From Streptomyces misionensis (lineage in GTDB: Bacteria; Actinomycetota; Actinomycetes; Streptomycetales; Streptomycetaceae), in assembly GCF_900104815.1 (NCBI RefSeq), contig NZ_FNTD01000004.1, positions 2,992,501 to 3,056,500 of the forward strand: DNA of 64,000 nucleotides, given 5' to 3'. Shown piece by piece: positions 1 to 64,000 of the stretch. The translations under genes were made by a program, and so were the position numbers. Below the pieces are notes generated by a model. It made no database searches. It had not been told where the DNA came from and was given only the letters and a program-made list of their open reading frames with translations. Position 1 is the stretch's first letter, and the number at the start of each line of letters is the position of its first letter.

Positions 1-410
1 TCGCGCAGCCGCTGGCCGGGACCGAGTTCGTCCACCGCGGCCCGGGCCGCCTCCTGCGGCGTCCGGTACGAGGTGTAGTGGTCGACCATGCTCAGCCAGG
101 TGCCGTCGGCGCGCCGCATCAGGTGCAGCGGGCGGCCGTCGACGGTGATCCGCCAGTCGGCGTCGAAGCCGCTGCGGCCCTCCTCGGGCATCCGCACGCC
201 CCGGATGTGCCGGCCCCGGTAGGTCTCGTCGAAGGAGTCGCCGCCGGGGCCCGCGACCGGGGGCACCGGCCGGGCGGCGGCGACGACCGGCGCGAGGGAG
301 AGGACCGCGGCGCAGGACAGCAGTCCCCGCGCCACCCGCCTCCGTGTCGGCCCGGCCGTCGTATCCGCTCTGGCCCGCTCCCTCGCGCCCACCGCTTCGC
401 CGTCGGTCAT
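1..410 (-). CDS. melC1: Tyrosinase cofactor MelC1 (partial, 3' end outside window)
   Basis: MelC1 is the chaperone that delivers copper to apotyrosinase MelC2 and helps export it through the Tat pathway. The gene starts at ATG 410 after a GGAGGG ribosome site. About 136 residues are visible. The N-terminus has a Tat-like signal (TRRRVARGLL followed by an alanine-rich hydrophobic stretch). The mature part has the family hallmarks FDETYRGRHIRGV, then ITVDGRPLHLMRRADGTW, and TPQEAARAAVDEL near the end. The stop lies off the left edge, and melC2 would be expected next in the same direction. The histidine-rich segment typical of several MelC1 proteins is not obvious. I am confident of the family and less so of the exact subgroup. 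Confidence 0.88.
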   Translation of the reverse strand, partial: MTDGEAVGARERARADTTAGPTRRRVARGLLSCAAVLSLAPVVAAARPVPPVAGPGGDSFDETYRGRHIRGVRMPEEGRSGFDADWRITVDGRPLHLMRRADGTWLSMVDHYTSYRTPQEAARAAVDELGPGQRLR

Positions 411-559
411 CGCACCCTCCTCGTCCGGGATCGGTTGTCGCACCCGGTAACCGGCCGGGGGCGGCCCCGGTCACCGGGATACGGCCGAACGCGCGGGCAA
501 GGGAGCCGTGCGGGTCACCCGCGTACGGCCGAACGGCGCTGTCGGGGAGGCCGTGCGGG

Positions 560-1072
560 TTACCGGCCGGAGTCCGTGCCGAGGCCGGCGCCGGCGACGG
601 TGCGCACCACGGGGGCGAGGAGGCCGGCCTCGGGGGCCTTGAGGCCGGGCAGGCCGAAGTTGTGCGGGTCGGGCTGGGTGAGGGGCGCGTCCAGGTCCAG
701 CCCGGGGCCGAGGGTGTGCAGGCCGGAGGCGGGAGCGTCGACGTCGAGGTGGTCGAAGCCCTCGCCGAGCAGCCGCGGCAGCGGCGCGCGCAGGTCGGCG
801 CCGGGCAGGGAGCCGCTGATCGGGACCTGGGGCAGGATGCCCTCGGGCAGCAGCCGGCCCGTGGTGTAGCGCGGGCCGTCGGGGGTGCCCGGGGTCAGCA
901 GCGGCACGTCCAGGGAGGCCTCAGGCACCGGAGTGCCGAGGGACTGGGAGACGCCGCCCAGCGGCACCGGGACGGGGACCGAGCCGGCCGCGGCGGCGGG
1001 GGTGGCGGCCAGGGCGGCGGCCGCGGCGCCGGTGACGACGGCGGCAAGGGTTCCTCGGGTGGTCGGCTTCAT
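560..1072 (-). CDS. Secreted Pro/Leu/Gly-rich protein of unknown function
   Basis: This 170-residue protein begins with a clear Sec signal peptide (MKPTTRG, then an alanine-rich core ending around AAAAG at residue 30). The mature part is low-complexity and rich in Pro, Leu and Gly (VPVPVPLGG near the N-terminus), with no cysteine and no recognised domain. The ATG at 1072 is preceded by GAAGGGA about 11 bases upstream. It lies in the secreted and surface-protein block that includes chaplins and rodlins, so a cell-envelope role is plausible, but nothing in the sequence proves it. Confidence 0.7.
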   Translation of the reverse strand: MKPTTRGTLAAVVTGAAAAALAATPAAAAGSVPVPVPLGGVSQSLGTPVPEASLDVPLLTPGTPDGPRYTTGRLLPEGILPQVPISGSLPGADLRAPLPRLLGEGFDHLDVDAPASGLHTLGPGLDLDAPLTQPDPHNFGLPGLKAPEAGLLAPVVRTVAGAGLGTDSGR

Positions 1073-1137
1073 CTCGGCTACGGTCCCTTCACGGATGCGG
1101 GAGTTGACGTCCGTACCGCGTAACTGGCGTTGCCGGA

Positions 1138-1169
1138 GGGGGAAAACGGCGTCGGCGCGCTTTTCCCCC
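1138..1169 (-). terminator. Hairpin downstream of the DUF5949 gene
   Basis: GGGGGAAAA at 1138-1146 pairs perfectly with TTTTCCCCC at 1161-1169, leaving a 14-base loop. It lies between the stop of the 1295-1783 gene and the start of the next minus-strand gene. It could end the first transcript. There is no long T-run after it. Confidence 0.5.
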
Positions 1170-1294
1170 GGCTGCCGTAATAGTCGGCTGGTCGTGCCGG
1201 GCCGCTCCGCGAGTCCCCTCGCCGGGCCGGCCCGGTGCGGCCACCGGGCGGCGGGGGCGTCCCCGAGTCGGCCGGGCGGCTCGGGTCGGCCGCG

Positions 1295-1783
1295 TCAGCG
1301 CAGGCTGGTGGCGGGCAGTACGACGTGGGCGGCGGCGTTCAGGGTCTCCTGGGCGCCGGCGAACGCGGCCAGCGCGGCGGGCGACACGATGGTGCCGGGG
1401 GCGCCCTCGGGCCAGGCTCGGGTGGTGAAGACGAGGTAGGCGTAGCCGCGGGCGCGGACGGCGGCGAGCCATTCCGGCGGCGCGGGGGCCTGGGCGATCA
1501 GCCGCGGCATCCGCACGACCGCCTGCCCGGCCTCCACCAGCAGGCTGATGGGCAGGCTGGGCCGGTACGTGCCGTCGACCAGGTCGCCGCCGACCGGCAG
1601 CCCGTTGCTCACCAGCAGGTGCTCGACCGCGGCGGCGGTGGTGTCCGGGCCGCCCGGCGCGTCCCCGAGGGAGTAGGCCAGCAGATAGGGCATGTCGGTG
1701 CCGTCGGGGGCCGCGCCGCTCCAGGGCAGCACGACGAGCGTGCCGAGGTCGGCGGGGTGTGGTGCGGTGGGGGTTGAGGTCAC
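1295..1783 (-). CDS. DUF5949 family protein
   Basis: This is a 162-residue cytoplasmic-looking protein with no signal peptide. The opening (ADLGTLVVLPWSGAAPDGTDMPYLLAYSLGD) and the later segment LPISLLVEAGQAVVRMP match what I remember of the actinobacterial DUF5949 family, whose function is unknown. The start is GTG 1783, with AAGG eight bases upstream. It has no operon partner. The family call is from memory of family sequences and was not checked by search. Confidence 0.65.
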   Translation of the reverse strand: MTSTPTAPHPADLGTLVVLPWSGAAPDGTDMPYLLAYSLGDAPGGPDTTAAAVEHLLVSNGLPVGGDLVDGTYRPSLPISLLVEAGQAVVRMPRLIAQAPAPPEWLAAVRARGYAYLVFTTRAWPEGAPGTIVSPAALAAFAGAQETLNAAAHVVLPATSLR

Positions 1784-1938
1784 CGCGCGACCTTATCGAC
1801 GGGCCCGGGGGCGGTCCGGCGGCTTCTCACCCGTCCGGACCAGTGGTCCGGGGGGCTCCACACGATCGAGGGAAGGGGCCTCGAACGGGTCGGGGCCGGT
1901 GCCGCGGATGCGGTACCGGCCCCGGGGCGCGAGGGGTG

Positions 1939-2229
1939 TCAGCTCTGCAGGGGCAGGCCGCCGAGCAGCGGGTTGTGCTGGTTCAGCGCGGTGGTGGCGC
2001 CCTTGACGGTGTGCAGCAGGGAGTCCTTGTTCTCGGTGTCGAGCGCGTCCGACTGGTGCTGGATCGGCATCACGTCGCGCAGGGTGATGGGGCCCTTGGC
2101 GAGCTGGTTGACGGCACCGTTGAGGCTGGTGGGCGTCAGGTCGGAGGCGTTGTAGGCGAACGCGGGCGCGCTGACGCCGGCGAGGGCCACGGAACCGGCA
2201 ACGACGACGGCAGCCTTCAGGGACTTCAT
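1939..2229 (-). CDS. Small secreted protein of unknown function
   Basis: This is a protein of about 96 residues with a Sec signal (MKSLKAAVVVAGSVALAGVSAPAFA, cleavage after AFA). The mature part is polar and has no cysteine (YNASDLTPTSLNG at its start). Two ATG codons lie in tandem at 2232 and 2229. The ribosome site AGAGG is better spaced for the second. The gene sits just before the chaplin and rodlin group and has the same signal-peptide style, but it lacks both the chaplin GN...C and the rodlin signatures. It was probably co-selected as a surface protein, but this is inference. Confidence 0.72.
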   Translation of the reverse strand: MKSLKAAVVVAGSVALAGVSAPAFAYNASDLTPTSLNGAVNQLAKGPITLRDVMPIQHQSDALDTENKDSLLHTVKGATTALNQHNPLLGGLPLQS

Positions 2230-2367
2230 CATGTTCCTCTCTTCGGGCGGCTCGACGCCGCCCAGGGGATGTCCGACGCCGTGCCTAACGACCGCCGCGC
2301 CGGGCCGAAACCCCGTGGCCCGGAAGACATATGAACATGCCCCGGTCCGCGCCCGGCCCTCGGACGC

Positions 2368-3195
2368 TCACCCGGTCGCGGGCAGGCTCGGCAGCGCGGG
2401 CAGGCTCGGCAGCGCGCTCGGCGTGGCGGCCGGGGTGGGGGTCGCGACGGGGGTCGCGACGGGGGTCGCGGTGGGGGTCGGGTTGAGGGACGCGAGCAGC
2501 AGGTCAACGAGGTTCTTGGCGTTGGAGACCACCTGGTCGACCTGGGAGACGACCGCGTTGACCAGGGCGTCCACCGCGGCGAGCACATCGCCGAGGAGAT
2601 CGCGGGCGGCGGGCACGGCCCGCGTCGCGCCGTGCTTGGCGGCGGAGGTGGCCGGCTTGGGCATCGCCGACTGCGACTCGGAGCCCGAGGGGACGACGGC
2701 GGGCGCGGAGGGCGTGGCGGGCTGCGCGGGTACGGCGGAGGCCGTCGAGGTGGCGGCGGGGGCGGTGGGCGTGGTCGCGGGGGTCGACGGCGCCGCGGGA
2801 GCCGTCGGGGTGGCGGGAGTCGACGGCAGGGCGGGGGCCGTGGGTTCGGCCGCGGCCGTCGGCGTGGCGAGTGTTCCGGCCGCCGCCGCCCGTTCGAGTG
2901 CCTTCTTCGCCTCGTCGCCCAGCCGCCTGGCCTCGGCCGCCGGCAGTCTGCCCTCGGTCAGCGACCGGTCGAGCAGGGTGACGACCTGCTTGGGCACGGA
3001 GCCGTTGCGGTCCATGGCCCTGACCTGGGCGAGCAGTTTCGCGGCGCCGGGCAGGGAGGTCTGGGAGGCCCCGGTGTCGGCACGGTCTCCCGTCGAGTCG
3101 GCGGAGACGGCGACGGCGACCGGGCCGGTGACGGCGGCCAGGACGGCGGCACCGACGACGGTGGTGGCGAGGCGCCGCGTGGGCAGAGCACGCAT
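2368..3195 (-). CDS. Secreted Ala/Pro/Thr-rich protein
   Basis: This 275-residue protein starts at ATG 3193-3195 behind AAAGGAA. An in-frame extension of 22 codons upstream lacks a ribosome site. After the signal (MRALPTRRLATTVVGAAVL, cleaved near AVAVSA) comes a helical segment of about 70 residues (LLAQVRAMDRNG... RRLGDEAKKALE). A disordered PT/PA-rich linker of about 80 residues follows, then a second helical segment (LLGDVLAAVDALVNAVVSQVDQVV), then a tail of PTPTATPVATP repeats ending LPATG. The LPATG lies at the extreme C-terminus with no membrane segment after it, so it is not a usable sortase signal. Function is unknown. Confidence 0.68.
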   Translation of the reverse strand: MRALPTRRLATTVVGAAVLAAVTGPVAVAVSADSTGDRADTGASQTSLPGAAKLLAQVRAMDRNGSVPKQVVTLLDRSLTEGRLPAAEARRLGDEAKKALERAAAAGTLATPTAAAEPTAPALPSTPATPTAPAAPSTPATTPTAPAATSTASAVPAQPATPSAPAVVPSGSESQSAMPKPATSAAKHGATRAVPAARDLLGDVLAAVDALVNAVVSQVDQVVSNAKNLVDLLLASLNPTPTATPVATPVATPTPAATPSALPSLPALPSLPATG

Positions 3196-3352
3196 GGGGA
3201 TTCCTTTCGGACGGGTTCGGGGATCCGAAGCCACCGTCGGTTCGCCGCCCGCGCCCCGCAACCGCTCGCTACGCCACCTGCCCCGTCCGGGCCGCCCGCT
3301 GCCCCGTCCGCCGTAACGGACGTGCCGGACCCCGTGCCCCCGGACACGGCGA

Positions 3353-3396
3353 ACCGGCCGCCCACCCCACGACGGATGCGGGGGTGGACGGCCGGT
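3353..3396 (-). terminator. Terminator hairpin after the short chaplin gene
   Basis: ACCGGCCG plus CCCACCCC (3353-3368) pairs with GGGGGTGG plus the GGCCGGT arm (3380-3396) across an 11-base loop. It begins 20 bases past the stop of the chaplin gene at 3416. The stem is long and GC-rich, and the T-run is weak, as is common in Streptomyces. Confidence 0.6.
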
Positions 3397-3415
3397 CGGG
3401 GGACTGCGGCGGACG

Positions 3416-3655
3416 TCAGCCGTTGGCGCAGGTGTTGCCGAACGCCGGGTTCAGCAGGCCGATGACGTCGATGGTGTTGCCGCAGAGGTTGATCGGCACG
3501 TGGATCGGGACCTGGATGACATTGCCCGACGCGACGCCCGGCGAGTTGGCGGCGACGCCGTTGGCGCCCGCGTCGGCGGCGGCGACACCGGCGGTGCCGG
3601 CGACGGCCGCGACGGCGGCAGAGGTCAGGACCAGACCCTTCGCGATACGCGACAT
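3416..3655 (-). CDS. Short chaplin (hydrophobic aerial-hypha surface protein)
   Basis: Chaplins are secreted, self-assembling proteins that form amyloid-like surfactant films letting aerial hyphae leave the aqueous phase. This 79-residue precursor starts at ATG 3655 (ribosome site AAGGAGC). It has a signal peptide (MSRIAKGLVLTSAAVAAVAG, cleaved after AAA) followed by one chaplin domain (PF03777). That domain runs from DAGANGVAANSPGVASGN to CGNTIDVIGLLNPAFGNTCANG, with the two conserved cysteines 17 residues apart. The short class in S. coelicolor is ChpD-H. Which one this corresponds to cannot be fixed here. A 5' leader stem-loop precedes it (3677-3712). Confidence 0.93.
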   Translation of the reverse strand: MSRIAKGLVLTSAAVAAVAGTAGVAAADAGANGVAANSPGVASGNVIQVPIHVPINLCGNTIDVIGLLNPAFGNTCANG

Positions 3656-3676
3656 GGAAAGGTGCTCCTTGGGATC

Positions 3677-3712
3677 GACACAAACATCCGGGCGGACACC
3701 CGGCGTTGTGTC
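3677..3712 (-). promoter_or_regulatory. Nested stem-loop in the leader of the short chaplin gene
   Basis: GACACAA (3677-3683) pairs with TTGTGTC (3706-3712). Inside it, CCGGG (3688-3692) pairs with CCCGG (3699-3703). The structure sits 21 bases upstream of the chaplin ATG at 3655. It may be a translational control element, an operator palindrome, or chance. The nested perfect pairing makes chance less likely. Confidence 0.4.
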
Positions 3713-3787
3713 AACGCGCCCCGTCCGCGCGGGTTGTGCCGCCAAAGGAGTGATCCTCCTTTGACTGACGGCCCGTCATCACACGGG

Positions 3788-3819
3788 AGGACCCCCGCAC
3801 GGGCGCGCGCGGGGGTCCT
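3788..3819 (-). terminator. Terminator hairpin after the long chaplin gene
   Basis: AGGACCCCCGC (3788-3798) pairs perfectly over 11 bases with GCGGGGGTCCT (3809-3819), leaving a 10-base loop. It begins nine bases beyond the stop of the long chaplin gene at 3828 and precedes the next chaplin gene on the same strand. Confidence 0.65.
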
Positions 3820-3827
3820 GCCGGGCG

Positions 3828-4649
3828 TCACCGGCGGGCGGTGTTCCGGCCTCGGCGGTACAGCACCGCGCCGGCCGCGATCAGCGCGGCGCTGGCGGCC
3901 GAAGTCGCGATCATGGCGCGGGCGTTGCCACCGGTGTGCGGCAGCGAGGGGTGGCCCGGGGGCGGGGTGGTCGGCGGGGTGGTCTCGGGCGGCGGCGTGG
4001 TCTCACCACCGCCGTACGGGGGCGGAGTCGTCTCGTTGCCGTACGACGGCGGCGGAGTCGTCTCGTTCCCGTAGGAGGGCGGTGGGGTCGTCTCGTTGCC
4101 GTACGAGGGCGTCGGGGTGGTCTCGTTGCCGTACGAGGGCGGCGGAGTCGTCTCGTTCCCGTAGGAAGGCGGTGGAGTCGTCTCGTTGCCGTACGACGGC
4201 GGCGGGGTGGTCTCGTTGCCGTACGACGGCGGCGGAGTCGTCTCGTGTCCGTACGACGACGGCGCGGTCGTCTCGGAACTCCCGTAGGACGGCGGCGTCG
4301 TGTCGTGTCCGTACGACGACGGCGCGGTGGTCTCGGAGCTGCCGTAGCCGCTCGTGTCGTCGTCGCCGTAACCGGTGGGCGGGGTCGAATGGTGCTGGTG
4401 ACCGCCGACGTTGGCACAGAAGTTGCCGAACGCGGGGTTCAGCGCCGCGGCCACGTCCACGGAGTTGCCGCAGACGTTCACCGGGATGTGCACCGGGACC
4501 TGGACGCTGTTGCCGGACAGCACGCCCGGCGAGCCCTGGGCGACGCTCTGCCCGCCGGAGTCGGCGAGCGCGGCACTGCCGTACAACGACAGCACGCCGG
4601 TCGCGGCCGCGGCGGCCACGACCATGCCCTTGCTGAGGGTCTGTCGCAA
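3828..4649 (-). CDS. Long repeat-bearing chaplin with LPHTG sorting signal
   Basis: This 273-residue wall-anchored chaplin has a signal peptide at residues 1-29 (ending SAALA) and a single chaplin domain at 30-81. The domain has cysteines 60 and 78 and the motifs SPGVLSGN and LNPAFGNFC. A disordered region of about 150 residues follows, built from two longer ETTAPSSYGH units and about eight SYGNETTPPP decapeptides. The protein ends with LPHTG at 236-240, a hydrophobic segment at about 245-264 and a basic tail, which is a sortase substrate layout. The start is TTG 4649 with AGGA upstream. An ATG eight codons later lacks a properly spaced site. Classical long chaplins ChpA-C carry two chaplin domains and LAXTG, so this is a different architecture. 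Confidence 0.9.
   Translation of the reverse strand: MRQTLSKGMVVAAAAATGVLSLYGSAALADSGGQSVAQGSPGVLSGNSVQVPVHIPVNVCGNSVDVAAALNPAFGNFCANVGGHQHHSTPPTGYGDDDTSGYGSSETTAPSSYGHDTTPPSYGSSETTAPSSYGHETTPPPSYGNETTPPPSYGNETTPPPSYGNETTPPPSYGNETTPTPSYGNETTPPPSYGNETTPPPSYGNETTPPPYGGGETTPPPETTPPTTPPPGHPSLPHTGGNARAMIATSAASAALIAAGAVLYRRGRNTARR
4010..4270. repeat. Tandem ~30-bp coding repeats in the long chaplin gene
   Basis: Units of about 30 bp encode the decapeptide SYGNETTPPP. They repeat head to tail inside the 3828-4649 gene and differ mainly at synonymous positions. Boundaries are approximate. Such arrays change copy number by slippage or recombination, so length may vary between strains. Confidence 0.85.
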
Positions 4650-4770
4650 TCTCGTGGTCTTCCTGCTCGAAGTGGGGGAAGGCGAAGGCCGGCCCCGGGA
4701 CGCGGGATCGAGGGATCGACGGTCCGAGGCCGGCCGGGACGCAGCCGGGTGGGCTGGTGGGGGGCGAACG

Positions 4771-4998
4771 TCAGTGGTTGACGCAGGCGTTGCCGAAGGC
4801 GGGGTTCAGCACGCCGATGACGTCGATGCTGTTGCCGCACACGTTGATCGGCACGTGGACCGGGATCTGGACCACGTTGCCGGAGAGCACACCCGGGGAG
4901 CCGGCGGCGACCCCGTTGGCACCGGAGTCGGCGAAGGCGGGGGCGGCCGCGCCCAGCGCCAGGATGGCGCCGGCGACGACAGCAGCGCTCTTCTTCAT
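4771..4998 (-). CDS. Short chaplin
   Basis: This 75-residue chaplin precursor starts at ATG 4998 (MKKSAAVVAG), preceded by AGAAGGG. An upstream in-frame ATG at 5022 has no usable ribosome site. The signal peptide ends AAPAFA. The mature domain runs from DSGANGVAAGSPGVLSGN to CGNSIDVIGVLNPAFGNACVNH and holds the two family cysteines. It is very similar to the chaplin at 3416-3655, so the two look like recent paralogues. It acts outside the cell in the surface film together with rodlins, which are encoded immediately upstream on this map (5283-6994). Confidence 0.93.
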   Translation of the reverse strand: MKKSAAVVAGAILALGAAAPAFADSGANGVAAGSPGVLSGNVVQIPVHVPINVCGNSIDVIGVLNPAFGNACVNH

Positions 4999-5282
4999 GA
5001 GTTTTCCCTTCTCTGCGGTCATGCCCCTATTGCGGTCGAAACCGAGCGAGCACAGCTGGAACGGCTCGCACCATGACCGGCAGGTTGTAAAACGAGGGAT
5101 AGACAGCCGGAGAAACTCTGGAACGCGCGTCGCCCCCTAATTCACTCGAACGCCCTCAGGGAATTGACACCTTGGCGGACACGCGGATAACCGCTTCTTC
5201 GAGAAGGATGACGAAAACCGCCCGGGCGCCGGCGCGGGAGGGACCCGCGCGACACCCGGACGGCATTCGGACCGCGGCCGGT

Positions 5283-5693
5283 TCAGCTGTTGGTGGCGCC
5301 GTTGCCCGCGAGGACGGAGATGTCGTCCAGGATGTGCGACAGGGGCTCGTCGTCCTTGGCCTCGGTCGAGTTCTCGGCGCACTGCTGGTTCTGCGGCGAC
5401 GACAGCACGGGGATGTCCTGGACGCCGACGTTGATGGCGGCGAGGACCGACTGGACGTCCGCCTTGGCCGGGACGCCCACGCACAGCTCGTTGAGCGAGC
5501 CGCCGACCAGGGTGGCCTGCGGGCTCAGGTTGCCGTGGGTCGTGGCGTTGCCGAAGCTCTCGTGGGCTCCGGTGCCGCTGTACGACGTGGTACCGGTGTC
5601 GTTGCCGATGGCAAGCGCCTGGGGGGCCGCCGCCGCCGACACACCGATGAAGGACGCGGCGACCGCCGCCGCGGCCATTGCCTTCTTCAGCAT
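5283..5693 (-). CDS. Rodlin (RdlA/RdlB family)
   Basis: Rodlins organise chaplin fibrils into the paired rodlet pattern on aerial hyphae and spores. This 136-residue precursor starts at ATG 5693 behind GGAAAGGAAAG. The signal [28 protein letters not shown] is followed by the rodlin core: [48 protein letters not shown] and a C-terminus near [16 protein letters not shown]. It is divergent from the next rodlin gene, with a 280-bp region between them, as in the rdlA/rdlB pair known from S. coelicolor. Confidence 0.93.
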
Positions 5694-5973
5694 TTCGCTT
5701 TCCTTTCCTGGCTCCTCGCAAGGACGCACGTTCCTGCCCTCGCATCAACCGAGCCGACGCCATTTGGTTGCGGGGCGTCACCCGATCGGATCGCACGGCG
5801 GCGGCGGAACGACGAAACCGGTGGAATTCCCCGATCGGCACCCGATCGGCATTCGGCAGGCGCGGCGGGGGCCCGTGTGGGCCGAAGGAGTGAATCGGTG
5901 CAACCCGTCGGCGCGACGGGCCGTTGAACCAGGTCGCTCCGGTGACGGGGTGTCTTCAGAAGGGAAAGATCAC

Positions 5974-6384
5974 GTGATCAAGAAGGTTCTGGCCGTAGCC
6001 GGGGTCGCCGCCTCCATCGTCGGCGCCTCCGCCGCCGCCGCGTCGCCGGCGCTGGCCATCGGCAACGACACGGGCACCACGTCGTACAGCGGCACCAACG
6101 CCACGCAGACGTACGGCAACTCGGCCACCTACGGCAACATGAGCCCGCAGATGGCGCTCATCCAGGGCTCGTTCAACAAGCCCTGCATCGGCCTGCCGGC
6201 GAAGGCGGACCTCCAGTCGCTGGTCGGCCTGGCCAACATCGGCGTGGAGGACATCCCGATCCTGTCTTCGCCGCAGAACCAGCAGTGCACGGAGAACTCC
6301 ACGGAGGCGAAGGGCGACGAGGCCCTGTCGCACATCCTGGACGACATCTCCGTCCTCGCGGGCAACGGCGCCAACGGCAGCTGA
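5974..6384 (+). CDS. Rodlin (RdlA/RdlB family), second copy
   Basis: This 136-residue rodlin starts at GTG 5974 (VIKKVLAVAGVAASIVG), with GAAGGGAAAGATCAC in front. Longer in-frame extensions lack a ribosome site. Conserved rodlin segments are [48 protein letters not shown] and a C-terminus near [18 protein letters not shown]. The signal peptide ends SPALA. It forms a tandem pair with the 6587-6994 copy, each followed by a near-identical terminator hairpin. The divergent 280-bp region to the left presumably holds both promoters. Confidence 0.93.
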   Translation: MIKKVLAVAGVAASIVGASAAAASPALAIGNDTGTTSYSGTNATQTYGNSATYGNMSPQMALIQGSFNKPCIGLPAKADLQSLVGLANIGVEDIPILSSPQNQQCTENSTEAKGDEALSHILDDISVLAGNGANGS

Positions 6385-6400
6385 GCACCCCTCTCCACGG

Positions 6401-6432
6401 CGGCGGGTCACCGGTGCTCCGGTGACCCGCCG
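6401..6432 (+). terminator. Terminator after second rodlin gene
   Basis: A perfect 14-bp stem (6401-6414 with 6419-6432) carries a TGCT loop and starts 16 bases past the rodlin stop. A near copy follows the third rodlin (7013-7044), so the duplicated unit included the terminator. Confidence 0.8.
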
Positions 6433-6586
6433 TCGCGCCGTCCGGGGAAACGATCCCCCGGGACGTTCATGCATTCATCGCACCACACTGCTCCGATCGG
6501 GGCAAACGCCGCAACCACGGCTCCGCTGGGCCAGTTGACGGTCACGCAGCTCCTCCCCGGAGTCCGCCTTTCGAAAGGGAACGAAC

Positions 6587-6994
6587 ATGAAGAAGCTGTG
6601 GGCAACCGCGGCCGTCGCCGCCTCCGTGGCCGGTATCGCCGGTGCGGCGGCTCCCCAGGCCCTCGCCATCGGTAACGACCACGGCACCACGTCATACAGC
6701 GGCACCAACGCCACGTCGTCCTTCGGCAACTCGAGCACGTCCGGCAGCATGAGCCCGCAGCTCTCGCTGGTCGAGGGTTCGCTGAACAAGCCCTGCGTCG
6801 GCCTGCCGGCGAAGGTCGACGCGCAGTCGCTGATCGGCCTGCTCAACATCGGCGTCCAGGACATCCCGATCCTGTCCTCGCCGCAGTACCAGGAGTGCAC
6901 GGAGAACTCGACCGAGGCGAAGGGCGACGAGCCGCTCTCGCACATCCTGGACGACATCTCGGCCCTGTCGGGCAACGGCGCCACCGGCAGCTGA
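6587..6994 (+). CDS. Rodlin (RdlA/RdlB family), third copy
   Basis: This 135-residue rodlin starts at ATG 6587 (MKKLWATAAVAASVAGIAG), with GAAAGGGAACGAAC in front. The signal peptide ends PQALA. The core is [46 protein letters not shown] and VQDIPILSSPQYQECTENS, ending [18 protein letters not shown]. It is most similar to the adjacent copy at 5974-6384. S. coelicolor is known for two rodlins, so a third copy next to the pair is noteworthy. Confidence 0.93.
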   Translation: MKKLWATAAVAASVAGIAGAAAPQALAIGNDHGTTSYSGTNATSSFGNSSTSGSMSPQLSLVEGSLNKPCVGLPAKVDAQSLIGLLNIGVQDIPILSSPQYQECTENSTEAKGDEPLSHILDDISALSGNGATGS

Positions 6995-7012
6995 GCGGTC
7001 CTCCCCCCGCGG

Positions 7013-7044
7013 CGGCGGGTCACCGGTTCCCCGGTGGCCCGCCG
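7013..7044 (+). terminator. Terminator after third rodlin gene
   Basis: CGGCGGGTCACCGG (7013-7026) pairs with CCGGTGGCCCGCCG (7031-7044), with one wobble/mismatch position, a TTCC loop and TTT after it. It matches the hairpin after the second rodlin almost base for base. Confidence 0.78.
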
Positions 7045-7063
7045 TTTCGGCGTCCGGCCACGG

Positions 7064-7915
7064 CTAGGAGACGACGTCCTTGCGGGCGAAGCCCCGGAAG
7101 GCCAGGGCGAACAGCACGAGGGCGCAGGTGAGCGAGAGGGAGGCGCCCTGGAGCATGCCGGACCACTCGGCGTGCGGCTGGATGGCGTCGGCCCAGGCGA
7201 ACTGCCAGTGCGCGGGCAGGAAGTCGCGCCAGTGGCCGAGGGCGGTGACGGCGTCCAGCACATTGCCCACGATGGTCAGGCCGACCGCGCCGCCGACCGC
7301 GCCGAGCGGGGCGTCCGTCCTGGTCGACAGCCAGAACGCCAGGGCGGCGGTGACCAGCTGGGACACGAAGACGTAGGCCACCGCCACCGCGAGCCGCTGC
7401 ACGGCCGTGCCGGTGTCCAGCTCGCCGCCGGTGGGTATCCGCAGCGGCCCCCAGCCGTAGGCGACGGTGCCGACCGCGAGCGCGACGACGGGCAGCAGCA
7501 CCATCGCGGCGAGGCTCAGCCCGAGCGCCACGACCAGCTTGGACCACAGCAGCCGGGCCCGGGGCACGGGCGCGGCCAGCAGATAGCGCAGGGAGGACCA
7601 GTTGGCCTCCGAGGCCACGGTGTCCCCGCAGAACAGGGCGACCGGCACGACCAGCAGGAAGCCCGCCGTGACGAACAGGTTCACCGCGGCGAAGTTCGCC
7701 CCGGACGCGGTGGCCGTGTCCATCAGGGTGACCTGGCCGTCGCGCCCCGAGGGGTGGCCGACGGCGAAGGCGATCACCAGCACGAACGGCAGCACGGCGA
7801 GGAGCGCGCCCATGACCAGGGTGCGGCGCCGCTTGAGCTGGCGGACCAGCTCCACCCGCAGGGGCAGGGTGTGCCGGGTGCGGTACCCGGAGGCCACCTC
7901 GGTGAGCGTGCTCAT
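7064..7915 (-). CDS. ABC-2 type transporter permease
   Basis: This 283-residue membrane protein has about six hydrophobic segments (for example RTLVMGALLAVLPFVLVIAF, FVTAGFLLVVPVALF, LSLAAMVLLPVVALAVG and LTCALVLFALAFRGF), typical of ABC-2 permeases. The start is ATG 7915, which overlaps the stop of the upstream gene in an ATGA (7912-7915), so the two are translationally coupled. The upstream gene supplies the ATPase within an unusual hydrolase-ATPase fusion. The substrate is unknown. The motif VASEANWSSLRYLL is characteristic of the bacitracin/NatB-like permease group. Confidence 0.85.
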   Translation of the reverse strand: MSTLTEVASGYRTRHTLPLRVELVRQLKRRRTLVMGALLAVLPFVLVIAFAVGHPSGRDGQVTLMDTATASGANFAAVNLFVTAGFLLVVPVALFCGDTVASEANWSSLRYLLAAPVPRARLLWSKLVVALGLSLAAMVLLPVVALAVGTVAYGWGPLRIPTGGELDTGTAVQRLAVAVAYVFVSQLVTAALAFWLSTRTDAPLGAVGGAVGLTIVGNVLDAVTALGHWRDFLPAHWQFAWADAIQPHAEWSGMLQGASLSLTCALVLFALAFRGFARKDVVS

Positions 7916-10566
7916 GCGGAACCTCCGATCAGGGTGAGGAAGGCGTCCTCCAGGCGGCGGTGCGGGCCGACCGAGGCGACCGGCACCGACAGCCGCACCA
8001 GCTCCGCGACCAGCCGCTCGGCGGTGCCGCCGGGTTCGAGGCGGACCAGCAGTCCGTCGTCGGTGCGCACGGCGGAGGCCACGGTGTCCAGGGCGGCCAC
8101 CTTCTCCACCACGGGCTCGTCCACGGGCGTGGCGGTGCCGACCAGCAGGGTGTCGCCGGAGCCGATGATCTCCCGCACCGGACCGGCCTGGACGAGCCGG
8201 CCGCGGTCCATCACCACCAGGTGGGTGCAGGACTGCTCGACCTCGGAGAGGAGGTGGCTGGAGACGATCACGGTGCGCCCGCCGGCCGCGTACCGGATCA
8301 TCACCTCGCGCATCTCCCGGATCTGCGGCGGGTCGAGACCGTTGGTGGGCTCGTCCAGGATCAGCAGGTCGGGCAGGCCGAGCATGGCCTGGGCGATGGC
8401 CAGCCGCTGGCGCATGCCCTGGGAGTAGGTGCGCACGGCGCGGGCGAGCGCGTCGCCGAGTCCGGCGATCTCCAGGGCCTCGTCCAGGTGGGCGTCCTGT
8501 TCCGGGCGGCCGGTGGCCCGCCAGTACAGCTCCAGGTTCTCCCGGCCGGACAGGTGCGGCAGGAAGCCCGCGCCCTCCACGAAGGCGCCGACCCGGGACA
8601 GCACCTTGGCGCCGGGGCGGACGGCGTGCCCGAAGACGCGGATCTCGCCGTCGTCCGGGGTGATCAGGCCCATCAGCATGCGCAGGGTGGTGGTCTTGCC
8701 CGCGCCGTTGGGTCCGAGCAGGCCGAGCACCTGGCCGCGCTCGACGCGGAAGGACAGCTCGCGCACCGCGTACCGGTCGGCGGACCCGGCGTAGCGCTTG
8801 CTGAGGCCCTCGATGACCAGGGGGACCTCGGCCAGTTCCGGGTCGGGGGCGGGGGCGGTCGTCCGGCGGCGGCCGGTCAGCAGCAGGGCGGCGGCGATCG
8901 CGGCGCCGGTCAGGGGCAGCCACCACACCCAGGAGGGCAGCGGGGCAGCGGCGGTGGTGACGGCGGGTGCCGTCGGGACGCTGAGCGCGCTCTTGAGGGA
9001 GACCGTGTAGGTGGCCGGGGCGGCCGGGGAGGCGTAGCCGAGGTCGGTGGCGGCGAGGACCAGGCGGAGCCGGTGGCCCTTGCGCACCTCGTGGTCGATC
9101 GCCGGGAGGGTGACGGTGACGTCCTTGCCGGCCTTGGCCCCGGTCACCCGGAAGGGGGCGACGAGCTGGGCGGGCAGCACCTGCTGCCCGCCGTCGGGGC
9201 CGACGTCGTAGACCTTACCGAACAGCACGGCGTCGTCGCCGGTCGAGCGGAGGTGGATGCGGGCGGTCGGGGTGCCGGTGATCTGGAGGTCGCGGGTCAG
9301 TGGCGCGGAGTCGAAGCGGGCGTACTGGCCGGGGAAGTCGAGGGAGACGCCGAGGCCGAGCGAGGACAGCCGGCCGAGGCCGGCCGAGCCGCCGAGTCCG
9401 GGCACCGCGGAGACGGCGGGCGGGCTCCCTCCGGCCGGGTTTTCCACGCGCTGCTCGCCGCCGGTCAGGGGCACGGCGTGCCGGTCGGCGCGCAGGCCCG
9501 GGTAGGCGTTCGCGCTCGCGCCGCGCAGCTGGGCGGTGCCGTCGGTGGAGTTGACGCCGCCGGTGCGGGTGGTCCGGAAGGCGGGTCCGGTGTCGGCGCC
9601 CTTGTCGCCCTTCAGGTACCGGTCGAACCAGGAGCGCACCCGGCCCTGTACGCGGCCGGTCTCCAGGTCGCCGCCGTCGTGTCCGCCCGCGATCCAGTCG
9701 ACGTCGACGGGGGCGCCGTTGGCCTTGACGGCCCGTGCGGCGGCGTCGGCCTGGCCGAGCGGGAAGAGGGAGTCGGTCTGGCCCTGCACCAGCAGGGTGG
9801 GCACCTTGATGCGGGAGCCGACGGCGGACGGCGAGCGCTGTTCCAGGAGCGTGCGGGCGGCGGTGTCCGGGGTGCCGGACTCGGCGACCCGGTCGTACAT
9901 CCGGCACAGGTCGGTCTCGAAGCGGGCGCAGCCGCCGCCCTCGCCGAAGAAGACCCCGGCCCACAGCTTCTTGAACACGCCGCCGGGGAACAGGGCGTCG
10001 GCGAGGTTCCAGTAGGTGACGGCCGGGGCGATGGCGTCCACCCGGTGGTCGTACCCGGCGGCGAGCAGGGAGACCGCGCCGCCGTAGGAGCCGCCGGCCA
10101 TGCCCACGCGGGGGTCGCCGGGCTTGTCGAGGCGCACCTGGGGCTGCTCGGCCAGCCAGTCGATGAGCCGGGAGACGTCGGCGACCTCGTGCCTGGGGTC
10201 GTTCAGGCCGATCTTGCCGGTCGATCTGCCGAAGCCGCGCGCGGACCAGGTCAGCACCGCGTACCCGTCGCGGGCGAGGTCCTCGGCCTGGCCGCGCATG
10301 TCGTCCTTGCTGCCGCCGAAGCCGTGCGCCAGCAGCACGGCGGGCCGCCGGCCGCCGCCGCCCGCGGTGAAGTACGAGGTGTCCAGCCGCACTCCGCCCG
10401 GCATGGTCATCATCCGGTCGCTGCGGTGCACCGGGGTCTCGCCGCCGAAGGCGGTGGCGGCGGTCCAGGTTCCGGCGGCCGCGAGCACCACGACGGCGGC
10501 CGCGGCGGCCACCAGCCGCCGCGGCCCCTCGATCAGCCCTCGCCACGCGGGGACACGAAGATCCAT
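7912..10566 (-). CDS. Alpha/beta hydrolase (S15/CocE-like) fused to ABC transporter ATPase
   Basis: This 884-residue fusion has a hydrophobic segment at about 19-38. An alpha/beta hydrolase of the X-Pro dipeptidyl peptidase/CocE type follows, with oxyanion-side HGFGGS at 81-86, nucleophile Ser160 in GGSYGG, probable acid Asp265 in GQTDSLFP and His296 in GGHDGG. Next is an S15-type C-terminal beta domain (about 390-530). A second hydrophobic segment (PSWVWWLPLTGAAIAAALLLTG) comes next, then a complete ABC ATPase from about 580 with Walker A GPNGAGKT, signature YSQGMRQR and Walker B LLILDEPTNGLD. Positive charges after the second segment put the ATPase inside and the hydrolase outside. It is coupled to the permease gene by an ATGA overlap. 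The substrate is unknown. Confidence 0.88.
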   Translation of the reverse strand: MDLRVPAWRGLIEGPRRLVAAAAAVVVLAAAGTWTAATAFGGETPVHRSDRMMTMPGGVRLDTSYFTAGGGGRRPAVLLAHGFGGSKDDMRGQAEDLARDGYAVLTWSARGFGRSTGKIGLNDPRHEVADVSRLIDWLAEQPQVRLDKPGDPRVGMAGGSYGGAVSLLAAGYDHRVDAIAPAVTYWNLADALFPGGVFKKLWAGVFFGEGGGCARFETDLCRMYDRVAESGTPDTAARTLLEQRSPSAVGSRIKVPTLLVQGQTDSLFPLGQADAAARAVKANGAPVDVDWIAGGHDGGDLETGRVQGRVRSWFDRYLKGDKGADTGPAFRTTRTGGVNSTDGTAQLRGASANAYPGLRADRHAVPLTGGEQRVENPAGGSPPAVSAVPGLGGSAGLGRLSSLGLGVSLDFPGQYARFDSAPLTRDLQITGTPTARIHLRSTGDDAVLFGKVYDVGPDGGQQVLPAQLVAPFRVTGAKAGKDVTVTLPAIDHEVRKGHRLRLVLAATDLGYASPAAPATYTVSLKSALSVPTAPAVTTAAAPLPSWVWWLPLTGAAIAAALLLTGRRRTTAPAPDPELAEVPLVIEGLSKRYAGSADRYAVRELSFRVERGQVLGLLGPNGAGKTTTLRMLMGLITPDDGEIRVFGHAVRPGAKVLSRVGAFVEGAGFLPHLSGRENLELYWRATGRPEQDAHLDEALEIAGLGDALARAVRTYSQGMRQRLAIAQAMLGLPDLLILDEPTNGLDPPQIREMREVMIRYAAGGRTVIVSSHLLSEVEQSCTHLVVMDRGRLVQAGPVREIIGSGDTLLVGTATPVDEPVVEKVAALDTVASAVRTDDGLLVRLEPGGTAERLVAELVRLSVPVASVGPHRRLEDAFLTLIGGSA

Positions 10567-10686
10567 GGCTCAACGGTACGGTCCGCCCCGGGCGTCCGCC
10601 CGGCCCCCTGGGCTGATCCCGGGCCCCTCCCGGGGGAGTACGGCCCGCCGCCGGGTACTTCGTCCGCGGTAGCCGCCCGGGCACGG

Positions 10687-10730
10687 CCCGGCCCCCGGTA
10701 CCGAAGGTGAGGGGGGTACCGGGGGCCGGG
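10687..10730 (-). terminator. Strong terminator hairpin after the APC permease gene
   Basis: A perfect 16-bp stem joins 10687-10702 and 10715-10730 around a 12-base loop. It starts 11 bases after the permease stop at 10742. There is no T-run, but the stem is among the strongest in the window. Confidence 0.75.
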
Positions 10731-10741
10731 CGCTGCGGGGG

Positions 10742-12142
10742 TCAGGCTTCCTCGGTGTCCTCGGGGATGGAGACCAGCCAGCGGGTGTCCTGGCGGGGGC
10801 GGAGGTAGAAGGCCCAGTAGAGGGTGGCGACGACGGTGATGCCGCCGGTCCAGATCAGGTAGGAGACCTCCTGCTCGACCAGGATGTAGAGCAGGATCGC
10901 GATCAGCAGGACCGGCATGGCCGGCCACAGCGGCATCCGCCAGGCCTTGCGGGCGCCGTGTCCGCCGCGCCGGGCGAGCAGGGCGGCGACGGCGACCAGG
11001 AGGTAGAGGGCGGTGACGGCGACGCCGGTGACGCCGTAGAGCGTGTCCAGGTTGACGAAGCAGAGGAAGGCGCCGGGGACGCCCACGACGAGGGTGGCGA
11101 CCCAGGGGGAGCCGAACCGGCCCAGCTTGGCGAGGGCGTTGTTGACCGGGGAGGGCCAGGCCTTGTCGCGGGCGGAGGCGAACAGGACGCGGGAGTTCTG
11201 GATGACCATCACGATGCCCGCGTTGATGATGGCGAGGGCCACGCAGAGGCTGACGAAGGTGCCGACCGCCGAGTTGCTCCAGGCGATGACCATGCTGCTG
11301 ATGTTGCCCGCGGTCAGGGACTTGAGGTCGCCTGCGCCGAGGGTGATCGCCGTGACGGGCACCAGGATGACGACGCTGGAGATGGCGAGGGTGGCGAGGA
11401 CGGTGCGGGCGACGTTGCGGCGCGGGTCCTCCAGCTCCTCGGAGAGGTAGACGGCGGTGGAGAAGCCCTGGGTGGCGAAGAGCGCGATGGCGAGCCCGGA
11501 CAGGACCATCATCGCGGTGACGGGGTTGACGTGCGCGTTCTCGCCGGCGATCTGGAAGGAGGTGAGGGCGCCGGCCCCGCGGTGCGCGTGGGCGAAGCCG
11601 AGCAGGGCGACGACGCCGGCCGCGACGACCTCAAGGACCAGGAAGATGCCGGTGATCCAGGCGTTGGCGCGCAGGTCCAGCAGGCCCGCGAGGGTGGCCG
11701 CGATCATCACGCCGGCGCCGGTCCAGGACGGGTCGAGGTGGATGACCGGGGCGAGGTAGTCGGCGGTGCCCATCGCGATGACCGGGGGGACGATCATCAC
11801 GACGAGCAGCGACATCACGAAGGCGAGCCAGCCGGCCAGCCGTCCGGCCAGGGTGGACACCATGGCGTACTCGCCGCCCGCGCTGGGGACCAGGGTGCCC
11901 AGCTCGGAGTAGCAGAAGGCGACCGGGATGCACAGCAGCGCGCCGATGGCGAGACAGAGCGCCGTCGCCGTGCCCAGGCTGGAGAACAGGTCGGGCACGA
12001 TGACGAAGAGCGTGGAGGCGGGTGTGACGCACGAGAGGGTGAGCAGGGTGCCGCCGACCACGCCGATGGATCGCTTGAGCTTCTGCGGGCTGTTCGTGGC
12101 CTCGGGGAGGCTCGTCTCGACAGGGCGGAGCGTGTCGGTCAT
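10742..12142 (-). CDS. APC superfamily amino acid permease
   Basis: This 466-residue integral membrane protein has about 12 transmembrane helices. The N-terminal segment (KRSIGVVGGTLLTLSCVTPASTLFVIVPDL) fits the APC superfamily helix 1 with its unwound substrate-binding region. A conserved SEELEDPRRNVARTV loop follows helix 6. It probably imports an amino acid or amine by proton symport, but the substrate cannot be read from the sequence. The start ATG 12142 has no clear ribosome site. The gene is a single transcription unit with a terminator at 10687-10730 and a 395-bp upstream region containing a perfect inverted repeat. Confidence 0.85.
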   Translation of the reverse strand: MTDTLRPVETSLPEATNSPQKLKRSIGVVGGTLLTLSCVTPASTLFVIVPDLFSSLGTATALCLAIGALLCIPVAFCYSELGTLVPSAGGEYAMVSTLAGRLAGWLAFVMSLLVVMIVPPVIAMGTADYLAPVIHLDPSWTGAGVMIAATLAGLLDLRANAWITGIFLVLEVVAAGVVALLGFAHAHRGAGALTSFQIAGENAHVNPVTAMMVLSGLAIALFATQGFSTAVYLSEELEDPRRNVARTVLATLAISSVVILVPVTAITLGAGDLKSLTAGNISSMVIAWSNSAVGTFVSLCVALAIINAGIVMVIQNSRVLFASARDKAWPSPVNNALAKLGRFGSPWVATLVVGVPGAFLCFVNLDTLYGVTGVAVTALYLLVAVAALLARRGGHGARKAWRMPLWPAMPVLLIAILLYILVEQEVSYLIWTGGITVVATLYWAFYLRPRQDTRWLVSIPEDTEEA

Positions 12143-12385
12143 GCGGCGGAATCCGATCGACTCGTGCGAGTGAGGGTTGGGGGGTCCGGGAGCGCTATCG
12201 CCTCCGGCGGATCGTCGTCGTACGTTCGTCTCGTCCGCTCCCGGCGACCATAGGGAACCCCGACGAAAACCACCACGTCAATGGCTGTTTGCCTTCGGAA
12301 TCCGCACCCTGAGTGACCCTTACTCGGCATCAGATTCGCAGGCAACAAGGCCCTATTGGTGCATCCACCAAGCCTGTATGTGCTC

Positions 12386-12406
12386 TGACCTTGCTTTCCA
12401 AGGTCA
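12386..12406. promoter_or_regulatory. Perfect inverted repeat TGACCTTG-N5-CAAGGTCA
   Basis: Eight-base arms (12386-12393 and 12399-12406) flank CTTTC. The repeat lies in the 395-bp gap (12143-12537) between the permease start and the mmsA terminator, in an AT-richer stretch. It may be an operator for the permease gene, which is transcribed leftwards from this region. No coding region is seen in the gap. Confidence 0.45.
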
Positions 12407-12469
12407 TTTGCAGTTAACCCCTTCGTCACCCGTTTCATCCTCATGAACGGGAACCGCAGCGAACGTGTC

Positions 12470-12508
12470 AAAAAAATGTCAGGCCGTCCGGTATCCGGAC
12501 GGCCTGAC
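12470..12508 (-). terminator. Intrinsic terminator of the inositol operon
   Basis: A perfect 14-bp stem (12478-12491 with 12495-12508) and TAT loop is followed on the minus strand by a T7 run (12470-12476). It lies 30 bases past the mmsA stop. This is the most canonical Rho-independent terminator in the window. Confidence 0.93.
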
Positions 12509-12537
12509 GGGGCTGCGACGAGGGCGTGCGCGTACGC

Positions 12538-14040
12538 TCAGTGGTTGCGCGGGAACCCGAGGTCGACGCCCGCGGGGGCGTCCGCCGGGTCGGGCCAGCG
12601 GGTGGTGACGACCTTGCCGCGGGTGTAGAAGTGCGTGCCGTCGTTGCCGTAGATGTGGTGGTCGCCGAAGAGCGAGTCCTTCCAGCCGCCGAAGGAGTGG
12701 TAGCCCACCGGCACCGGGATCGGCACGTTGACGCCGACCATGCCGGCCTCGATCTCCAGCTGGAAGCGGCGGGCGGCGCCGCCGTCCCGGGTGAAGATCG
12801 CGGTGCCGTTGCCGAACGGCGAGGCGTTCATCAGCGCCACGCCCTCCTCGTAGGTGTCCACGCGCAGCACGCACAGCACCGGGCCGAAGATCTCGTCCTG
12901 GTAGGCCTTGGCGGTCGTGGGCACCTTGTCCAGCAGCGAGATGCCGATCCAGTGACCGTCCTCGTAGCCCTCCACGGTGTAGCCGGTGCCGTCGAGGACC
13001 ACCTCGGCGCCCTCGGCGGCCGCGTTCGCGACGTAGGAGGCGACCTTGTCGCGGTGGGCGGCGGTGATCAGCGGGCCCATCTCGGAGGACGGGTCGTTGC
13101 CCGGACCGATCTTGATCTTCTCGGCGCGCTCGCGGATCTTCGCCACCAGCTCGTCGCCGATGGAGCCGACCGCGACCAGGGCCGAGACGGCCATGCAGCG
13201 CTCGCCCGCGGAGCCGTAGGCGGCGGAGACGGCCGCGTCGGCCGCCGCGTCCAGGTCGGCGTCCGGCAGCACCAGCATGTGGTTCTTGGCGCCGCCCAGG
13301 GCCTGTACGCGCTTGCCGTTGGCGGAGGCGGTGGCGTGGATGTACCGGGCGATCGGGGTGGAGCCGACGAAGGAGACGGCCCGCACGTCCGGGTGCTCCA
13401 GGAGGCGGTCCACGGCCACCTTGTCGCCGTGCACCACGTTGAACACGCCGTCCGGGAGCCCGGCCTCGGCCAGCAGCTCGGCGAGGCGGATCGAGGCCGA
13501 CGGGTCCTTCTCGCTCGGCTTGAGCACGAAGGTGTTGCCGGTCGCGATGGCGATCGGGAACATCCACATCGGGACCATCGCCGGGAAGTTGAACGGCGTG
13601 ATGCCCGCGACGACGCCCAGCGGCTGGCGGATCGAGGCCACGTCCACGCGGCTGGCGACCTCGGTGGACAGCTCGCCCTTGAGCTGCACGTTGATGCCGC
13701 AGGCCAGGTCCACGATCTCCAGGCCGCGGGCGACCTCGCCGAGCGCGTCGGAGTGCACCTTGCCGTGCTCGGCGGTGATCAGCTCCGCGATCTCGTCCCG
13801 GTGCGCGTCCAGCAGCGCCCGGAACTTGAAGAGGATCGTGGTGCGCTGCGCGAGGGAGGACGTGCCCCAGGTCGCGAAGGCGTCCTTCGCGGCGGCGACC
13901 GCCGCGTCCACCTCCTCGGCCGTGGCGAACGCGACCTTCGTGGTCACCGCGCCGGTCGCCGGGTCGGTGACCGGCCCGTACGTGCCCGACGCGCCTTCGA
14001 CGGTCTTCCCGCCGATCCAGTGGTTGACGATCTTCGTCAT
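12538..14040 (-). CDS. mmsA: Methylmalonate-semialdehyde dehydrogenase (CoA-acylating)
   Basis: This 500-residue aldehyde dehydrogenase converts malonate semialdehyde or methylmalonate semialdehyde to acetyl-CoA or propionyl-CoA, the last step of inositol catabolism and part of valine breakdown. It opens MTKIVNHWIGGK. The Rossmann and active-site motifs are visible: ITPFNFPAMVPMWMFPIAIATGNTFVLKPSEKDP, and the catalytic cysteine in GSAGERCMAVSALV. ATG 14040 has AAGGAG nine bases upstream and is preferred over an in-frame GTG at 14061. It is the last gene of the iol operon, 17 bp after iolD, with a perfect terminator behind it. Confidence 0.93.
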   Translation of the reverse strand: MTKIVNHWIGGKTVEGASGTYGPVTDPATGAVTTKVAFATAEEVDAAVAAAKDAFATWGTSSLAQRTTILFKFRALLDAHRDEIAELITAEHGKVHSDALGEVARGLEIVDLACGINVQLKGELSTEVASRVDVASIRQPLGVVAGITPFNFPAMVPMWMFPIAIATGNTFVLKPSEKDPSASIRLAELLAEAGLPDGVFNVVHGDKVAVDRLLEHPDVRAVSFVGSTPIARYIHATASANGKRVQALGGAKNHMLVLPDADLDAAADAAVSAAYGSAGERCMAVSALVAVGSIGDELVAKIRERAEKIKIGPGNDPSSEMGPLITAAHRDKVASYVANAAAEGAEVVLDGTGYTVEGYEDGHWIGISLLDKVPTTAKAYQDEIFGPVLCVLRVDTYEEGVALMNASPFGNGTAIFTRDGGAARRFQLEIEAGMVGVNVPIPVPVGYHSFGGWKDSLFGDHHIYGNDGTHFYTRGKVVTTRWPDPADAPAGVDLGFPRNH

Positions 14041-14057
14041 GCCGACAGACTCCTTAC

Positions 14058-15926
14058 TCACAGATGGCGGCGTCGGGTCGAGACGTGCCGTTCGTACTGC
14101 TCACGTGCCCTGACCGCGGCCGACCGGGTCGCGGTCGCGGCCACGGGAACATCCCACCAGGCCTGCGCCTCGGGCGCGCCCGACACAGTGTCGGACGTTT
14201 TGGTCTCGACGTAGACACATGTGGGAGTGTCGGCGGCGCGCGCCTCGGCGAGCGCCGTGCGCAGCTCCCCCGCCGTCCGGGCCCGCAGCACCCGCATGCC
14301 GAGGCTCGCCGCGTTGGCGGCGAGATCGACCGGCAGCGGGGCGCCCGTGTAGGCGCCGTCCCCGGCGCGGAACCGGTACGCGGTGCCGAACCGCTCGCCG
14401 CCCACCGACGCCGAGAGGCCGCCGATGGACGCGTACCCGTGGTTCTGCACCAGCAGCACCTTGATCGCGACTCCCTCCTGTACGGCGGTCACCAGCTCGG
14501 TCGGCATCATCAGATAGGTGCCGTCGCCGACCAGCGCCCACACGTTCCGCCCGGGGGCCGCCAGCTTCACGCCGAGGGCGGCCGGGATCTCGTAGCCCAT
14601 GCAGGAGTAGCCGTACTCCAGGTGGTACTGGTCGTGCGACCGCGCCCGCCACAGCTTGTGCAGGTCCCCGGGGAGCGATCCGGCCGCGTTGATCACGATG
14701 TCCGACTCGTCCACCACGGCGTCGAGCGCGCCGATGACCTGCGTCTGGGTCGGCGGGTCGGCCGGGTCCGCCGCGAAACAGGCGTCGACGATCCGCTCCC
14801 AGCGCTCCTTGCCCGCCGTGTACTCCGCCACGTACGCGGCGTCGGCCCGGTACGCGGACAGCGCCGCGGTCAGCTGCTCCAGGGCGCCGCGGGCGTCCGC
14901 CACCAGGGGCAGCGCGGCCAGCTTGTGGGCGTCGTGGGGGGCGATGTTGAGGCTCAGGAAGCGGACGTCCGGGTGGGCGAAGAGGGTGCCGGAGGCGGTG
15001 GTGAAGTCGGTGAAGCGGGTGCCGACGCCGATCACCAGGTCCGCGGTGCGCGCCAGTTCGTCGGCGGTCGCGGTGCCGGTGTGGCCGATCCCGCCGACGT
15101 CCTGCGGATGGTCGTACCGCAGCGAGCCCTTGCCGGCCTGGGTGGAGGCCACCGGGATGCCGGTCGCCGAGGCGAACGCGGCGAGGGCCGCCTCGGCGCG
15201 GCTGTGGTGGACGCCGCCGCCCGCCACGAGCAGGGGCCGGCGCGCCGCGCGGACCGCCTCGGCCGCGCGGGCCAGTTCGGCCGGGTCCGCGCCCGGCCGC
15301 CGTACGGTCCACACCCGCTCGGCGAAGAACTCCTCGGGCCAGTCGTACGCCTCCGCCTGCACGTCCTGGGGCAGGGCGAGGGTGACGGCGCCGGTCTCCA
15401 GCGGGTCGGTGAGCACCCGCGCGGCCTGGAGCGCGGCCGGGATCAGGGCCTCCGGGCGGGTGATCCGGTCGAAGTAGCGGGAGACCGGACGCAGCGCGTC
15501 GTTGACCGAGACGTCGCCCGCGTACGGCACCTCCAGCTGCTGGAGCACCGGGTCGGCGGGGCGGGTGGCGAAGACGTCGCCGGGGAGCAGCAGGACGGGG
15601 AGGTGGTTGACGGTGGCGAGGGCGGCGCCGGTGACCAGGTTGGTGGCGCCGGGCCCGATGGAGGTGGTCACGGCGTGGGTGGACAGGCGGCCCGACTGGC
15701 GGGCGTAGCCGACGGCCGCGTGCACCATGGACTGCTCGTTGCGGCCCTGGTGGAAGGGCATCACGTCCGCGTACTCGACCAGCGCCTGGCCGATGCCCGC
15801 GACGTTGCCGTGGCCGAAGATGCCCCAGGTGGCGCCGATCAGCCGCCGCCGCTCGCCGTCGCGTTCGGTGTGCTGGGCGGCGAGGAAGCGGACGAGCGCC
15901 TGGGCGACGGTGAGCCGGATCGTCAT
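14058..15926 (-). CDS. iolD: 3D-(3,5/4)-trihydroxycyclohexane-1,2-dione acylhydrolase (IolD)
   Basis: This 622-residue thiamine diphosphate enzyme opens the ring of trihydroxycyclohexane-1,2-dione to 5-deoxy-D-glucuronate in myo-inositol degradation. It begins MTIRLTVAQALVRFLAAQ. Family motifs are the substrate-side WGIFGHGNVAGIGQAL and HQGRNEQSMVHAAVGYAR, GPGATNLVTGAALA, and the ThDP/Mg motif from VGDGTYLMM to VLLVQNHGYASIGG. Start ATG 15926 overlaps the iolB stop (ATGA, 15923-15926), so translation is coupled. Length matches the family. Confidence 0.94.
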   Translation of the reverse strand: MTIRLTVAQALVRFLAAQHTERDGERRRLIGATWGIFGHGNVAGIGQALVEYADVMPFHQGRNEQSMVHAAVGYARQSGRLSTHAVTTSIGPGATNLVTGAALATVNHLPVLLLPGDVFATRPADPVLQQLEVPYAGDVSVNDALRPVSRYFDRITRPEALIPAALQAARVLTDPLETGAVTLALPQDVQAEAYDWPEEFFAERVWTVRRPGADPAELARAAEAVRAARRPLLVAGGGVHHSRAEAALAAFASATGIPVASTQAGKGSLRYDHPQDVGGIGHTGTATADELARTADLVIGVGTRFTDFTTASGTLFAHPDVRFLSLNIAPHDAHKLAALPLVADARGALEQLTAALSAYRADAAYVAEYTAGKERWERIVDACFAADPADPPTQTQVIGALDAVVDESDIVINAAGSLPGDLHKLWRARSHDQYHLEYGYSCMGYEIPAALGVKLAAPGRNVWALVGDGTYLMMPTELVTAVQEGVAIKVLLVQNHGYASIGGLSASVGGERFGTAYRFRAGDGAYTGAPLPVDLAANAASLGMRVLRARTAGELRTALAEARAADTPTCVYVETKTSDTVSGAPEAQAWWDVPVAATATRSAAVRAREQYERHVSTRRRHL

Positions 15927-16744
15927 CGGTAGCCCCCGGTGGTCTCGGTGTGGTCGGGGTGGAACCGGATGCGCCACTCCCGTGTCTCGCCGGGCCCGGC
16001 CATGACGTTCAGGTAGTACATGGCGTGCCCCGGCTGGGCGATGGAGGGGCCGTGCCAGCCGTCGGGGACGAGCACCACGTCGCCGGAGCGGACCTCGGCG
16101 AGGACGTCGGCGCCGCCCGCTCGGGAGGGGAACACCCGCTGGTAGCCGAGGCCGCCCCCCTCGATCTCGAAGTAGTAGATCTCCTCCAGCTCGCACTCCT
16201 CGCCGGGCCGGTGCTCGTCGTGCTTGTGCGGCGGGTACGAGGACCAGTTGCCGCCGGGGGTGAGCACCTCGACGGCGATCAGCCGGTCGCACGCGAAGGT
16301 GTCGGCGGCGGCGAAGTTGCGCACCTGGCGGGCGCAGCCGCCGCTGCCGCGGTGTTCGACGGGGACCTCCGGCGCGGGGCCGTAGCGGGCGGGGAGTCGT
16401 CGCTCGCACTTCGCTCCTGCCAGGGCGAAGCGGCCTCCCGCGCCGGAGGCGATCTGGACCCGGGCGTCCCGGGGCGCGTACGCGAAGTCGGTGGTCCCCG
16501 CGAACACGCTCTCCCGGCCCAGGAGTTGGAACTCGTTTTCCTCGATTCGAACGGTACATCCGCCTTCCAGCGGAAGCACGATGTACTCACTGTCCCCGGT
16601 GATGAACGTATGGCCACCACCCGGGGGCAGTTCGACGACGCGCAGTGCGCCGTACGTCCACCCGGCCCGCCGCGGGCCGATGTCGACGGCGTACTCGGCG
16701 CTCGCGGCGGTGCCCCGCGGCAGATGCAGGTCGGTGCTGGTCAT
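15923..16744 (-). CDS. iolB: 5-deoxy-glucuronate isomerase (IolB)
   Basis: This 273-residue cupin-type isomerase converts 5-deoxy-D-glucuronate to 5-dehydro-2-deoxy-D-gluconate. Metal-site and family motifs are visible around residues 160-215: GGNWSSYPPHKHDEH, EEIYYFEIEGGG and PDGWHGPSIAQPGHAMYYLNVMAG. The start is ATG 16744, seven bases after the stop of the aldolase-like gene. Its stop overlaps iolD. Length and motifs are standard for IolB. Confidence 0.94.
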   Translation of the reverse strand: MTSTDLHLPRGTAASAEYAVDIGPRRAGWTYGALRVVELPPGGGHTFITGDSEYIVLPLEGGCTVRIEENEFQLLGRESVFAGTTDFAYAPRDARVQIASGAGGRFALAGAKCERRLPARYGPAPEVPVEHRGSGGCARQVRNFAAADTFACDRLIAVEVLTPGGNWSSYPPHKHDEHRPGEECELEEIYYFEIEGGGLGYQRVFPSRAGGADVLAEVRSGDVVLVPDGWHGPSIAQPGHAMYYLNVMAGPGETREWRIRFHPDHTETTGGYR

Positions 16745-16751
16745 ACGGCCC

Positions 16752-17666
16752 TCACAGCAGTCCTACGGCGGTGTCCACGGCGGCGGCCACATCGCCGTCC
16801 GCCGGGTACAGCAGCGAGCGGCCGGCCACCAGGCCGCGCACGGTGGGCAGTCGGAGCGCGCCGCGCCACTTCTCGTAGGCGGCGAGCCGTCCTTCGGGCG
16901 AGTCGCCTATGTCGCCGCCGAGCAGCACGGCGGGCAGCGTGGACGTCGCCATGACCTCGGCCATGTCGTCGGGGTCCGCGGTGACCGGCACCTTCAGCCA
17001 GGTGTAGGCCGAACTGCCCCCCAGCCCGGAGGCGATGGCGATGGAGCGGGTGACCGCCTCGGCGGAGAGGTCGTTGACGAGCCGGCCCTCGGGGGTGCGG
17101 CGGCAGATGAACGGCTCGACGAAGACCGGGAGCGCGCGTTCCGCCATGGCGTCGACGGCGCGGGCGGCGGACTCCAGGGTGGTCAGCGAGCCGGGGTCGG
17201 TGTAGTCGAGGCGCAGCAGCAGCTTGCCCGCGTCGAAGCCGAGGCGGGCGATGTCCTCGGGGCGGTGCCCGGTGAACCGGTCGTCCAGTTCGAAGCTGGC
17301 CCCTTGCAGCCCGCCCCGGTTCATCGAGCCCATGACGACCTTGCCGTCCAGGGCGCCGAGCAGCAGCAGGTCGTCCAGGATGTCGGCGGTGGCGAGCACA
17401 CCGTCGACACCGGGCCGGGACAGTGCGAGGCACAGGCGCTCCAGCAGGTCGGCGCGGTTGGCCATGGCGAGCCCCCGCCCCCCGACGCCGAGCGCGCCCC
17501 GGGCGGGGTGGTCGGCGGCGACGATCATCAAGCGGCCGTTCTCGTTCAGCAGCGGGCGCCTCACCCGGCGGGCGGCGGCCTCGGCGACGGCCTCGGGGTG
17601 CCGGGTGCGCAGGCGGACCAACTCGCCGACGTCCACGTGCGGTTGCCGCGGAGTACCGGCTCTCAT
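16752..17666 (-). CDS. Cgl0158-family class I aldolase-like protein of the inositol operon
   Basis: This 304-residue TIM-barrel protein is of the deoxyribose-phosphate aldolase/Cgl0158 type. Visible segments are MIVAADHPARGALG near residue 50, then FDAGKLLLRLDYTDPGS, with LPVFVEPFI and YTWLKVPVT carrying the likely Schiff-base lysine (family knowledge, not proven here). In iol clusters it fits cleavage of 2-deoxy-5-keto-gluconate-6-phosphate to dihydroxyacetone phosphate and malonate semialdehyde, the step between IolC and MmsA. The start is ATG 17666, overlapping the iolC stop (ATGA). Confidence 0.82.
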   Translation of the reverse strand: MRAGTPRQPHVDVGELVRLRTRHPEAVAEAAARRVRRPLLNENGRLMIVAADHPARGALGVGGRGLAMANRADLLERLCLALSRPGVDGVLATADILDDLLLLGALDGKVVMGSMNRGGLQGASFELDDRFTGHRPEDIARLGFDAGKLLLRLDYTDPGSLTTLESAARAVDAMAERALPVFVEPFICRRTPEGRLVNDLSAEAVTRSIAIASGLGGSSAYTWLKVPVTADPDDMAEVMATSTLPAVLLGGDIGDSPEGRLAAYEKWRGALRLPTVRGLVAGRSLLYPADGDVAAAVDTAVGLL

Positions 17667-18613
17667 CGCACCGCTCCCGCGGCCAGCGCGGCGGCCACCT
17701 CGTCGGGGGTGGGCATCGCGGAGGAGCACTCCAGGCGGGAGGCGACGATGGCGCCGGCCGCGTTGGCGTGCCGCATGGTGGTCTCCAGGTCCCAGCCGGC
17801 CAGCAGCCCGTGGCACAGGGAGCCGCCGAACGCGTCCCCGGCGCCGAGGCCGTTGAGCACGGTGACGGGCAGCGGCGGCACCTCGGCGCACTCGCCGCGC
17901 GCGCTGACCGCGAGGACGCCCTTGGGTCCCTGTTTCACCACCGCGAGTTCGACCCCCGCGGCCAGCAACGCCCGTGCGGCGGCGTGCGGTTCGCGCTCCC
18001 CGGTGGCGATCTCCACCTCGTCCAGGTTGCCGACGGCGACGGTGGTGTGGCGCAGGGCCTCGGCGTAGAAGGGGCGGGCCGCGTCCGGGTCGTTCCAGAA
18101 CATCGGCCGCCAGTCGAGGTCGAAGACGGTGGTGCCGGCCCTGCCCCGGTGCGCGAGGGCGGCGAGGGTGGCCGTGCGGCTGGGTTCCTCGCTGAGCCCG
18201 GTGCCGGTCACCCAGAAGATCCGGGCCGCGCGGACGGCGTCCAGGTCCAGCTCGTGGGTGTGGATCTCCAGGTCGGGGGCCTTGGGGCGGCGGTAGAAGT
18301 AGAGCGGGAAGTCGTCCGGCGGGAAGATCTCGCAGAAGGTCACCGGGGTGGGCAGTCCGGCCACCGGGGTGACCCAGTGGTCGGCGACGCCGAAGCCGCG
18401 CAGCGCCTCGTGCGCGAAGGTGCCGAAGGGGTCGTCGCCGGTGCGGCTGATCACGGCGGCGGTGCGGCCGAGCCGGGCCGCGGCGACCGCCACGTTCGTC
18501 GCCGACCCGCCGAGGAACTTGCCGAAGGTGGTCACCCGGGCGAGCGGGACGCCGGCCTGGAGCGGATAGAGGTCCACCCCGATCCGCCCCATGGTGATCA
18601 GGTCGTACGCCAT
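17663..18613 (-). CDS. iolC: 5-dehydro-2-deoxygluconokinase (IolC)
   Basis: This 316-residue PfkB-family sugar kinase phosphorylates 5-dehydro-2-deoxy-D-gluconate in inositol catabolism. It opens MAYDLITMGRIGVDLYPLQ. PfkB signatures are GKFLGGSATNVAVAAARLG at about residue 31 and NGLGAGDAFGGSLCHGL with the catalytic aspartate near the C-terminus. FDLDWRPMFW is typical of IolC. The start ATG 18613 has GGGGAG in front. It is the first gene of the operon, read from a promoter at 18644-18673. Confidence 0.93.
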   Translation of the reverse strand: MAYDLITMGRIGVDLYPLQAGVPLARVTTFGKFLGGSATNVAVAAARLGRTAAVISRTGDDPFGTFAHEALRGFGVADHWVTPVAGLPTPVTFCEIFPPDDFPLYFYRRPKAPDLEIHTHELDLDAVRAARIFWVTGTGLSEEPSRTATLAALAHRGRAGTTVFDLDWRPMFWNDPDAARPFYAEALRHTTVAVGNLDEVEIATGEREPHAAARALLAAGVELAVVKQGPKGVLAVSARGECAEVPPLPVTVLNGLGAGDAFGGSLCHGLLAGWDLETTMRHANAAGAIVASRLECSSAMPTPDEVAAALAAGAVR

Positions 18614-18643
18614 CGACTCCCCTTCGTCACGGGCCTCCCCGGC

Positions 18644-18673
18644 TTTGTAGTCCTGCCCACCGAGCCCTGTCAA
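18644..18673 (-). promoter_or_regulatory. Promoter of the inositol operon
   Basis: On the minus strand, TTGACA (18673-18668) and TACAAA (18649-18644) are separated by 18 bases, close to the vegetative consensus. The -10 lies about 30 bases upstream of the iolC start codon. No competing promoter of this quality is seen in the 372-bp gap. Confidence 0.62.
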
Positions 18674-18690
18674 TGTTTTGTCCGGACATT
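18672..18690. promoter_or_regulatory. Candidate operator of the inositol operon
   Basis: The perfect palindrome TGTCCGGACA (18679-18688) sits inside a wider AATGT...ACATT inverted repeat. A further half-site-like TTCGGAC follows. It directly abuts the -35 box of the iol promoter. A GntR-type IolR repressor would fit such a site. The rest of the gap to 18985 holds nothing else I recognise. Confidence 0.45.
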
Positions 18691-18985
18691 CGGACGATGC
18701 GGTGAACGGCGCGTCCGGGGCCGGTCGCGCACCCTTGCCCGGCCCGGTGCCCCTCCATGCGCGCGCTCGCTGTCGGCTTTGTGCCGGCTGTGTAACGAAC
18801 ACCCGCTTTCCGTCACACATGTCGCGGGTACGCGGGCGGGGCGTCACATGCGGTCGACAGGGGCTGACGGTCGGTCACGGTGCGTCGTTGTCCTGGCGCA
18901 GGCTTGGTGATCGCCAGCGCAGCGCCCGGCCCCCCGACGGCCGCCCCCCGGCCGCCGCCGTGGCGCGCGCAGGGAGGTGCAACTC

Positions 18986-19186
18986 ATGACCGACCGCAGG
19001 CTCTGGTCCTACAAGGAGATCGCGGCGCACATCAAGGTGCAGCCGGACACCGTACGGTCGTACCGCAAGCACGGGCTGCTGCCGCCGCCCGACCACGTGG
19101 AGGGCGGCAAGCCCTACTGGTACGCCGACACGGTCCGCGCCTGGGTCGCCTCCCGGCCCGGGAGCAGGGGCCGCCGGGCCGACTAG
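18986..19186 (+). CDS. Small MerR-like helix-turn-helix protein
   Basis: This 66-residue protein is almost only a winged-helix/MerR-type DNA-binding domain: MTDRRLWSYKEIAAHI, then VQPDTVRSYRKHGLLPPPDH, then GGKPYWYADTVRAWVASRPG. It resembles excisionase/BldC-size regulators but is not BldC itself. ATG 18986 has GGGAGG at good spacing. The stop TAG lies in GACTAGGG immediately before the IS481 target duplication. Because an insertion sequence now follows directly, any downstream co-transcribed gene would be separated from it. The target is unknown. Confidence 0.78.
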   Translation: MTDRRLWSYKEIAAHIKVQPDTVRSYRKHGLLPPPDHVEGGKPYWYADTVRAWVASRPGSRGRRAD

Positions 19187-19188
19187 GG

Positions 19189-20259
19189 ACTAGGTGTGCT
19201 GTCCCGGGACGTTGGTGACACGCGTGCTGGGTGCTTGAACAGGTGAGGGCCTTCTGGGTTCGGTGTGGATTGCGACATCTACCGCCGACCGCCAGGAGGC
19301 CCTCGTGTCCCACCGTAACGCCCCGCTGACGCCGACTGGGAGGCTGCGTCTGGCCCGGTGTGTCGTGGACGACGGCTGGCCGCTGCGCCGGGCCGCGGAA
19401 CGCTTCCAGGTCAGCCACACCACAGCCGCACGCTGGGCCAGCCGCTACCGGCAGCTGGGCGAGGCGGGCATGCACGACCGCTCCAGCCGCCCGCACCATC
19501 AACCCCGCCGCACCCCGGCTGCCGTCGAGGCACAGGTTCTGCGGCTGCGGCGCGAGCACCGGATCGGCCCGCTGCGACTCGCCGCCCGCACCGGCATCGC
19601 CGCATCCACCGTCCACCGCATCCTCGTCCGCCACGGCCTGCCTGCCCTGGCCGCCTGCGACCGGGCCACCGGCGAACCCGTCCGCCGCTACGAACGCGCC
19701 CGGCCCGGCGAACTCATCCACATCGACGTCAAGAAGCTCGGCCGCATCCCAGAAGGCGGCGGGCACCGCACCCAGGGCCGTGCCGAAGGCCGACGCAACC
19801 GCACCGGAGTCGGCTACGCCTACCTGCACACCGCCCTGGACGACCACACCCGCCTCGCCTACACCGAAGACCTGCCCGACGAGACCGCCACCACCTGCGC
19901 CGGCTTCCTACGACGAGCAACTGCCTGGTTCGCCCGGCAAGGCGTCATCGTCGAGCGGGTCCTGACCGACAACGCCTGGGCCTACACCAAGAACACCTGG
20001 CGCCAGACTTGCCGCGACCTGGGCATCAGCCCCCGCTGGACCAGGCCCTGGCGGCCCCAGACCAATGGCAAGGTCGAACGCTTCCACCGCACCCTGCTCG
20101 ACGAATGGGCCTACATCCGGCCCTACACCTCAGACACCGAACGACAAGCGGCGTTCCCCGACTGGCTGGACTGGTACAACTACCACCGACCCCACACCGG
20201 CATCGGCGGCCACCCACCAGCCAGCCGCGTCACCAACCTGTCCGAACAGCACAACTAGG
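19189..20259 (+). mobile_element. Complete IS481-family insertion sequence with 6-bp target duplication
   Basis: The element spans 19195-20253 (1059 bp). Terminal inverted repeats of about 28 bp begin TGTGCTGT at each end and share GTTGGTGAC internally (22 of 28 positions match). The flanks are an exact 6-bp duplication ACTAGG at 19189-19194 and 20254-20259. This fits the NCTAGN target known for Bordetella IS481. One transposase gene fills the element. The intact ends and open frame indicate a recent, possibly active copy. Confidence 0.93.
19305..20258 (+). CDS. IS481-family transposase
   Basis: This 317-residue DDE transposase starts at GTG 19305 (VSHRNAPLTPTGRLRLARCV) behind AGGAGG. It has an N-terminal helix-turn-helix (RRAAERFQVSHTTAARWASRY) and a second one (AARTGIAASTVHRILVRHG). 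The rve catalytic core follows, with Asp in LIHIDVKKLGR, Asp in LTDNAWAY and Glu in NGKVERFHRT. The C-terminal YNYHRPHTGIGGHPPASRV motif is typical of IS481. The stop codon TAG (20256-20258) is not in the element but in the duplicated target ACTAGG. Confidence 0.95.
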   Translation: MSHRNAPLTPTGRLRLARCVVDDGWPLRRAAERFQVSHTTAARWASRYRQLGEAGMHDRSSRPHHQPRRTPAAVEAQVLRLRREHRIGPLRLAARTGIAASTVHRILVRHGLPALAACDRATGEPVRRYERARPGELIHIDVKKLGRIPEGGGHRTQGRAEGRRNRTGVGYAYLHTALDDHTRLAYTEDLPDETATTCAGFLRRATAWFARQGVIVERVLTDNAWAYTKNTWRQTCRDLGISPRWTRPWRPQTNGKVERFHRTLLDEWAYIRPYTSDTERQAAFPDWLDWYNYHRPHTGIGGHPPASRVTNLSEQHN

Positions 20260-20418
20260 GCCTCTCGTTTGGATCTTGCCGGGCTCGCGGGGTCTGGCAC
20301 CGCGCCTCGCGGCGTTGTCGTCGGTTGCCATGGCTCCGCCATGGCGCCCTCCTCCGCCTTGCGATGCACGGCACCAGACCCCGCTCCCTGATCCGGCCTG
20401 ATCCAAACGAAAGACCCT
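20257..20418. repeat. 162-bp palindromic MITE-like element
   Basis: The whole stretch is an imperfect palindrome. The ends are AGGG(C/T)CT(C/T)TCGTTTGGATC in inverted orientation. The inner arms share GCGGGGTCTGG, and the exact centre is CCATGGCTCCGCCATGG (20328-20344). It has no coding capacity. This is the layout of a miniature inverted-repeat element mobilised by a transposase elsewhere. I found no convincing target duplication. The left end is overlapped by the IS481 target site. Confidence 0.7.
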
Positions 20419-20435
20419 GGCTACCGGCAGGCCCG

Positions 20436-21479
20436 TCACGCCCAGGGTTCGACGACCGTGACGCCGGCGCCCGGTGCGTCCGCCATCGCGGCGAGCGCCG
20501 CCGGGGCCGCGTCGAGACCGATGACGGAGGTCACCAGCAGGTCCGGGCGCAGGGCGCCGGAGCGGACCAGTTCCAGCATGCCGGGGTAGGTATGGGCGGC
20601 CATGCCGTGGCTGCCGAGGAGTTCCAGCTCCAGGGCGATGGCGCGGGCCATCGGCACGGCGGTGGTGCCGTCCGCCGAGGGCAGCAGGCCCACCTGCACG
20701 TGCCGGCCGCGGCGGCGCAGGGAGTTCACCGAGGCGGCGCAGGTGACGGGCGAGCCGAGGGCGTCCAGCGAGAGGTGGGCGCCGCCGCCGGTCAGCTCGC
20801 GGACCGCAGCCGCCGGGTCCGGCACCGTGCGCGCGTCCAGGCAGTGCGCGGCGCCGAACCGGCGCGCGAGTTCCAGGGCGCCGGGCGAGATGTCGACGGC
20901 GACCACCCGCGCCCCGGCCGCCGCCGCGATCATCACCGCGGACAGCCCGACCCCGCCGCAGCCGTGCACCGCGACCCACTGCCCGGCCGCGGCCCGCCCC
21001 TGCTGCACCACGGCACGGAAGGCGGTGGCGAAGCGGCAGCCGAGGCCCGCGGCGGTGGCGTACGCCATGCCGTCCGGGATCGCCACGAGGTTGACGTCGG
21101 CGTGGTCGAGGGCGACGTACTGGGCGAAGGAGCCCCAGTGGCTGAAACCGGGCTGGGTCTGCCGCTCGCACACCTGCTGGTCGCCCGCCGCGCAGGCCGC
21201 GCAGGTGCCGCAGGCGCAGACGAAGGGCACGGTGACCCGGTCGCCGGGCCGCCAGCCGGTCACCCGGGCGCCCACCGCCTCGACCACACCGGCGAGTTCG
21301 TGGCCGGGCACGTGCGGCAGCACGATGTCCGCGTCGTGGCCCATCCAGCCGTGCCAGTCGCTGCGGCACAGCCCGGTCGCCTCGACCCGCACCACGACCC
21401 CGTGCTCCGCGGGCGCCGGGTCGGGCACCTCCCGCACCTCGGCCGGCTTCCCGAACTCCTCGAACAGCACCGCTCTCAT
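20436..21479 (-). CDS. Zinc-dependent alcohol dehydrogenase (MDR family)
   Basis: This 347-residue medium-chain dehydrogenase has catalytic zinc ligands in [14 protein letters not shown] and [15 protein letters not shown]. The four structural-zinc cysteines lie in [19 protein letters not shown]. The nucleotide-binding fold includes [28 protein letters not shown]. It oxidises an alcohol with NAD(P) in the cytoplasm, but the substrate is unknown. The start is ATG 21479. It is a single gene, transcribed toward the mobile elements. Confidence 0.88.
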
Positions 21480-21632
21480 GCCTTCACCCTTTCACGCTGG
21501 CCGGCACCGCCCCCGGTCGGCCCGCGTCACGCGTACGGCGCACGAGGACGGCGGCGAACCGGGACATCTGCCTACAGTGCGGAGGAATCCCCCAGCCGAT
21601 CCCCGTTCCGCCCAGCCCGAGGGGACGACCAC

Positions 21633-22571
21633 GTGAGCCACCCGCCGCCGCCCGGCGCCCCCAGGGCCCGCATCCCCGGTCCGCAGCAGCCCCTGCCGCC
21701 GTTCCCCCGGATCGGCGCGGGACTGTGGCGGCGCTGCCTGGGCGCCGGGCTCGCGGTGTGGGCGGCGACCGCGTGCGTGACCTGGACGACCCGGAGCACC
21801 GCCCCGCTGCCCGCGCTGGTGCTGCTCGGCGGCTTCCTGGTGCCGGTGGCCTTCGTGCTCTGGGCGTACGAACGGCACGGCCGCGACCTAGGGGTCAGCG
21901 CGGCCCTCGGCTGCTTCCTGGCCGGCGGCGCGCTCGGCGTGCTCGGCGCCGCGCTCGCCGGCTCCGCCGTGCCGCACCCCTCCCCCGACTGGCTGCTGAC
22001 CGTCGCCCTGGCCGAGGAGGCGGCCAAGCTGGGGGCGCTGGCGTTCACGCTGCGCCGGCAGCCCGGCATCCGCGGCACGCGGGCCGGGCTGGTGCTCGGC
22101 GCGGCCGTCGGCGTCGGGTTCGCCGCGGTGGAGAGCACCGGGTACGCCCTCGCCGCGGCGCTCGCCACCCCATGGGGCAGGCTGGAGCCGGAGCTGCTGC
22201 GCGGGCTGCTCGCACCCTTCGGACAGGGCCTGTGGACCGCGGTCACCGGCGGCGCGCTGCTGGCGCTGCGCCGCCCGGACGGACGTTTCCGGTACGCCCC
22301 GCCGGTCGTCGCCGCGTGCATGGGGGTCGCGCTGCTGCACGCCCTGGCGGACGCCCTGCGCGCCGTCTCGCCCTGGCTGGTCGTCCGGCTGACCGGCCGG
22401 GGCACGGAGCCCGGTCTGTTCGCGTCGGGGTACCCGCCCCAGCCGAGCGCCGCCCAGCAGCACCTGCTCACCCTGGTGTCCGCGGTCGGCCCGGCGCTCG
22501 TCACGCTGGTCGGGGCGGGCTGGGCGCTGTCACTCGTCCGCAGGAATCCCCCTTGGAAAAATACCCCCTAG
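21633..22571 (+). CDS. PrsW family intramembrane metalloprotease
   Basis: This 312-residue polytopic membrane protein starts at GTG 21633 behind GAGGGGAC. After a proline-rich cytoplasmic N-terminus (about 30 residues) it has about eight hydrophobic segments. The PrsW/CAAX-like motifs are present: EEAAKLGALAF, then GFAAVESTGYAL, then LLHALADALR. Known PrsW proteins cleave membrane anti-sigma factors. No anti-sigma gene is adjacent, so the substrate here is open. Its last codons overlap the copper-responsive promoter of copZ (22553-22580). Confidence 0.85.
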   Translation: MSHPPPPGAPRARIPGPQQPLPPFPRIGAGLWRRCLGAGLAVWAATACVTWTTRSTAPLPALVLLGGFLVPVAFVLWAYERHGRDLGVSAALGCFLAGGALGVLGAALAGSAVPHPSPDWLLTVALAEEAAKLGALAFTLRRQPGIRGTRAGLVLGAAVGVGFAAVESTGYALAAALATPWGRLEPELLRGLLAPFGQGLWTAVTGGALLALRRPDGRFRYAPPVVAACMGVALLHALADALRAVSPWLVVRLTGRGTEPGLFASGYPPQPSAAQQHLLTLVSAVGPALVTLVGAGWALSLVRRNPPWKNTP

Positions 22572-22580
22572 GGGTATAGT
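22553..22580 (+). promoter_or_regulatory. copZ-copA promoter with CsoR-type copper operator
   Basis: TTGGAA (22553-22558) and TATAGT (22575-22580) are spaced by 16 bases. Between and overlapping them lies ATACCCCCTAGGGGTAT (22561-22577), the GC-rich inverted repeat bound by the copper-sensing repressor CsoR in actinobacteria. The location predicts repression without Cu(I) and release by Cu(I). The site overlaps the 3' end and stop codon of the PrsW gene. No csoR gene lies in this window. Confidence 0.87.
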
Positions 22581-22643
22581 CTGAAGAAGGTGGGGAACCC
22601 TCTGGACACCCGAGCCCCACACACCACCACGAGGAGCAACGAC

Positions 22644-22883
22644 ATGAGCGCCCAGACCGACACCCCGGCCTCCGTCACCACCGTCTACAAGGTGACCGGC
22701 ATGAGCTGCGGCCACTGCGAGGGATCCGTCTCCGGCGAGATCTCCCAGATCCCCGGCGTCACCTCGGTGCGGGCCGTCGCGTCGAGCGGCGAGGTCACCG
22801 TCGTCTCCGAGGCCCCGCTGGACGACGAGGCCGTCCGCGCCGCCGTCGACGAGGCCGGCTTCGAGCTGGCCGGCAAGGCCTGA
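22644..22883 (+). CDS. copZ: Copper chaperone (CopZ, HMA domain)
   Basis: This 79-residue protein consists of one heavy-metal-associated domain with the metal site MSCGHC (in VYKVTGMSCGHCEGS) and a ferredoxin-like fold pattern. It binds Cu(I) in the cytoplasm and hands it to the CopA ATPase encoded 96 bp downstream. ATG 22644 has GAGGAGCAACGAC in front. An upstream in-frame start at 22590 has no ribosome site. It is controlled by the CsoR-type promoter at 22553-22580. Confidence 0.93.
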   Translation: MSAQTDTPASVTTVYKVTGMSCGHCEGSVSGEISQIPGVTSVRAVASSGEVTVVSEAPLDDEAVRAAVDEAGFELAGKA

Positions 22884-22979
22884 GCACCACCCGCACCACC
22901 TCCTACTTTCCCCGACCGGGCCGTACCGACCAGCTGATACTGGCTCCGTGCGGTCCGGTCCGATGTCTGGAGTCCGGAC

Positions 22980-25241
<2,262 letters not shown>

Positions 25242-25270
25242 AGTTGGGCCACAAGTCCCCCTAGAGACGG

Positions 25271-25307
25271 GCGCGAGCCTCACATAAGCTCTTCACAAGG
25301 CTCGCGC
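25271..25307 (+). terminator. Hairpin downstream of copA
   Basis: GCGCGAGCCT (25271-25280) pairs perfectly with AGGCTCGCGC (25298-25307) and is followed by ATCTTCCTT. It begins 30 bases past the copA stop and probably ends the copper operon transcript. Confidence 0.65.
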
Positions 25308-25318
25308 ATCTTCCTTAC

Positions 25319-25352
25319 GCAAGGGCTCCGTTCGCCATAACGGGGCTCTTGC
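25319..25352. terminator. Second hairpin in the copA-citA gap
   Basis: Fourteen-base arms (25319-25332 and 25339-25352) pair at 12 or more positions, counting G-U, around a CGCCAT loop. It sits 11 bases after the first hairpin, with AAAAGG following. It may be a tandem terminator or the start of a separate structured RNA. Confidence 0.45.
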
Positions 25353-25510
25353 GCATCAAAAGGACATATGCAAGAGACGCAGATCACAGTGATGTGAACG
25401 TAACCATCGAAGGGGTTCGAAGGTCTAAGTTGGCGATGTCGGATCGGCGTCTTGGGGGGCGCTGACCCGGCATCTGGGGATGTCTTGGGGGACTTCCCCG
25501 GAGATGCGTT

Positions 25511-25568
25511 GCCGGGGCACGTACACCGGGAAGCTTTGAGCGGCCCTCCCGGCGTGCGATGTCCCGGC
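25511..25568. ncRNA. Branched RNA fold in the copA-citA gap
   Basis: A 9-bp outer stem (25511-25519 with 25560-25568, one G-U) encloses a second stem CCGGGA/TCCCGG (25526-25531 with 25547-25552) and a small GCT-TTG-AGC tip. It lies in an intergenic region with no credible reading frame and is part of a run of hairpins continuing to 25704. Strand and transcript ends are undetermined. Confidence 0.4.
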
Positions 25569-25590
25569 AGACCGCACCGACAGCGATTCA

Positions 25591-25704
25591 GGCGCTGTCC
25601 TCTCGAGCGCCCGGCCCGGATCCCGTGGGGGGAATCCGCACCGGGACATGGGAAGGCGCCCTGGTCGCCGGCCCGTGGGGGGACCGGCGTCTCAGGGCGC
25701 CTTC
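25591..25704. ncRNA. Candidate structured RNA: two hairpins with identical 12-nt loops
   Basis: Hairpin A has outer stem CCCGG/CCGGG (25610-25614, 25641-25645), inner stem CGGAT/ATCCG (25617-25621, 25634-25638) and loop 25622-25633. Hairpin B has a 12-bp outer stem (25652-25663, 25693-25704), inner stem GCCGG/CCGGC (25667-25671, 25684-25688) and loop 25672-25683. Both loops are CCCGTGGGGGGA on the plus strand, which is TCCCCCCACGGG on the minus strand. A third small hairpin lies at 25591-25611. Two stem-loops with C6 loops match the published description of actinobacterial 6C RNA if read on the minus strand. On the plus strand, hairpin B followed by TTCTTG looks like a terminator. From memory, an S. 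coelicolor small RNA named scr2736 was reported near citA. This link is unverified. Confidence 0.55.
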
Positions 25705-25751
25705 TTCTTGTGCGCGTCGGGACCGGTGGCGTCAAGGCCGCCGGAACACTT

Positions 25752-25779
25752 CAGGGCCCGCCCTCGCGGGCAGGCCCTG
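25752..25779. other. Hairpin between citA terminator and the structured RNA
   Basis: CAGGGCC (25752-25758) pairs with GGCCCTG (25773-25779), with an inner CCC/GGG pair around TCGC. It is a further stable stem in the 628-bp gap. It may be a back-up terminator for citA. Confidence 0.45.
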
Positions 25780-25830
25780 GGAGCCGCTGCGCTCAGCGCT
25801 CCCCAACGGTGCGCGCGGCGCGGGCCGCCG

Positions 25831-25858
25831 AAAAGGGGGCACCGGATGCGGCGCCCCC
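25831..25858 (-). terminator. citA terminator
   Basis: On the minus strand, GGGGGCGCC pairs with GGTGCCCCC (one wobble) around a six-base loop and is followed by T4 (25834-25831). It starts 11 bases past the citA stop codon. Confidence 0.82.
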
Positions 25859-25869
25859 ACCGGCAGGTG

Positions 25870-27159
<1,290 letters not shown>

Positions 27160-27337
27160 GTCTTCCCTCACCGACGTAGTGCCTCATCTTCGAGGTGCCC
27201 TGACTGTCTCTACCATCCCCCATTTGGCTCAGGAGAGTGCACTCGGGGTCGACCATTGGGCCTATTGGCGGCACTCAGTGCCGCCAACCTGCTCATCCTG
27301 CCCCCTCGGAGAGGCATCTGGAAGTGCTCTGTGACCT

Positions 27338-29611
27338 TCACGACTCATTTGATCGATCATTTTTCGCGATGAGCCGGAAGTCCAGTGCCGTACACCGCCG
27401 TCCGGCCGACACCGTGCGCACCGCCTGGCCGATCGCCCGGCGCGAACCGACCAGCACGACCAGCCGTTTGGCCCGGGTGACGGCGGTGTAGAGCAGGTTC
27501 CGCTGGAGCATCATCCATGCTCCCGTGGTGACGGGAATCACCACGGCGGGATATTCACTTCCCTGCGAGCGATGGATGGTCACCGCGTACGCGTGCGCCA
27601 GTTCGTCCAGTTCGTCGTATTCGTACGGGACCTCCTCGTCCTCGTCCGTCAGCACCGTCAGGCGCTGGTCGACCGGATCGAGCGCGGTGACGACGCCCAC
27701 GGTGCCGTTGAACACACCGTTCTTCCCTTTTTCGTAATTGTTCCTGATCTGGGTCACCTTGTCGCCGACCCGGAAGACCCGCCCGCCGAACCGCTTCTCG
27801 GGCACGTCGGGCCGCCCCGGCGTGATGGCCTGCTGGAGCAGCCCGTTGAGGGTGCCGGCCCCGGCGGGCCCCCGGTGCATCGGCGCGAGCACCTGCACGT
27901 CGCGGCGCGGATCGAGCCCGAACCGCGCCGGGATGCGCCGCGCCGCCACGTCCACGGTGAGCCGTCCGGCCTCCTCCGTGTCGTCCTCCACGAAGAGGAA
28001 GAAGTCCTTCAGCCCGTCGGTGAGCGGAGGCCGCCCGGCGTTGATCCGGTGCGCGTTGGTGACCACACCGGACTGCTGGGCCTGCCGGAAGACCCGGGTG
28101 AGCCGGACGGCGGGGACGGGGCTGCCGTCGGCGAGCATGTCCCGCAGCACCTCGCCGGCACCGACGCTGGGCAGCTGGTCGACGTCCCCGACGAAGAGCA
28201 GGTGCGCGCCGGGCGGCACGGCCTTGACGAGCTTGTTGGCGAGCAGCAGGTCCAGCATGGACGCCTCGTCCACGACGACGAGGTCCGCGTCGAGCGGCCG
28301 GTCCCGGTCGTACGCCGCGTCTCCCCCGGGCTTCAGCTCCAGCAGCCGGTGCACGGTGGACGCCTCCGCCCCGGTCAGCTCGGCCAGCCGCTTGGCGGCC
28401 CGCCCGGTCGGCGCGGCGAGCAGCACCTTGGCCCGCTTGGCCCGGGCCAGCTCCACGATCGAGCGCACGGTGAAGGACTTGCCGCAGCCGGGGCCGCCGG
28501 TGAGCACGGCGACCTTCCTGGTGAGCGCCAGCCGGACCGCCGCCTCCTGCTCGGGCGCGAGGTCCGCGCCGGTACGGGTCCGCAGCCAGCCGAGGGCCTT
28601 CGCCCAGTCCACGTCCTGGAAGCCGGGCATGCGGTCCTGGTCGGTGCGCAGGAGGCGCAGCAGCTGGGCGGAGAGGGAGATCTCGGCGCGGTGGAAGGGC
28701 ACGAGGTAGACGGCGGTGACGGGCTCGGTGCCGTCGGGGCCGGGCACCTTCTCGCGCACCACCCCGGGGTCGGTGCCGTCCTCCGGCTCCCGGGCCAGCT
28801 CGGCGAGGCATTCGATGACGAGCCCGGTGTCGACCTGGAGCAGCTTGACCGCGTCGGCGATCAGCCGCTCCTCGGGCAGGAAGCAGTTGCCCTGGTCGGC
28901 GGATTGCGAGAGGGCGTACTGGAGACCGGCCTTGACGCGCTCCGGGCTGTCGTGGGGGATGCCGACGGACTGGGCGATCTTGTCGGCGGTGAGGAACCCG
29001 ATGCCCCAGACGTCGGCGGCGAGCCGGTAGGGGTTCTTCTTGACGACGTCGATCGAGTCGTCGCCGTACTTCTTGTAGATCCGCACGGCGATGGAGGTGG
29101 ACACCTCGACGGTCTGGAGGAAGAGCATGACCTCCTTGATCGCCTTCTGCTCCTCCCAGGCGTCGGCGATCTTCCTGGTCCGCTTGGGCCCGAGCCCCGG
29201 CACCTCGATCAGCCGCTCGGGCTCCTCCTCGATGATGCGCAGGGTGTCCAGGCCGAAGTGCCGGGTGATCCGGTCGGCGAAGACGGGACCGATCCCCTTG
29301 ACGAGCCCGGAGCCCAGGTAGCGCCGCATGCCCTGGACGGTGGCGGGCAGCAGGGTCGAGTAGTTCTCGACCAGGAACTGCTTGCCGTACTGCGGGTGCG
29401 TGCCCCAGCGCCCCTCCATCCGCAGGGACTCCCCCACCTGGGCGCCGAGCAACGCGCCGACGACGGTGAGCAGTTCCGCGCCGCCTCTTCCGGTGTCCAC
29501 CCGGGCGACGGTGTACCCGCTCTCCTCGTTGGCGTACGTGATCCGCTCCAGCACACCTTCGAGCACGGCCGTCCGCCGCTCACCGGCCTGGGTCCCCGCC
29601 TGTCGAACCAT
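27338..29611 (-). CDS. RecD2-like ATP-dependent DNA helicase
   Basis: This 757-residue superfamily 1B 5'-3' helicase is of the RecD2 (YrrC) type, which works without RecBC. It has an N-terminal OB-like region (VLEGVLERITYANEESGYTVARV) and helix-hairpin-helix motifs (GSGLVKGIGPVFADRI, VPGLGPKRTRKI). The helicase core has Walker A LTGGPGCGKSFT, DEASM in VVVDEASMLDLLL, GDVDQLPSVGAGEVL and the C-terminal YAVTIHRSQGSEYPAVVIP with LLYTAVTRAK. ATG 29611 has no good ribosome site, so leaderless or coupled translation is possible. Confidence 0.9.
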   Translation of the reverse strand: MVRQAGTQAGERRTAVLEGVLERITYANEESGYTVARVDTGRGGAELLTVVGALLGAQVGESLRMEGRWGTHPQYGKQFLVENYSTLLPATVQGMRRYLGSGLVKGIGPVFADRITRHFGLDTLRIIEEEPERLIEVPGLGPKRTRKIADAWEEQKAIKEVMLFLQTVEVSTSIAVRIYKKYGDDSIDVVKKNPYRLAADVWGIGFLTADKIAQSVGIPHDSPERVKAGLQYALSQSADQGNCFLPEERLIADAVKLLQVDTGLVIECLAELAREPEDGTDPGVVREKVPGPDGTEPVTAVYLVPFHRAEISLSAQLLRLLRTDQDRMPGFQDVDWAKALGWLRTRTGADLAPEQEAAVRLALTRKVAVLTGGPGCGKSFTVRSIVELARAKRAKVLLAAPTGRAAKRLAELTGAEASTVHRLLELKPGGDAAYDRDRPLDADLVVVDEASMLDLLLANKLVKAVPPGAHLLFVGDVDQLPSVGAGEVLRDMLADGSPVPAVRLTRVFRQAQQSGVVTNAHRINAGRPPLTDGLKDFFLFVEDDTEEAGRLTVDVAARRIPARFGLDPRRDVQVLAPMHRGPAGAGTLNGLLQQAITPGRPDVPEKRFGGRVFRVGDKVTQIRNNYEKGKNGVFNGTVGVVTALDPVDQRLTVLTDEDEEVPYEYDELDELAHAYAVTIHRSQGSEYPAVVIPVTTGAWMMLQRNLLYTAVTRAKRLVVLVGSRRAIGQAVRTVSAGRRCTALDFRLIAKNDRSNES

Positions 29612-29657
29612 GGTCCGACGGTACCGGTGGGGGGTGACAGCGGATGAAGGGTGTGGA

Positions 29658-32000
29658 TCAGGGGCGCCGGGCCGCGAGCCGGGCCGGCTCCTCCAGGGGC
29701 GGCCCGCCGGGGGCGAGGGCGTCGAGGCCCGCGCGGGCCTCGTCCACCATGGCCGGCGGGACGCGGTCTTCCAGCGCGAGCACGGCGCGGTACCCGGCGG
29801 CGGCCTCTTCGTTCTCCGCGAGGCGGGCAAGGGCGTGGGCCAGGTTGAGGTGGACCTCGGCGCCGGGCGTGTGGAACCCGCGGGCGTCGAACTGCCCGCG
29901 GATCGGACGCAGGGCGCGGACCGCGTCCGCCCAGTGGCCTTGTCCGAGATGCACGAAGCCCACCTGGTAGTTGGCGGTCAGGATGTTGGTGTCGCGTACG
30001 TTCGACGGGATGCGCTCGTGGTTGCGGGGGTCGGCGAGGGCGTCCATGACCTCCCGGTGGGTCTCGACGGCCTCCCGCGCGCGGCCTGCCTTCTCCAGCA
30101 GGTTGATGCCGGCGATGGCCGCGTGGAGGTGGCCCCTGATGTCGTCGGCCCGGGCGAACAGTTCCTTGGCCCGCAGCAGGTTGGCGGTCGCGGGCGCGTC
30201 GTCGCCGGCCAGGTTCTGGAGCCAGCCGAGGTAGAAGTGCGCCCAGCCCTGCTGGGCGACGTCCCCGCCGGCCGTGGCGAGGCGCAGCGCGTGTGCGGCG
30301 GAGGCGGCGGCCTCGTCGTGGCGGCCGCCCACCCAGTGGGCCCAGGCGAGGTGGTTGCGGTGGGTGGCCTCCAGTCCGGCGTCGCCCAGGGCCGCCGCGG
30401 ACTGTGCGGCGCTCTGGAAGACCTCGGCCCAGTGGCCCCAGGAGACCCACAGGTCGGAGAACCAGTTCATGGCCTGGGCGACCTCCGTGACCCTGGCGTG
30501 CGCGCCGCGCGCGGCGGCCTCGCGGAAGGCAGCCAGCCAGTTGTCGCTCTCCGCCTTGAGCCAACGCAGTGCCTGCTCCCGGTCGTCGAGGGCGACCAGG
30601 CGGCCGGGGTCCGGCTGCGGCGCGCCGTGGTCCGGCTCGTACCAGCGGCCGGCCAGGACCGCGGTGTCCAGCAGCCAGGAGCGCAGGCGGGCACCGGCCT
30701 CGGCCGATCCCTCCTCGCCCTCCTCCGCGCGGAGCCGGGAGCGCGCGTACAGCCGCAGCAGGTCGTGGAAGCGGTAGCGGTCCCCCGGCGAGGTCATCAG
30801 CAGTCCGGCGTCGAGCAGGTCGTCCAGCAGGTCCTCCGCGTACGGCAGCGACGTGCCCGCGAGGACGGCCGCCGACGGCGCGCTGAAATCGGGTCCCGGC
30901 ACCTGGGCCAGCAGCCGGAACATCCGGGCGGCCGCGGGAGCGAGACGTGAATAGGAAAGCGAGAAGGCCGAGTTCACCCGCAGGTCGCCGGCGCTGAGCG
31001 AGTCCAGTCGACGATCCTCGTCGGCGAGCCGGCCGGCCAGCCGCCGCAGGCTCCAGTTCGTCCGGGTGGCCGCCCAGTTGCCCGCCACCCGCAACGCCAG
31101 CGGAAGGTGCCCGCACAGCTCGCTCACCGAACGCACGGCGTCCGGTTCGGCGTCCACACGCCCGTCACTGACGATGGCCCGCAGCAAGGCGGTCGACTCG
31201 TCCTCGCTCAGCGCGCCCAGCGGCAACCGGAGCACCCCTTCCAGGCCGGCCAGGGTGGACCGGCTGGTCATCACCACCAGCACACCGCCCGCCCGCGGCA
31301 GCAGCGGCCTGACCTGGGCCTCGTCGGCCGCGTTGTCCAGGATCACGAGCGCACGCAGCCGGGCCGCCCTGGCGTGGTAGCGCGCCAGCCGCTCCTCTGC
31401 ACCCAGCTGGGCCACCTCGACGTCCCACGCCCCCAGCAGGCGCAGCACCGCCTCCTGCGCCGAGAGCGGTTGTTCCTCCAACCCCCGCATGTCGAGCAGG
31501 AATTCACCGTCGGGGAACGAGGGTGCGAACTCCTCGGCCAGCCGGAGCGCGAGGGTCGTCTTCCCGCTGCCCGGCGGACCGGACACCACCGCCACCGGCG
31601 GCACGTCCCTGTCCGGGCCCCGCCCCTCGGCGGCCCGCTGCGCCAGGGCGCGCAGCGCGGACAGTTCCGCGTGCCGTCCGACGAAGTCCCGTACTCCCCT
31701 GGGCAGTGGGCAGGGGGAGGCGCCGACCCGGGCGGAGCCGTCGCTCACCGGACGGCCCGCGCGGGCGACGGCCAGCAGTTCGGCACGTGCCGCCTCGTCC
31801 AGGCCGAGACCCTGGGCGAGCGCGGTGAGCGTCCCGCGCTGGGGGCGCTGGCTCCGGCCCCGTTCCACGTCGCTGATCGTGCGCACCGAAACGCCGGACG
31901 CCTCGGCCAGCTCCTCGATCGTCAGACCAAGGCCCTGCCGCGCCTCCCGCACCTTCCGGCCGGCCGGCGATCGGCCACCGGCTCCCACCGCCTCACCCAT
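29658..32000 (-). CDS. XRE/NB-ARC/TPR regulator (STAND-type)
   Basis: This 780-residue protein has an N-terminal XRE helix-turn-helix (residues about 14-70, LTIEELAEASGVSVRTISDVERGRS). An NB-ARC type ATPase follows, with Walker A VVSGPPGSGKTTLALRLAEEF at about 130, RALVILDNAADEAQV as Walker B, and a GLPL-like CGHLPLALRV. A winged-helix-like segment and about eight C-terminal TPR-like helical pairs complete it. This is the layout of AfsR/SARP-related STAND regulators without the SARP transactivation domain. It probably senses a ligand and controls transcription, but the target is unknown. The start is ATG 32000 with a weak ribosome site (GGGAA). It is divergent from the ribose operon. Confidence 0.85.
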   Translation of the reverse strand: MGEAVGAGGRSPAGRKVREARQGLGLTIEELAEASGVSVRTISDVERGRSQRPQRGTLTALAQGLGLDEAARAELLAVARAGRPVSDGSARVGASPCPLPRGVRDFVGRHAELSALRALAQRAAEGRGPDRDVPPVAVVSGPPGSGKTTLALRLAEEFAPSFPDGEFLLDMRGLEEQPLSAQEAVLRLLGAWDVEVAQLGAEERLARYHARAARLRALVILDNAADEAQVRPLLPRAGGVLVVMTSRSTLAGLEGVLRLPLGALSEDESTALLRAIVSDGRVDAEPDAVRSVSELCGHLPLALRVAGNWAATRTNWSLRRLAGRLADEDRRLDSLSAGDLRVNSAFSLSYSRLAPAAARMFRLLAQVPGPDFSAPSAAVLAGTSLPYAEDLLDDLLDAGLLMTSPGDRYRFHDLLRLYARSRLRAEEGEEGSAEAGARLRSWLLDTAVLAGRWYEPDHGAPQPDPGRLVALDDREQALRWLKAESDNWLAAFREAAARGAHARVTEVAQAMNWFSDLWVSWGHWAEVFQSAAQSAAALGDAGLEATHRNHLAWAHWVGGRHDEAAASAAHALRLATAGGDVAQQGWAHFYLGWLQNLAGDDAPATANLLRAKELFARADDIRGHLHAAIAGINLLEKAGRAREAVETHREVMDALADPRNHERIPSNVRDTNILTANYQVGFVHLGQGHWADAVRALRPIRGQFDARGFHTPGAEVHLNLAHALARLAENEEAAAGYRAVLALEDRVPPAMVDEARAGLDALAPGGPPLEEPARLAARRP

Positions 32001-32220
32001 GGTGTGTTCCCGTTGCTCCACGATCTCGACGGTGGTGCTCCACCCAATACAAAGAGTGAAGCTTCCACCGAAGCATCCCACATCGCACCGAATGCCGGAT
32101 CCGGCCTCGCGCCACGAACAGCGACCCCTCCACGCTGCCCGCCGCCACCGTGGCGGTCCATCACTTTCCCGCCAGGTCACGATTGGGTTTCGGCCACCCT
32201 CACCCCCTTGTCACCACTCA

Positions 32221-32267
32221 TGTAATCGATTCCAATCGTTTCTCGCGTCTCGATGTAATCGATTCCA
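32221..32267 (+). promoter_or_regulatory. Two LacI-type operators upstream of rbsR
   Basis: TGTAATCGATTCCA occurs twice, at 32221-32234 and 32254-32267, start to start 33 bp apart (about three helical turns). Each is a near-palindrome with the central CG typical of LacI-family operators. The second ends 33 bases before the rbsR start codon. The spacing suits cooperative binding and autoregulation of the whole operon. Confidence 0.85.
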
Positions 32268-32299
32268 AGCGTCACGAGTTCACAAGGAGGTGGGCCGGA

Positions 32300-33352
32300 G
32301 TGGCGAGCATCAAGGATGTCGCCGCCGCGGCGGGCGTGTCCGTCGCGACGGTCTCGCGGGTGCTGAACGCGCATCCGTCGGTCAGCGCGGACGCCCGCGG
32401 CCGCGTGCTGGCCGCCGTCGAGGCGCTCGGGTACCGGCCGAACGCCGTCGCCCGTTCGCTGCGCACCGACCAGACGCACACCCTCGGCCTCGTCATCAGC
32501 GACGTGCTGAACCCGTACTTCACCGAGCTGGCCCGCTCCGTGGAGGAAGAGGCCCGGGCGCTCGGGTACAGCGTGATCATCGGGAACGCCGACGAGCGGC
32601 CCGACCTCCAGGACCACCACGTGCGCACTCTGCTGGACCGGCGGATCGACGGGCTGCTGGTGTCCCCGACCGACGGCGGTTCGCCGCTGATGCTGGACGC
32701 GGCGCGGGCCGGCACCCCCATGGTCTTCGTGGACCGCTGGATCCCCGGCGTCGACGTCCCCGTCGTACGCGCCGACGGACGGGCCGCCGTGCAGGACCTC
32801 GTGGCCCACCTGTACCGGCTGGGCCACCGGCGGGTCGCGATCATCGCGGGACCGGCGGCCACCACGACCGGCAGCGAGCGGGTCGAGGCGTTCCGGTCCG
32901 CGCTGGCCGAGTACGGGCTGTCGCTCCCCGACGTCCACATCGGCCAGGGCGACTTCCAGGCGGCCAGCGGGCGCCGGGTCACCGAGGGCTTCCTCGACCT
33001 GCCCGAGCCGCCGGACGCCGTCTTCGCGGCCGACAACCTGATGGCGCTCGGTGCCCTCGACGCCGTCCGCGCCCGCGGGCTGCGGGTGCCGGACGACATC
33101 GCGCTCGCCGCGTTCGACGACATCCCGTGGTTCGTGCACACCGATCCTCCGGTCACCGCGATCGCCCAGCCCACGGGCGAACTGGGCCGGGCCGCCGTAC
33201 GGGCCCTGGTGGACCGGATCGAGGGGCGGCCGGCCGCGTCCGTCACCCTCGCCGCCCGGCTCGTCGTACGCCGCTCCTGCGGTGAGACGCCGGAGAAGGC
33301 CCGCATCATCCCCACCCCGCCCCTCCCCCCAGTGCAAAGGAGCACGCCGTGA
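32300..33352 (+). CDS. rbsR: LacI-family repressor of the ribose operon
   Basis: This 350-residue LacI/GalR regulator has a helix-turn-helix at the N-terminus (VASIKDVAAAAGVSVATVSRVLNAH) and a periplasmic-binding-protein-like effector domain (LGLVISDVLNPYFTELARS and GLRVPDDIALAAFDDIPW). The start is GTG 32300 with AAGGAGG nine bases upstream. It is the first gene of the ribose transport and kinase operon, overlapping rbsA by GTGA, so ribose is the likely effector. Two matching operators lie just upstream. Confidence 0.88.
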   Translation: MASIKDVAAAAGVSVATVSRVLNAHPSVSADARGRVLAAVEALGYRPNAVARSLRTDQTHTLGLVISDVLNPYFTELARSVEEEARALGYSVIIGNADERPDLQDHHVRTLLDRRIDGLLVSPTDGGSPLMLDAARAGTPMVFVDRWIPGVDVPVVRADGRAAVQDLVAHLYRLGHRRVAIIAGPAATTTGSERVEAFRSALAEYGLSLPDVHIGQGDFQAASGRRVTEGFLDLPEPPDAVFAADNLMALGALDAVRARGLRVPDDIALAAFDDIPWFVHTDPPVTAIAQPTGELGRAAVRALVDRIEGRPAASVTLAARLVVRRSCGETPEKARIIPTPPLPPVQRSTP

Positions 33353-34869
33353 GCAACCCGGACGAGTTGCTGCGCATCGAGGGCATACGCAAGACCTTTC
33401 CCGGCGTGGTCGCGCTCGACGGTGTCGACTTCGACCTGCGCCGTGGCGAGGTGCATGTGCTGCTCGGTGAGAACGGCGCCGGCAAGAGCACGCTGATCAA
33501 GATGCTCTCCGGTGCCTATACGCCCGACTCCGGGCGGATCCTCGTGGGCGGTGAGGAGGTGCGCATCCATGGTGCGCAGGACTCCGAGCGGCTCGGGATC
33601 GCCACCATCTACCAGGAGTTCAACCTGGTCCCGGACCTGACGGTCGCCGAGAACATCTTCCTCGGCCGCCAGCCGCGCCGGTTCGGGATGATCGACCGCG
33701 GGCGCATGGAGGCCGACGCCGCCAAGCTGCTCGAACGGGTCGGCGTGCGGGTCTCGCCGCGTGCCCGGGTACGCGAACTCGGCATCGCCCGGCTCCAGAT
33801 GGTGGAGATCGCCAAGGCGCTGAGCCTGAACGCGCGGGTGCTGATCATGGACGAGCCGACCGCCGTGCTGACCTCGGAGGAGGTCGAGAAGCTGTTCGCC
33901 ATCGTGCGGCAGCTGCGCGCGGACGGGGTGGGCATCGTGTTCATCACCCACCACCTCGACGAGATCGCCGCCCTCGGCGACCGCGTCACCGTCATCCGGG
34001 ACGGGAAGAGCGTCGGGCAGGTGCCCGCCTCCACCCCGGAGGACGAGCTGGTGCGGCTCATGGTCGGACGCTCCATCGAGCAGCAGTACCCGCGCCGACG
34101 CCCCGAGAAGGGCGCCGCGTTGCTCAGTGTCGAGGGGCTCACCCGCGACGGTGTCTTCCACGACGTGAGCTTCGAGGTGCACGCCGGTGAGGTCGTCGGC
34201 ATCGCCGGGCTCGTGGGCGCCGGGCGGACCGAGGTCGTGCGGGCCGTGTTCGGCGCGGACCCGTACGACGACGGCACCGTGAAGGTCGGCGGCAACGCGC
34301 TGCGGCGCTTCGACGTGAACGCCGCGATGGCGGCCGGGATCGGGTTGGTGCCCGAGGACCGCAAGGGGCAGGGGCTCGTCCTCGACGCCTCGGTCGAGGA
34401 GAACCTGGGGCTGGTGACCATGCGCTCGGCGTCCCGGGCGGGGCTGGTCGACCGCAAGGCGCAGCACGTGGCGGCCGAACGGATCGCCGCGCAGCTGGGC
34501 GTGCGGATGGCCGGGCTCGGCCAGCACGTGCGCACGTTGTCCGGCGGCAACCAGCAGAAGGTCGTCATCGGCAAGTGGCTGCTGGCCGACACCAAGGTGC
34601 TGATCCTCGACGAGCCGACGCGCGGCATCGACGTCGGCGCCAAGGTCGAGATCTACCAGCTGATCAACGAGCTGACCGCGGCCGGCGCCGCCGTGCTGAT
34701 GATCTCCAGCGATCTGCCCGAGGTGCTCGGCATGAGCGACCGGGTGCTGGTGATGGCCCAGGGCCGGATCGCCGGAGAACTCGCGGCCGACGAGGCCACC
34801 CAGGACGCCGTGATGGCGCTCGCCGTATCCACCCCCACCGCTGAGAAGGAGGCCACCCGTGGCCGCTGA
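33349..34869 (+). CDS. rbsA: Ribose ABC transporter ATPase (RbsA)
   Basis: This 506-residue protein contains two ABC domains, as usual for RbsA/MglA. The first has Walker A LLGENGAGKST and VLIMDEPTAVLT. The second has the degenerate Walker A GLVGAGRTE and an intact LSGGNQQKVVIGKWL with VLILDEPTRGIDVGAK. It powers ribose import with the fused permease-binding protein encoded next. GTG 33349 overlaps the rbsR stop, with AAAGGAG upstream. Its stop overlaps the next start by 11 bp. Confidence 0.93.
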   Translation: MSNPDELLRIEGIRKTFPGVVALDGVDFDLRRGEVHVLLGENGAGKSTLIKMLSGAYTPDSGRILVGGEEVRIHGAQDSERLGIATIYQEFNLVPDLTVAENIFLGRQPRRFGMIDRGRMEADAAKLLERVGVRVSPRARVRELGIARLQMVEIAKALSLNARVLIMDEPTAVLTSEEVEKLFAIVRQLRADGVGIVFITHHLDEIAALGDRVTVIRDGKSVGQVPASTPEDELVRLMVGRSIEQQYPRRRPEKGAALLSVEGLTRDGVFHDVSFEVHAGEVVGIAGLVGAGRTEVVRAVFGADPYDDGTVKVGGNALRRFDVNAAMAAGIGLVPEDRKGQGLVLDASVEENLGLVTMRSASRAGLVDRKAQHVAAERIAAQLGVRMAGLGQHVRTLSGGNQQKVVIGKWLLADTKVLILDEPTRGIDVGAKVEIYQLINELTAAGAAVLMISSDLPEVLGMSDRVLVMAQGRIAGELAADEATQDAVMALAVSTPTAEKEATRGR

Positions 34870-36808
34870 CACGCTCAAGAGCACGACGGGCGCGAGTGGC
34901 GCCCCGGGCGGCCTGCGCCGGCTGCTGCTCGACAACGGCGCGCTGACCGCGCTGATCGTCCTGGTCATCGCCCTGTCGGCGCTGTCCGGCGACTTCCTGA
35001 CGACGGACAACCTGCTGAACATCGGCGTCCAGGCGGCCGTGACGGCCATCCTGGCCTTCGGTGTCACCTTCGTGATCGTCGCGGCGGGCATCGACCTGTC
35101 CGTGGGCTCGGTGGCCGCGCTGTCGGCGACCGTGCTGGCCTGGAGCGCCACCCAGCACGGGGTGCCGGTCGCGCTGGCCGTCGTCCTCGCGGTCGCCACG
35201 GGTGTGGCGGCCGGTCTGGTGAACGGCTTCCTGATCGCCTACGGCAAGCTGCCGCCGTTCATCGCGACGCTGGCGATGCTGTCGGTGGGCCGCGGTCTGG
35301 CGCTGGTGATCTCCGGCGGTGTGCCGATCCCGTTCCCGGACTCGGTCTCGCACCTCGGTGACACCCTGGGCGACTGGCTGCCGGTGCCGGTGCTGGTCAT
35401 GATCGTGATGGGGCTGCTGGCCGCGTTCGTGCTCGGCCGTACCTACATCGGCCGCTCGATGTACGCGATCGGCGGCAACGAGGAGGCCGCGCGCCTGTCG
35501 GGCCTGCGGGTGAAGAAGCAGAAGCTCGCGATCTACGCGCTGTCCGGTGTGTTCGCCGCGGTGGCCGGCATCGTGCTGGCCTCCCGGCTGTCCTCCGCGC
35601 AGCCGCAGGCCGCCGACGGCTACGAGCTGGACGCGATCGCCGCGGTCGTGATCGGCGGTGCCTCGCTCGCGGGCGGCACCGGCAAGGCGTCGGGCACCCT
35701 GGTCGGCGCGCTGATCCTCGCGGTGCTGCGCAACGGCCTCAACCTGCTCAACGTCTCGGCGTTCTGGCAGCAGGTCGTGATCGGTGTGGTCATCGCGCTG
35801 GCGGTGCTGCTCGACACGGTGCGCCGCAAGGCGGGCGCCACCCCGGTGACCAGCGGTGGCGGCGGCAACAAGGGCAAGCAGGCGGCGACGTACGGGCTCG
35901 CGGCCGTGGTGACGGTGGCGATCGTCGGCGCGACCTCGTTCCTGCACAACGGCTCCTCGTCCTCGGACAAGCCGAAGATGGGTCTGTCGCTGTCCACCCT
36001 CAACAACCCGTTCTTCGTGCAGATCCGCTCCGGCGCGCAGGCCGAGGCGAAGAGGCTGGGCGTGGACCTGACGGTGACCGACGCGCAGAACGACGCCTCG
36101 CAGCAGGCCAACCAGCTCCAGAACTTCACCAGTTCGCACCTGGGCGCGATCATCGTGAACCCGGTGGACTCGGACGCGGCCAGCAACTCGGTCAAGGCCG
36201 CCGACAAGGCGGACATCCCGGTCATCGCGGTCGACCGCGGCGTCAACAAGGCGGATGTGAACGCCCTGGTGGCCTCGGACAACATCGCCGGTGGTGAGCA
36301 GGCGGCCAAGACGATCGCCGAGAAGCTGGGCGGCAAGGGCAAGATCGTGATCCTCCAGGGGCAGGCGGGCACCTCGGCGGCGCGGGAGCGCGCGCAGGGC
36401 TTCGCCAACGGCCTCAAGGCCTACCCGGGCATCAAGGTGGTGGCTCAGCAGCCGGCCGACTTCGACCGCACCAAGGGCCTCGACGTGATGTCCAACCTGC
36501 TCCAGGCCCACCCGGACGTGCAGGGCGTGATCGCCGCCAACGACGAGATGGCGCTCGGCGCGATCAAGGCCCTGGGGTCCAAGGCCGGTACGTCGGTGCC
36601 GGTGGTCGGCTTCGACGGCACCCCCGACGGCCTGAAGGCGGTCAAGGCGGGCACGCTCTACGCCTCCGTCGCCCAGCAGCCGACCCAGCTCGGCCGGATC
36701 GCCGTGGACAACGCGCTCAAGGCGACCCAGGGCAAGAAGGTGGAGCAGATGGTGAAGGTGCCGGTGAAGGTGGTCACGAAGGACAACGTGGCCGGCTTCA
36801 GCGGCTGA
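34859..36808 (+). CDS. Ribose ABC permease fused to substrate-binding protein (RbsC-RbsB)
   Basis: This 649-residue fusion has at residues about 20-320 an RbsC-type permease (GIDLSVGSVAALSA, IGRSMYAIGGNEEAARLSGL, VVIGGASLAGGTGK). A basic linker and one more hydrophobic segment (TYGLAAVVTVAIVGATSFL) follow. The rest is an RbsB-type binding protein (KPKMGLSLSTLNNPFFVQI, AIIVNPVDSDAA, GKIVILQGQAGTSAARERAQGF, GVIAANDEMALGAIKALG). The binding domain is thus tethered outside the membrane instead of being a lipoprotein. The start is GTG 34859 with AAGGAGG. This fusion replaces the usual separate rbsC and rbsB. Confidence 0.9.
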   Translation: MAADTLKSTTGASGAPGGLRRLLLDNGALTALIVLVIALSALSGDFLTTDNLLNIGVQAAVTAILAFGVTFVIVAAGIDLSVGSVAALSATVLAWSATQHGVPVALAVVLAVATGVAAGLVNGFLIAYGKLPPFIATLAMLSVGRGLALVISGGVPIPFPDSVSHLGDTLGDWLPVPVLVMIVMGLLAAFVLGRTYIGRSMYAIGGNEEAARLSGLRVKKQKLAIYALSGVFAAVAGIVLASRLSSAQPQAADGYELDAIAAVVIGGASLAGGTGKASGTLVGALILAVLRNGLNLLNVSAFWQQVVIGVVIALAVLLDTVRRKAGATPVTSGGGGNKGKQAATYGLAAVVTVAIVGATSFLHNGSSSSDKPKMGLSLSTLNNPFFVQIRSGAQAEAKRLGVDLTVTDAQNDASQQANQLQNFTSSHLGAIIVNPVDSDAASNSVKAADKADIPVIAVDRGVNKADVNALVASDNIAGGEQAAKTIAEKLGGKGKIVILQGQAGTSAARERAQGFANGLKAYPGIKVVAQQPADFDRTKGLDVMSNLLQAHPDVQGVIAANDEMALGAIKALGSKAGTSVPVVGFDGTPDGLKAVKAGTLYASVAQQPTQLGRIAVDNALKATQGKKVEQMVKVPVKVVTKDNVAGFSG

Positions 36809-36897
36809 CGGAAGAAGACGCGGAAGACTCGGGCGGGCGGTCGTACACCACAGGTGGCGGCCGTCCGCCCCGGTTCATCTCTCATGGGAGTCAAGTC

Positions 36898-37800
36898 ATG
36901 TACGACTACGACCTGTTGGTCGTGGGCTCGGCCAACGCCGACCTGGTGATCGGTGTCGAACGGCGGCCGGGTGCCGGTGAGACGGTGCTCGGCTCGGACC
37001 TGTCCGTGCACCCCGGCGGCAAGGGTGCCAACCAGGCGGTGGCCGCCGCCCGGCTCGGGGCCCGCACGGCCCTGCTGGCCCGGGTGGGCGACGACGGCCA
37101 CGGCCGGCTGCTGCTCGACTCCCTGCGCTCGGCCGGGGTGGACCCGGCGGGCGTGCTGGCCGGCGGGGCGCCCACCGGTGTCGCGCTGATCACCGTCGAC
37201 CCGTCCGGCGACAACAGCATCGTGGTGTCGCCGGGTGCCAACGCCCGTCTCACCCCGGCGGACGTGCGGGCGGCCGAGGGGCTGCTGCGCGCCTCCCGCG
37301 TGGTCTCCACCCAGCTGGAGATCCCGCTGGAGACGGTCGAGGAGGTGGTGCGCGGCCTGCCGTCCGGGACCCGGTTCGTGCTGAACCCGTCCCCGCCGCG
37401 CCCGCTGCCCGCGGAGGTGCTGGCGGCCTGCGACCCGCTGATCGTCAACGAGCACGAGGCGCGGGTGCTCCTGGGCGGGGCCGGGGCGGGCGAGGAGCCC
37501 GAGGACTGGGCCCGCGGGCTGCTGGCCCTGGGCCCGCGCTCGGTGGTGGTGACGCTCGGCGCCGAGGGCGCGCTGGTGCACGACGGCTCGGGCGCGACCC
37601 GGGTGGCGTCGGTGAAGGTCGACGCGGTGGACACCACGGGCGCCGGCGACGCGTTCACGGCCGCGCTGGCGTGGCGGCTGGGCACGGGCGCGAGCCTCGC
37701 GGAGGCGGCCGGGTACGCGGCGCGCGTCGGCGCGGCGGCCGTGACGAAGCCGGGGGCGCAGGAGTCGTACCCGACGGCCGAGGAGGTCCGGGCGCTGTGA
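36898..37800 (+). CDS. rbsK: Ribokinase (RbsK)
   Basis: This 300-residue PfkB-family kinase makes D-ribose 5-phosphate. Motifs are the substrate site VHPGGKGANQAVAAARLGA at about residue 38 and the catalytic DTTGAGDAFTAALAW near 245. ATG 36898 has GGGAG upstream and follows the permease-binding fusion by 89 bp. Its stop overlaps the rbsD start (GTGA). Confidence 0.93.
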   Translation: MYDYDLLVVGSANADLVIGVERRPGAGETVLGSDLSVHPGGKGANQAVAAARLGARTALLARVGDDGHGRLLLDSLRSAGVDPAGVLAGGAPTGVALITVDPSGDNSIVVSPGANARLTPADVRAAEGLLRASRVVSTQLEIPLETVEEVVRGLPSGTRFVLNPSPPRPLPAEVLAACDPLIVNEHEARVLLGGAGAGEEPEDWARGLLALGPRSVVVTLGAEGALVHDGSGATRVASVKVDAVDTTGAGDAFTAALAWRLGTGASLAEAAGYAARVGAAAVTKPGAQESYPTAEEVRAL

Positions 37801-38177
37801 AGAAGGCGGGCATCCTCAATCGTCATCTGGCCGGTGCGCTGGCCGAGTTGGGGCACACCGACGGGGTGCTGGTGTGCGACGCGGGCATGCCGGTCCCGGA
37901 CGGTCCGCGCGTGGTGGACCTGGCCTTCCGGGCCGGGGTGCCGTCCTTCGCGGAGGTCCTGGACGGCCTGCTGGACGAGCTGGTGATCGAGGGGGCGACG
38001 GCGGCGCGGGAGCTGCGCGGGGCCCATCGGGAGCTGCTGGAGCGGCGGCTGCCCGGCCTGGCCTACGTGCCCCACGAGCGGCTCAAGGAGCTGTCGGCGG
38101 GGGCCCGGCTGATCGTCCGCACCGGCGAGGCCAGTCCGTACGCCAATGTGCTGCTGCGGTGCGGGGTGTTCTTCTGA
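37797..38177 (+). CDS. rbsD: D-ribose pyranase (RbsD)
   Basis: This 126-residue mutarotase converts beta-pyranose ribose to the furanose form used by RbsK. The characteristic opening KKAGILNRHLAGALAELGHTDGVLVCDAGMPVP carries the catalytic His (NRH) and Asp. It ends GEASPYANVLLRCGVFF. GTG 37797 overlaps the rbsK stop. It is the last gene of the operon and is convergent with the sigma factor gene only 11 bp away. Confidence 0.93.
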   Translation: MKKAGILNRHLAGALAELGHTDGVLVCDAGMPVPDGPRVVDLAFRAGVPSFAEVLDGLLDELVIEGATAARELRGAHRELLERRLPGLAYVPHERLKELSAGARLIVRTGEASPYANVLLRCGVFF

Positions 38178-38188
38178 GCGGCGGGAAT

Positions 38189-39418
38189 TCACCCGTCTCC
38201 TGACAGCCGGGCCGCCCGCGCCTCCAGGTGGCGCCGTTCGGCGAGGCTCGCGGTGGCCTTCGCCGCGCGCCGGTAGTGCTCGTGGGCCCCCGCCGTGTCG
38301 CCGGTCCTCTCCAGCAGGTGCGCCCGGACCGACAGCAGCCGGTGGTGGCGGGCCGTGCGGGGGTCGCCGTCCAGGGTGGCGAGGAGGGCGAGCCCGGCCT
38401 CGGGCCCCGCGGTCTCCGCGAGGGCGACGGCCCGGTTGAGGGTGACCATGGGATTGGGCGCGATCCGCTCCAGGATCAGGTAGAGGGCGTACACCTGGGC
38501 CCAGTTGGTCTCCTCGGCCTTGGGCGCGTCGGCGTGGGTGGCGGCGATGGCGGCCTGGAGGGCGTAGGGACCGAGGGAGGGCCCGGCCAGCGCCGTCTCG
38601 ACCAGTGCGGTGCCCTCCTCGATCAGTGCGCGGTCCCAGGCCGTGCGGTCCTGCTCCGCGAGCGGGACCAGGTCGCCCGAGGGGGTGGTACGGGCCGTGC
38701 GGCGGGCGTCGGTCAGCAGCATCAGGGCGAGCAGCCCGGTGACCTCGCCGTCCTCGGGGAGCCGGGCGTGCACGGCCCGGGCGAGCCGGATGGCCTCGTG
38801 CGCGAGGTCGGGACGGTCGAGGCGGCTGCCCGAGGTGGCGGTGTAGCCCTCGTTGAAGATCAGGTAGAGCACGTGCAGGACGACCGGCAGCCGCTCCCGC
38901 GGTTCCGGTCCGTCCGGCGCGGCGAAGGTGCCGCCCGCCGCCCTGATCCGCTGCTTGGCCCGGCTGATCCGGGCCGCCGTCGTGGCCTCCGGCACCAGGA
39001 AGGCGCCGGCGATCTCGGCCGTGGTCAGGCCGCCCACGGCCCGCAGGGTCAGCGCGGTCTGGGAGGCCGGGGTCAGCGCCGGGTGGCAGCACAGGAACAG
39101 CAGGAGCAGGGTGTCGTCGGTGTCCGGCACCTCTCCGGGGGCGACCTCGGCGGCGGTCGCGGCCTCCCGCTCCCGGCGGGCGATGTCGCTGCGCGCCTGG
39201 TCGGCCAGCCGGCGGGAGGCGACCGTGGTCAGCCAGCCGCGCGGGTTGCCGGGCACGCCCTCGGCCGGCCACTGCGTGGTGGCGGCGAGGACGGCCTCCT
39301 GCACGGCGTCCTCGCAGTCCTCGAACCGGCCGTGCCGGCGGACGAGCGCGCCGAGGACCCGCGGCGCGAGGTCGCGCAGCAGGTCCTCGGTGCCCGGTGC
39401 CGGGCCGGGAGCGCTCAC
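38189..39418 (-). CDS. ECF sigma factor of the ECF42 type with C-terminal TPR-like extension
   Basis: This 409-residue protein has ECF regions 2 and 4 (GRFEDCEDAVQEAVLAATTQWP..., then LTLRAVGGLTTAEIAGAFLVPEATTAARISRAKQRI) followed by a helical C-terminal extension of about 200 residues (ALQAAIAATHADAP, NPMVTLNRAVALAE). That extension and the adjacent DGPF-domain gene define group ECF42, which has no classical anti-sigma factor. The start is GTG 39418, overlapping the stop of the DGPF gene. A GGAGG lies very close, and a GTG at 39436 is an alternative. The signal is unknown. Confidence 0.9.
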   Translation of the reverse strand: MSAPGPAPGTEDLLRDLAPRVLGALVRRHGRFEDCEDAVQEAVLAATTQWPAEGVPGNPRGWLTTVASRRLADQARSDIARREREAATAAEVAPGEVPDTDDTLLLLFLCCHPALTPASQTALTLRAVGGLTTAEIAGAFLVPEATTAARISRAKQRIRAAGGTFAAPDGPEPRERLPVVLHVLYLIFNEGYTATSGSRLDRPDLAHEAIRLARAVHARLPEDGEVTGLLALMLLTDARRTARTTPSGDLVPLAEQDRTAWDRALIEEGTALVETALAGPSLGPYALQAAIAATHADAPKAEETNWAQVYALYLILERIAPNPMVTLNRAVALAETAGPEAGLALLATLDGDPRTARHHRLLSVRAHLLERTGDTAGAHEHYRRAAKATASLAERRHLEARAARLSGDG

Positions 39419-39786
39419 GCCTCCAGCCGTCCGCACTCGAACATCACCTGGCGCACCTCGACCCCCAGGCCCTCGATCGCGGCGTCCGGGATCATCGCGG
39501 CCAGTTCGACCGCCCGGTCCCGGTCCTCGCAGTCGACCAGGTAGTAGCCGCCCAGGTGCTCCTTGGCCTCCAGGAAGGGCCCGTCGGTGACGACCGTCCG
39601 GCCGCCGCGCACGGTGACGACGGCGGACTGGGACGGGTCGGCCAGCGCCTGCGTGGTGACCAGCTCGCCGGACTCCTTCAGCGCCTCGATGAACTTCCCG
39701 TGGCCCTCCTGGACCGCCGCCTTCTCCTCGGCGGTCAGCGCGTCCAGCACGGCGGGGTTGATGTGCAGGGCGATCAGGAACTGCAT
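39415..39786 (-). CDS. DGPF/YCII-domain protein, partner of the ECF42 sigma factor
   Basis: This 123-residue YCII-related protein has the DGPF motif in VVTDGPFLEAKEHLGGYYLVDCEDRDRAVELAA. Such genes sit next to ECF42 sigma genes, where they are regulatory targets (family knowledge). ATG 39786. The stop overlaps the sigma gene start by GTGA, so the two are one translationally coupled unit. Confidence 0.9.
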   Translation of the reverse strand: MQFLIALHINPAVLDALTAEEKAAVQEGHGKFIEALKESGELVTTQALADPSQSAVVTVRGGRTVVTDGPFLEAKEHLGGYYLVDCEDRDRAVELAAMIPDAAIEGLGVEVRQVMFECGRLEA

Positions 39787-39825
39787 GTCGTACTCCTCAT
39801 GGTTCGCGGGCCCCTGCCGGGCCCT

Positions 39826-40158
39826 TCACCCTGTGGTCGGAGCCGCGTCGGACTTCTTGACATCGTCCGGCACGGGTTCCGGGAAGTTCCTCAGCCGGGC
39901 GCCCCTGCTCTCCGCGATCCGCTTGGTCTCCTTCAGCGACTCGGCGAGGCGGCGGACCAGGTAGTGCAACTCCTCACCGGTCAGTTTCCGCCCCGGCCCG
40001 GCGAGGAGTTCGGCGGTGTGCTCCAGCAGACCACCGGCCATCCCGAGTTGTACCTGCTCGACCTGGTCGGCGACCCGCGAGACGTACCCGGTGCCGTCGC
40101 CGAGGAGGTAGCAGGGCTTCCCCTCCGAACCGGTCCAGGGAAGCAGACGTTCGTTCAC
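39826..40158 (-). CDS. Conserved Streptomyces protein of unknown function (110 aa)
   Basis: This 110-residue protein starts VNERLLPWTGSEGKPCYLLGDGTGYVSRVADQVEQVQLGMAGGLLEHTAELL, continues with a helical LTGEELHYLVRRLAESLKETKRIAESRG and ends in a polar tail. GTG 40158 overlaps the stop of the upstream 69-residue gene (GTGA). I remember similar small proteins beside XRE-DUF397 clusters in Streptomyces, and here the divergent neighbour is such a cluster. No function is known to me. Confidence 0.7.
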   Translation of the reverse strand: MNERLLPWTGSEGKPCYLLGDGTGYVSRVADQVEQVQLGMAGGLLEHTAELLAGPGRKLTGEELHYLVRRLAESLKETKRIAESRGARLRNFPEPVPDDVKKSDAAPTTG

Positions 40159-40364
40159 GCGTAGGTCTCCACGAGGTCGAGGTAGGGGCGGACGAGCGGG
40201 CTGTCCTCGCCGCGGAGGGGGGCTTCGCCCCGCCGGTACGCCGCGGGGCCGCCGACGTACGGGCACGAGTACGACGGGTGCGCCGGCCCGCGCCGCCGGC
40301 GTCCGCGGGCGGGCAGGAGGAGCCTCAGCAAGGGCTCGACCAGCCGGGTCAGGAGTTGGGTCAT
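40155..40364 (-). CDS. Small basic protein of unknown function (69 aa)
   Basis: This 69-residue protein has a hydrophobic/basic N-terminus (MTQLLTRLVEPLLRLLLPARGRRRRGP), a PYVGG middle and the C-terminal motif LRGEDSPLVRPYLDLVE. I have seen the RGED...VRPY ending in several tiny Streptomyces proteins. ATG 40364. It is translationally coupled to the 110-residue gene and divergent from the XRE gene at 40493. Confidence 0.65.
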   Translation of the reverse strand: MTQLLTRLVEPLLRLLLPARGRRRRGPAHPSYSCPYVGGPAAYRRGEAPLRGEDSPLVRPYLDLVETYA

Positions 40365-40492
40365 GCCGACCTGCTTTCTCGTCTCGGGTGACTGCGGTGT
40401 GTGGTGAACCGGTCACAGAGTGGGGCGGCGGTGGCTAGGCTTTCCAGAGGTGGGGGGTTGACATTGCCCACGTCAGCAAGGGAGTTGGCCGG

Positions 40493-41317
40493 ATGAGCGT
40501 TGACCGCAGGCCACGGACGCCGCGCGAGAAGTACGGGGAGGAGCTGAGGCTGCGACGGATCGCGGCCGGGCTCACGCAGGAGCAACTGAGCGAGATCATC
40601 GTGTGCTCGCCCACGCTGATCAGCCACTACGAATCGGGCAGGCGGCTGCCCAAGCCCGACGACGCACGCCGGATCGATCTGGCGCTCGGGACGGACGGGT
40701 TCTTCGAGCGGTGGTTGGAAGACCTGGAGTCGAAATACAACGACTACTTCGCGGCTGTGGCGGAGCTTGAGCAACAGGCCACGACGATCAAGCAGTTCGG
40801 GCTGGCGCTGGTTCCTGGCGTCCTGCAGACCGAGGGCTACGCAACCGCTGTGTTCCGCGCCTACTGGCCGAACTACACGACCGAGGAACTTGAAGAATTC
40901 CTCGTCAACCGAATGAAACGCCGACGCATGTTCGAGGGCCCCGAGCAGCCGGTCGTCTGGACACTGCTCGACGAGTCGGTGCTGCGGCACCGCGTCGGCG
41001 GCCCAGAGGTCATGGCCGAACAACTCCACAAGATCGCCGACATGGCCGAGGCGGGGCGGCTGCGGCTCCATGTGCTTCCGCACCGTGTCGGAGCACACGC
41101 GCTCCTACAGAGCCCGCTCGTGCTGATGAGCTTCAAGGACTCCGCACCGGTGGCCTACGTGGAAGGCTTCCGCACAGGCCACTTGATGGATGATCCGTCG
41201 CTGGTGAGGGCAAGTCGGACCGCCTACGCTCTGGCCCTGAGCGACGCGTTGTCGCAGCAGGAGTCACATGCCCTCGTCAGAGCGGCAGCGGAGGAGCACG
41301 TACATGGCGCGCAATGA
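40493..41317 (+). CDS. XRE-family regulator with DUF5753 domain (WhiJ-like)
   Basis: This 274-residue protein has an N-terminal helix-turn-helix (GEELRLRRIAAGLTQEQLSEIIVCSPTLISHYESGRRLPKP) followed by the DUF5753 domain (FGLALVPGVLQTEGYATAVF, WTLLDESVLRHRVGG, LRLHVLPHRVGAHALLQSPLVLMSF). This is the WhiJ/Scr1 type that is paired with a DUF397 protein and affects development or antibiotic production in Streptomyces. ATG 40493 follows AGGGAG. It overlaps the first DUF397 gene by 14 bp. Confidence 0.92.
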   Translation: MSVDRRPRTPREKYGEELRLRRIAAGLTQEQLSEIIVCSPTLISHYESGRRLPKPDDARRIDLALGTDGFFERWLEDLESKYNDYFAAVAELEQQATTIKQFGLALVPGVLQTEGYATAVFRAYWPNYTTEELEEFLVNRMKRRRMFEGPEQPVVWTLLDESVLRHRVGGPEVMAEQLHKIADMAEAGRLRLHVLPHRVGAHALLQSPLVLMSFKDSAPVAYVEGFRTGHLMDDPSLVRASRTAYALALSDALSQQESHALVRAAAEEHVHGAQ

Positions 41318-41528
41318 ACACACTGTCCCCGACGCATCCACTCTCACCGGCTGGTTCAAGTCCAGCTACAGCGGTGGCACCAATGACGACTGCGTGGAGA
41401 TCGCCTCCGGCCACACCACCGTCCCCGTCCGCGACAGCAAGAACCGCACCGGCCCGGCACTGCTCATCCCCTTCGACGGCTGGACTTCCTTCGTCGGCGC
41501 GGTCAAAGACGGACACTTCAAGAGCTGA
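41304..41528 (+). CDS. DUF397 protein, first copy
   Basis: This 74-residue DUF397 protein has the family motif TGWFKSSYSGGTNDDCVEIA, then VPVRDSKNRTGPALLIPFDGWTSFVGAVKDG. ATG 41304 has GGAGGAG upstream and lies inside the 3' end of the XRE gene, so translation is coupled. In known pairs the DUF397 protein works together with the XRE partner. Confidence 0.92.
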   Translation: MARNEHTVPDASTLTGWFKSSYSGGTNDDCVEIASGHTTVPVRDSKNRTGPALLIPFDGWTSFVGAVKDGHFKS

Positions 41529-41545
41529 CAGCGGAAGGGCACGCC

Positions 41546-41767
41546 ATGCCGAGCAATGACCCCACCCTCCCCAACGCATCCACCCTCACCGGGTGGTTCA
41601 AGTCCAGCTACAGCGGTGGCACCAACGACAACTGCGTGGAGATCGCCTCCGGCCACACCACCGTCCCCGTCCGCGACAGCAAGAACGCCACCGGCCCGGC
41701 GCTGCTCTTCTCCTCCGACGGCTGGACCGCCTTCATCGGTGCCGTGAAGGACGGGAGCCTCACCTGA
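41546..41767 (+). CDS. DUF397 protein, second copy
   Basis: This 73-residue tandem duplicate of the preceding gene starts 18 bp after its stop. The core TGWFKSSYSGGTNDNCVEIASGHTTVPVRDSKN is almost identical at DNA level. Differences cluster in the first 12 residues and in the C-terminal third (LLFSSDGWTAFIGAVKDGSLT). ATG 41546 follows GGAAGGGCACGCC. One XRE gene thus has two DUF397 partners. Confidence 0.92.
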   Translation: MPSNDPTLPNASTLTGWFKSSYSGGTNDNCVEIASGHTTVPVRDSKNATGPALLFSSDGWTAFIGAVKDGSLT

Positions 41768-41785
41768 CCCTGGTGACGAGCCCCC

Positions 41786-42694
41786 TCACGTCCCGGCGGC
41801 CTCCCGGCGGAACGCCGTCGGGGTGGTTCCCGTGCGCTGGCGGAAGAACTTGGTGAAGTCACTGGGGTCGGTGAAGCCCAGCCGGGCGGCGATGGCGGTG
41901 GCGGGCAGCCGGCTGTGGGCCAGTTCCCGTTTGGCCTCCAGCACCACCCGCTCGTCGATGTACCGCTTCGCCGACATCCCGGTGGCCGCCGTCGTGGCCC
42001 GGGTGAGCGTGCGCGGGCTGTAGCCGAGGGCCGCCGCGTAGTCCTCCACCCGGCGCGTGACCGCGAAGTCCCGCTCGACGGCCGCGTGAAAGCGCCGGAA
42101 CGCCTGATTGGAGACCGGCGCGTCCGGGGCCGCGCCCCGCGCCTTGGCCAGCCGCAGCAGCAGCACCGCCAGCAGATGCCGCAGCGCCTGCACGTGGGAC
42201 TCCAGCGGCAGCTCCGTCATCGCCTCGTACTCGTACCGCAGGTGGTCGAGCGCCCGGCGCAGCCCCTCCGCGTCCGCGCCCGCCGGGCGCACGGGACCCG
42301 GCGCGTACGGCGGCCGGGCGAAGGCCGCGGCGACGGTGGCCGCGTCCGGGAAGCCCGCCGGGAAGGCGACCACCACTCCGTCGGAGACCGGCAGGTCCCG
42401 CCCCCAGCGCTGCACCTGCCCGGGCCGGATCCACAGCCAGGAACCCGCGTCGAGGGTGTACGTGGTGAAGTCCACGGACACCGTGAGGCTCCCGGAGCGC
42501 ACCGCGACGAGCTGGTGGAAGGCGGGGCGCAGGGGCGCGTACGGCTCGTTGCCGTGGTTGCGGGCGCGCCGGTCCAGCTCGGCGAGGTTGACCAGTTCGA
42601 GGCCCGGCGGGGAGCCGGCGGTGCGGCGGAACGCCAGGTCCCGGATCACCGGCCGAGGTTCCGGCTGCCCGGAAGACTGTCCGTTTTTTCCCAT
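41786..42694 (-). CDS. AraC-family regulator next to the vanillate decarboxylase operon
   Basis: This 302-residue protein has an N-terminal cupin-like ligand domain (FHQLVAVRSGSLTVSVDFTTYTLDAGSWLWIRPGQVQRW) and a C-terminal AraC double helix-turn-helix (VEDYAAALGYSPRTLTRATTAATG, then LPATAIAARLGFTDPSDFTKFFRQRTGTTPTAFR). ATG 42694. It is divergent from vdcB across 111 bp, so control of that operon by an aromatic acid is likely, though the effector is inference. Confidence 0.87.
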   Translation of the reverse strand: MGKNGQSSGQPEPRPVIRDLAFRRTAGSPPGLELVNLAELDRRARNHGNEPYAPLRPAFHQLVAVRSGSLTVSVDFTTYTLDAGSWLWIRPGQVQRWGRDLPVSDGVVVAFPAGFPDAATVAAAFARPPYAPGPVRPAGADAEGLRRALDHLRYEYEAMTELPLESHVQALRHLLAVLLLRLAKARGAAPDAPVSNQAFRRFHAAVERDFAVTRRVEDYAAALGYSPRTLTRATTAATGMSAKRYIDERVVLEAKRELAHSRLPATAIAARLGFTDPSDFTKFFRQRTGTTPTAFRREAAGT

Positions 42695-42805
42695 GGCTAG
42701 TCCCGAGCCTACCGCCGGTGGCCCCGGTCCCGCTCCTAGCGTGGAGACATCGGTGCAGGTCACAGGCGTGCACAAGGCACGCGACAACGGTAAGGGAGCC
42801 CTCGT

Positions 42806-43396
42806 ATGAGACTGGTCGTAGGGATGACCGGGGCCACCGGGGCCGCCCTCGGCGTACGGCTCCTGGAGAACCTCGCGGAGCTTCCCGAGGTGGAGACCCA
42901 TCTCGTGCTCAGCCGGTGGGCCCGCACCACGATCGAGCTGGAGACCGGACGGACGGCCCGCGAGGTCGCCGGGCTGGCGGACGTCGTGCACAACCCCGAC
43001 GACCAGGGCGCGACGATCTCCTCGGGGTCCTTCAGGACCGACGGCATGGTGATCGTCCCCTGCTCCATGAAGACGCTCGCCGGGATCCGCGCCGGTTACG
43101 CGGACGGCCTGGTCGGCCGCGCGGCGGACGTCGTCCTCAAGGAGCGCCGCAAGCTCGTCCTCGTCCCCCGCGAGACGCCGCTGAGCGAGATCCACCTGGA
43201 GAACATGCTGGCGCTGGCCCGCATGGGCGTGCAGATGGTGCCGCCGATGCCCGCCTTCTACAACCACCCGGCGTCCGTCGACGACATCGTGGACCACATC
43301 GTCGCCCGCGTCCTCGACCAGTTCGAGCTGCCCGCCCCCGCCGCCAAGCGGTGGGAGGGCATGCGCGCCGCGCGGGACCTCAGGTCCGCCTCCTGA
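42806..43396 (+). CDS. vdcB: UbiX-type flavin prenyltransferase (VdcB)
   Basis: This 196-residue protein makes the prenylated FMN cofactor needed by UbiD decarboxylases. Signatures are VGMTGATGAALGVRLL at the N-terminus, SGSFRTDGMVIVPCSMKTLAGIRAG and LVPRETPLSEIHLENML. ATG 42806. It is followed by a UbiD homologue and a small VdcD-like protein, the vdcBCD order known from Streptomyces sp. D7 for non-oxidative decarboxylation of vanillate to guaiacol. Confidence 0.9.
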   Translation: MRLVVGMTGATGAALGVRLLENLAELPEVETHLVLSRWARTTIELETGRTAREVAGLADVVHNPDDQGATISSGSFRTDGMVIVPCSMKTLAGIRAGYADGLVGRAADVVLKERRKLVLVPRETPLSEIHLENMLALARMGVQMVPPMPAFYNHPASVDDIVDHIVARVLDQFELPAPAAKRWEGMRAARDLRSAS

Positions 43397-43467
43397 CGCC
43401 CGCCCCGCGGCACCCCTCCCCCGCACCCCCTGTCCGGACGCGTCCGGACGTCCCCAGAAGGAGTCCC

Positions 43468-44898
43468 ATGCCCTACGACGACCTGCGCGGTTTCCTCGGC
43501 ACGCTGGAGAAGGAAGGCCAGCTGCTGCGCATCACCGAGGAAGTCCTCCCGGAACCGGACCTCGCCGCGGCCGCCAACGCCACCGGCCGCATCGGCGAGG
43601 GCGCGCCCGCCCTCTGGTTCGACAACGTCAAGGGCTTCACCGACGCCCGCATCGCGCTGAACGTGCACGGCTCCTGGGCCAACCACGCGCTCGCCCTCGG
43701 CCTGCCGAAGCACACCCCCGTCAAGGAGCAGGTGGCGGAGTTCGCCCGCCGCTGGGACGCCTTCCCCGTCGCCCCCGAGCGCCGCGAGGACGCCCCCTGG
43801 CGGGAGAACACCCAGGAGGGCGACGGCGTCGACCTCTTCTCGGTCCTCCCGCTGTTCCGCCTCAACGACGGCGACGGCGGCTTCTACCTGGACAAGGCCG
43901 CCGTGGTCTCCCGCGACCCGGAGGACCCCGGGAACTTCGGCAAGCAGAACGTCGGCACCTACCGCCTGGAGGTCATCGGCCGCAACCGGCTGGCCATCCA
44001 GCCGGTGCCGGTGCACGACGTCGCCATCCACCTGCAAAAGGCGGAGGAGAAGGGCGAGGACCTGCCGATCGCCATCACCCTCGGCAACGACCCGGTGATG
44101 ACGATCGTCGCCGGGATGCCGATGGCGTACGACCAGAGCGAGTACGAGATGGCCGGCGCCCTGCGCGGCGCCCCCGCCCCCATCGCCACCGCCCCGCTCA
44201 CCGGCTTCGACGTGCCCTGGGGCTCCGAGGTGGTCATCGAGGGCGTGATCCAGAGCCGCGAGCGCCAGATCGAGGGGCCCTTCGGCGAGTTCACCGGCCA
44301 CTACTCCGGCGGCCGCCGGATGCCCGTCATCCGCGTCGACCGCGTCTCGTACCGCACGAACCCGGTCTTCGAGTCGCTGTACCTGGGCATGCCCTGGACC
44401 GAGGTCGACTACCTCGTCGGGCCCAACACCTGCGTCCCGCTGCTCAAGCAGCTGCGCGCCGAGTTCCCCGAGGTCCAGGCCGTCAACGCCATGTACACGC
44501 ACGGCCTGCTGGTCATCATCTCCACGAAGAAGCGGTACGGCGGCTTCGCCAAGGCCGTGGCCATGCGCGCCATGACCACCCCGCACGGCCTCGGCTACGT
44601 CTCCACGGTCATCCTCGTCGACGAGGACGTGGACCCGTTCAACCTGCCGCAGGTCATGTGGGCGATGTCGTCGAAGGTCAACCCGTCCGGCGACGTCGTG
44701 ATCGTCCCCAACCTGTCGGTGCTGGAGCTGGCGCCCGCCGCCCAGCCCGCCGGCATCACCAGCAAGATGATCATCGACGCCACCACCCCCGTCAGCCCCG
44801 ACAACCGCGGCAGCTTCGCCACCCCGGCCAAGGACCTGCCGGAGACCGCGGAGTGGGCCGCCAAGCTCCAGCGGCTCATCGCCGAGGCCCGCGCCTGA
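43468..44898 (+). CDS. vdcC: UbiD-family non-oxidative decarboxylase (VdcC)
   Basis: This 476-residue prFMN-dependent decarboxylase opens MPYDDLRGFLGTLEKEGQLLRI. It carries the UbiD active-site region (YDQSEYEMAGALRGAPAP, and GEFTGHYSGGRRMPVIRV with the catalytic Glu of the E-R-E set) and a C-terminal STVILVDEDVDPFNLPQVMWAM. ATG 43468 has AAGGAG. Placement between vdcB and vdcD makes vanillate or 4-hydroxybenzoate the likely substrate. Confidence 0.92.
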   Translation: MPYDDLRGFLGTLEKEGQLLRITEEVLPEPDLAAAANATGRIGEGAPALWFDNVKGFTDARIALNVHGSWANHALALGLPKHTPVKEQVAEFARRWDAFPVAPERREDAPWRENTQEGDGVDLFSVLPLFRLNDGDGGFYLDKAAVVSRDPEDPGNFGKQNVGTYRLEVIGRNRLAIQPVPVHDVAIHLQKAEEKGEDLPIAITLGNDPVMTIVAGMPMAYDQSEYEMAGALRGAPAPIATAPLTGFDVPWGSEVVIEGVIQSRERQIEGPFGEFTGHYSGGRRMPVIRVDRVSYRTNPVFESLYLGMPWTEVDYLVGPNTCVPLLKQLRAEFPEVQAVNAMYTHGLLVIISTKKRYGGFAKAVAMRAMTTPHGLGYVSTVILVDEDVDPFNLPQVMWAMSSKVNPSGDVVIVPNLSVLELAPAAQPAGITSKMIIDATTPVSPDNRGSFATPAKDLPETAEWAAKLQRLIAEARA

Positions 44899-44945
44899 CC
44901 GGCCGCCGCCCGTCCCGCCGTCACCGCGAAGAAGGAGAACCCGCC

Positions 44946-45179
44946 ATGACCATCTGCCCCCGCTGCGCCTTCGAGACCATCGAGAAGCTGTACACCTCGC
45001 CCGTGCCCGGTGTCTGGGACGTGCTCCAGTGCGGGCGCTGCCTCTACACCTGGCGGACCAGCGAGCCCGCCCGCCGCACGCAGCGCGACGCCTACCCCGA
45101 GCAGTTCCGGCTGACTCCCGAGGCCATCGCGAACGCCCCGGAGGTCCCGGCGGTGCCGCCGCTGCGCGCCTCCGCCTGA
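44946..45179 (+). CDS. vdcD: VdcD-like small subunit of non-oxidative decarboxylase
   Basis: This 77-residue protein has four cysteines in two CxxC pairs (MTICPRCAFE and VLQCGRCLYTWRT), a likely zinc site. Small proteins of this type complete VdcBCD/EcdBCD hydroxyarylic acid decarboxylases. ATG 44946 follows GAAGGAG. It is the last gene of the operon and is convergent with the isomerase gene at 45200. Confidence 0.9.
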   Translation: MTICPRCAFETIEKLYTSPVPGVWDVLQCGRCLYTWRTSEPARRTQRDAYPEQFRLTPEAIANAPEVPAVPPLRASA

Positions 45180-45199
45180 CCCCCCGTCCGGGCCGCCGG

Positions 45200-46033
45200 T
45201 CATCCCCCGGTGTGCTCCAGGAACAGCTCCGCCGTCTCCCTCAGCACCTCCCGTCCGTCCCGGGCCCACAGGTCCTCGTTGAAGATCTCCACCTCGACGG
45301 GGCCGGTGTAGCCCGCCGCCGCCACCCGGCCGCACCACTCGCGCAGGTCGATCGACCCGTCGCCGAGCCGGCCCCGGCCGTTGAGGACGCCCGCCGGCAG
45401 CGGGGTGGTCCAGTCGGCGAGCTGGAAGGCGTGGATGCGGCCCCCGGCGCCCGCGCGGGCGATCTGCGCGGGCGCCTGGTCGTCCCACCAGACGTGGTAG
45501 GTGTCGACGGCCACCCCGACCTGGTGCGCGGGGAAGCGTTCGGCCAGGTCAAGGGCCTGGGCGAGGGTGGAGACCACACAGCGGTCGGCGGCGAACATCG
45601 GGTGCAGGGGCTCGACGGCGAGGCGGACGCCGTGCTCCTCGGCGTGGGGGGCCAGCTCGGCCAGGGCGTCGGCGACGCGTTCGCGGGCCGCCCGCAGGTC
45701 CTTGTCGCCGGGCGGGAGGCCGCCGGAGACCAGGACCAGCGTGCCGGTGCCGAGCGCCGCCGCCTCCGCCACCGCGCGGCGGTTGTCGGCGAGGGCGGCC
45801 GCGCGTTCGGCGGGCGCGGTCGCGGTGAGGAAGCCGCCCCGGCACAGGGTGGTCACCTCCAGCCCCGCCGAGCGGACCAGCGCGGCGGTCTCCCGCAGTC
45901 CGTACGCCCGGACCGGCTCGCGCCACAGTCCCACCTTGCCGATGCCGGACCCGGCGCAGGCGGCGACGAGTTCGGGCAGAGAGAGCTGACGTACCGTCAT
46001 CTGGTTGATGGAGAAGCGGTCGAGACCGGTCAC
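45200..46033 (-). CDS. Sugar phosphate isomerase/epimerase (AP endonuclease 2-like TIM barrel)
   Basis: This 277-residue TIM-barrel protein has family metal-site features: RLAVEPLHPMFAADRCVV, VAVDTYHVWW and PVEVEIFNEDLW. GTG 46033 overlaps the stop of the DUF993 gene (GTGA). As the third gene of a coupled operon with a Gfo/Idh/MocA dehydrogenase, it probably isomerises a keto-sugar or keto-inositol intermediate. The exact substrate is unknown. Confidence 0.85.
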   Translation of the reverse strand: MTGLDRFSINQMTVRQLSLPELVAACAGSGIGKVGLWREPVRAYGLRETAALVRSAGLEVTTLCRGGFLTATAPAERAAALADNRRAVAEAAALGTGTLVLVSGGLPPGDKDLRAARERVADALAELAPHAEEHGVRLAVEPLHPMFAADRCVVSTLAQALDLAERFPAHQVGVAVDTYHVWWDDQAPAQIARAGAGGRIHAFQLADWTTPLPAGVLNGRGRLGDGSIDLREWCGRVAAAGYTGPVEVEIFNEDLWARDGREVLRETAELFLEHTGG

Positions 46034-47181
46034 CGGGCCACTCCGTACAGGGCGAGAAGGGTCTTCATGCGGTCCTCGGCGAGCGCGGGGTCCGGGAACA
46101 GGCCGAGGGAGTCGGCCAGCTCGTAGGCGCGGGCGAGGTGCGGAAGGGAACGGGCGGACTGGAGGCCGCCGACCATCGCGAAGTGCGACTGGTGACCCGC
46201 GAGCCAGGCGAGCAGGACCACGCCCGTCTTGTAGAAGCGGGTCGGGTGCCGGAACAGGTGGCGCGCCAACTCGACCGTGGGATCGAGGAGTTCGCGGAAG
46301 CCCGCCGTGTCACCGGTGTCCAGGACCCGTACCGCCCGCGCCGCCAGCGGGCCGAGCGGGTCGAAGACGCCGAGCAGCGCGTGGCTGAAGCCCCGGTCGT
46401 CGCCCGCGATCAGTTCCGGGTAGTGGAAGTCGTCGCCGGTGTAGCAGCGCACGCCCCGCGGCAGGCGGCGGCGCAGCTCGATCTCGCGGCGGGCGTCCAG
46501 CAGGGAGATCTTGACGCCGTCGACCTTGCCGGGGTGGGCGGCGACGACGTCCAGGAACACCTCGGTGGCGGCGTCCAGGTCGGTGGTGCCCCAGTAGCCC
46601 TCCAGGGCAGGGTCGAACATCGGGCCGAGCCAGTGCAGGACGACCGGTTCGGCGCACTGGCGCAGCAGATGGCCGTAGACCTCCAGGTAGTCCTCGGGTC
46701 CGCGAGCCGTGGCGGCCAGCGCCCGGGAGGCCATCAGGATCGCCTGGGCGCCCGCTCCCTCGACCACGGCGAGCTGTTCCTCGTAGGCGGCACGGATGTC
46801 CGCCAGGGTGCCGCCGGTGAGCTGGTCGGTGCCGACGCCGCAGGCGATGCGCCCGCCGACCGCCTTCGCCTCGGCGGCGCTGCGCCGGATCAGCTCGGCG
46901 GCGCCCGCCCAGTCCAGCCCCATGCCGCGCTGGGCGGTGTCCATCGCCTCGGCGACCGCGAGGCCGTGGGACCACAGATGGCGGCGGAAGGCGAGGGTGG
47001 CGTCCCAGTCGACGGCGGCGGGCGAGCCGGGCGAGACGTCCGCGTACGGGTCGGCGACGACATGCGCCGCCGAGAAGACCGTACGGGAGGTGAAGGGGGC
47101 ACCGGGCGCGACGGGGAGGGGTTCGGCGCGCGGCTCGTACGCGCGCAGCGTGCCGTCGGCGGCGGGGAGGCGGATGGTCAC
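46030..47181 (-). CDS. DUF993 family protein (DHDPS-like TIM barrel)
   Basis: This 383-residue protein matches the DUF993/dihydrodipicolinate synthase-like family as I remember it: FSAAHVVADPYAD at about 42, AMDTAQRGMGLDW, LHWLGPMFDPALEGYWG and CYTGDDFHYPELI. Such proteins are thought to be aldolases of unknown substrate. GTG 47181 overlaps the stop of the oxidoreductase gene, and its stop overlaps the isomerase start, making a fully coupled three-gene operon. Confidence 0.78.
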   Translation of the reverse strand: MTIRLPAADGTLRAYEPRAEPLPVAPGAPFTSRTVFSAAHVVADPYADVSPGSPAAVDWDATLAFRRHLWSHGLAVAEAMDTAQRGMGLDWAGAAELIRRSAAEAKAVGGRIACGVGTDQLTGGTLADIRAAYEEQLAVVEGAGAQAILMASRALAATARGPEDYLEVYGHLLRQCAEPVVLHWLGPMFDPALEGYWGTTDLDAATEVFLDVVAAHPGKVDGVKISLLDARREIELRRRLPRGVRCYTGDDFHYPELIAGDDRGFSHALLGVFDPLGPLAARAVRVLDTGDTAGFRELLDPTVELARHLFRHPTRFYKTGVVLLAWLAGHQSHFAMVGGLQSARSLPHLARAYELADSLGLFPDPALAEDRMKTLLALYGVAR

Positions 47182-48332
47182 GGGGCGATCTCCGGAACGG
47201 CCTGACGGCGGCCTTCCGCGGCGGACTTCAGGCCCAGTTCGGCGAGTTGGACGCCGCGCGCGCCGGCCGACAGGTCCCACCGGTAGGGGGCGCCGGCGTA
47301 GACGTGCTTGAGGAACAGCTCCCACTGGGCCTTGAAGCCGTTGTCGAACTCCCCGTTGTCCGGCACCTCCTGCCACTGGTCGCGGAAGCGCTCGCCGGCG
47401 GGGACGTCGGGGTTCCAGACCGGCTTGGGGGTGGCGGAGCGGTGCTGGACGCGGCAGTCGCGCAGGCCCGCGACGGCCGAGCCCTCCGTGCCGTCGACCT
47501 GGAACTCCACCAGTTCGTCGCGGTGGACGCGGACCGCCCAGGAGGAGTTGATCTGCGCGACCACACCGCCGTCCAGCTCGAAGATGCCGTAGGCGGCGTC
47601 GTCGGCGGTGGCGGTGTAGGGCCTGCCGTGCTCGTCCCAGCGCCGCGGGACGTGGGTCGCGGTCAGGGCCTGGACGGAGGTGACGCGGCCGAACAGCTCG
47701 TGCAGCACGTACTCCCAGTGCGGGAACATGTCGAGGACGATGCCGCCGCCGTCCTCGGCGCGGTAGTTCCAGGAGGGACGCTGGGCCTGCTGCCAGTCGC
47801 CCTCGAAGACCCAGTAGCCGAACTCGCCGCGCACGGACAGGATCTTCCCGAAGAAGCCCCCGTCGACCAACCGCTTCAGCTTCAGCAGGCCCGGCAGGAA
47901 GAGCTTGTCCTGGACGACCCCGTGCCGTACGCCCTTCTCCCGGGCCAGGCGGGCGAGTTCGAGGGCGCCGTCGAGGCCGGTGGCGGTGGGCTTCTCGGTG
48001 TAGACGTGCTTCCCGGCGGCGATCGCCTTCCTGAGCGCCTCCTCGCGGGCGGCGGTGACCTGGGCGTCGAAGTAGATGTCGACGTCCGGGTCGGCGAGCA
48101 CCGCGTCCAGGTCGGTGGAGACGTGCTCCAGGCCGTGCCGCTCGGCGATCTCCCTCAGGGCGTGCTCACGGCGGCCGAGCAGGACCGGCTCGGGCCACAG
48201 CACGGTGCCGTCGCCGAGGGCGAGGCCGCCCTGGTCGCGCAGGGCGAGGATCGACCGGAGCAGGTGCTGGCGGTAGCCCATGCGCCCGGTCACGCCGTTC
48301 ATGGCGATGCGCACCGTCGTCGTGCGTGTCAC
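47178..48332 (-). CDS. Gfo/Idh/MocA family oxidoreductase
   Basis: This 384-residue NAD(P)-dependent dehydrogenase has a Rossmann N-terminus (VRIAMNGVTGRMGYRQH), VYTEKPTATGLDGALELARLA with the catalytic EKP lysine, and DMFPHWEYVLHELFG in the C-terminal domain. GTG 48332 has GGAGGGACCGAC. It is the first gene of the operon and probably oxidises a sugar or inositol-like hydroxyl. It is divergent from a LacI regulator with a palindromic operator at 48397-48412. Confidence 0.88.
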   Translation of the reverse strand: MTRTTTVRIAMNGVTGRMGYRQHLLRSILALRDQGGLALGDGTVLWPEPVLLGRREHALREIAERHGLEHVSTDLDAVLADPDVDIYFDAQVTAAREEALRKAIAAGKHVYTEKPTATGLDGALELARLAREKGVRHGVVQDKLFLPGLLKLKRLVDGGFFGKILSVRGEFGYWVFEGDWQQAQRPSWNYRAEDGGGIVLDMFPHWEYVLHELFGRVTSVQALTATHVPRRWDEHGRPYTATADDAAYGIFELDGGVVAQINSSWAVRVHRDELVEFQVDGTEGSAVAGLRDCRVQHRSATPKPVWNPDVPAGERFRDQWQEVPDNGEFDNGFKAQWELFLKHVYAGAPYRWDLSAGARGVQLAELGLKSAAEGRRQAVPEIAP

Positions 48333-48396
48333 GTCGGTCCCTCCAAGGGCCTCTTTTGTGCCGCTGTGTGCCGTGTCGCCCGCGAGACAATCCCCA

Positions 48397-48412
48397 TAGC
48401 AAGCGCTTTCTA
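48397..48412. promoter_or_regulatory. LacI-type operator between divergent sugar operon and regulator
   Basis: TAGCAAGCGCTTTCTA is a near-perfect palindrome (7 of 8 pairs) with the LacI-family centre AAGCGCTT. An outer CCCC/GGGG pair extends it. It lies 65 bp upstream of the oxidoreductase start and 152 bp upstream of the regulator start, so it may control both. Confidence 0.82.
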
Positions 48413-48564
48413 TCGGGGAGGAAGCTAGCCTCGGGTCGGCGGTCGGCACAAGACCGCGGCCGGGCGGCGGGCCTGGTCCCCCTCAAAGCGGGCACCCGGC
48501 ACGGGCCCCTGAGCTGGCCGTTCACCAGGCCGTACGACGAACTGCGCGACCGGAGGACGACGAG

Positions 48565-49611
48565 ATGACGGTGACTCTGGCGGACGTGGCGGCGCACGCC
48601 CAGGTCTCCCCCGCGACGGTGTCGCGCGTGCTGAACGGCAACTACCCGGTGGCCGCGGCGACGCGGGAGCGGGTGCTGCGGGCGGTGGACGAACTGGACT
48701 ACGTCGTCAACGGTCCGGCCAGCGCGCTCGCCGCCGCCACGTCCGATCTGGCCGGCATCCTCGTCAACGACATCGCCGACCCCTTTTTCGGGATCATGGC
48801 GAGCGCGATCCAGGCGGAGATCGGCGGGACCGGCGGCCGGGCGGGCTGCGAACGGCTCGCGGTCGTCTGCAACACGGGCGGCTCGCCGGAGCAGGAGCTG
48901 AAGTACCTGACGCTGCTCCAGCGGCAGCGGGCGGCGGCCGTGGTGCTGACCGGCGGGGCGGTGACCGACGCGCCGCACGCGGCGGCGGTCGCGGCGAAGC
49001 TGCGCAAGCTGGCGGAGGGCGGGACGCGGGTGGTGCTGTGCGGGCGGCCGCCGGTGGCCGGCACCGGGGCCGTCACGCTCGCCTTCGACAACCTCGGCGG
49101 GGCGCGTGCCGTCACGGACCACCTGGTCGGCCTCGGTCACCGGCGCATCGGCTGCATCGCCGGGCCCGGGGAGCGCACCACCACGCGGCACCGGCTCGAA
49201 GGGCACCGGCTCGCGCTGGCCGCGGCGGGGATCGAGGAGGACGCCCGCTGGACGGTGCACGGGCGGTTCGACCGGCGCTCGGGGTACGAGGGGGCACTGG
49301 AACTGCTGCGGCGCGATCCCTCGCTGACCGCGCTCGTCGCCGCGAACGACTCCGTCGCGCTGGGGGCGTGCGCCGCGCTGCGGGACTCCGGGCTGCGCGT
49401 CCCCGACGACATCTCGGTCACCGGATTCGACGACCTGCCGTGCAGCATCGACGCCGTGCCCGCCCTGACGACGGTGCGGCTCCCCCTGGCCGAGGCCGGC
49501 GCCCGCGCGGGCCGCCTCGCCATGGGCCGCGAGGACCCGCCCGGCGGCGGAACCGCCTCGGTGCGGGGGGAGTTGACGGTCCGCGGATCGACGGGGGCGC
49601 CCCGGGGGTGA
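48565..49611 (+). CDS. LacI-family transcriptional regulator
   Basis: This 348-residue repressor has an N-terminal helix-turn-helix (VTLADVAAHAQVSPATVSRVLNGNYPV) and an effector domain (LAGILVNDIADPFFGIMASAI, TALVAANDSVALGACAALRDSGLRVPDDISVTGFDDLP). ATG 48565 follows GGAGGACGACGAG. It is divergent from the oxidoreductase-DUF993-isomerase operon, its probable target. The ligand is probably that pathway's sugar. Confidence 0.88.
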   Translation: MTVTLADVAAHAQVSPATVSRVLNGNYPVAAATRERVLRAVDELDYVVNGPASALAAATSDLAGILVNDIADPFFGIMASAIQAEIGGTGGRAGCERLAVVCNTGGSPEQELKYLTLLQRQRAAAVVLTGGAVTDAPHAAAVAAKLRKLAEGGTRVVLCGRPPVAGTGAVTLAFDNLGGARAVTDHLVGLGHRRIGCIAGPGERTTTRHRLEGHRLALAAAGIEEDARWTVHGRFDRRSGYEGALELLRRDPSLTALVAANDSVALGACAALRDSGLRVPDDISVTGFDDLPCSIDAVPALTTVRLPLAEAGARAGRLAMGREDPPGGGTASVRGELTVRGSTGAPRG

Positions 49612-49796
49612 GGCGCCGGGGACGGTCCGGCGGGCAGGCACACCCGAGGGCCGCGGCCGGCCGACGTAGCGCGGTCGCCAGGTGACCGCCGCCGTCGCGG
49701 TCCGGAGGACCGTGGCCGTCTGGCGAAACACCCCCCCCCGACGCATTCGGCTCGGCCCCCGAGCACACGGCGCCGCGCGCCACACCCGCACCCGCA

Positions 49797-49835
49797 CCCG
49801 GCCGACCGCCCCACCACGCGGGGCGGTCGGCCGGG
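49797..49835. terminator. Bidirectional terminator between convergent genes
   Basis: A perfect 16-bp stem (49797-49812 with 49820-49835) and seven-base loop lies between the convergent LacI gene and the phospholipase gene. It can stop transcripts from both sides. The rest of the 262-bp gap has a C9 run (49731-49739) and no gene. Confidence 0.8.
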
Positions 49836-49873
49836 CGTCCGCGTCGCGCGGCCGGGCCGGTGGTGTCGTACGG

Positions 49874-51289
49874 CTACACCTGCGGCCGCCGTCCCGGTTC
49901 CTGGTGGGGGAAGGTCTGGTCGCCGCCGGGCAGGCGGGGCTTCGGCAGGGTCGCCACCTCCTGTTGGGCCTTGCGGAGTTGTGCCGCCGTGCCGCCGGGG
50001 AGGGAGGGCGGGCTCGTGCGGGCCTGGGAGAAGCGGAAGGCGCTGGTGAAGTCACCGAAGGTGGCACGCCGCCAGGCGCTGATGTTGGGTTCCTCGACGC
50101 CGGTGAAGCGCTCCAGGAGGCGCAGGGCCGAGGTGTGGTCGAAGGCCTCCGTGGCGACCCAGCCGCCCACCGTCCACGGGGAGACGACGATCGCGGGCAC
50201 CCGGAAGCCGGCGCCGATCGGGAGCCCGCCGATGAACTCGCCCTTCGTCCCGGCGCGCGGGGTGGGCGGCGGGACGTGGTCGAAGAAGCCGTCGTTCTCG
50301 TCGTAGCTGAGGATGAAGGCCGTCTTGCGCCACACCTTCGGGTTCGCGGCGATGGCCTCGAGCTTGGACGCCACGAAGTCCGCGCCGGCGGCGGGAAGGT
50401 AGTCCGGGTGCTCCGACTGGTGGCCGGGCGGCACGATCCAGCTCACCGCCGGCAGCCGGTCGGCGCGGGCGTCGTCCTCGAAGGTGCCCTCGGGCTGCGG
50501 GCGCACACCGCGCTCGTGCAGGTCGGAGCCGGGCTTGGCGTCGCGGAACGCGGCGAACCGCCGCAGCATGTTGCAGCCGTAGTCGTCGTCCTGGTGGTAG
50601 ACCTTCCAGCTGACCCTGGCCGCCTGGAGGCGCTCGGCGTACGTCTTCCAGCGGTACGGCGCCGGGGCCGTGTTGGTGGTGACCGGGCCGCCGTGGGTGC
50701 CGCCCGGGTCGACCGTACCGGTCATCCACATCAGGCGGTTGGGCCAGGTGGGGCCGAGGACCGAGCAGAAGTGGTTGTCGCAGATGGTGAAGGTCTCCGC
50801 GAGCGCGTACTGGAACGGGATGTCCTCGCGTGTGTAGTAGCCCATGACGTAGGGGGCCTTGGTGCCGTCGGCCTTGCGGTGGGCAGACAGCCACCGGTCC
50901 ATCCGGCCGCCGTTCCAGACCTGGTGCTGCACCGTCCAGGCGTGGCTGGTCGACGGGATGGCCTGGGCGCTGGAGGCGCGGGTGTCGAGGTGGAAGGGCA
51001 GCAGATAGCCCTTGGGGTTGGCGGTGTCCGGCTGGTGGAAGACGCTGCGCCCGCCGCGGAGCTTGAGCGCCTTCGGGTCGGCGAAGCCGCGCACGCCGGA
51101 GAGCGTGCCGAAGTAGTGGTCGAAGGACCGGTTCTCCTGCATCAGCAGGACGACGTGCTCGATGTCGCGCAGGGAGCCCTTGCGGGGCGGTCCGGCGGCG
51201 ACGGCCTTCTGGACGCTCGGCGGGAGCAGGCTGATGGCCGCCGCACCGGCGCCCGAGCCCAGGAGTCTGCGTCGAGTCAACTCTGCCAT
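49874..51289 (-). CDS. Tat-exported phospholipase C/acid phosphatase-like phosphoesterase
   Basis: This 471-residue secreted enzyme of the phosphoesterase superfamily (PlcC/AcpA type) has a Tat signal TRRRLLGSGAGAAAISLLPPSVQKAVAAG. Metal-site motifs are VVLLMQENRSFDHYFGTLSGVRGF with Glu and Asn, HQSEHPDY, and ILSYDENDGFFDHVPPP. It hydrolyses phosphoester bonds of phospholipids or related substrates outside the cell. It lacks the C-terminal DUF756 repeats of larger phospholipases such as PlcH. ATG 51289 has AAGGGCGATAC. Confidence 0.88.
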   Translation of the reverse strand: MAELTRRRLLGSGAGAAAISLLPPSVQKAVAAGPPRKGSLRDIEHVVLLMQENRSFDHYFGTLSGVRGFADPKALKLRGGRSVFHQPDTANPKGYLLPFHLDTRASSAQAIPSTSHAWTVQHQVWNGGRMDRWLSAHRKADGTKAPYVMGYYTREDIPFQYALAETFTICDNHFCSVLGPTWPNRLMWMTGTVDPGGTHGGPVTTNTAPAPYRWKTYAERLQAARVSWKVYHQDDDYGCNMLRRFAAFRDAKPGSDLHERGVRPQPEGTFEDDARADRLPAVSWIVPPGHQSEHPDYLPAAGADFVASKLEAIAANPKVWRKTAFILSYDENDGFFDHVPPPTPRAGTKGEFIGGLPIGAGFRVPAIVVSPWTVGGWVATEAFDHTSALRLLERFTGVEEPNISAWRRATFGDFTSAFRFSQARTSPPSLPGGTAAQLRKAQQEVATLPKPRLPGGDQTFPHQEPGRRPQV

Positions 51290-51463
51290 GTATCGCCCTT
51301 CTTGCGGTTCTTTGCGGACCGGACAGCAGACGCTTCCTACCCGGGCTGATCGGATGACAGTGGTCGATGGCGAAAAAGCGGCAATACCTGGGCTCTTCTT
51401 GGAGAAGTCGTGACATTGCGGCACGGCGGCGGGATGAGGGGCGGCCGGGTATGGTCGGTGGGC

Positions 51464-52252
51464 ATGAAGCTTGCGTTCTCCACTCTCGGTGTCCCCGGTA
51501 CGGCCCTTCCCGAGGTGCTGGCGCTCGCGTCCGCGCACGGCTTCCAGGGAGTCGAGCTGCGGGCGCACCCCGAGGAGGCGGTGCACGTCGGGCTGACCCC
51601 CGCCGAACGGGCCGACGCCGCCGCGCTGTTGCGCGGCTCCGGTGTCGAACCGCTGGCGCTCGCCGGGTACGTGCGCGTCGCCGCCCCCGGCGACGACGCG
51701 CCCGTACTGGCCGAACTGCGGGAACTGCTCCGGCTCGCGCACGACCTCCAGGCACCGTTCGTACGGGTGTTCCCCGGCGGAGAGTCCGAGGAGGCCGACG
51801 CCATCGCCGCCCGGCGGCTGGGCACCGCCGCCGAGGACGCCTCCGCCCTCGGCGTGCGGATCCTGCTGGAGACCCACGACTCGCACCGCACCGGTGCCGA
51901 CGCGATCCGGGTGCTCGGGCCGGTGGGGCACGGCCGGGTGGGGGCGCTGTGGGATGTGATGCACACCTGGCTGGGCGGCGAGCAGCCGGCGCAGACGTAC
52001 GCGGCGCTCGCCCCCTGCCTGGGATACGTGCAGGTCAAGGACATCGCGTCGGCCGAGGACACCACCCCGCTGCCGCTGGGCGCGGGGGTGCTGCCGCTCG
52101 CCGAGTGCGTGGCCGTGCTGCGCCGGGGCGGCTGGGACGGCTGGCTGTGCTGGGAGTACGAGAAGCGGTGGTACGAGCGGGCCGCCCCGCTGCCCGGCCT
52201 GCTCGCCGAGGGCCACGACCATCTCGTACGGCTGCTCGACGGGACGGCGTGA
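51464..52252 (+). CDS. Sugar phosphate isomerase/epimerase (TIM barrel)
   Basis: This 262-residue AP-endonuclease-2-like protein opens MKLAFSTLGVPGTALPEVLALASAHGFQGVELRAHP. Metal-site motifs are RILLETHDSHRTG and GALWDVMHTWLGGE, with a C-terminal GWDGWLCWEYEKRWY. An in-frame start 18 codons upstream is less likely. It is a single gene between two secreted-hydrolase genes, with no operon partner. The substrate is unknown. Confidence 0.82.
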   Translation: MKLAFSTLGVPGTALPEVLALASAHGFQGVELRAHPEEAVHVGLTPAERADAAALLRGSGVEPLALAGYVRVAAPGDDAPVLAELRELLRLAHDLQAPFVRVFPGGESEEADAIAARRLGTAAEDASALGVRILLETHDSHRTGADAIRVLGPVGHGRVGALWDVMHTWLGGEQPAQTYAALAPCLGYVQVKDIASAEDTTPLPLGAGVLPLAECVAVLRRGGWDGWLCWEYEKRWYERAAPLPGLLAEGHDHLVRLLDGTA

Positions 52253-52343
52253 CCCGGTCGGCTTCTGCCGGACCCGGCCGGGCGTCAGGGCCACGGGAGT
52301 CCCACGGCGCTGACGCCCGGCGGTCCGCTCCTGATCAATACAG

Positions 52344-54203
52344 CTAGTACGTCAGACCGTGGCCGATCGGGTACAGCACCCGGCTCGGGTCGTCGGCCCG
52401 CTGCACCGGCACCGGGAGCTTTCCGCGTGGTGCCACCCGGCCCGCGATCACCCGGGCGGCGGCGCGCAGTTCGACGTCGGTCCAGCAGTACGTCGCCACG
52501 CAGGCCCGCACGGACGGAAGTTGGGCCACGTCGTACGGGTTGCGCACGGCGACGGCCACGACCGGCTTGCCCGTCGCCACCAGGCGGTCGACCAGCGTCC
52601 GCTGGGAGTTGCCCGCGGTGACGTTGTAGGTGGCGACCACCACCGCGTCCGCGTCCTGGGCGGCGGCCACCGCCTTGTCGACGGTCGCGGCGGAGGGGGC
52701 GGTGCCGGTCGACAGCGCCGTGGCGGCGAAGCCCAGCTCGGTGAAGGCGGCGGCCAGCACCCCCGTGGGCGGGCCCGTGGTGCCGGACGGGGAGGCCGGA
52801 TCGGCGCCGACCACCAGGAGGCGGCGCTGTTCGCGGCGGTCGAGGGGGAGGGTGCGGCCCTCGTTGACCAGGAGGGTCGTGGTGCGCTCGGCCATGCGGT
52901 CGGCCGCGGCCAGATGGGACTTCGTGCCCACCACCCGGTCCACGGCCAGGCGGTCGGCGTACGGCTGTGCGAAGAGCCCGAGCCGGGTCTTCAGGCGCAG
53001 GATGCGCAGGATCGATTCGTCGAGGCGGGCCTCGGTCAGCTCGCCGTCGTGGACCGCCTTCAGGACCGCGTTCCACGCGGTGTCGATGGAGGGCGGGTTG
53101 AGCAGCTGGTCCACGCCCGCCTTCAGGGCGAGCACCGGCACCCGGTCGTCGCCGTACTTGGTGCGCACGCCCTCCATGCCCAGCGAGTCGGTGATCACCA
53201 CGCCGTCGTAGCCGAGTTCGCCGCGCAGGATGCCGGTGAGGATCGGGTGGGAGAGGGTGGCCGGGTCGCCGGAGTCGTCCAGGGCCGGGAACTGGATGTG
53301 CGCGGTCATGATCGAGTCGATGCCCGCCGCGATGGCCGACCGGAACGGCACCGCGTCCAGCTTCTCCCACAGCTCCCGGCTGTGGGTGATGACCGGGAAG
53401 CCGTAGTGGCTGTCGACGGCCGTGTCGCCGTGGCCCGGGAAGTGCTTGGCGGTGGCCGCGACCCGGGCCGCCTGATAGCCCTTCACCTCGGCCGCCACCA
53501 GCTCCGCGACGGCCGCCGGGTCCGCGCCGAAGGAGCGCACGCCGATCACCGGGTTGGCCGGGTTGACGTTCACGTCGGCGTCCGGCGAGTAGTCCTGGTT
53601 GATGCCGAGGGCGCGCAGTTCGGCGCCGGAGATCCGGCCGAGGGCGCGGGCGTCCGACCGTGAGCCGCCCGCGCCGATCGCCATCGCGCCGGGGAAGAGG
53701 GTCGCCGGCTTGCCCACCCGGCACACCGCGCCGTGCTCCTGGTCGGTGGCGATCAGCATCGGCAGGCCGCGCGGCTGCTCCAGGGAGGCCCGCTGGATGC
53801 CGTTGGACAGCTCCAGGATCTGGTGCGGGTCACGGGTGTTGTGGGCCCAGGTGAAGTAGATGATGCCGCCGACCCGGTACTTCGCGATCAGCTCGGCGGC
53901 GGTGCGCACGCCCAGCTCGCCCAGGTTGGCGTCGATGTCGGCCTGGTCGGGGGCGGTGGCGGAGGTGCCGTAGACCCGCATCACGAAGAGCTGGCCGACC
54001 TTCTCCTCCAGCGTCATCCGGGAGACGAGGGCGCGCAGTGAGCGCTCGTCGGGGGTGTCGGCGTGGGCGGTGGCCGGCACGGTCAGCGCGGCGGTGAGGC
54101 CGGCGGTGGCGGCGAGGACGGTACGCCGGGACGGCCGTGCGGCGTTCCGGGTGGTTCCGGTGTCTCTCTTGCTGGTGTCGCTTCCCGTGCTGGTGTCGGG
54201 CAC
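52344..54203 (-). CDS. Tat-exported GH3 beta-N-acetylhexosaminidase-like glycosidase
   Basis: This 619-residue glycoside hydrolase family 3 protein starts at GTG 54203, with GGGAGGGAGCGCAC in front. The Tat signal is RPSRRTVLAATAGLTAALTVPATAHA. The catalytic domain has LMLIATDQEHGAVCR-like LPMLIATDQEHG, the GH3 KHFPGHGDT motif and the nucleophile region VVITDSLGMEGV. KHFPGHGDT plus DSLGM is the NagZ-like pattern, suggesting N-acetylglucosamine release from muropeptides or chitin. A C-terminal GH3 domain follows (LLVVGADPAS). An inverted repeat upstream (54236-54272) may be its operator. Confidence 0.9.
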   Translation of the reverse strand: MPDTSTGSDTSKRDTGTTRNAARPSRRTVLAATAGLTAALTVPATAHADTPDERSLRALVSRMTLEEKVGQLFVMRVYGTSATAPDQADIDANLGELGVRTAAELIAKYRVGGIIYFTWAHNTRDPHQILELSNGIQRASLEQPRGLPMLIATDQEHGAVCRVGKPATLFPGAMAIGAGGSRSDARALGRISGAELRALGINQDYSPDADVNVNPANPVIGVRSFGADPAAVAELVAAEVKGYQAARVAATAKHFPGHGDTAVDSHYGFPVITHSRELWEKLDAVPFRSAIAAGIDSIMTAHIQFPALDDSGDPATLSHPILTGILRGELGYDGVVITDSLGMEGVRTKYGDDRVPVLALKAGVDQLLNPPSIDTAWNAVLKAVHDGELTEARLDESILRILRLKTRLGLFAQPYADRLAVDRVVGTKSHLAAADRMAERTTTLLVNEGRTLPLDRREQRRLLVVGADPASPSGTTGPPTGVLAAAFTELGFAATALSTGTAPSAATVDKAVAAAQDADAVVVATYNVTAGNSQRTLVDRLVATGKPVVAVAVRNPYDVAQLPSVRACVATYCWTDVELRAAARVIAGRVAPRGKLPVPVQRADDPSRVLYPIGHGLTY

Positions 54204-54235
54204 GTGCGCTCCCTCCCAGAGGAGAACCGCTGAAG

Positions 54236-54272
54236 GAAACTTCCGAGGAATCACCAATATCCTGGAAGTTTC
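54236..54272. promoter_or_regulatory. Inverted repeat upstream of the GH3 gene
   Basis: GAAACTTCC (54236-54244) and GGAAGTTTC (54264-54272) are perfect inverse copies. The pairing extends inward through AGGA/TCCT with one unpaired G. Each arm alone is also a GGAA-N2-TTCC-like palindrome. The site is 33 bp upstream of the GTG start, where a repressor operator would lie. Confidence 0.6.
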
Positions 54273-54322
54273 TTTCCGTCAAGGGAACGCACAGCACCCA
54301 GCGTGTCGGAGGGGACCCCTGG

Positions 54323-54712
54323 TCAGCAGAGGATCCAGCCGGTGCTGACGGACTCGCCGCCGATCGAGCCGCGGATCCACACGCAGCGGTGCCCGGCGTG
54401 CACGGTCACCGGCCCGGCGTGCCGGCTGTAGCGGCCGGAGTCCGTGGCCGGGCGGCTGCCGCGGGCCTGGACGCTGACCGACATGGTGCGCACGGCGCCG
54501 GGCCGGCGGGCGACGGTGACGGCGCAGACGTAGTCCCCGCGTTTGTAGACACGGGTGACGCCCGAGCCGAAGGGGATGCTTCTCACCTGGTGCCCCGCGC
54601 AGCCGCCGGACGCGGCCTGTGCGGTGCCGGACGCCGCGAAGGCGAGCAGCCCGGACGCGACCAGCAGGGCCGCACCGAGCGAGAAGCGTCGGCGTATCGC
54701 ACCACTGTCCAC
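54323..54712 (-). CDS. Small secreted cysteine-containing protein
   Basis: This 129-residue protein starts at GTG 54712 with GGGAGGACAGCAA upstream. After a short basic N-terminus (VDSGAIRRRF), the signal core ALLVASGLLAFAASGTAQA is cleaved at AQA-A. The mature part of about 95 residues has four cysteines (GGCAGHQ, YVCAVTV, HRCVWIRG, and the C-terminal ILC), enough for two disulphides, and a beta-rich pattern. It resembles small secreted inhibitor-like or lectin-like domains only loosely. Function is unknown. Confidence 0.75.
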   Translation of the reverse strand: MDSGAIRRRFSLGAALLVASGLLAFAASGTAQAASGGCAGHQVRSIPFGSGVTRVYKRGDYVCAVTVARRPGAVRTMSVSVQARGSRPATDSGRYSRHAGPVTVHAGHRCVWIRGSIGGESVSTGWILC

Positions 54713-54833
54713 TTGCTGTCCTCCCCGAAGCGCAGCCAAGCCTCCCCCGGCGGCCGTACAGACGTACGGACGCCCGGGTGTGGCGGATGGTTGCACGGCC
54801 GTCAACGGTACGAGCCACATGAACCACGAGGGC

Positions 54834-57800
54834 TCAGCGGACGACCCCGACCGGCTCCTCGTCCCCGGGCCGGCCGGCGAAGGTCCGCCACAGTTCGGCG
54901 TACCGCCCGTCGCGGGCGAGCAGTTCCTCGTGGGTGCCGTCCTCGGCGACCCGGCCGTGGTCCATCACCACCACCCGGTCGGCGCGGGCGGCGGTGGTCA
55001 GCCGGTGGGCGACCACCAGCGTCGTACGACGGCCCGCGAGGCGGTCGGTGGCCTGGTTGACCTGGGCCTCGGTGGCGAGGTCCAGGGCGGCCGTGGCCTC
55101 GTCCAGGAGCAGGATGTCCGGGTCGACCAGTTCGGCGCGGGCGAGCGCGATCAGCTGGCGCTGGCCGGCCGAGAGGTTGCGGCCGCGCTCGGCGACCTCG
55201 TGCAGGTAGCCGCCGTCGAGGGTGGCGATCATCTCGTGCGCGCCGACCGCCCGCGCCGCCGCCTCCACCTCGGCGTCGGTGGCGTCGGGGCGGCCGTAGG
55301 CGATGGCGTCACGGACGGTGCCCGGGAACAGGTAGGCCTCCTGCGGGACGACGCCGAGCCGGTGCCGGTAGGAGGTCAGGTCGAGGTCGCGCAGATCGGT
55401 GCCGTCGACCGTGACCCGCCCGGCGGTGGGGTCGTAGAACCGGGCCACCAGCTTGACCAGGGTGGACTTTCCGGCGCCGGTCTCACCGACGAAGGCCACC
55501 GTCTGGCCCGCCGGGATCGTCAACTCCACGTCGCGCAGCGCCGCTTCGTTGTCGCCGTACGCGAAGCTCACGCCCTCGAAGGCGATGTCGCCGCGCAACG
55601 AGCGCACCTCCTGGGGCCGTTCGGCCGCCGCGGTGGAGGTGGGCTCGCGCAGCAGCTCCTGGATGCGGCCGAGGGAGACGGTGGCCTGCTGGTAGCCGTC
55701 GAAGACCTGGGACAGCTGCTGCACGGGCGCGAAGAACAGGTCGATGTAGAGGAGGTAGGCGACCAGGGCGCCGGTGGTGAGGGTGGCGTCCTCCACCCGG
55801 CCCGCGCCCGCGATCAGCACGGCCGCCGCGGCGACCGAGGACAGCAGCTGCACGAACGGGAAGTAGACCGATATCAGGCGCTGGCCGCGCAGCCGGGCCT
55901 GCCGGTAGCTGTCGCTGCGCCCGGCGAACCGCCGCCCGCCGTCGCGCTCGCGCCGGAACGCCTGGACGATCCGCAGCCCGGACACGGACTCCTGGAGGTC
56001 GGCGTTGACCGCCGAGACGCGCTCGCGGGCGAGTTCGTACGCCTTCACGCTGGCCCGGCGGAAGAAGAAGGTGGCCACGATCAGCGGGGGCAGCGTGGTG
56101 AACACGACGAGGGCGAGGCGGACGTCGATCACCAGCAGGGCGCCCATGATGCCGAAGAAGGTGACGACCGAGACGAACGCGGTGACCAGGCCGGTCTGCA
56201 GGAAGGTGCTCAGGGCGTCGACGTCGGTGGTCATCCGGGTCATGATCCGGCCGGTCAGCTCGCGCTCGTAGTAGTCGAGGCCGAGCCGCTGGAGGTGCGC
56301 GAAGATCTTCAGCCGCAGCGTGTAGAGGACGCGTTCGCCGGTACGGCCGGTCATCCGGTTCTCGCCGATCTGCGCGGCCCACTGCACCAGCACCACCAGC
56401 AGCGCGAGCAGCGAGGCGGACCAGACGGCGCCGATGGCCAGCTTGGTGACGCCCGCGTCGATGCCGTGCCGGATCAGCACCGGCAGCACCAGGCTCGCGC
56501 CCGCGTCCACGGCGACCAGCGCCAGGCTGGCCAGCAGCGGCAGCCCGAAGCCGCGCAGCAGGCGGCGCAGCCCGTAGGAGTCCTCCGGCCGCACCGCCTG
56601 CCGCTCGTCGATGCCGGGGGTGTCGGTGGCCGGGGGCAGCGCGGCCACCTGGGCGAGCAGCTCGGGGGTGGCCGGGGTGCCGGCCAGCGCCTCGTCCTTG
56701 GGTGCGCGGTCGCCGGTCCACAGCCGGGGGGTGACGCCCCGCTCGGCGTCGTACTCGGCGTCCAGCTCCGCGCGCAGGGTGTCGTCCTCGGTCGGCCCGG
56801 CCGGCAGGGCGTGGCCCGGGGAGACGCCGCCCAACTCGTCCGGGTCGGTCAGCAGCCGGCGGTAGAGGGCGGAGCGCCGCTGGAGCTCCTCGTGGGTGCC
56901 GAGGTCGGCGAGCCGGCCGTGGTCGAGGACGGCGATGCGGTCGGCGAGGTTCAGGGTGGAGCGGCGGTGGGCGATCAGCAGGGTGGTCCGGCCCCGCATC
57001 ACCTGCTTGAGGGCCTCGTGGATCTCGTGCTCGACGCGGGCGTCCACGGCGGAGGTGGCGTCGTCCAGGATCAGCAGCCGGGGGTCGGTGAGCAGGGCGC
57101 GGGCGAGGGCGACGCGCTGGCGCTGGCCGCCGGAGAGGGTCAGGCCCTGCTCGCCGACCTTGGTGTCGTAGCCCTCGGGCAGTTCCCGGATGAAACGGTC
57201 CGCCTGGGCGGCGCGGGCGGCGGCCTCGATCTCCTCGTCGGAGGCGTCGGGGCGGCCGTAGGCGATGTTGGCGCGGACGGTGTCGGAGAACAGGAACGAG
57301 TCCTCGGGGACCAGGCCGATCGCGGCCCGCAGCGAGGACAGGGTCAGCTCGCGGACGTCGTGCCCGCCGATCAGGACGGCGCCGTGGGTGACGTCGTAGA
57401 AGCGCGGCAGGAGCAGGGAGAGGGTGGACTTGCCGGAGCCGGAGGACCCGACCACCGCCAGGGTCTCACCCTGGCGTATCTCGAAGCTGAGCCCGTCCAG
57501 CACCTTGGCGTCGGCGCCGTACCCGAAGGACACGTCGTCGAACTCGACGGTGGCGGGCGCGTCCGCGGGCAGCTCCCTGGTGCCGTCCGGCATCGACGGC
57601 TCGGTGTCGATCAGCTCCAGGACGCGCTCGGTGCCGGCGCGGGCCTGCTGGCCGACGGTGAGCACCATCGCCAGCATCCGGACCGGGCCGACCAGCTGGG
57701 CGAGGTAGGTGGAGAAGGCGACGAAGGTGCCGAGGGTGATGTGCCCGCGCACCGCCAGCCAGCCGCCGAGGGCCAGCATGGCGACCTGGCCCAGCGCCGG

Positions 57801-58553
57801 CACGGCCTGGAGGGCGGGGGTGTACTTGCTGTTCAGGCGGATGGTGCGCAGCCGGCCGGCGAACAGCTTGCGGCCGACGGCGCGCAGCTTGCCGGTCTCC
57901 TGCTCCTCCTGCCCGAAGCCCTTGACCACGCGGACGCCGCTGACCGCGCCGTCGACCACGCCCGCGACGGCGGCGGCCTGGGCCTGGGCGTACCAGGTGG
58001 CGGGGTGCAGCCGGGTGCGGCTGCGCTTGGCGATCCAGCCGAGCGCGGGGGCGACGGCGAGGGCGACCAGGGTCAGCGGCAGCGACAGCGACGCCATGAT
58101 CACCAGGGAGGCCAGGAAGAGCAGCACGTTCCCGATGGTCATCGGGAGCATGAAGAGCAGGCCCTGGATCAGCTGGAGGTCGCTGGTGGCACGGCCCACG
58201 ACCTGCCCGGTCGACAGCTCGTCCTGGCGGCGGCCGTCGAGGCGGGTGATCGTGTCGTACATCTCCGTCCGCAGGTCGTGCTGGACGTCGAGGGCGAGCC
58301 GGCCGCCGTAGAAGCGGCGCACATAGGTGAAGCCGTAGACGAGGAGGGCGGCGACGACCAGGGCACCGGCCCAGGGGGCCATGGAGCGGGTGTGGGCGCC
58401 GATCACGTCGTCGATGATCACCTTGGTGATCAGGGGGACCACGGCGGTGACGGCCATGCCGGCGAGGGAGGCGCCGAGCGCCAGGACGACGTCCTTCGGA
58501 TACCGCCAGGCATAGCCCGCGAGTCGTCTCGCCCATCCCCGATGTGGTCGCAC
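54834..58553 (-). CDS. Full-length fused ABC exporter (TMD-NBD-TMD-NBD)
   Basis: This protein of about 1239 residues carries two complete half-transporters in one chain. Half 1 has six membrane helices then an NBD with GSSGSGKST, LSGGQRQRVALARALL and LLILDDATSAVD. An acidic linker of about 80 residues follows. Half 2 has six helices and an NBD with GETGAGKST, LSAGQRQLIALARAEL and ILLLDEATAALD. The first Walker B is followed by Asp, not the catalytic Glu, and the second signature is LSAGQ, so one ATP site is non-canonical. GTG 58553 has GGGAGGCACCGC. An ATG at 58616 has its GGAGG too close. The substrate is unknown; multidrug or lipid export is likely. Confidence 0.92.
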   Translation of the reverse strand: MRPHRGWARRLAGYAWRYPKDVVLALGASLAGMAVTAVVPLITKVIIDDVIGAHTRSMAPWAGALVVAALLVYGFTYVRRFYGGRLALDVQHDLRTEMYDTITRLDGRRQDELSTGQVVGRATSDLQLIQGLLFMLPMTIGNVLLFLASLVIMASLSLPLTLVALAVAPALGWIAKRSRTRLHPATWYAQAQAAAVAGVVDGAVSGVRVVKGFGQEEQETGKLRAVGRKLFAGRLRTIRLNSKYTPALQAVPALGQVAMLALGGWLAVRGHITLGTFVAFSTYLAQLVGPVRMLAMVLTVGQQARAGTERVLELIDTEPSMPDGTRELPADAPATVEFDDVSFGYGADAKVLDGLSFEIRQGETLAVVGSSGSGKSTLSLLLPRFYDVTHGAVLIGGHDVRELTLSSLRAAIGLVPEDSFLFSDTVRANIAYGRPDASDEEIEAAARAAQADRFIRELPEGYDTKVGEQGLTLSGGQRQRVALARALLTDPRLLILDDATSAVDARVEHEIHEALKQVMRGRTTLLIAHRRSTLNLADRIAVLDHGRLADLGTHEELQRRSALYRRLLTDPDELGGVSPGHALPAGPTEDDTLRAELDAEYDAERGVTPRLWTGDRAPKDEALAGTPATPELLAQVAALPPATDTPGIDERQAVRPEDSYGLRRLLRGFGLPLLASLALVAVDAGASLVLPVLIRHGIDAGVTKLAIGAVWSASLLALLVVLVQWAAQIGENRMTGRTGERVLYTLRLKIFAHLQRLGLDYYERELTGRIMTRMTTDVDALSTFLQTGLVTAFVSVVTFFGIMGALLVIDVRLALVVFTTLPPLIVATFFFRRASVKAYELARERVSAVNADLQESVSGLRIVQAFRRERDGGRRFAGRSDSYRQARLRGQRLISVYFPFVQLLSSVAAAAVLIAGAGRVEDATLTTGALVAYLLYIDLFFAPVQQLSQVFDGYQQATVSLGRIQELLREPTSTAAAERPQEVRSLRGDIAFEGVSFAYGDNEAALRDVELTIPAGQTVAFVGETGAGKSTLVKLVARFYDPTAGRVTVDGTDLRDLDLTSYRHRLGVVPQEAYLFPGTVRDAIAYGRPDATDAEVEAAARAVGAHEMIATLDGGYLHEVAERGRNLSAGQRQLIALARAELVDPDILLLDEATAALDLATEAQVNQATDRLAGRRTTLVVAHRLTTAARADRVVVMDHGRVAEDGTHEELLARDGRYAELWRTFAGRPGDEEPVGVVR

Positions 58554-58643
58554 GCGGTGCCTCCCGGTTGTCGTTCTCCGCCGGAAGGCACCAACGCGCG
58601 CGGGAGCGGATTTCATCCCTCCGCAACAATCGGGGGCCGTGGG

Positions 58644-59681
58644 TCAGACGCGAACCCGCAGGTGGTAGAAGCGGGTGGTCTGGACGGCGTTCTGGTTGTC
58701 GTCGCTGACCAGCAGGACCTTCAGGCGCCCGGTGTGGTCACGGCCGGTGACGGCCATGCCCTCGATGTTGTCGAGGAGGGGGTTGGGCTGGGGCTGCTTG
58801 GCGGTGGCGCCGAGGGAGGGGCAGTCGGCGATGTCGGCGAGCAGGGTCTTGCGGACCGGCCGCACGCCCGGCTGCCCGGTCAGGTTCTCGATGCCGCTGG
58901 TGTCGGTGGCGTGGCGGGCATCGGCGAGGTAGAGGCGGACGGTGTTGCCGACGCCCGCGGTGAAGCCGCGCTCCAGGACGAGCAGCCGGCCGTCGGGCGT
59001 GGCCTGCACCTCGGGGACGCCGAGGCCGGCGTCGACGCGGTAGGCGTACTGGGCGGCGAGCCGGAAGCGGCCGCCCGCGGTCCGGGTCCAGGTCTGGAAC
59101 CGGACGAGGTCCGAGGCGTCACCCGCGATCGGCGCCTCCATGGACGCGAGGAGGGTGTGGCCGCCGGGCAGCAGGGTCAGCCCCTCGAAGGTCGCGTTGG
59201 AGGTGGCGCGGCCGGCCGGGGCGACGAGGAGGGAGGACGGCACGGGGAGCCGGTCGAGGATCCTGCCGTCGGGCGAGTAGCGCCGGACGGACGGCTCGGT
59301 CTCGGAGCCGACCAGCCGGGTCCCGTCCCGGTCGATGACGAGGCCCTCGGAGTCGAGGTCGGCGCCGCGCTCGTCCGAGAGGTGGACGACGCCCCGCGGC
59401 GCGAGCGTCCTGCCGTCCAGGCGGAACAGGTCGGAGCGGTCCGACAGCGCGGCCAGGGAGCCGTCCCGGTCCACGGCGAGGGCGGAGAAGTTGCCGACGA
59501 AGGTGCCGTGGTAGGTCGTCTTGTCGAGCGCGTCGGAGAAGCGGTCGATCGTGACGGCGGGCGAACAGGCGTGAGTGGCGGTCGGGTTGGCCGGGGCGGC
59601 CTGGGCGGTCCCGGCGGCGGTCAGCGTGGTGGCCGCCGCCAGGCCGGCGGTGAGGGTGGCGAGTACGGTTCTCAGGCGCAT
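58644..59681 (-). CDS. Secreted esterase-like activity of phytase family protein
   Basis: This 345-residue secreted protein has a Sec signal (MRLRTVLATLTAGLAAATTLTAAGTAQA). It has a beta-propeller pattern of the phytase-like esterase family (PF13449): GNFSALAVDRDGSLAALSDRSDLFRLD, DLDSEGLVIDRDG, SNATFEGLTLLPGG and NPLLDNIEGMAVTG. The activity is usually an inferred phosphoesterase, and some members bind sugars. ATG 59681. It is a single gene. Confidence 0.85.
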   Translation of the reverse strand: MRLRTVLATLTAGLAAATTLTAAGTAQAAPANPTATHACSPAVTIDRFSDALDKTTYHGTFVGNFSALAVDRDGSLAALSDRSDLFRLDGRTLAPRGVVHLSDERGADLDSEGLVIDRDGTRLVGSETEPSVRRYSPDGRILDRLPVPSSLLVAPAGRATSNATFEGLTLLPGGHTLLASMEAPIAGDASDLVRFQTWTRTAGGRFRLAAQYAYRVDAGLGVPEVQATPDGRLLVLERGFTAGVGNTVRLYLADARHATDTSGIENLTGQPGVRPVRKTLLADIADCPSLGATAKQPQPNPLLDNIEGMAVTGRDHTGRLKVLLVSDDNQNAVQTTRFYHLRVRV

Positions 59682-59765
59682 GGTCGATCACCGTACGGCC
59701 GGACGGTGACGGACGGGAGGCCGGGCGGTGAAACGTGCCCGGCCCCGGGGCTCCCCGGCCCGGTC

Positions 59766-60689
59766 TCAGCCCTGGGGCGGCGTGGCGACGATGGCCTCGG
59801 CCGGCTTGCTGGTCGGGACGTAGAGCGCGGTCTTCGCGGTGGTCGGCACCAGGTCCTTGTGAACGGCCTTGGCGACGTTCTGGATGGTGGTCACGCCGTA
59901 GCTCATGGTGCTGTTGTCCTGCGTGAGCACGGAGATCATGTAGTCGTGCCCGGCGCCGTTGAAGGTGCCGAGACTGTGCACCCGCCAGCCGTGCGTGGAG
60001 CGCTGCAGCCAGCCGTTCTTGACGTGCACGGAGACGGTGGAGGGGGCGCCGGCGGGGGTGCCCCAGCGCTGGGACGAGATGACCTTGCCCATCAACTTCT
60101 GTATGTAGGCCCGGGAGTTGTCGCTGAGCACGCTGTTCTTGGCGGTGATCAGCTGGAGCAGCTTCTGCTCGTCGTTGACGTTCTCCTGCGTCAGACCCCA
60201 GTAACCGCCCGACCCCGGCACGGTCTTGGTCATCTTGGCGGCGGCCAGGAAGCCCTTGATCTTCGTCACGCCCAGCTGCTTCCACAGCTTGCTGGTGGCG
60301 GTGTTGTCCGACTTGGTGATCATGGCGGTGGCGAGCGAGGACTCGGTACCGGTGAGCAGCCTGTTGTGCTTCTTGGCGTCCCACAGCAGCGTGGCGAGCA
60401 CGGTGACCTTGACGGTGCTGGCCGAGTCGTAGGCGCTGGTGGCGCGCAGGGTGCAGGTCGTCTTGGTGGAGCGGTCGTAGACCCCGAGGGCGACGGTGCC
60501 CTTGCGGTTCGCGAGCGCGGCGGTGATGTCCTTCTTCAGCTTGGCGGCGAGTCCGCTCTTCGCGGACGTGCAGCTGACGGCGGGTGTGGCCGCGGCGGCC
60601 GGGGTGGCGGCCGCGACGGTGGGTATGAGCAGCGCGACACCGAGCGCCGCCGCCGACGCCTTGGCGCGCCGGCTGATGCGGTGATCCAT
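59766..60689 (-). CDS. Secreted serine hydrolase (class A beta-lactamase/PBP fold)
   Basis: This 307-residue exported protein starts at ATG 60689. The signal peptide ends near PAAAA (residue 34). Penicilloyl-serine motifs are complete: S91-T-V-K94, S127-D-N129 and K224-N-G226. The Glu166-type omega-loop motif of true class A beta-lactamases is not visible, so a D,D-carboxypeptidase-like or other serine hydrolase role is more likely than antibiotic hydrolysis. Two cysteines (40 and 79) may form a disulphide. It is divergent from the WXG100 gene. Confidence 0.87.
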   Translation of the reverse strand: MDHRISRRAKASAAALGVALLIPTVAAATPAAAATPAVSCTSAKSGLAAKLKKDITAALANRKGTVALGVYDRSTKTTCTLRATSAYDSASTVKVTVLATLLWDAKKHNRLLTGTESSLATAMITKSDNTATSKLWKQLGVTKIKGFLAAAKMTKTVPGSGGYWGLTQENVNDEQKLLQLITAKNSVLSDNSRAYIQKLMGKVISSQRWGTPAGAPSTVSVHVKNGWLQRSTHGWRVHSLGTFNGAGHDYMISVLTQDNSTMSYGVTTIQNVAKAVHKDLVPTTAKTALYVPTSKPAEAIVATPPQG

Positions 60690-60827
60690 GGAGGAATCCC
60701 CCTGAGAACGACGTGAGAACACACCCCTTGCGGGCACTTACGGCCTTTTGACTCGCAGGGGCGGTCGGAAGTTGCACACATGTTCTCAGGGGCGGGTGCG
60801 GCAACGCGGGCGGGGGCGGGGATGCTT

Positions 60828-60840
60828 GGGGGGGGGGGGG
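60828..60840 (+). repeat. G13 homopolymer in a divergent intergenic region
   Basis: Thirteen consecutive G bases lie in the 358-bp gap (60690-61047) between the serine hydrolase and WXG100 genes. They sit about 140 bases upstream of the former and 207 upstream of the latter. Such tracts slip easily. The rest of the gap shows no gene. A TTTAGAGT-like -10 lies at about 60998, with no clear -35. Confidence 0.85.
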
Positions 60841-61047
60841 ACCGGAGGAGGCACCGGTGGCGCAGAGGGGGCAACGACGCGCAAATGGCGTTGCGGGCGA
60901 GGAGTCGCCGGCTCGCGGGCCTGACCGCTTCGGTGCGGACCTCCGGACCTTTACCGCCCCTTGACACGGCTCCCGAATGCGAAGGCGATGAACCGTTTAG
61001 AGTTTTCAGGCCGGTGAGCGACGGATTGACGGGGAGGGGCCCACGCC

Positions 61048-61416
61048 ATGGGTGACCAGGGAAGCGGCGGCGAGATTCTCGACATCAAGATCGATGATCT
61101 GAAGAAGACAGCACCACATTTCCAGACGCACAGCCATGACCTCGCCAAGGCTCTCACCAAGCTCAAGTCGGCGCTCCAGTCGGCGGGTTCGCCGTGGGGT
61201 GATGACAAGCAGGGCAATGAGTTCCACAAGGCCTACGGCCCCCTGGTGACGAAGATCGAGAATGCCGCGTCCGTTCTGTCCCAGGGCCTGGCCAGCATCC
61301 ATGACGCCATGAGCGACATGGCGGACGGCCACATCGACAACGAGGAACTCGTCCGCTCGATGTTCAGCCGCATCCATGTGGAGGGCGGCGACCAGGACGG
61401 GAGCCACGCCAAGTGA
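61048..61416 (+). CDS. WXG100-like protein upstream of an RHS toxin
   Basis: This 122-residue, mostly helical protein has Trp50-Gly51 in a turn (SAGSPWGDDKQGNEFHKAYG) between two amphipathic helices, the WXG100/ESX layout, with a polar tail. Such proteins help export toxins through type VII secretion. ATG 61048 has GGGGAGGGGCCCACGCC. The stop overlaps the toxin gene start (GTGA at 61413-61416). Confidence 0.83.
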   Translation: MGDQGSGGEILDIKIDDLKKTAPHFQTHSHDLAKALTKLKSALQSAGSPWGDDKQGNEFHKAYGPLVTKIENAASVLSQGLASIHDAMSDMADGHIDNEELVRSMFSRIHVEGGDQDGSHAK

Positions 61417-64000
61417 GTGCGGCCGACAAGGCGAAGCAGATCATCCAGGACGTCACCGGCATGTGGTGGCCGGCGGCGGACGAGGGCGGGCTGCGGGACG
61501 CGGCCAAGGCCTGGCGGGACTTCGCCGATGACATCGAAGGGGTCATGACCGCGGCGAACAAGACGGCCCGCGGCATCATCGAGAACAACAAGGGCGAGGC
61601 GATCTCCGCTTTCGACGATCCCTACTGGCGCCGTTATTACTACAACGGCCACGGCTGGCTGAAGGACATGGCCGACGGCGCCCGCGACATGGCCAAGGCG
61701 CTCGACAAGTACGCGGACGCCGTGCACCACGCGGTCACGCGCCTGGAGCACGAACTGGAGATCGTCGGCGCGACGATCGTCGCGGGCACAGCGCTCGCCA
61801 TCTTCACGGCCGGTATCTCGGAGGCCGCCGCGGCCTCGGCCACGGCAGGCATCGTGGAACTGGCCGGGAGCTTGGGTGTGGCGGTGTCGACCGAGGTGGC
61901 GACGATCGCGGGCACAACCCTTGCCACGGCGGCGATCGGCGGCATCGAGTCGATCACCGTCGACCTGGCCGTGACCCAGCCCGTCGCCATGGCCACCGGC
62001 GAGAGCAAGGGCCTCAGCCTGGACGAGGTGAGCCAGTCCGCGCTGTACGGGATGGCGTTCGGCGGCGCCTTCGGAGGTGGCGGCGCGGTCGCCAAGGCCG
62101 CGGGCGAGGCGGGTGGATTCCGGGCCCTGTTCGAGGGCATCTCCGTCCCTGGCGCACGCGTGTTGCCCAGTGAACTCAACGGCTTGGGTGCAGGCTTGCG
62201 CAGCGGCGAACAGGCCGCGGCGGGGGACGCGCGCAGCGTCACACGCCAGGCCGCGGGCAAGGATCCGGAGGGCACGGCAGAGAATCCGAAGAACAAGGTC
62301 GCGGATGACAACACCGACCCGATCGACCTGGTCACCGGCAAAATGTATCTGCCCCAGACCGATGTGTCCCTGCCGGGTGCGCTTCCCCTGACCTTCACCC
62401 GCCGCGTCGAGTCCGGCTACGGGCTGGGCCGCTGGTTCGGCCCGTCCTGGTCCTCCACCGTGGACCAGCACCTGGCCATCGATGCCGAGGGCGTTGTCTT
62501 CGTCACCGAGGACGGTCTGCTCCTCACCTACCCTCACCCCCAGCCCGACGCCCCGACCCTGCCGGACCACGGCAGTTGCCGCTGGCCACTGGCCCGGGTG
62601 GACGGCGGCTACACGGTCACGGATCCCCGCTCGGGCCAGGTCCGGCACTTCGCCGACCAGTCGGCGGACCGAGCGGTGCTGGAACAGATCGACGACCGCA
62701 ACGGCAACTGGCTGACCTTCGCATACGACACCGACGGCGCTCCTGTCGCGATCGCCTCCTCCGCCGGCTACCGCATCCGGATAACCACGACCGGCAACCG
62801 GATCACCGCCCTGCACCTCATGGGTGCCGCCCCCGATGGCACCGACCAGGAACTCAAACGCTATGGCTACTCCGAAGGCAACCTGACGGAAGTCATCAAC
62901 TCCTCGGGCGTCCCCCTGCGCTTCAGCTACGACGAGCGTGGGCGAGTGACCTCCTGGACGGACTCGAACAACCGCAGCTACACCTACCATTACGACGACC
63001 GCGACCGCTGCATCGCCGAGGGCGGCGCGGCCGGGCACATGTCTCTGCGCCTCTCCTACGACGAGACGGATACGGCGTCCGGCCACCGCGTCACCACGAC
63101 GGTGACGGGCGAGGGCCACACTCGCCGTTACTTCATCAACTCCTCCGGCCAAGTTGTCGCGGAGATCGACCCGTTGGGATCAGCCACCCACTTCACTCGC
63201 GACCGCTACAACCGACTGCTGTCCACGACGGACCCGCTCGGCCACACGACGTCGTTCCGCTACGACGAGACGGGCAACCTCACGTCGGTCATCCGCCCGG
63301 ACGGCCGCGAGTCGCGAGCCGAGTACAACGACCTGGGCCTGCCGGTGAAGCTGGTCGGGCCGGACGGCGCGATCGTCCGGCAGACCTTCGACGCACGGGG
63401 CAACCGCACGTCGGTGACGGACCCGGCGGGCCGGACGACACACTTCACGTACCACGAGTCCGGCCATCTGACCTCGGTGACCGACCCGCTGGGCAACACG
63501 ACGACGGTCGAGTGCGACCGGGCGGGCCTCCCCCTGACGGTGACGGATCCCCTGGGCGCGGTCACCCGTTATGCGCGAGACGCCTTCGGCCGCCCGACCG
63601 CGATCACCGACCCGGCCGGCGCGACGACGCTGCTGGAGTGGTCGGTCGAGGGTCACCTGCTGCGCCGCACGGCTCCCGACGGCACGACGGAGACATGGAC
63701 GTACGACGGTGAGGGCAACTGCACGAGCCACACGGACCCACTGGGCGGTGTCTCGCACTTCTCGTACACCCACTTCGACCTCCTGTCCTCCCGCACGGGT
63801 CCGGACGGGGTGCGATACGAGTTCGAGCACGACGCGGAACTGCGCCTGACGAAGGTCACCAACCCGCAGGGCCTCACGTGGGAGTACGAGTACGACGCAG
63901 CGGGCCATCTCCGAGCGGAGAAGGACTTCGACGGCAGACGACGGACGTACGAATACGACTCCGCAGGCCGCCTGGTGTCACGTAGTGACACTCTGGGTCA
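61413..64000 (+). CDS. RHS/YD-repeat polymorphic toxin with WXG-like N-terminus (partial, runs off window)
   Basis: Starts at GTG 61413 (VSAADKAKQIIQDVTGMWW). About 862 residues are visible with no stop before 64000. The order is: N-terminal helical WXG/LXG-like export region (residues 1-115), a hydrophobic stretch (about 118-150, IVGATIVAGTALAIFTAGI), a second helical linker, then the DUF6531 RHS-entry domain (DPIDLVTGKMYLPQTDVSLPGALPLTFTRR) at about 305. From about 390 onward come many RHS/YD repeats (RFSYDERGRVTSWTDSNN, TYHYDDRDR, TSFRYDETGNLTSV, TDPLGNTTTVECDRAGLPLTVTDPLG, WEYEYDAAGHL). The C-terminal toxin and any immunity gene lie beyond the window. Confidence 0.9.
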   Translation, partial: MSAADKAKQIIQDVTGMWWPAADEGGLRDAAKAWRDFADDIEGVMTAANKTARGIIENNKGEAISAFDDPYWRRYYYNGHGWLKDMADGARDMAKALDKYADAVHHAVTRLEHELEIVGATIVAGTALAIFTAGISEAAAASATAGIVELAGSLGVAVSTEVATIAGTTLATAAIGGIESITVDLAVTQPVAMATGESKGLSLDEVSQSALYGMAFGGAFGGGGAVAKAAGEAGGFRALFEGISVPGARVLPSELNGLGAGLRSGEQAAAGDARSVTRQAAGKDPEGTAENPKNKVADDNTDPIDLVTGKMYLPQTDVSLPGALPLTFTRRVESGYGLGRWFGPSWSSTVDQHLAIDAEGVVFVTEDGLLLTYPHPQPDAPTLPDHGSCRWPLARVDGGYTVTDPRSGQVRHFADQSADRAVLEQIDDRNGNWLTFAYDTDGAPVAIASSAGYRIRITTTGNRITALHLMGAAPDGTDQELKRYGYSEGNLTEVINSSGVPLRFSYDERGRVTSWTDSNNRSYTYHYDDRDRCIAEGGAAGHMSLRLSYDETDTASGHRVTTTVTGEGHTRRYFINSSGQVVAEIDPLGSATHFTRDRYNRLLSTTDPLGHTTSFRYDETGNLTSVIRPDGRESRAEYNDLGLPVKLVGPDGAIVRQTFDARGNRTSVTDPAGRTTHFTYHESGHLTSVTDPLGNTTTVECDRAGLPLTVTDPLGAVTRYARDAFGRPTAITDPAGATTLLEWSVEGHLLRRTAPDGTTETWTYDGEGNCTSHTDPLGGVSHFSYTHFDLLSSRTGPDGVRYEFEHDAELRLTKVTNPQGLTWEYEYDAAGHLRAEKDFDGRRRTYEYDSAGRLVSRSDTLG

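Follow-up and report, generated by a model that had tools for sequence, protein, structure and literature searches.

The window analysed here, the whole 64-kb stretch of Streptomyces misionensis DNA (64,000 nucleotides), contains a gap between a copA-like gene and a convergent citA-like gene in which two hairpins stand side by side (Table 1). All Rfam families were searched against the window, and the sole match above threshold was RF02831 (Scr2736) at 25608..25672 on the plus strand. In this covariance-model search the match scored 90 bits against a cut-off of 43 and covered all 64 model positions. The twin hairpins are the tail of the Scr2736 RNA, read on the plus strand, and agree with RF02831 in sequence, strand and position. 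The name Scr2736 is presumably tied to the citA neighbour (SCO2736-type), and the convergent citA match lies beside the element, as expected beside a citA gene of this type. Weaker rows near the element, for mir-2830 (32.1 and 23.9 bits; cut-off 70) and flg-Rhizobiales (15.5 bits; cut-off 55), were dismissed as chance.

The Scr2736 family is already catalogued, though little studied, and the additions made here are its boundaries, its promoter and the idea that it acts as a decoy. The 64-nt RF02831 model stops at the first base of tip B, and the 5' domain, the promoter and the second tip of the element fall outside it; the Rfam entry is truncated relative to the predicted full-length RNA. Expression of Scr2736 in S. 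coelicolor was confirmed by Vockenhuber et al., as cited in PMC8388888, and the same article gives S. ambofaciens sRNA #10 as the Scr2736 homologue. PMC8079986 gives RF02831 in S. lividans as 'not transcribed' for the conditions it tested. The available text of the literature found by the name scr2736 or the accession RF02831 describes no tested function for this RNA.

Table 1 Features of the Scr2736 locus. Positions are those of the window; a dot marks a feature given without a strand.
Feature	Position	Strand	Basis and remarks
copA-like gene, upstream context	22980..25241	+	Open reading frame; gene name from the first-pass annotation
Crp-like site AGAGACGCAGATCACA (nGAGA-N6-TCACA)	25373..25388	.	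Putative Crp site
ECF-type promoter GTAACC-N17-GTCTAA	25400..25428	+	Fixed spacing in relatives; layout of published sigma-E sites
Scr2736, predicted full length	25435..25709	+	z -7.63; conservation; start predicted from promoter and fold
5' hairpin H1	25435..25474	+	Fold; tip UUGGGG; partly variable in relatives
Hairpin H2	25475..25500	+	GUCUUGGGGGAC; near-invariant tip; stem with many pair types (178 distinct sequences)
Long stem with conserved AGCUUUGAGCGGCCC hairpin	25505..25569	+	Conservation and predicted pairing
Hairpin A	25610..25645	+	Tip CCCGUGGGGGGA at 25622-25633
Hairpin B	25652..25706	+	Tip CCCGUGGGGGGA at 25672-25683; terminator-like
citA-like gene, convergent context	25870..27171	-	Open reading frame; gene name from the first-pass annotation

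The first-pass annotation, made from the letters of the window, had described two adjacent hairpins, A and B, with one and the same 12-mer on both, and both observations hold. The 12-mer CCCGTGGGGGGA has two copies in the 8.47-Mb genome, both of them here and at hairpin tips; its backward-read control has three copies in the same genome. The 12-mer had been called a loop, and it is indeed identical in the two hairpins but not open over its length: in the predicted fold its CCC and GGG pair with each other, so that GUGGG and a single, largely unpaired A remain. The plus strand of the predicted RNA (25435-25709) folds at -176.4 kcal/mol, compared with -138.6 kcal/mol (sd 4.95) for dinucleotide shuffles (z -7.63). 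Together with the covarying stem of hairpin B and the invariant tip described below, this value upholds the proposal of a structured RNA. The leftward strand of the same stretch also folds well (z -6.70), with predicted loops of 6 nt and part of the C run paired, which does not bear out the suggestion that each minus-strand loop exposes six cytosines.

Read rightward, the element ends as had been proposed, in a terminator-like hairpin: hairpin B is GC-rich and is followed by TTCTTCTT. The stretch 25591-25704, to which the element had been assigned, is included in it but does not give its limits, since the conserved RNA reaches back to about 25435 and the element as a whole, control region included, to 25373. 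Sequence comparison supports a Scr2736 RNA of about 275 nt, which would start near 25435 and end at hairpin B, the latter probably doubling as the terminator. The 5' domain (approximately 25435-25569) comprises two further hairpins with G-rich tips and a long stem. A palindrome-like sequence, CAGCGATTCAGGCGCTG, lies at 25580-25598 in the linker before hairpin A and is present in part of the genus only.

Upstream of the RNA, the pattern GTAACC-N17-GTC was found in 148 of 155 sequences, and in 182 of 191 distinct stretches. The site has the layout AAC-N17-nGTCT of sigma-E promoters, and the published sigma-E promoters in Table 1 of PMC6767563 show the same arrangement. A sigma-E matrix was built from 44 of the 91 published sites (PMC6767563); on it the window site scored 11.1 bits, a value exceeded by 41 of the 44 training sites, and ranked 12 in the window. 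SCO2735 and SCO2736 are absent from the main text of both sigma-E papers, and Scr2736 is not among the sRNAs named in one of them. Because of this moderate score and the lack of mention in the sigma-E papers, the promoter is called ECF-type, with sigma-E as just a candidate. The exact pattern GTAACC-N17-GTCTAA has one other copy genome-wide, which precedes an LCP-family (LytR-CpsA-Psr) gene (L190, 1501-1529); when one mismatch was allowed, five sites were found, against two for the control.

The promoter is itself preceded by a putative Crp site. Its TCACA end lies 11 nt upstream of the -35-like GTAACC in 192 of 201 loci, and in 190 of those 192 the left half nGAGA stands six bases before TCACA. 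The remaining nine loci comprise two odd regular-expression matches (one of them in genome G076) and seven without the site, two of which are cut by contig ends. For these counts, own-genome elements fetched twice and two overlapping copies in G076 were skipped; the 201 loci represent 191 distinct stretches, some genomes being present twice from two collections. The form TGTGA-N6-TCACA occurs in G071, G076 and G157, the G076 copy at the distance of 11 nt. The Crp motif of S. coelicolor is quoted as GTG(N)6GNCAC in PMC10033298; compared with it, the window site differs at two letters and the G076 site at one, and the sites of G157 and G071 fit.

The RF02831 model matched all 37 same-genus genomes searched and none of 24 from other families. 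A model of hairpins A and B was built from 50 sequences, and at E <= 0.001 it matched 199 of 297 genomes of the family, in 10 of 17 genera; it matched 132 of 132 genomes of the same genus and none among 15 genomes drawn from two further families of the order. Both exact tips were read in nine genera, nine being counted instead of ten because genus g16 (L238) had no twin tips when read. A laxer search (E <= 0.01) of 29 chosen genomes gave matches in 18, several of them weak. A pattern scan of named genomes, in which tip A belonged to the search pattern and loci can repeat a genome, returned at least 118 loci, and among the 80 listed, 78 are titled Streptomyces. The records of L069 (Microtetraspora glauca) and L118 (Kitasatospora aureofaciens) carry a Streptomyces-type 20-mer, and their labels may be misassigned. 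The surroundings are also shared: of 154 loci, 146 have a convergent citA match on the downstream side and 122 have a copA match on the upstream side; some of the rest are cut by contig ends.

All 37 genomes retrieved by means of the Rfam model, which stops before tip B, had both tips as the 11-mer CCCGTGGGGGG. Tip B was exact in 153 of 154 loci, the remaining locus being cut by a contig end, and two exact tips were found in all 30 loci kept from the family search with the model of hairpins A and B, best-scoring loci only. Around these tips the stems change. Hairpin B has 22 pairs, and in a set of 50 sequences both partners are changed in 10 of them. The double-change cells number 79 against 28.1 in shuffles, a value that none of 500 shuffles equalled; further pair types in this hairpin are unexceptional, the value being reached by 73 of 500 shuffles. 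The stem of H2 likewise covaries round its near-constant tip GUCUUGGGGGAC (178 distinct sequences). Hairpin A is nearly invariable within the genus; in other genera its stem is one pair shorter with the tip kept, and L227 has C-G for A-U. Selection on the tip, as suggested at the outset, agrees with this record of an invariant tip in relatives and a covarying stem B.

The number of tips was counted in 206 loci, of which 197 have two. Three tips are present in L233 (G071) and L079, in each case through an extra copy of hairpin A, and six identical tips in G076, which has three tandem modules of hairpins A and B and enters the count three times through three loci (L234, L243 and L245). Four loci have one exact tip: L091, which is cut, and L237, L239 and L242, in which the second tip is altered. 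G157 and G296 seem, by eye, to have no 5' domain, and have kept two G-rich tips, the second altered. In G163, hairpins A and B occur a second time in degenerate form (L242), and the upstream promoter pattern was not found at that copy.

The C runs on the minus strand had led the first-pass annotation to suggest a possible 6C homologue or paralogue transcribed leftward. The minus strand does hold two hairpins with C runs, and the 6C RNA (RF01066) and Scr2736 are alike in having two hairpins, each tipped by a homopolymer run. However, a covariance-model check of the surrounding 3.5 kb (24000-27500) gave nothing for RF01066 even at E <= 10; the curated match is to another family on the other strand, where the excess of G-U pairs also lies; and the genome has a separate 6C match elsewhere, at 43.4 bits, below the 47-bit cut-off. 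A 6C RNA has two stem-loops with at least six cytosines each on the transcribed strand, and the plus-strand tips here are G-rich. Taken together, a leftward 6C homologue is highly improbable.

Rightward transcription is favoured because G-U cells outnumber A-C cells in hairpin B (96 against 13). The 5' part gave 1290 G-U and 147 A-C cells in 178 distinct sequences; the size of such an excess is biased toward G-U because the counted structures come from plus-strand folds, and its direction agrees with the Rfam strand and the promoter. The 6C label is wrong for this element. The runs are of C in 6C and of G in Scr2736, so that the loops of 6C are complementary to the tips of Scr2736, and this complementarity is the interesting part.

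We tentatively propose, as a reading with a fair share of doubt, that Scr2736 is a multivalent decoy whose constant G-rich tips capture a constant partner. Its hairpins would offer two tips of the UUGGGG type and two of the type CCCGUGGGGGGA. The tips are taken to be the working parts because they stay constant while the stems change, and a constant tip would therefore imply a partner that is constant across the family, either 6C or a protein. The rise in tip number to three (G071, L079) and six (G076) counts in favour of a decoy. The near-invariance of hairpin A in the genus, the S. lividans entry and the energy needed to open the tips, given below, weigh against it. The promoter and the Crp-like site would couple it to an ECF sigma factor and to cAMP-Crp. 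A likeness can be drawn to decoys of the CsrB/RsmZ type, in which identical tip motifs also sit on different stems in copy numbers that differ between lineages. A second likeness is to Spot 42 and other CRP-controlled enterobacterial sRNAs, whose genes likewise have a CRP-like site at the promoter; the promoter of Scr2736 is by contrast ECF-type, and no relation is claimed.

The same tips could serve other functions. Scr2736 might be an ordinary trans-acting sRNA whose G-rich tips pair with C-rich stretches near mRNA starts and so alter translation. Some UCCCCCCAC sites do directly precede start codons, among them one before the gene for a solute-binding lipoprotein (L286) and one before a GH25-like gene (L304; function assigned by eye), and fabH is given as a predicted target of the S. 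ambofaciens homologue (PMC8388888). Nevertheless, UCCCCCCAC is not enriched: the backward control has 82 sites and UCCCCCCAC has 49, of which two are the element's own antisense. Two of eight displayed relatives retain the L286 site and one of 17 retains the L305 site (one cut; 17 of 24 loci of this type displayed), whereas the tips do not drift. Such a role is possible but on the unlikely side. Exact complementarity was also tried as a means of finding mRNA targets and was rejected, the complement being neither enriched nor conserved.

Alternatively, the tips may be binding sites for an RNA-binding protein that Scr2736 would titrate or deliver, by analogy with CsrA, which CsrB-type RNAs titrate or deliver. 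The whole 12-mer is constant, including CCC, GUG and the last A, which exceeds the needs of a G-run seed, and tips have been multiplied in some lineages; we know of no candidate protein, and regard this reading as rather doubtful. It is very unlikely that the block serves chiefly as a strong terminator for two convergent genes and has no regulatory partner. Hairpin B, with its high GC content, its place between convergent genes and the TTCTTCTT after it, would suit such a role, but termination has no need of an invariant tip, and conservation also covers the structured 5' domain and the promoter-like block, even in loci without a copA match.

If the preferred reading of Scr2736 as a decoy is carried further, an RNA-binding protein is one alternative for the partner, and the first RNA candidate would be 6C, both loops of which carry UCCCCCC, the complement of GGGGGGA. 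Contact would start loop to loop and then open the short CCC:GGG cap. Matches to 6C were found in 35 of 37 genomes of the genus (15 above the cut-off) and in 24 of 24 genomes of the family (18 above it). Both 6C loops contain UCCCCCC at all 31 loci of the genus and at 24 of the 25 loci of the family; the one departure is a second 6C copy in G061, and the main copy has the motif in 24 of 24 family genomes. The 6C RNA is equally constant in genomes without a detected Scr2736, so its pairing with Scr2736 has no phylogenetic support, and co-variation of the two RNAs is uninformative because 6C does not vary.

Opening the two 6C sites was predicted to cost 0.0 and 0.2 kcal/mol, and opening the seven sites in the window, two of which are the antisense of the element, at least 1.1 kcal/mol. 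Of the 49 UCCCCCCAC sites, 30 were tested for opening energy, and three of these 30, elsewhere in the genome, cost 0.0 to 0.3 kcal/mol, so 6C is not unique in opening easily. The Scr2736 tips would cost 7.7 and 8.5 kcal/mol to open, against 14.3 kcal/mol gained. An ECF- and cAMP-controlled sponge for 6C, in which two to six tips make several kissing contacts with the C-rich loops of 6C and tip number tunes free 6C in a two-RNA circuit of the Streptomycetaceae, is speculative and, in our estimate, unlikely. Were 6C the partner, a widely conserved actinobacterial sRNA would gain a dedicated antagonist whose strength could be read from the number of tips. More generally, Scr2736 is represented in Rfam by a 64-nt fragment, and its boundaries, promoter, operator-like site and constant or extra tips turn the identity of the tip partner into a testable question. 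Weak second 6C matches were seen in L273 (G157) and L275 (G067), and these resemble terminator hairpins with C6 tips.
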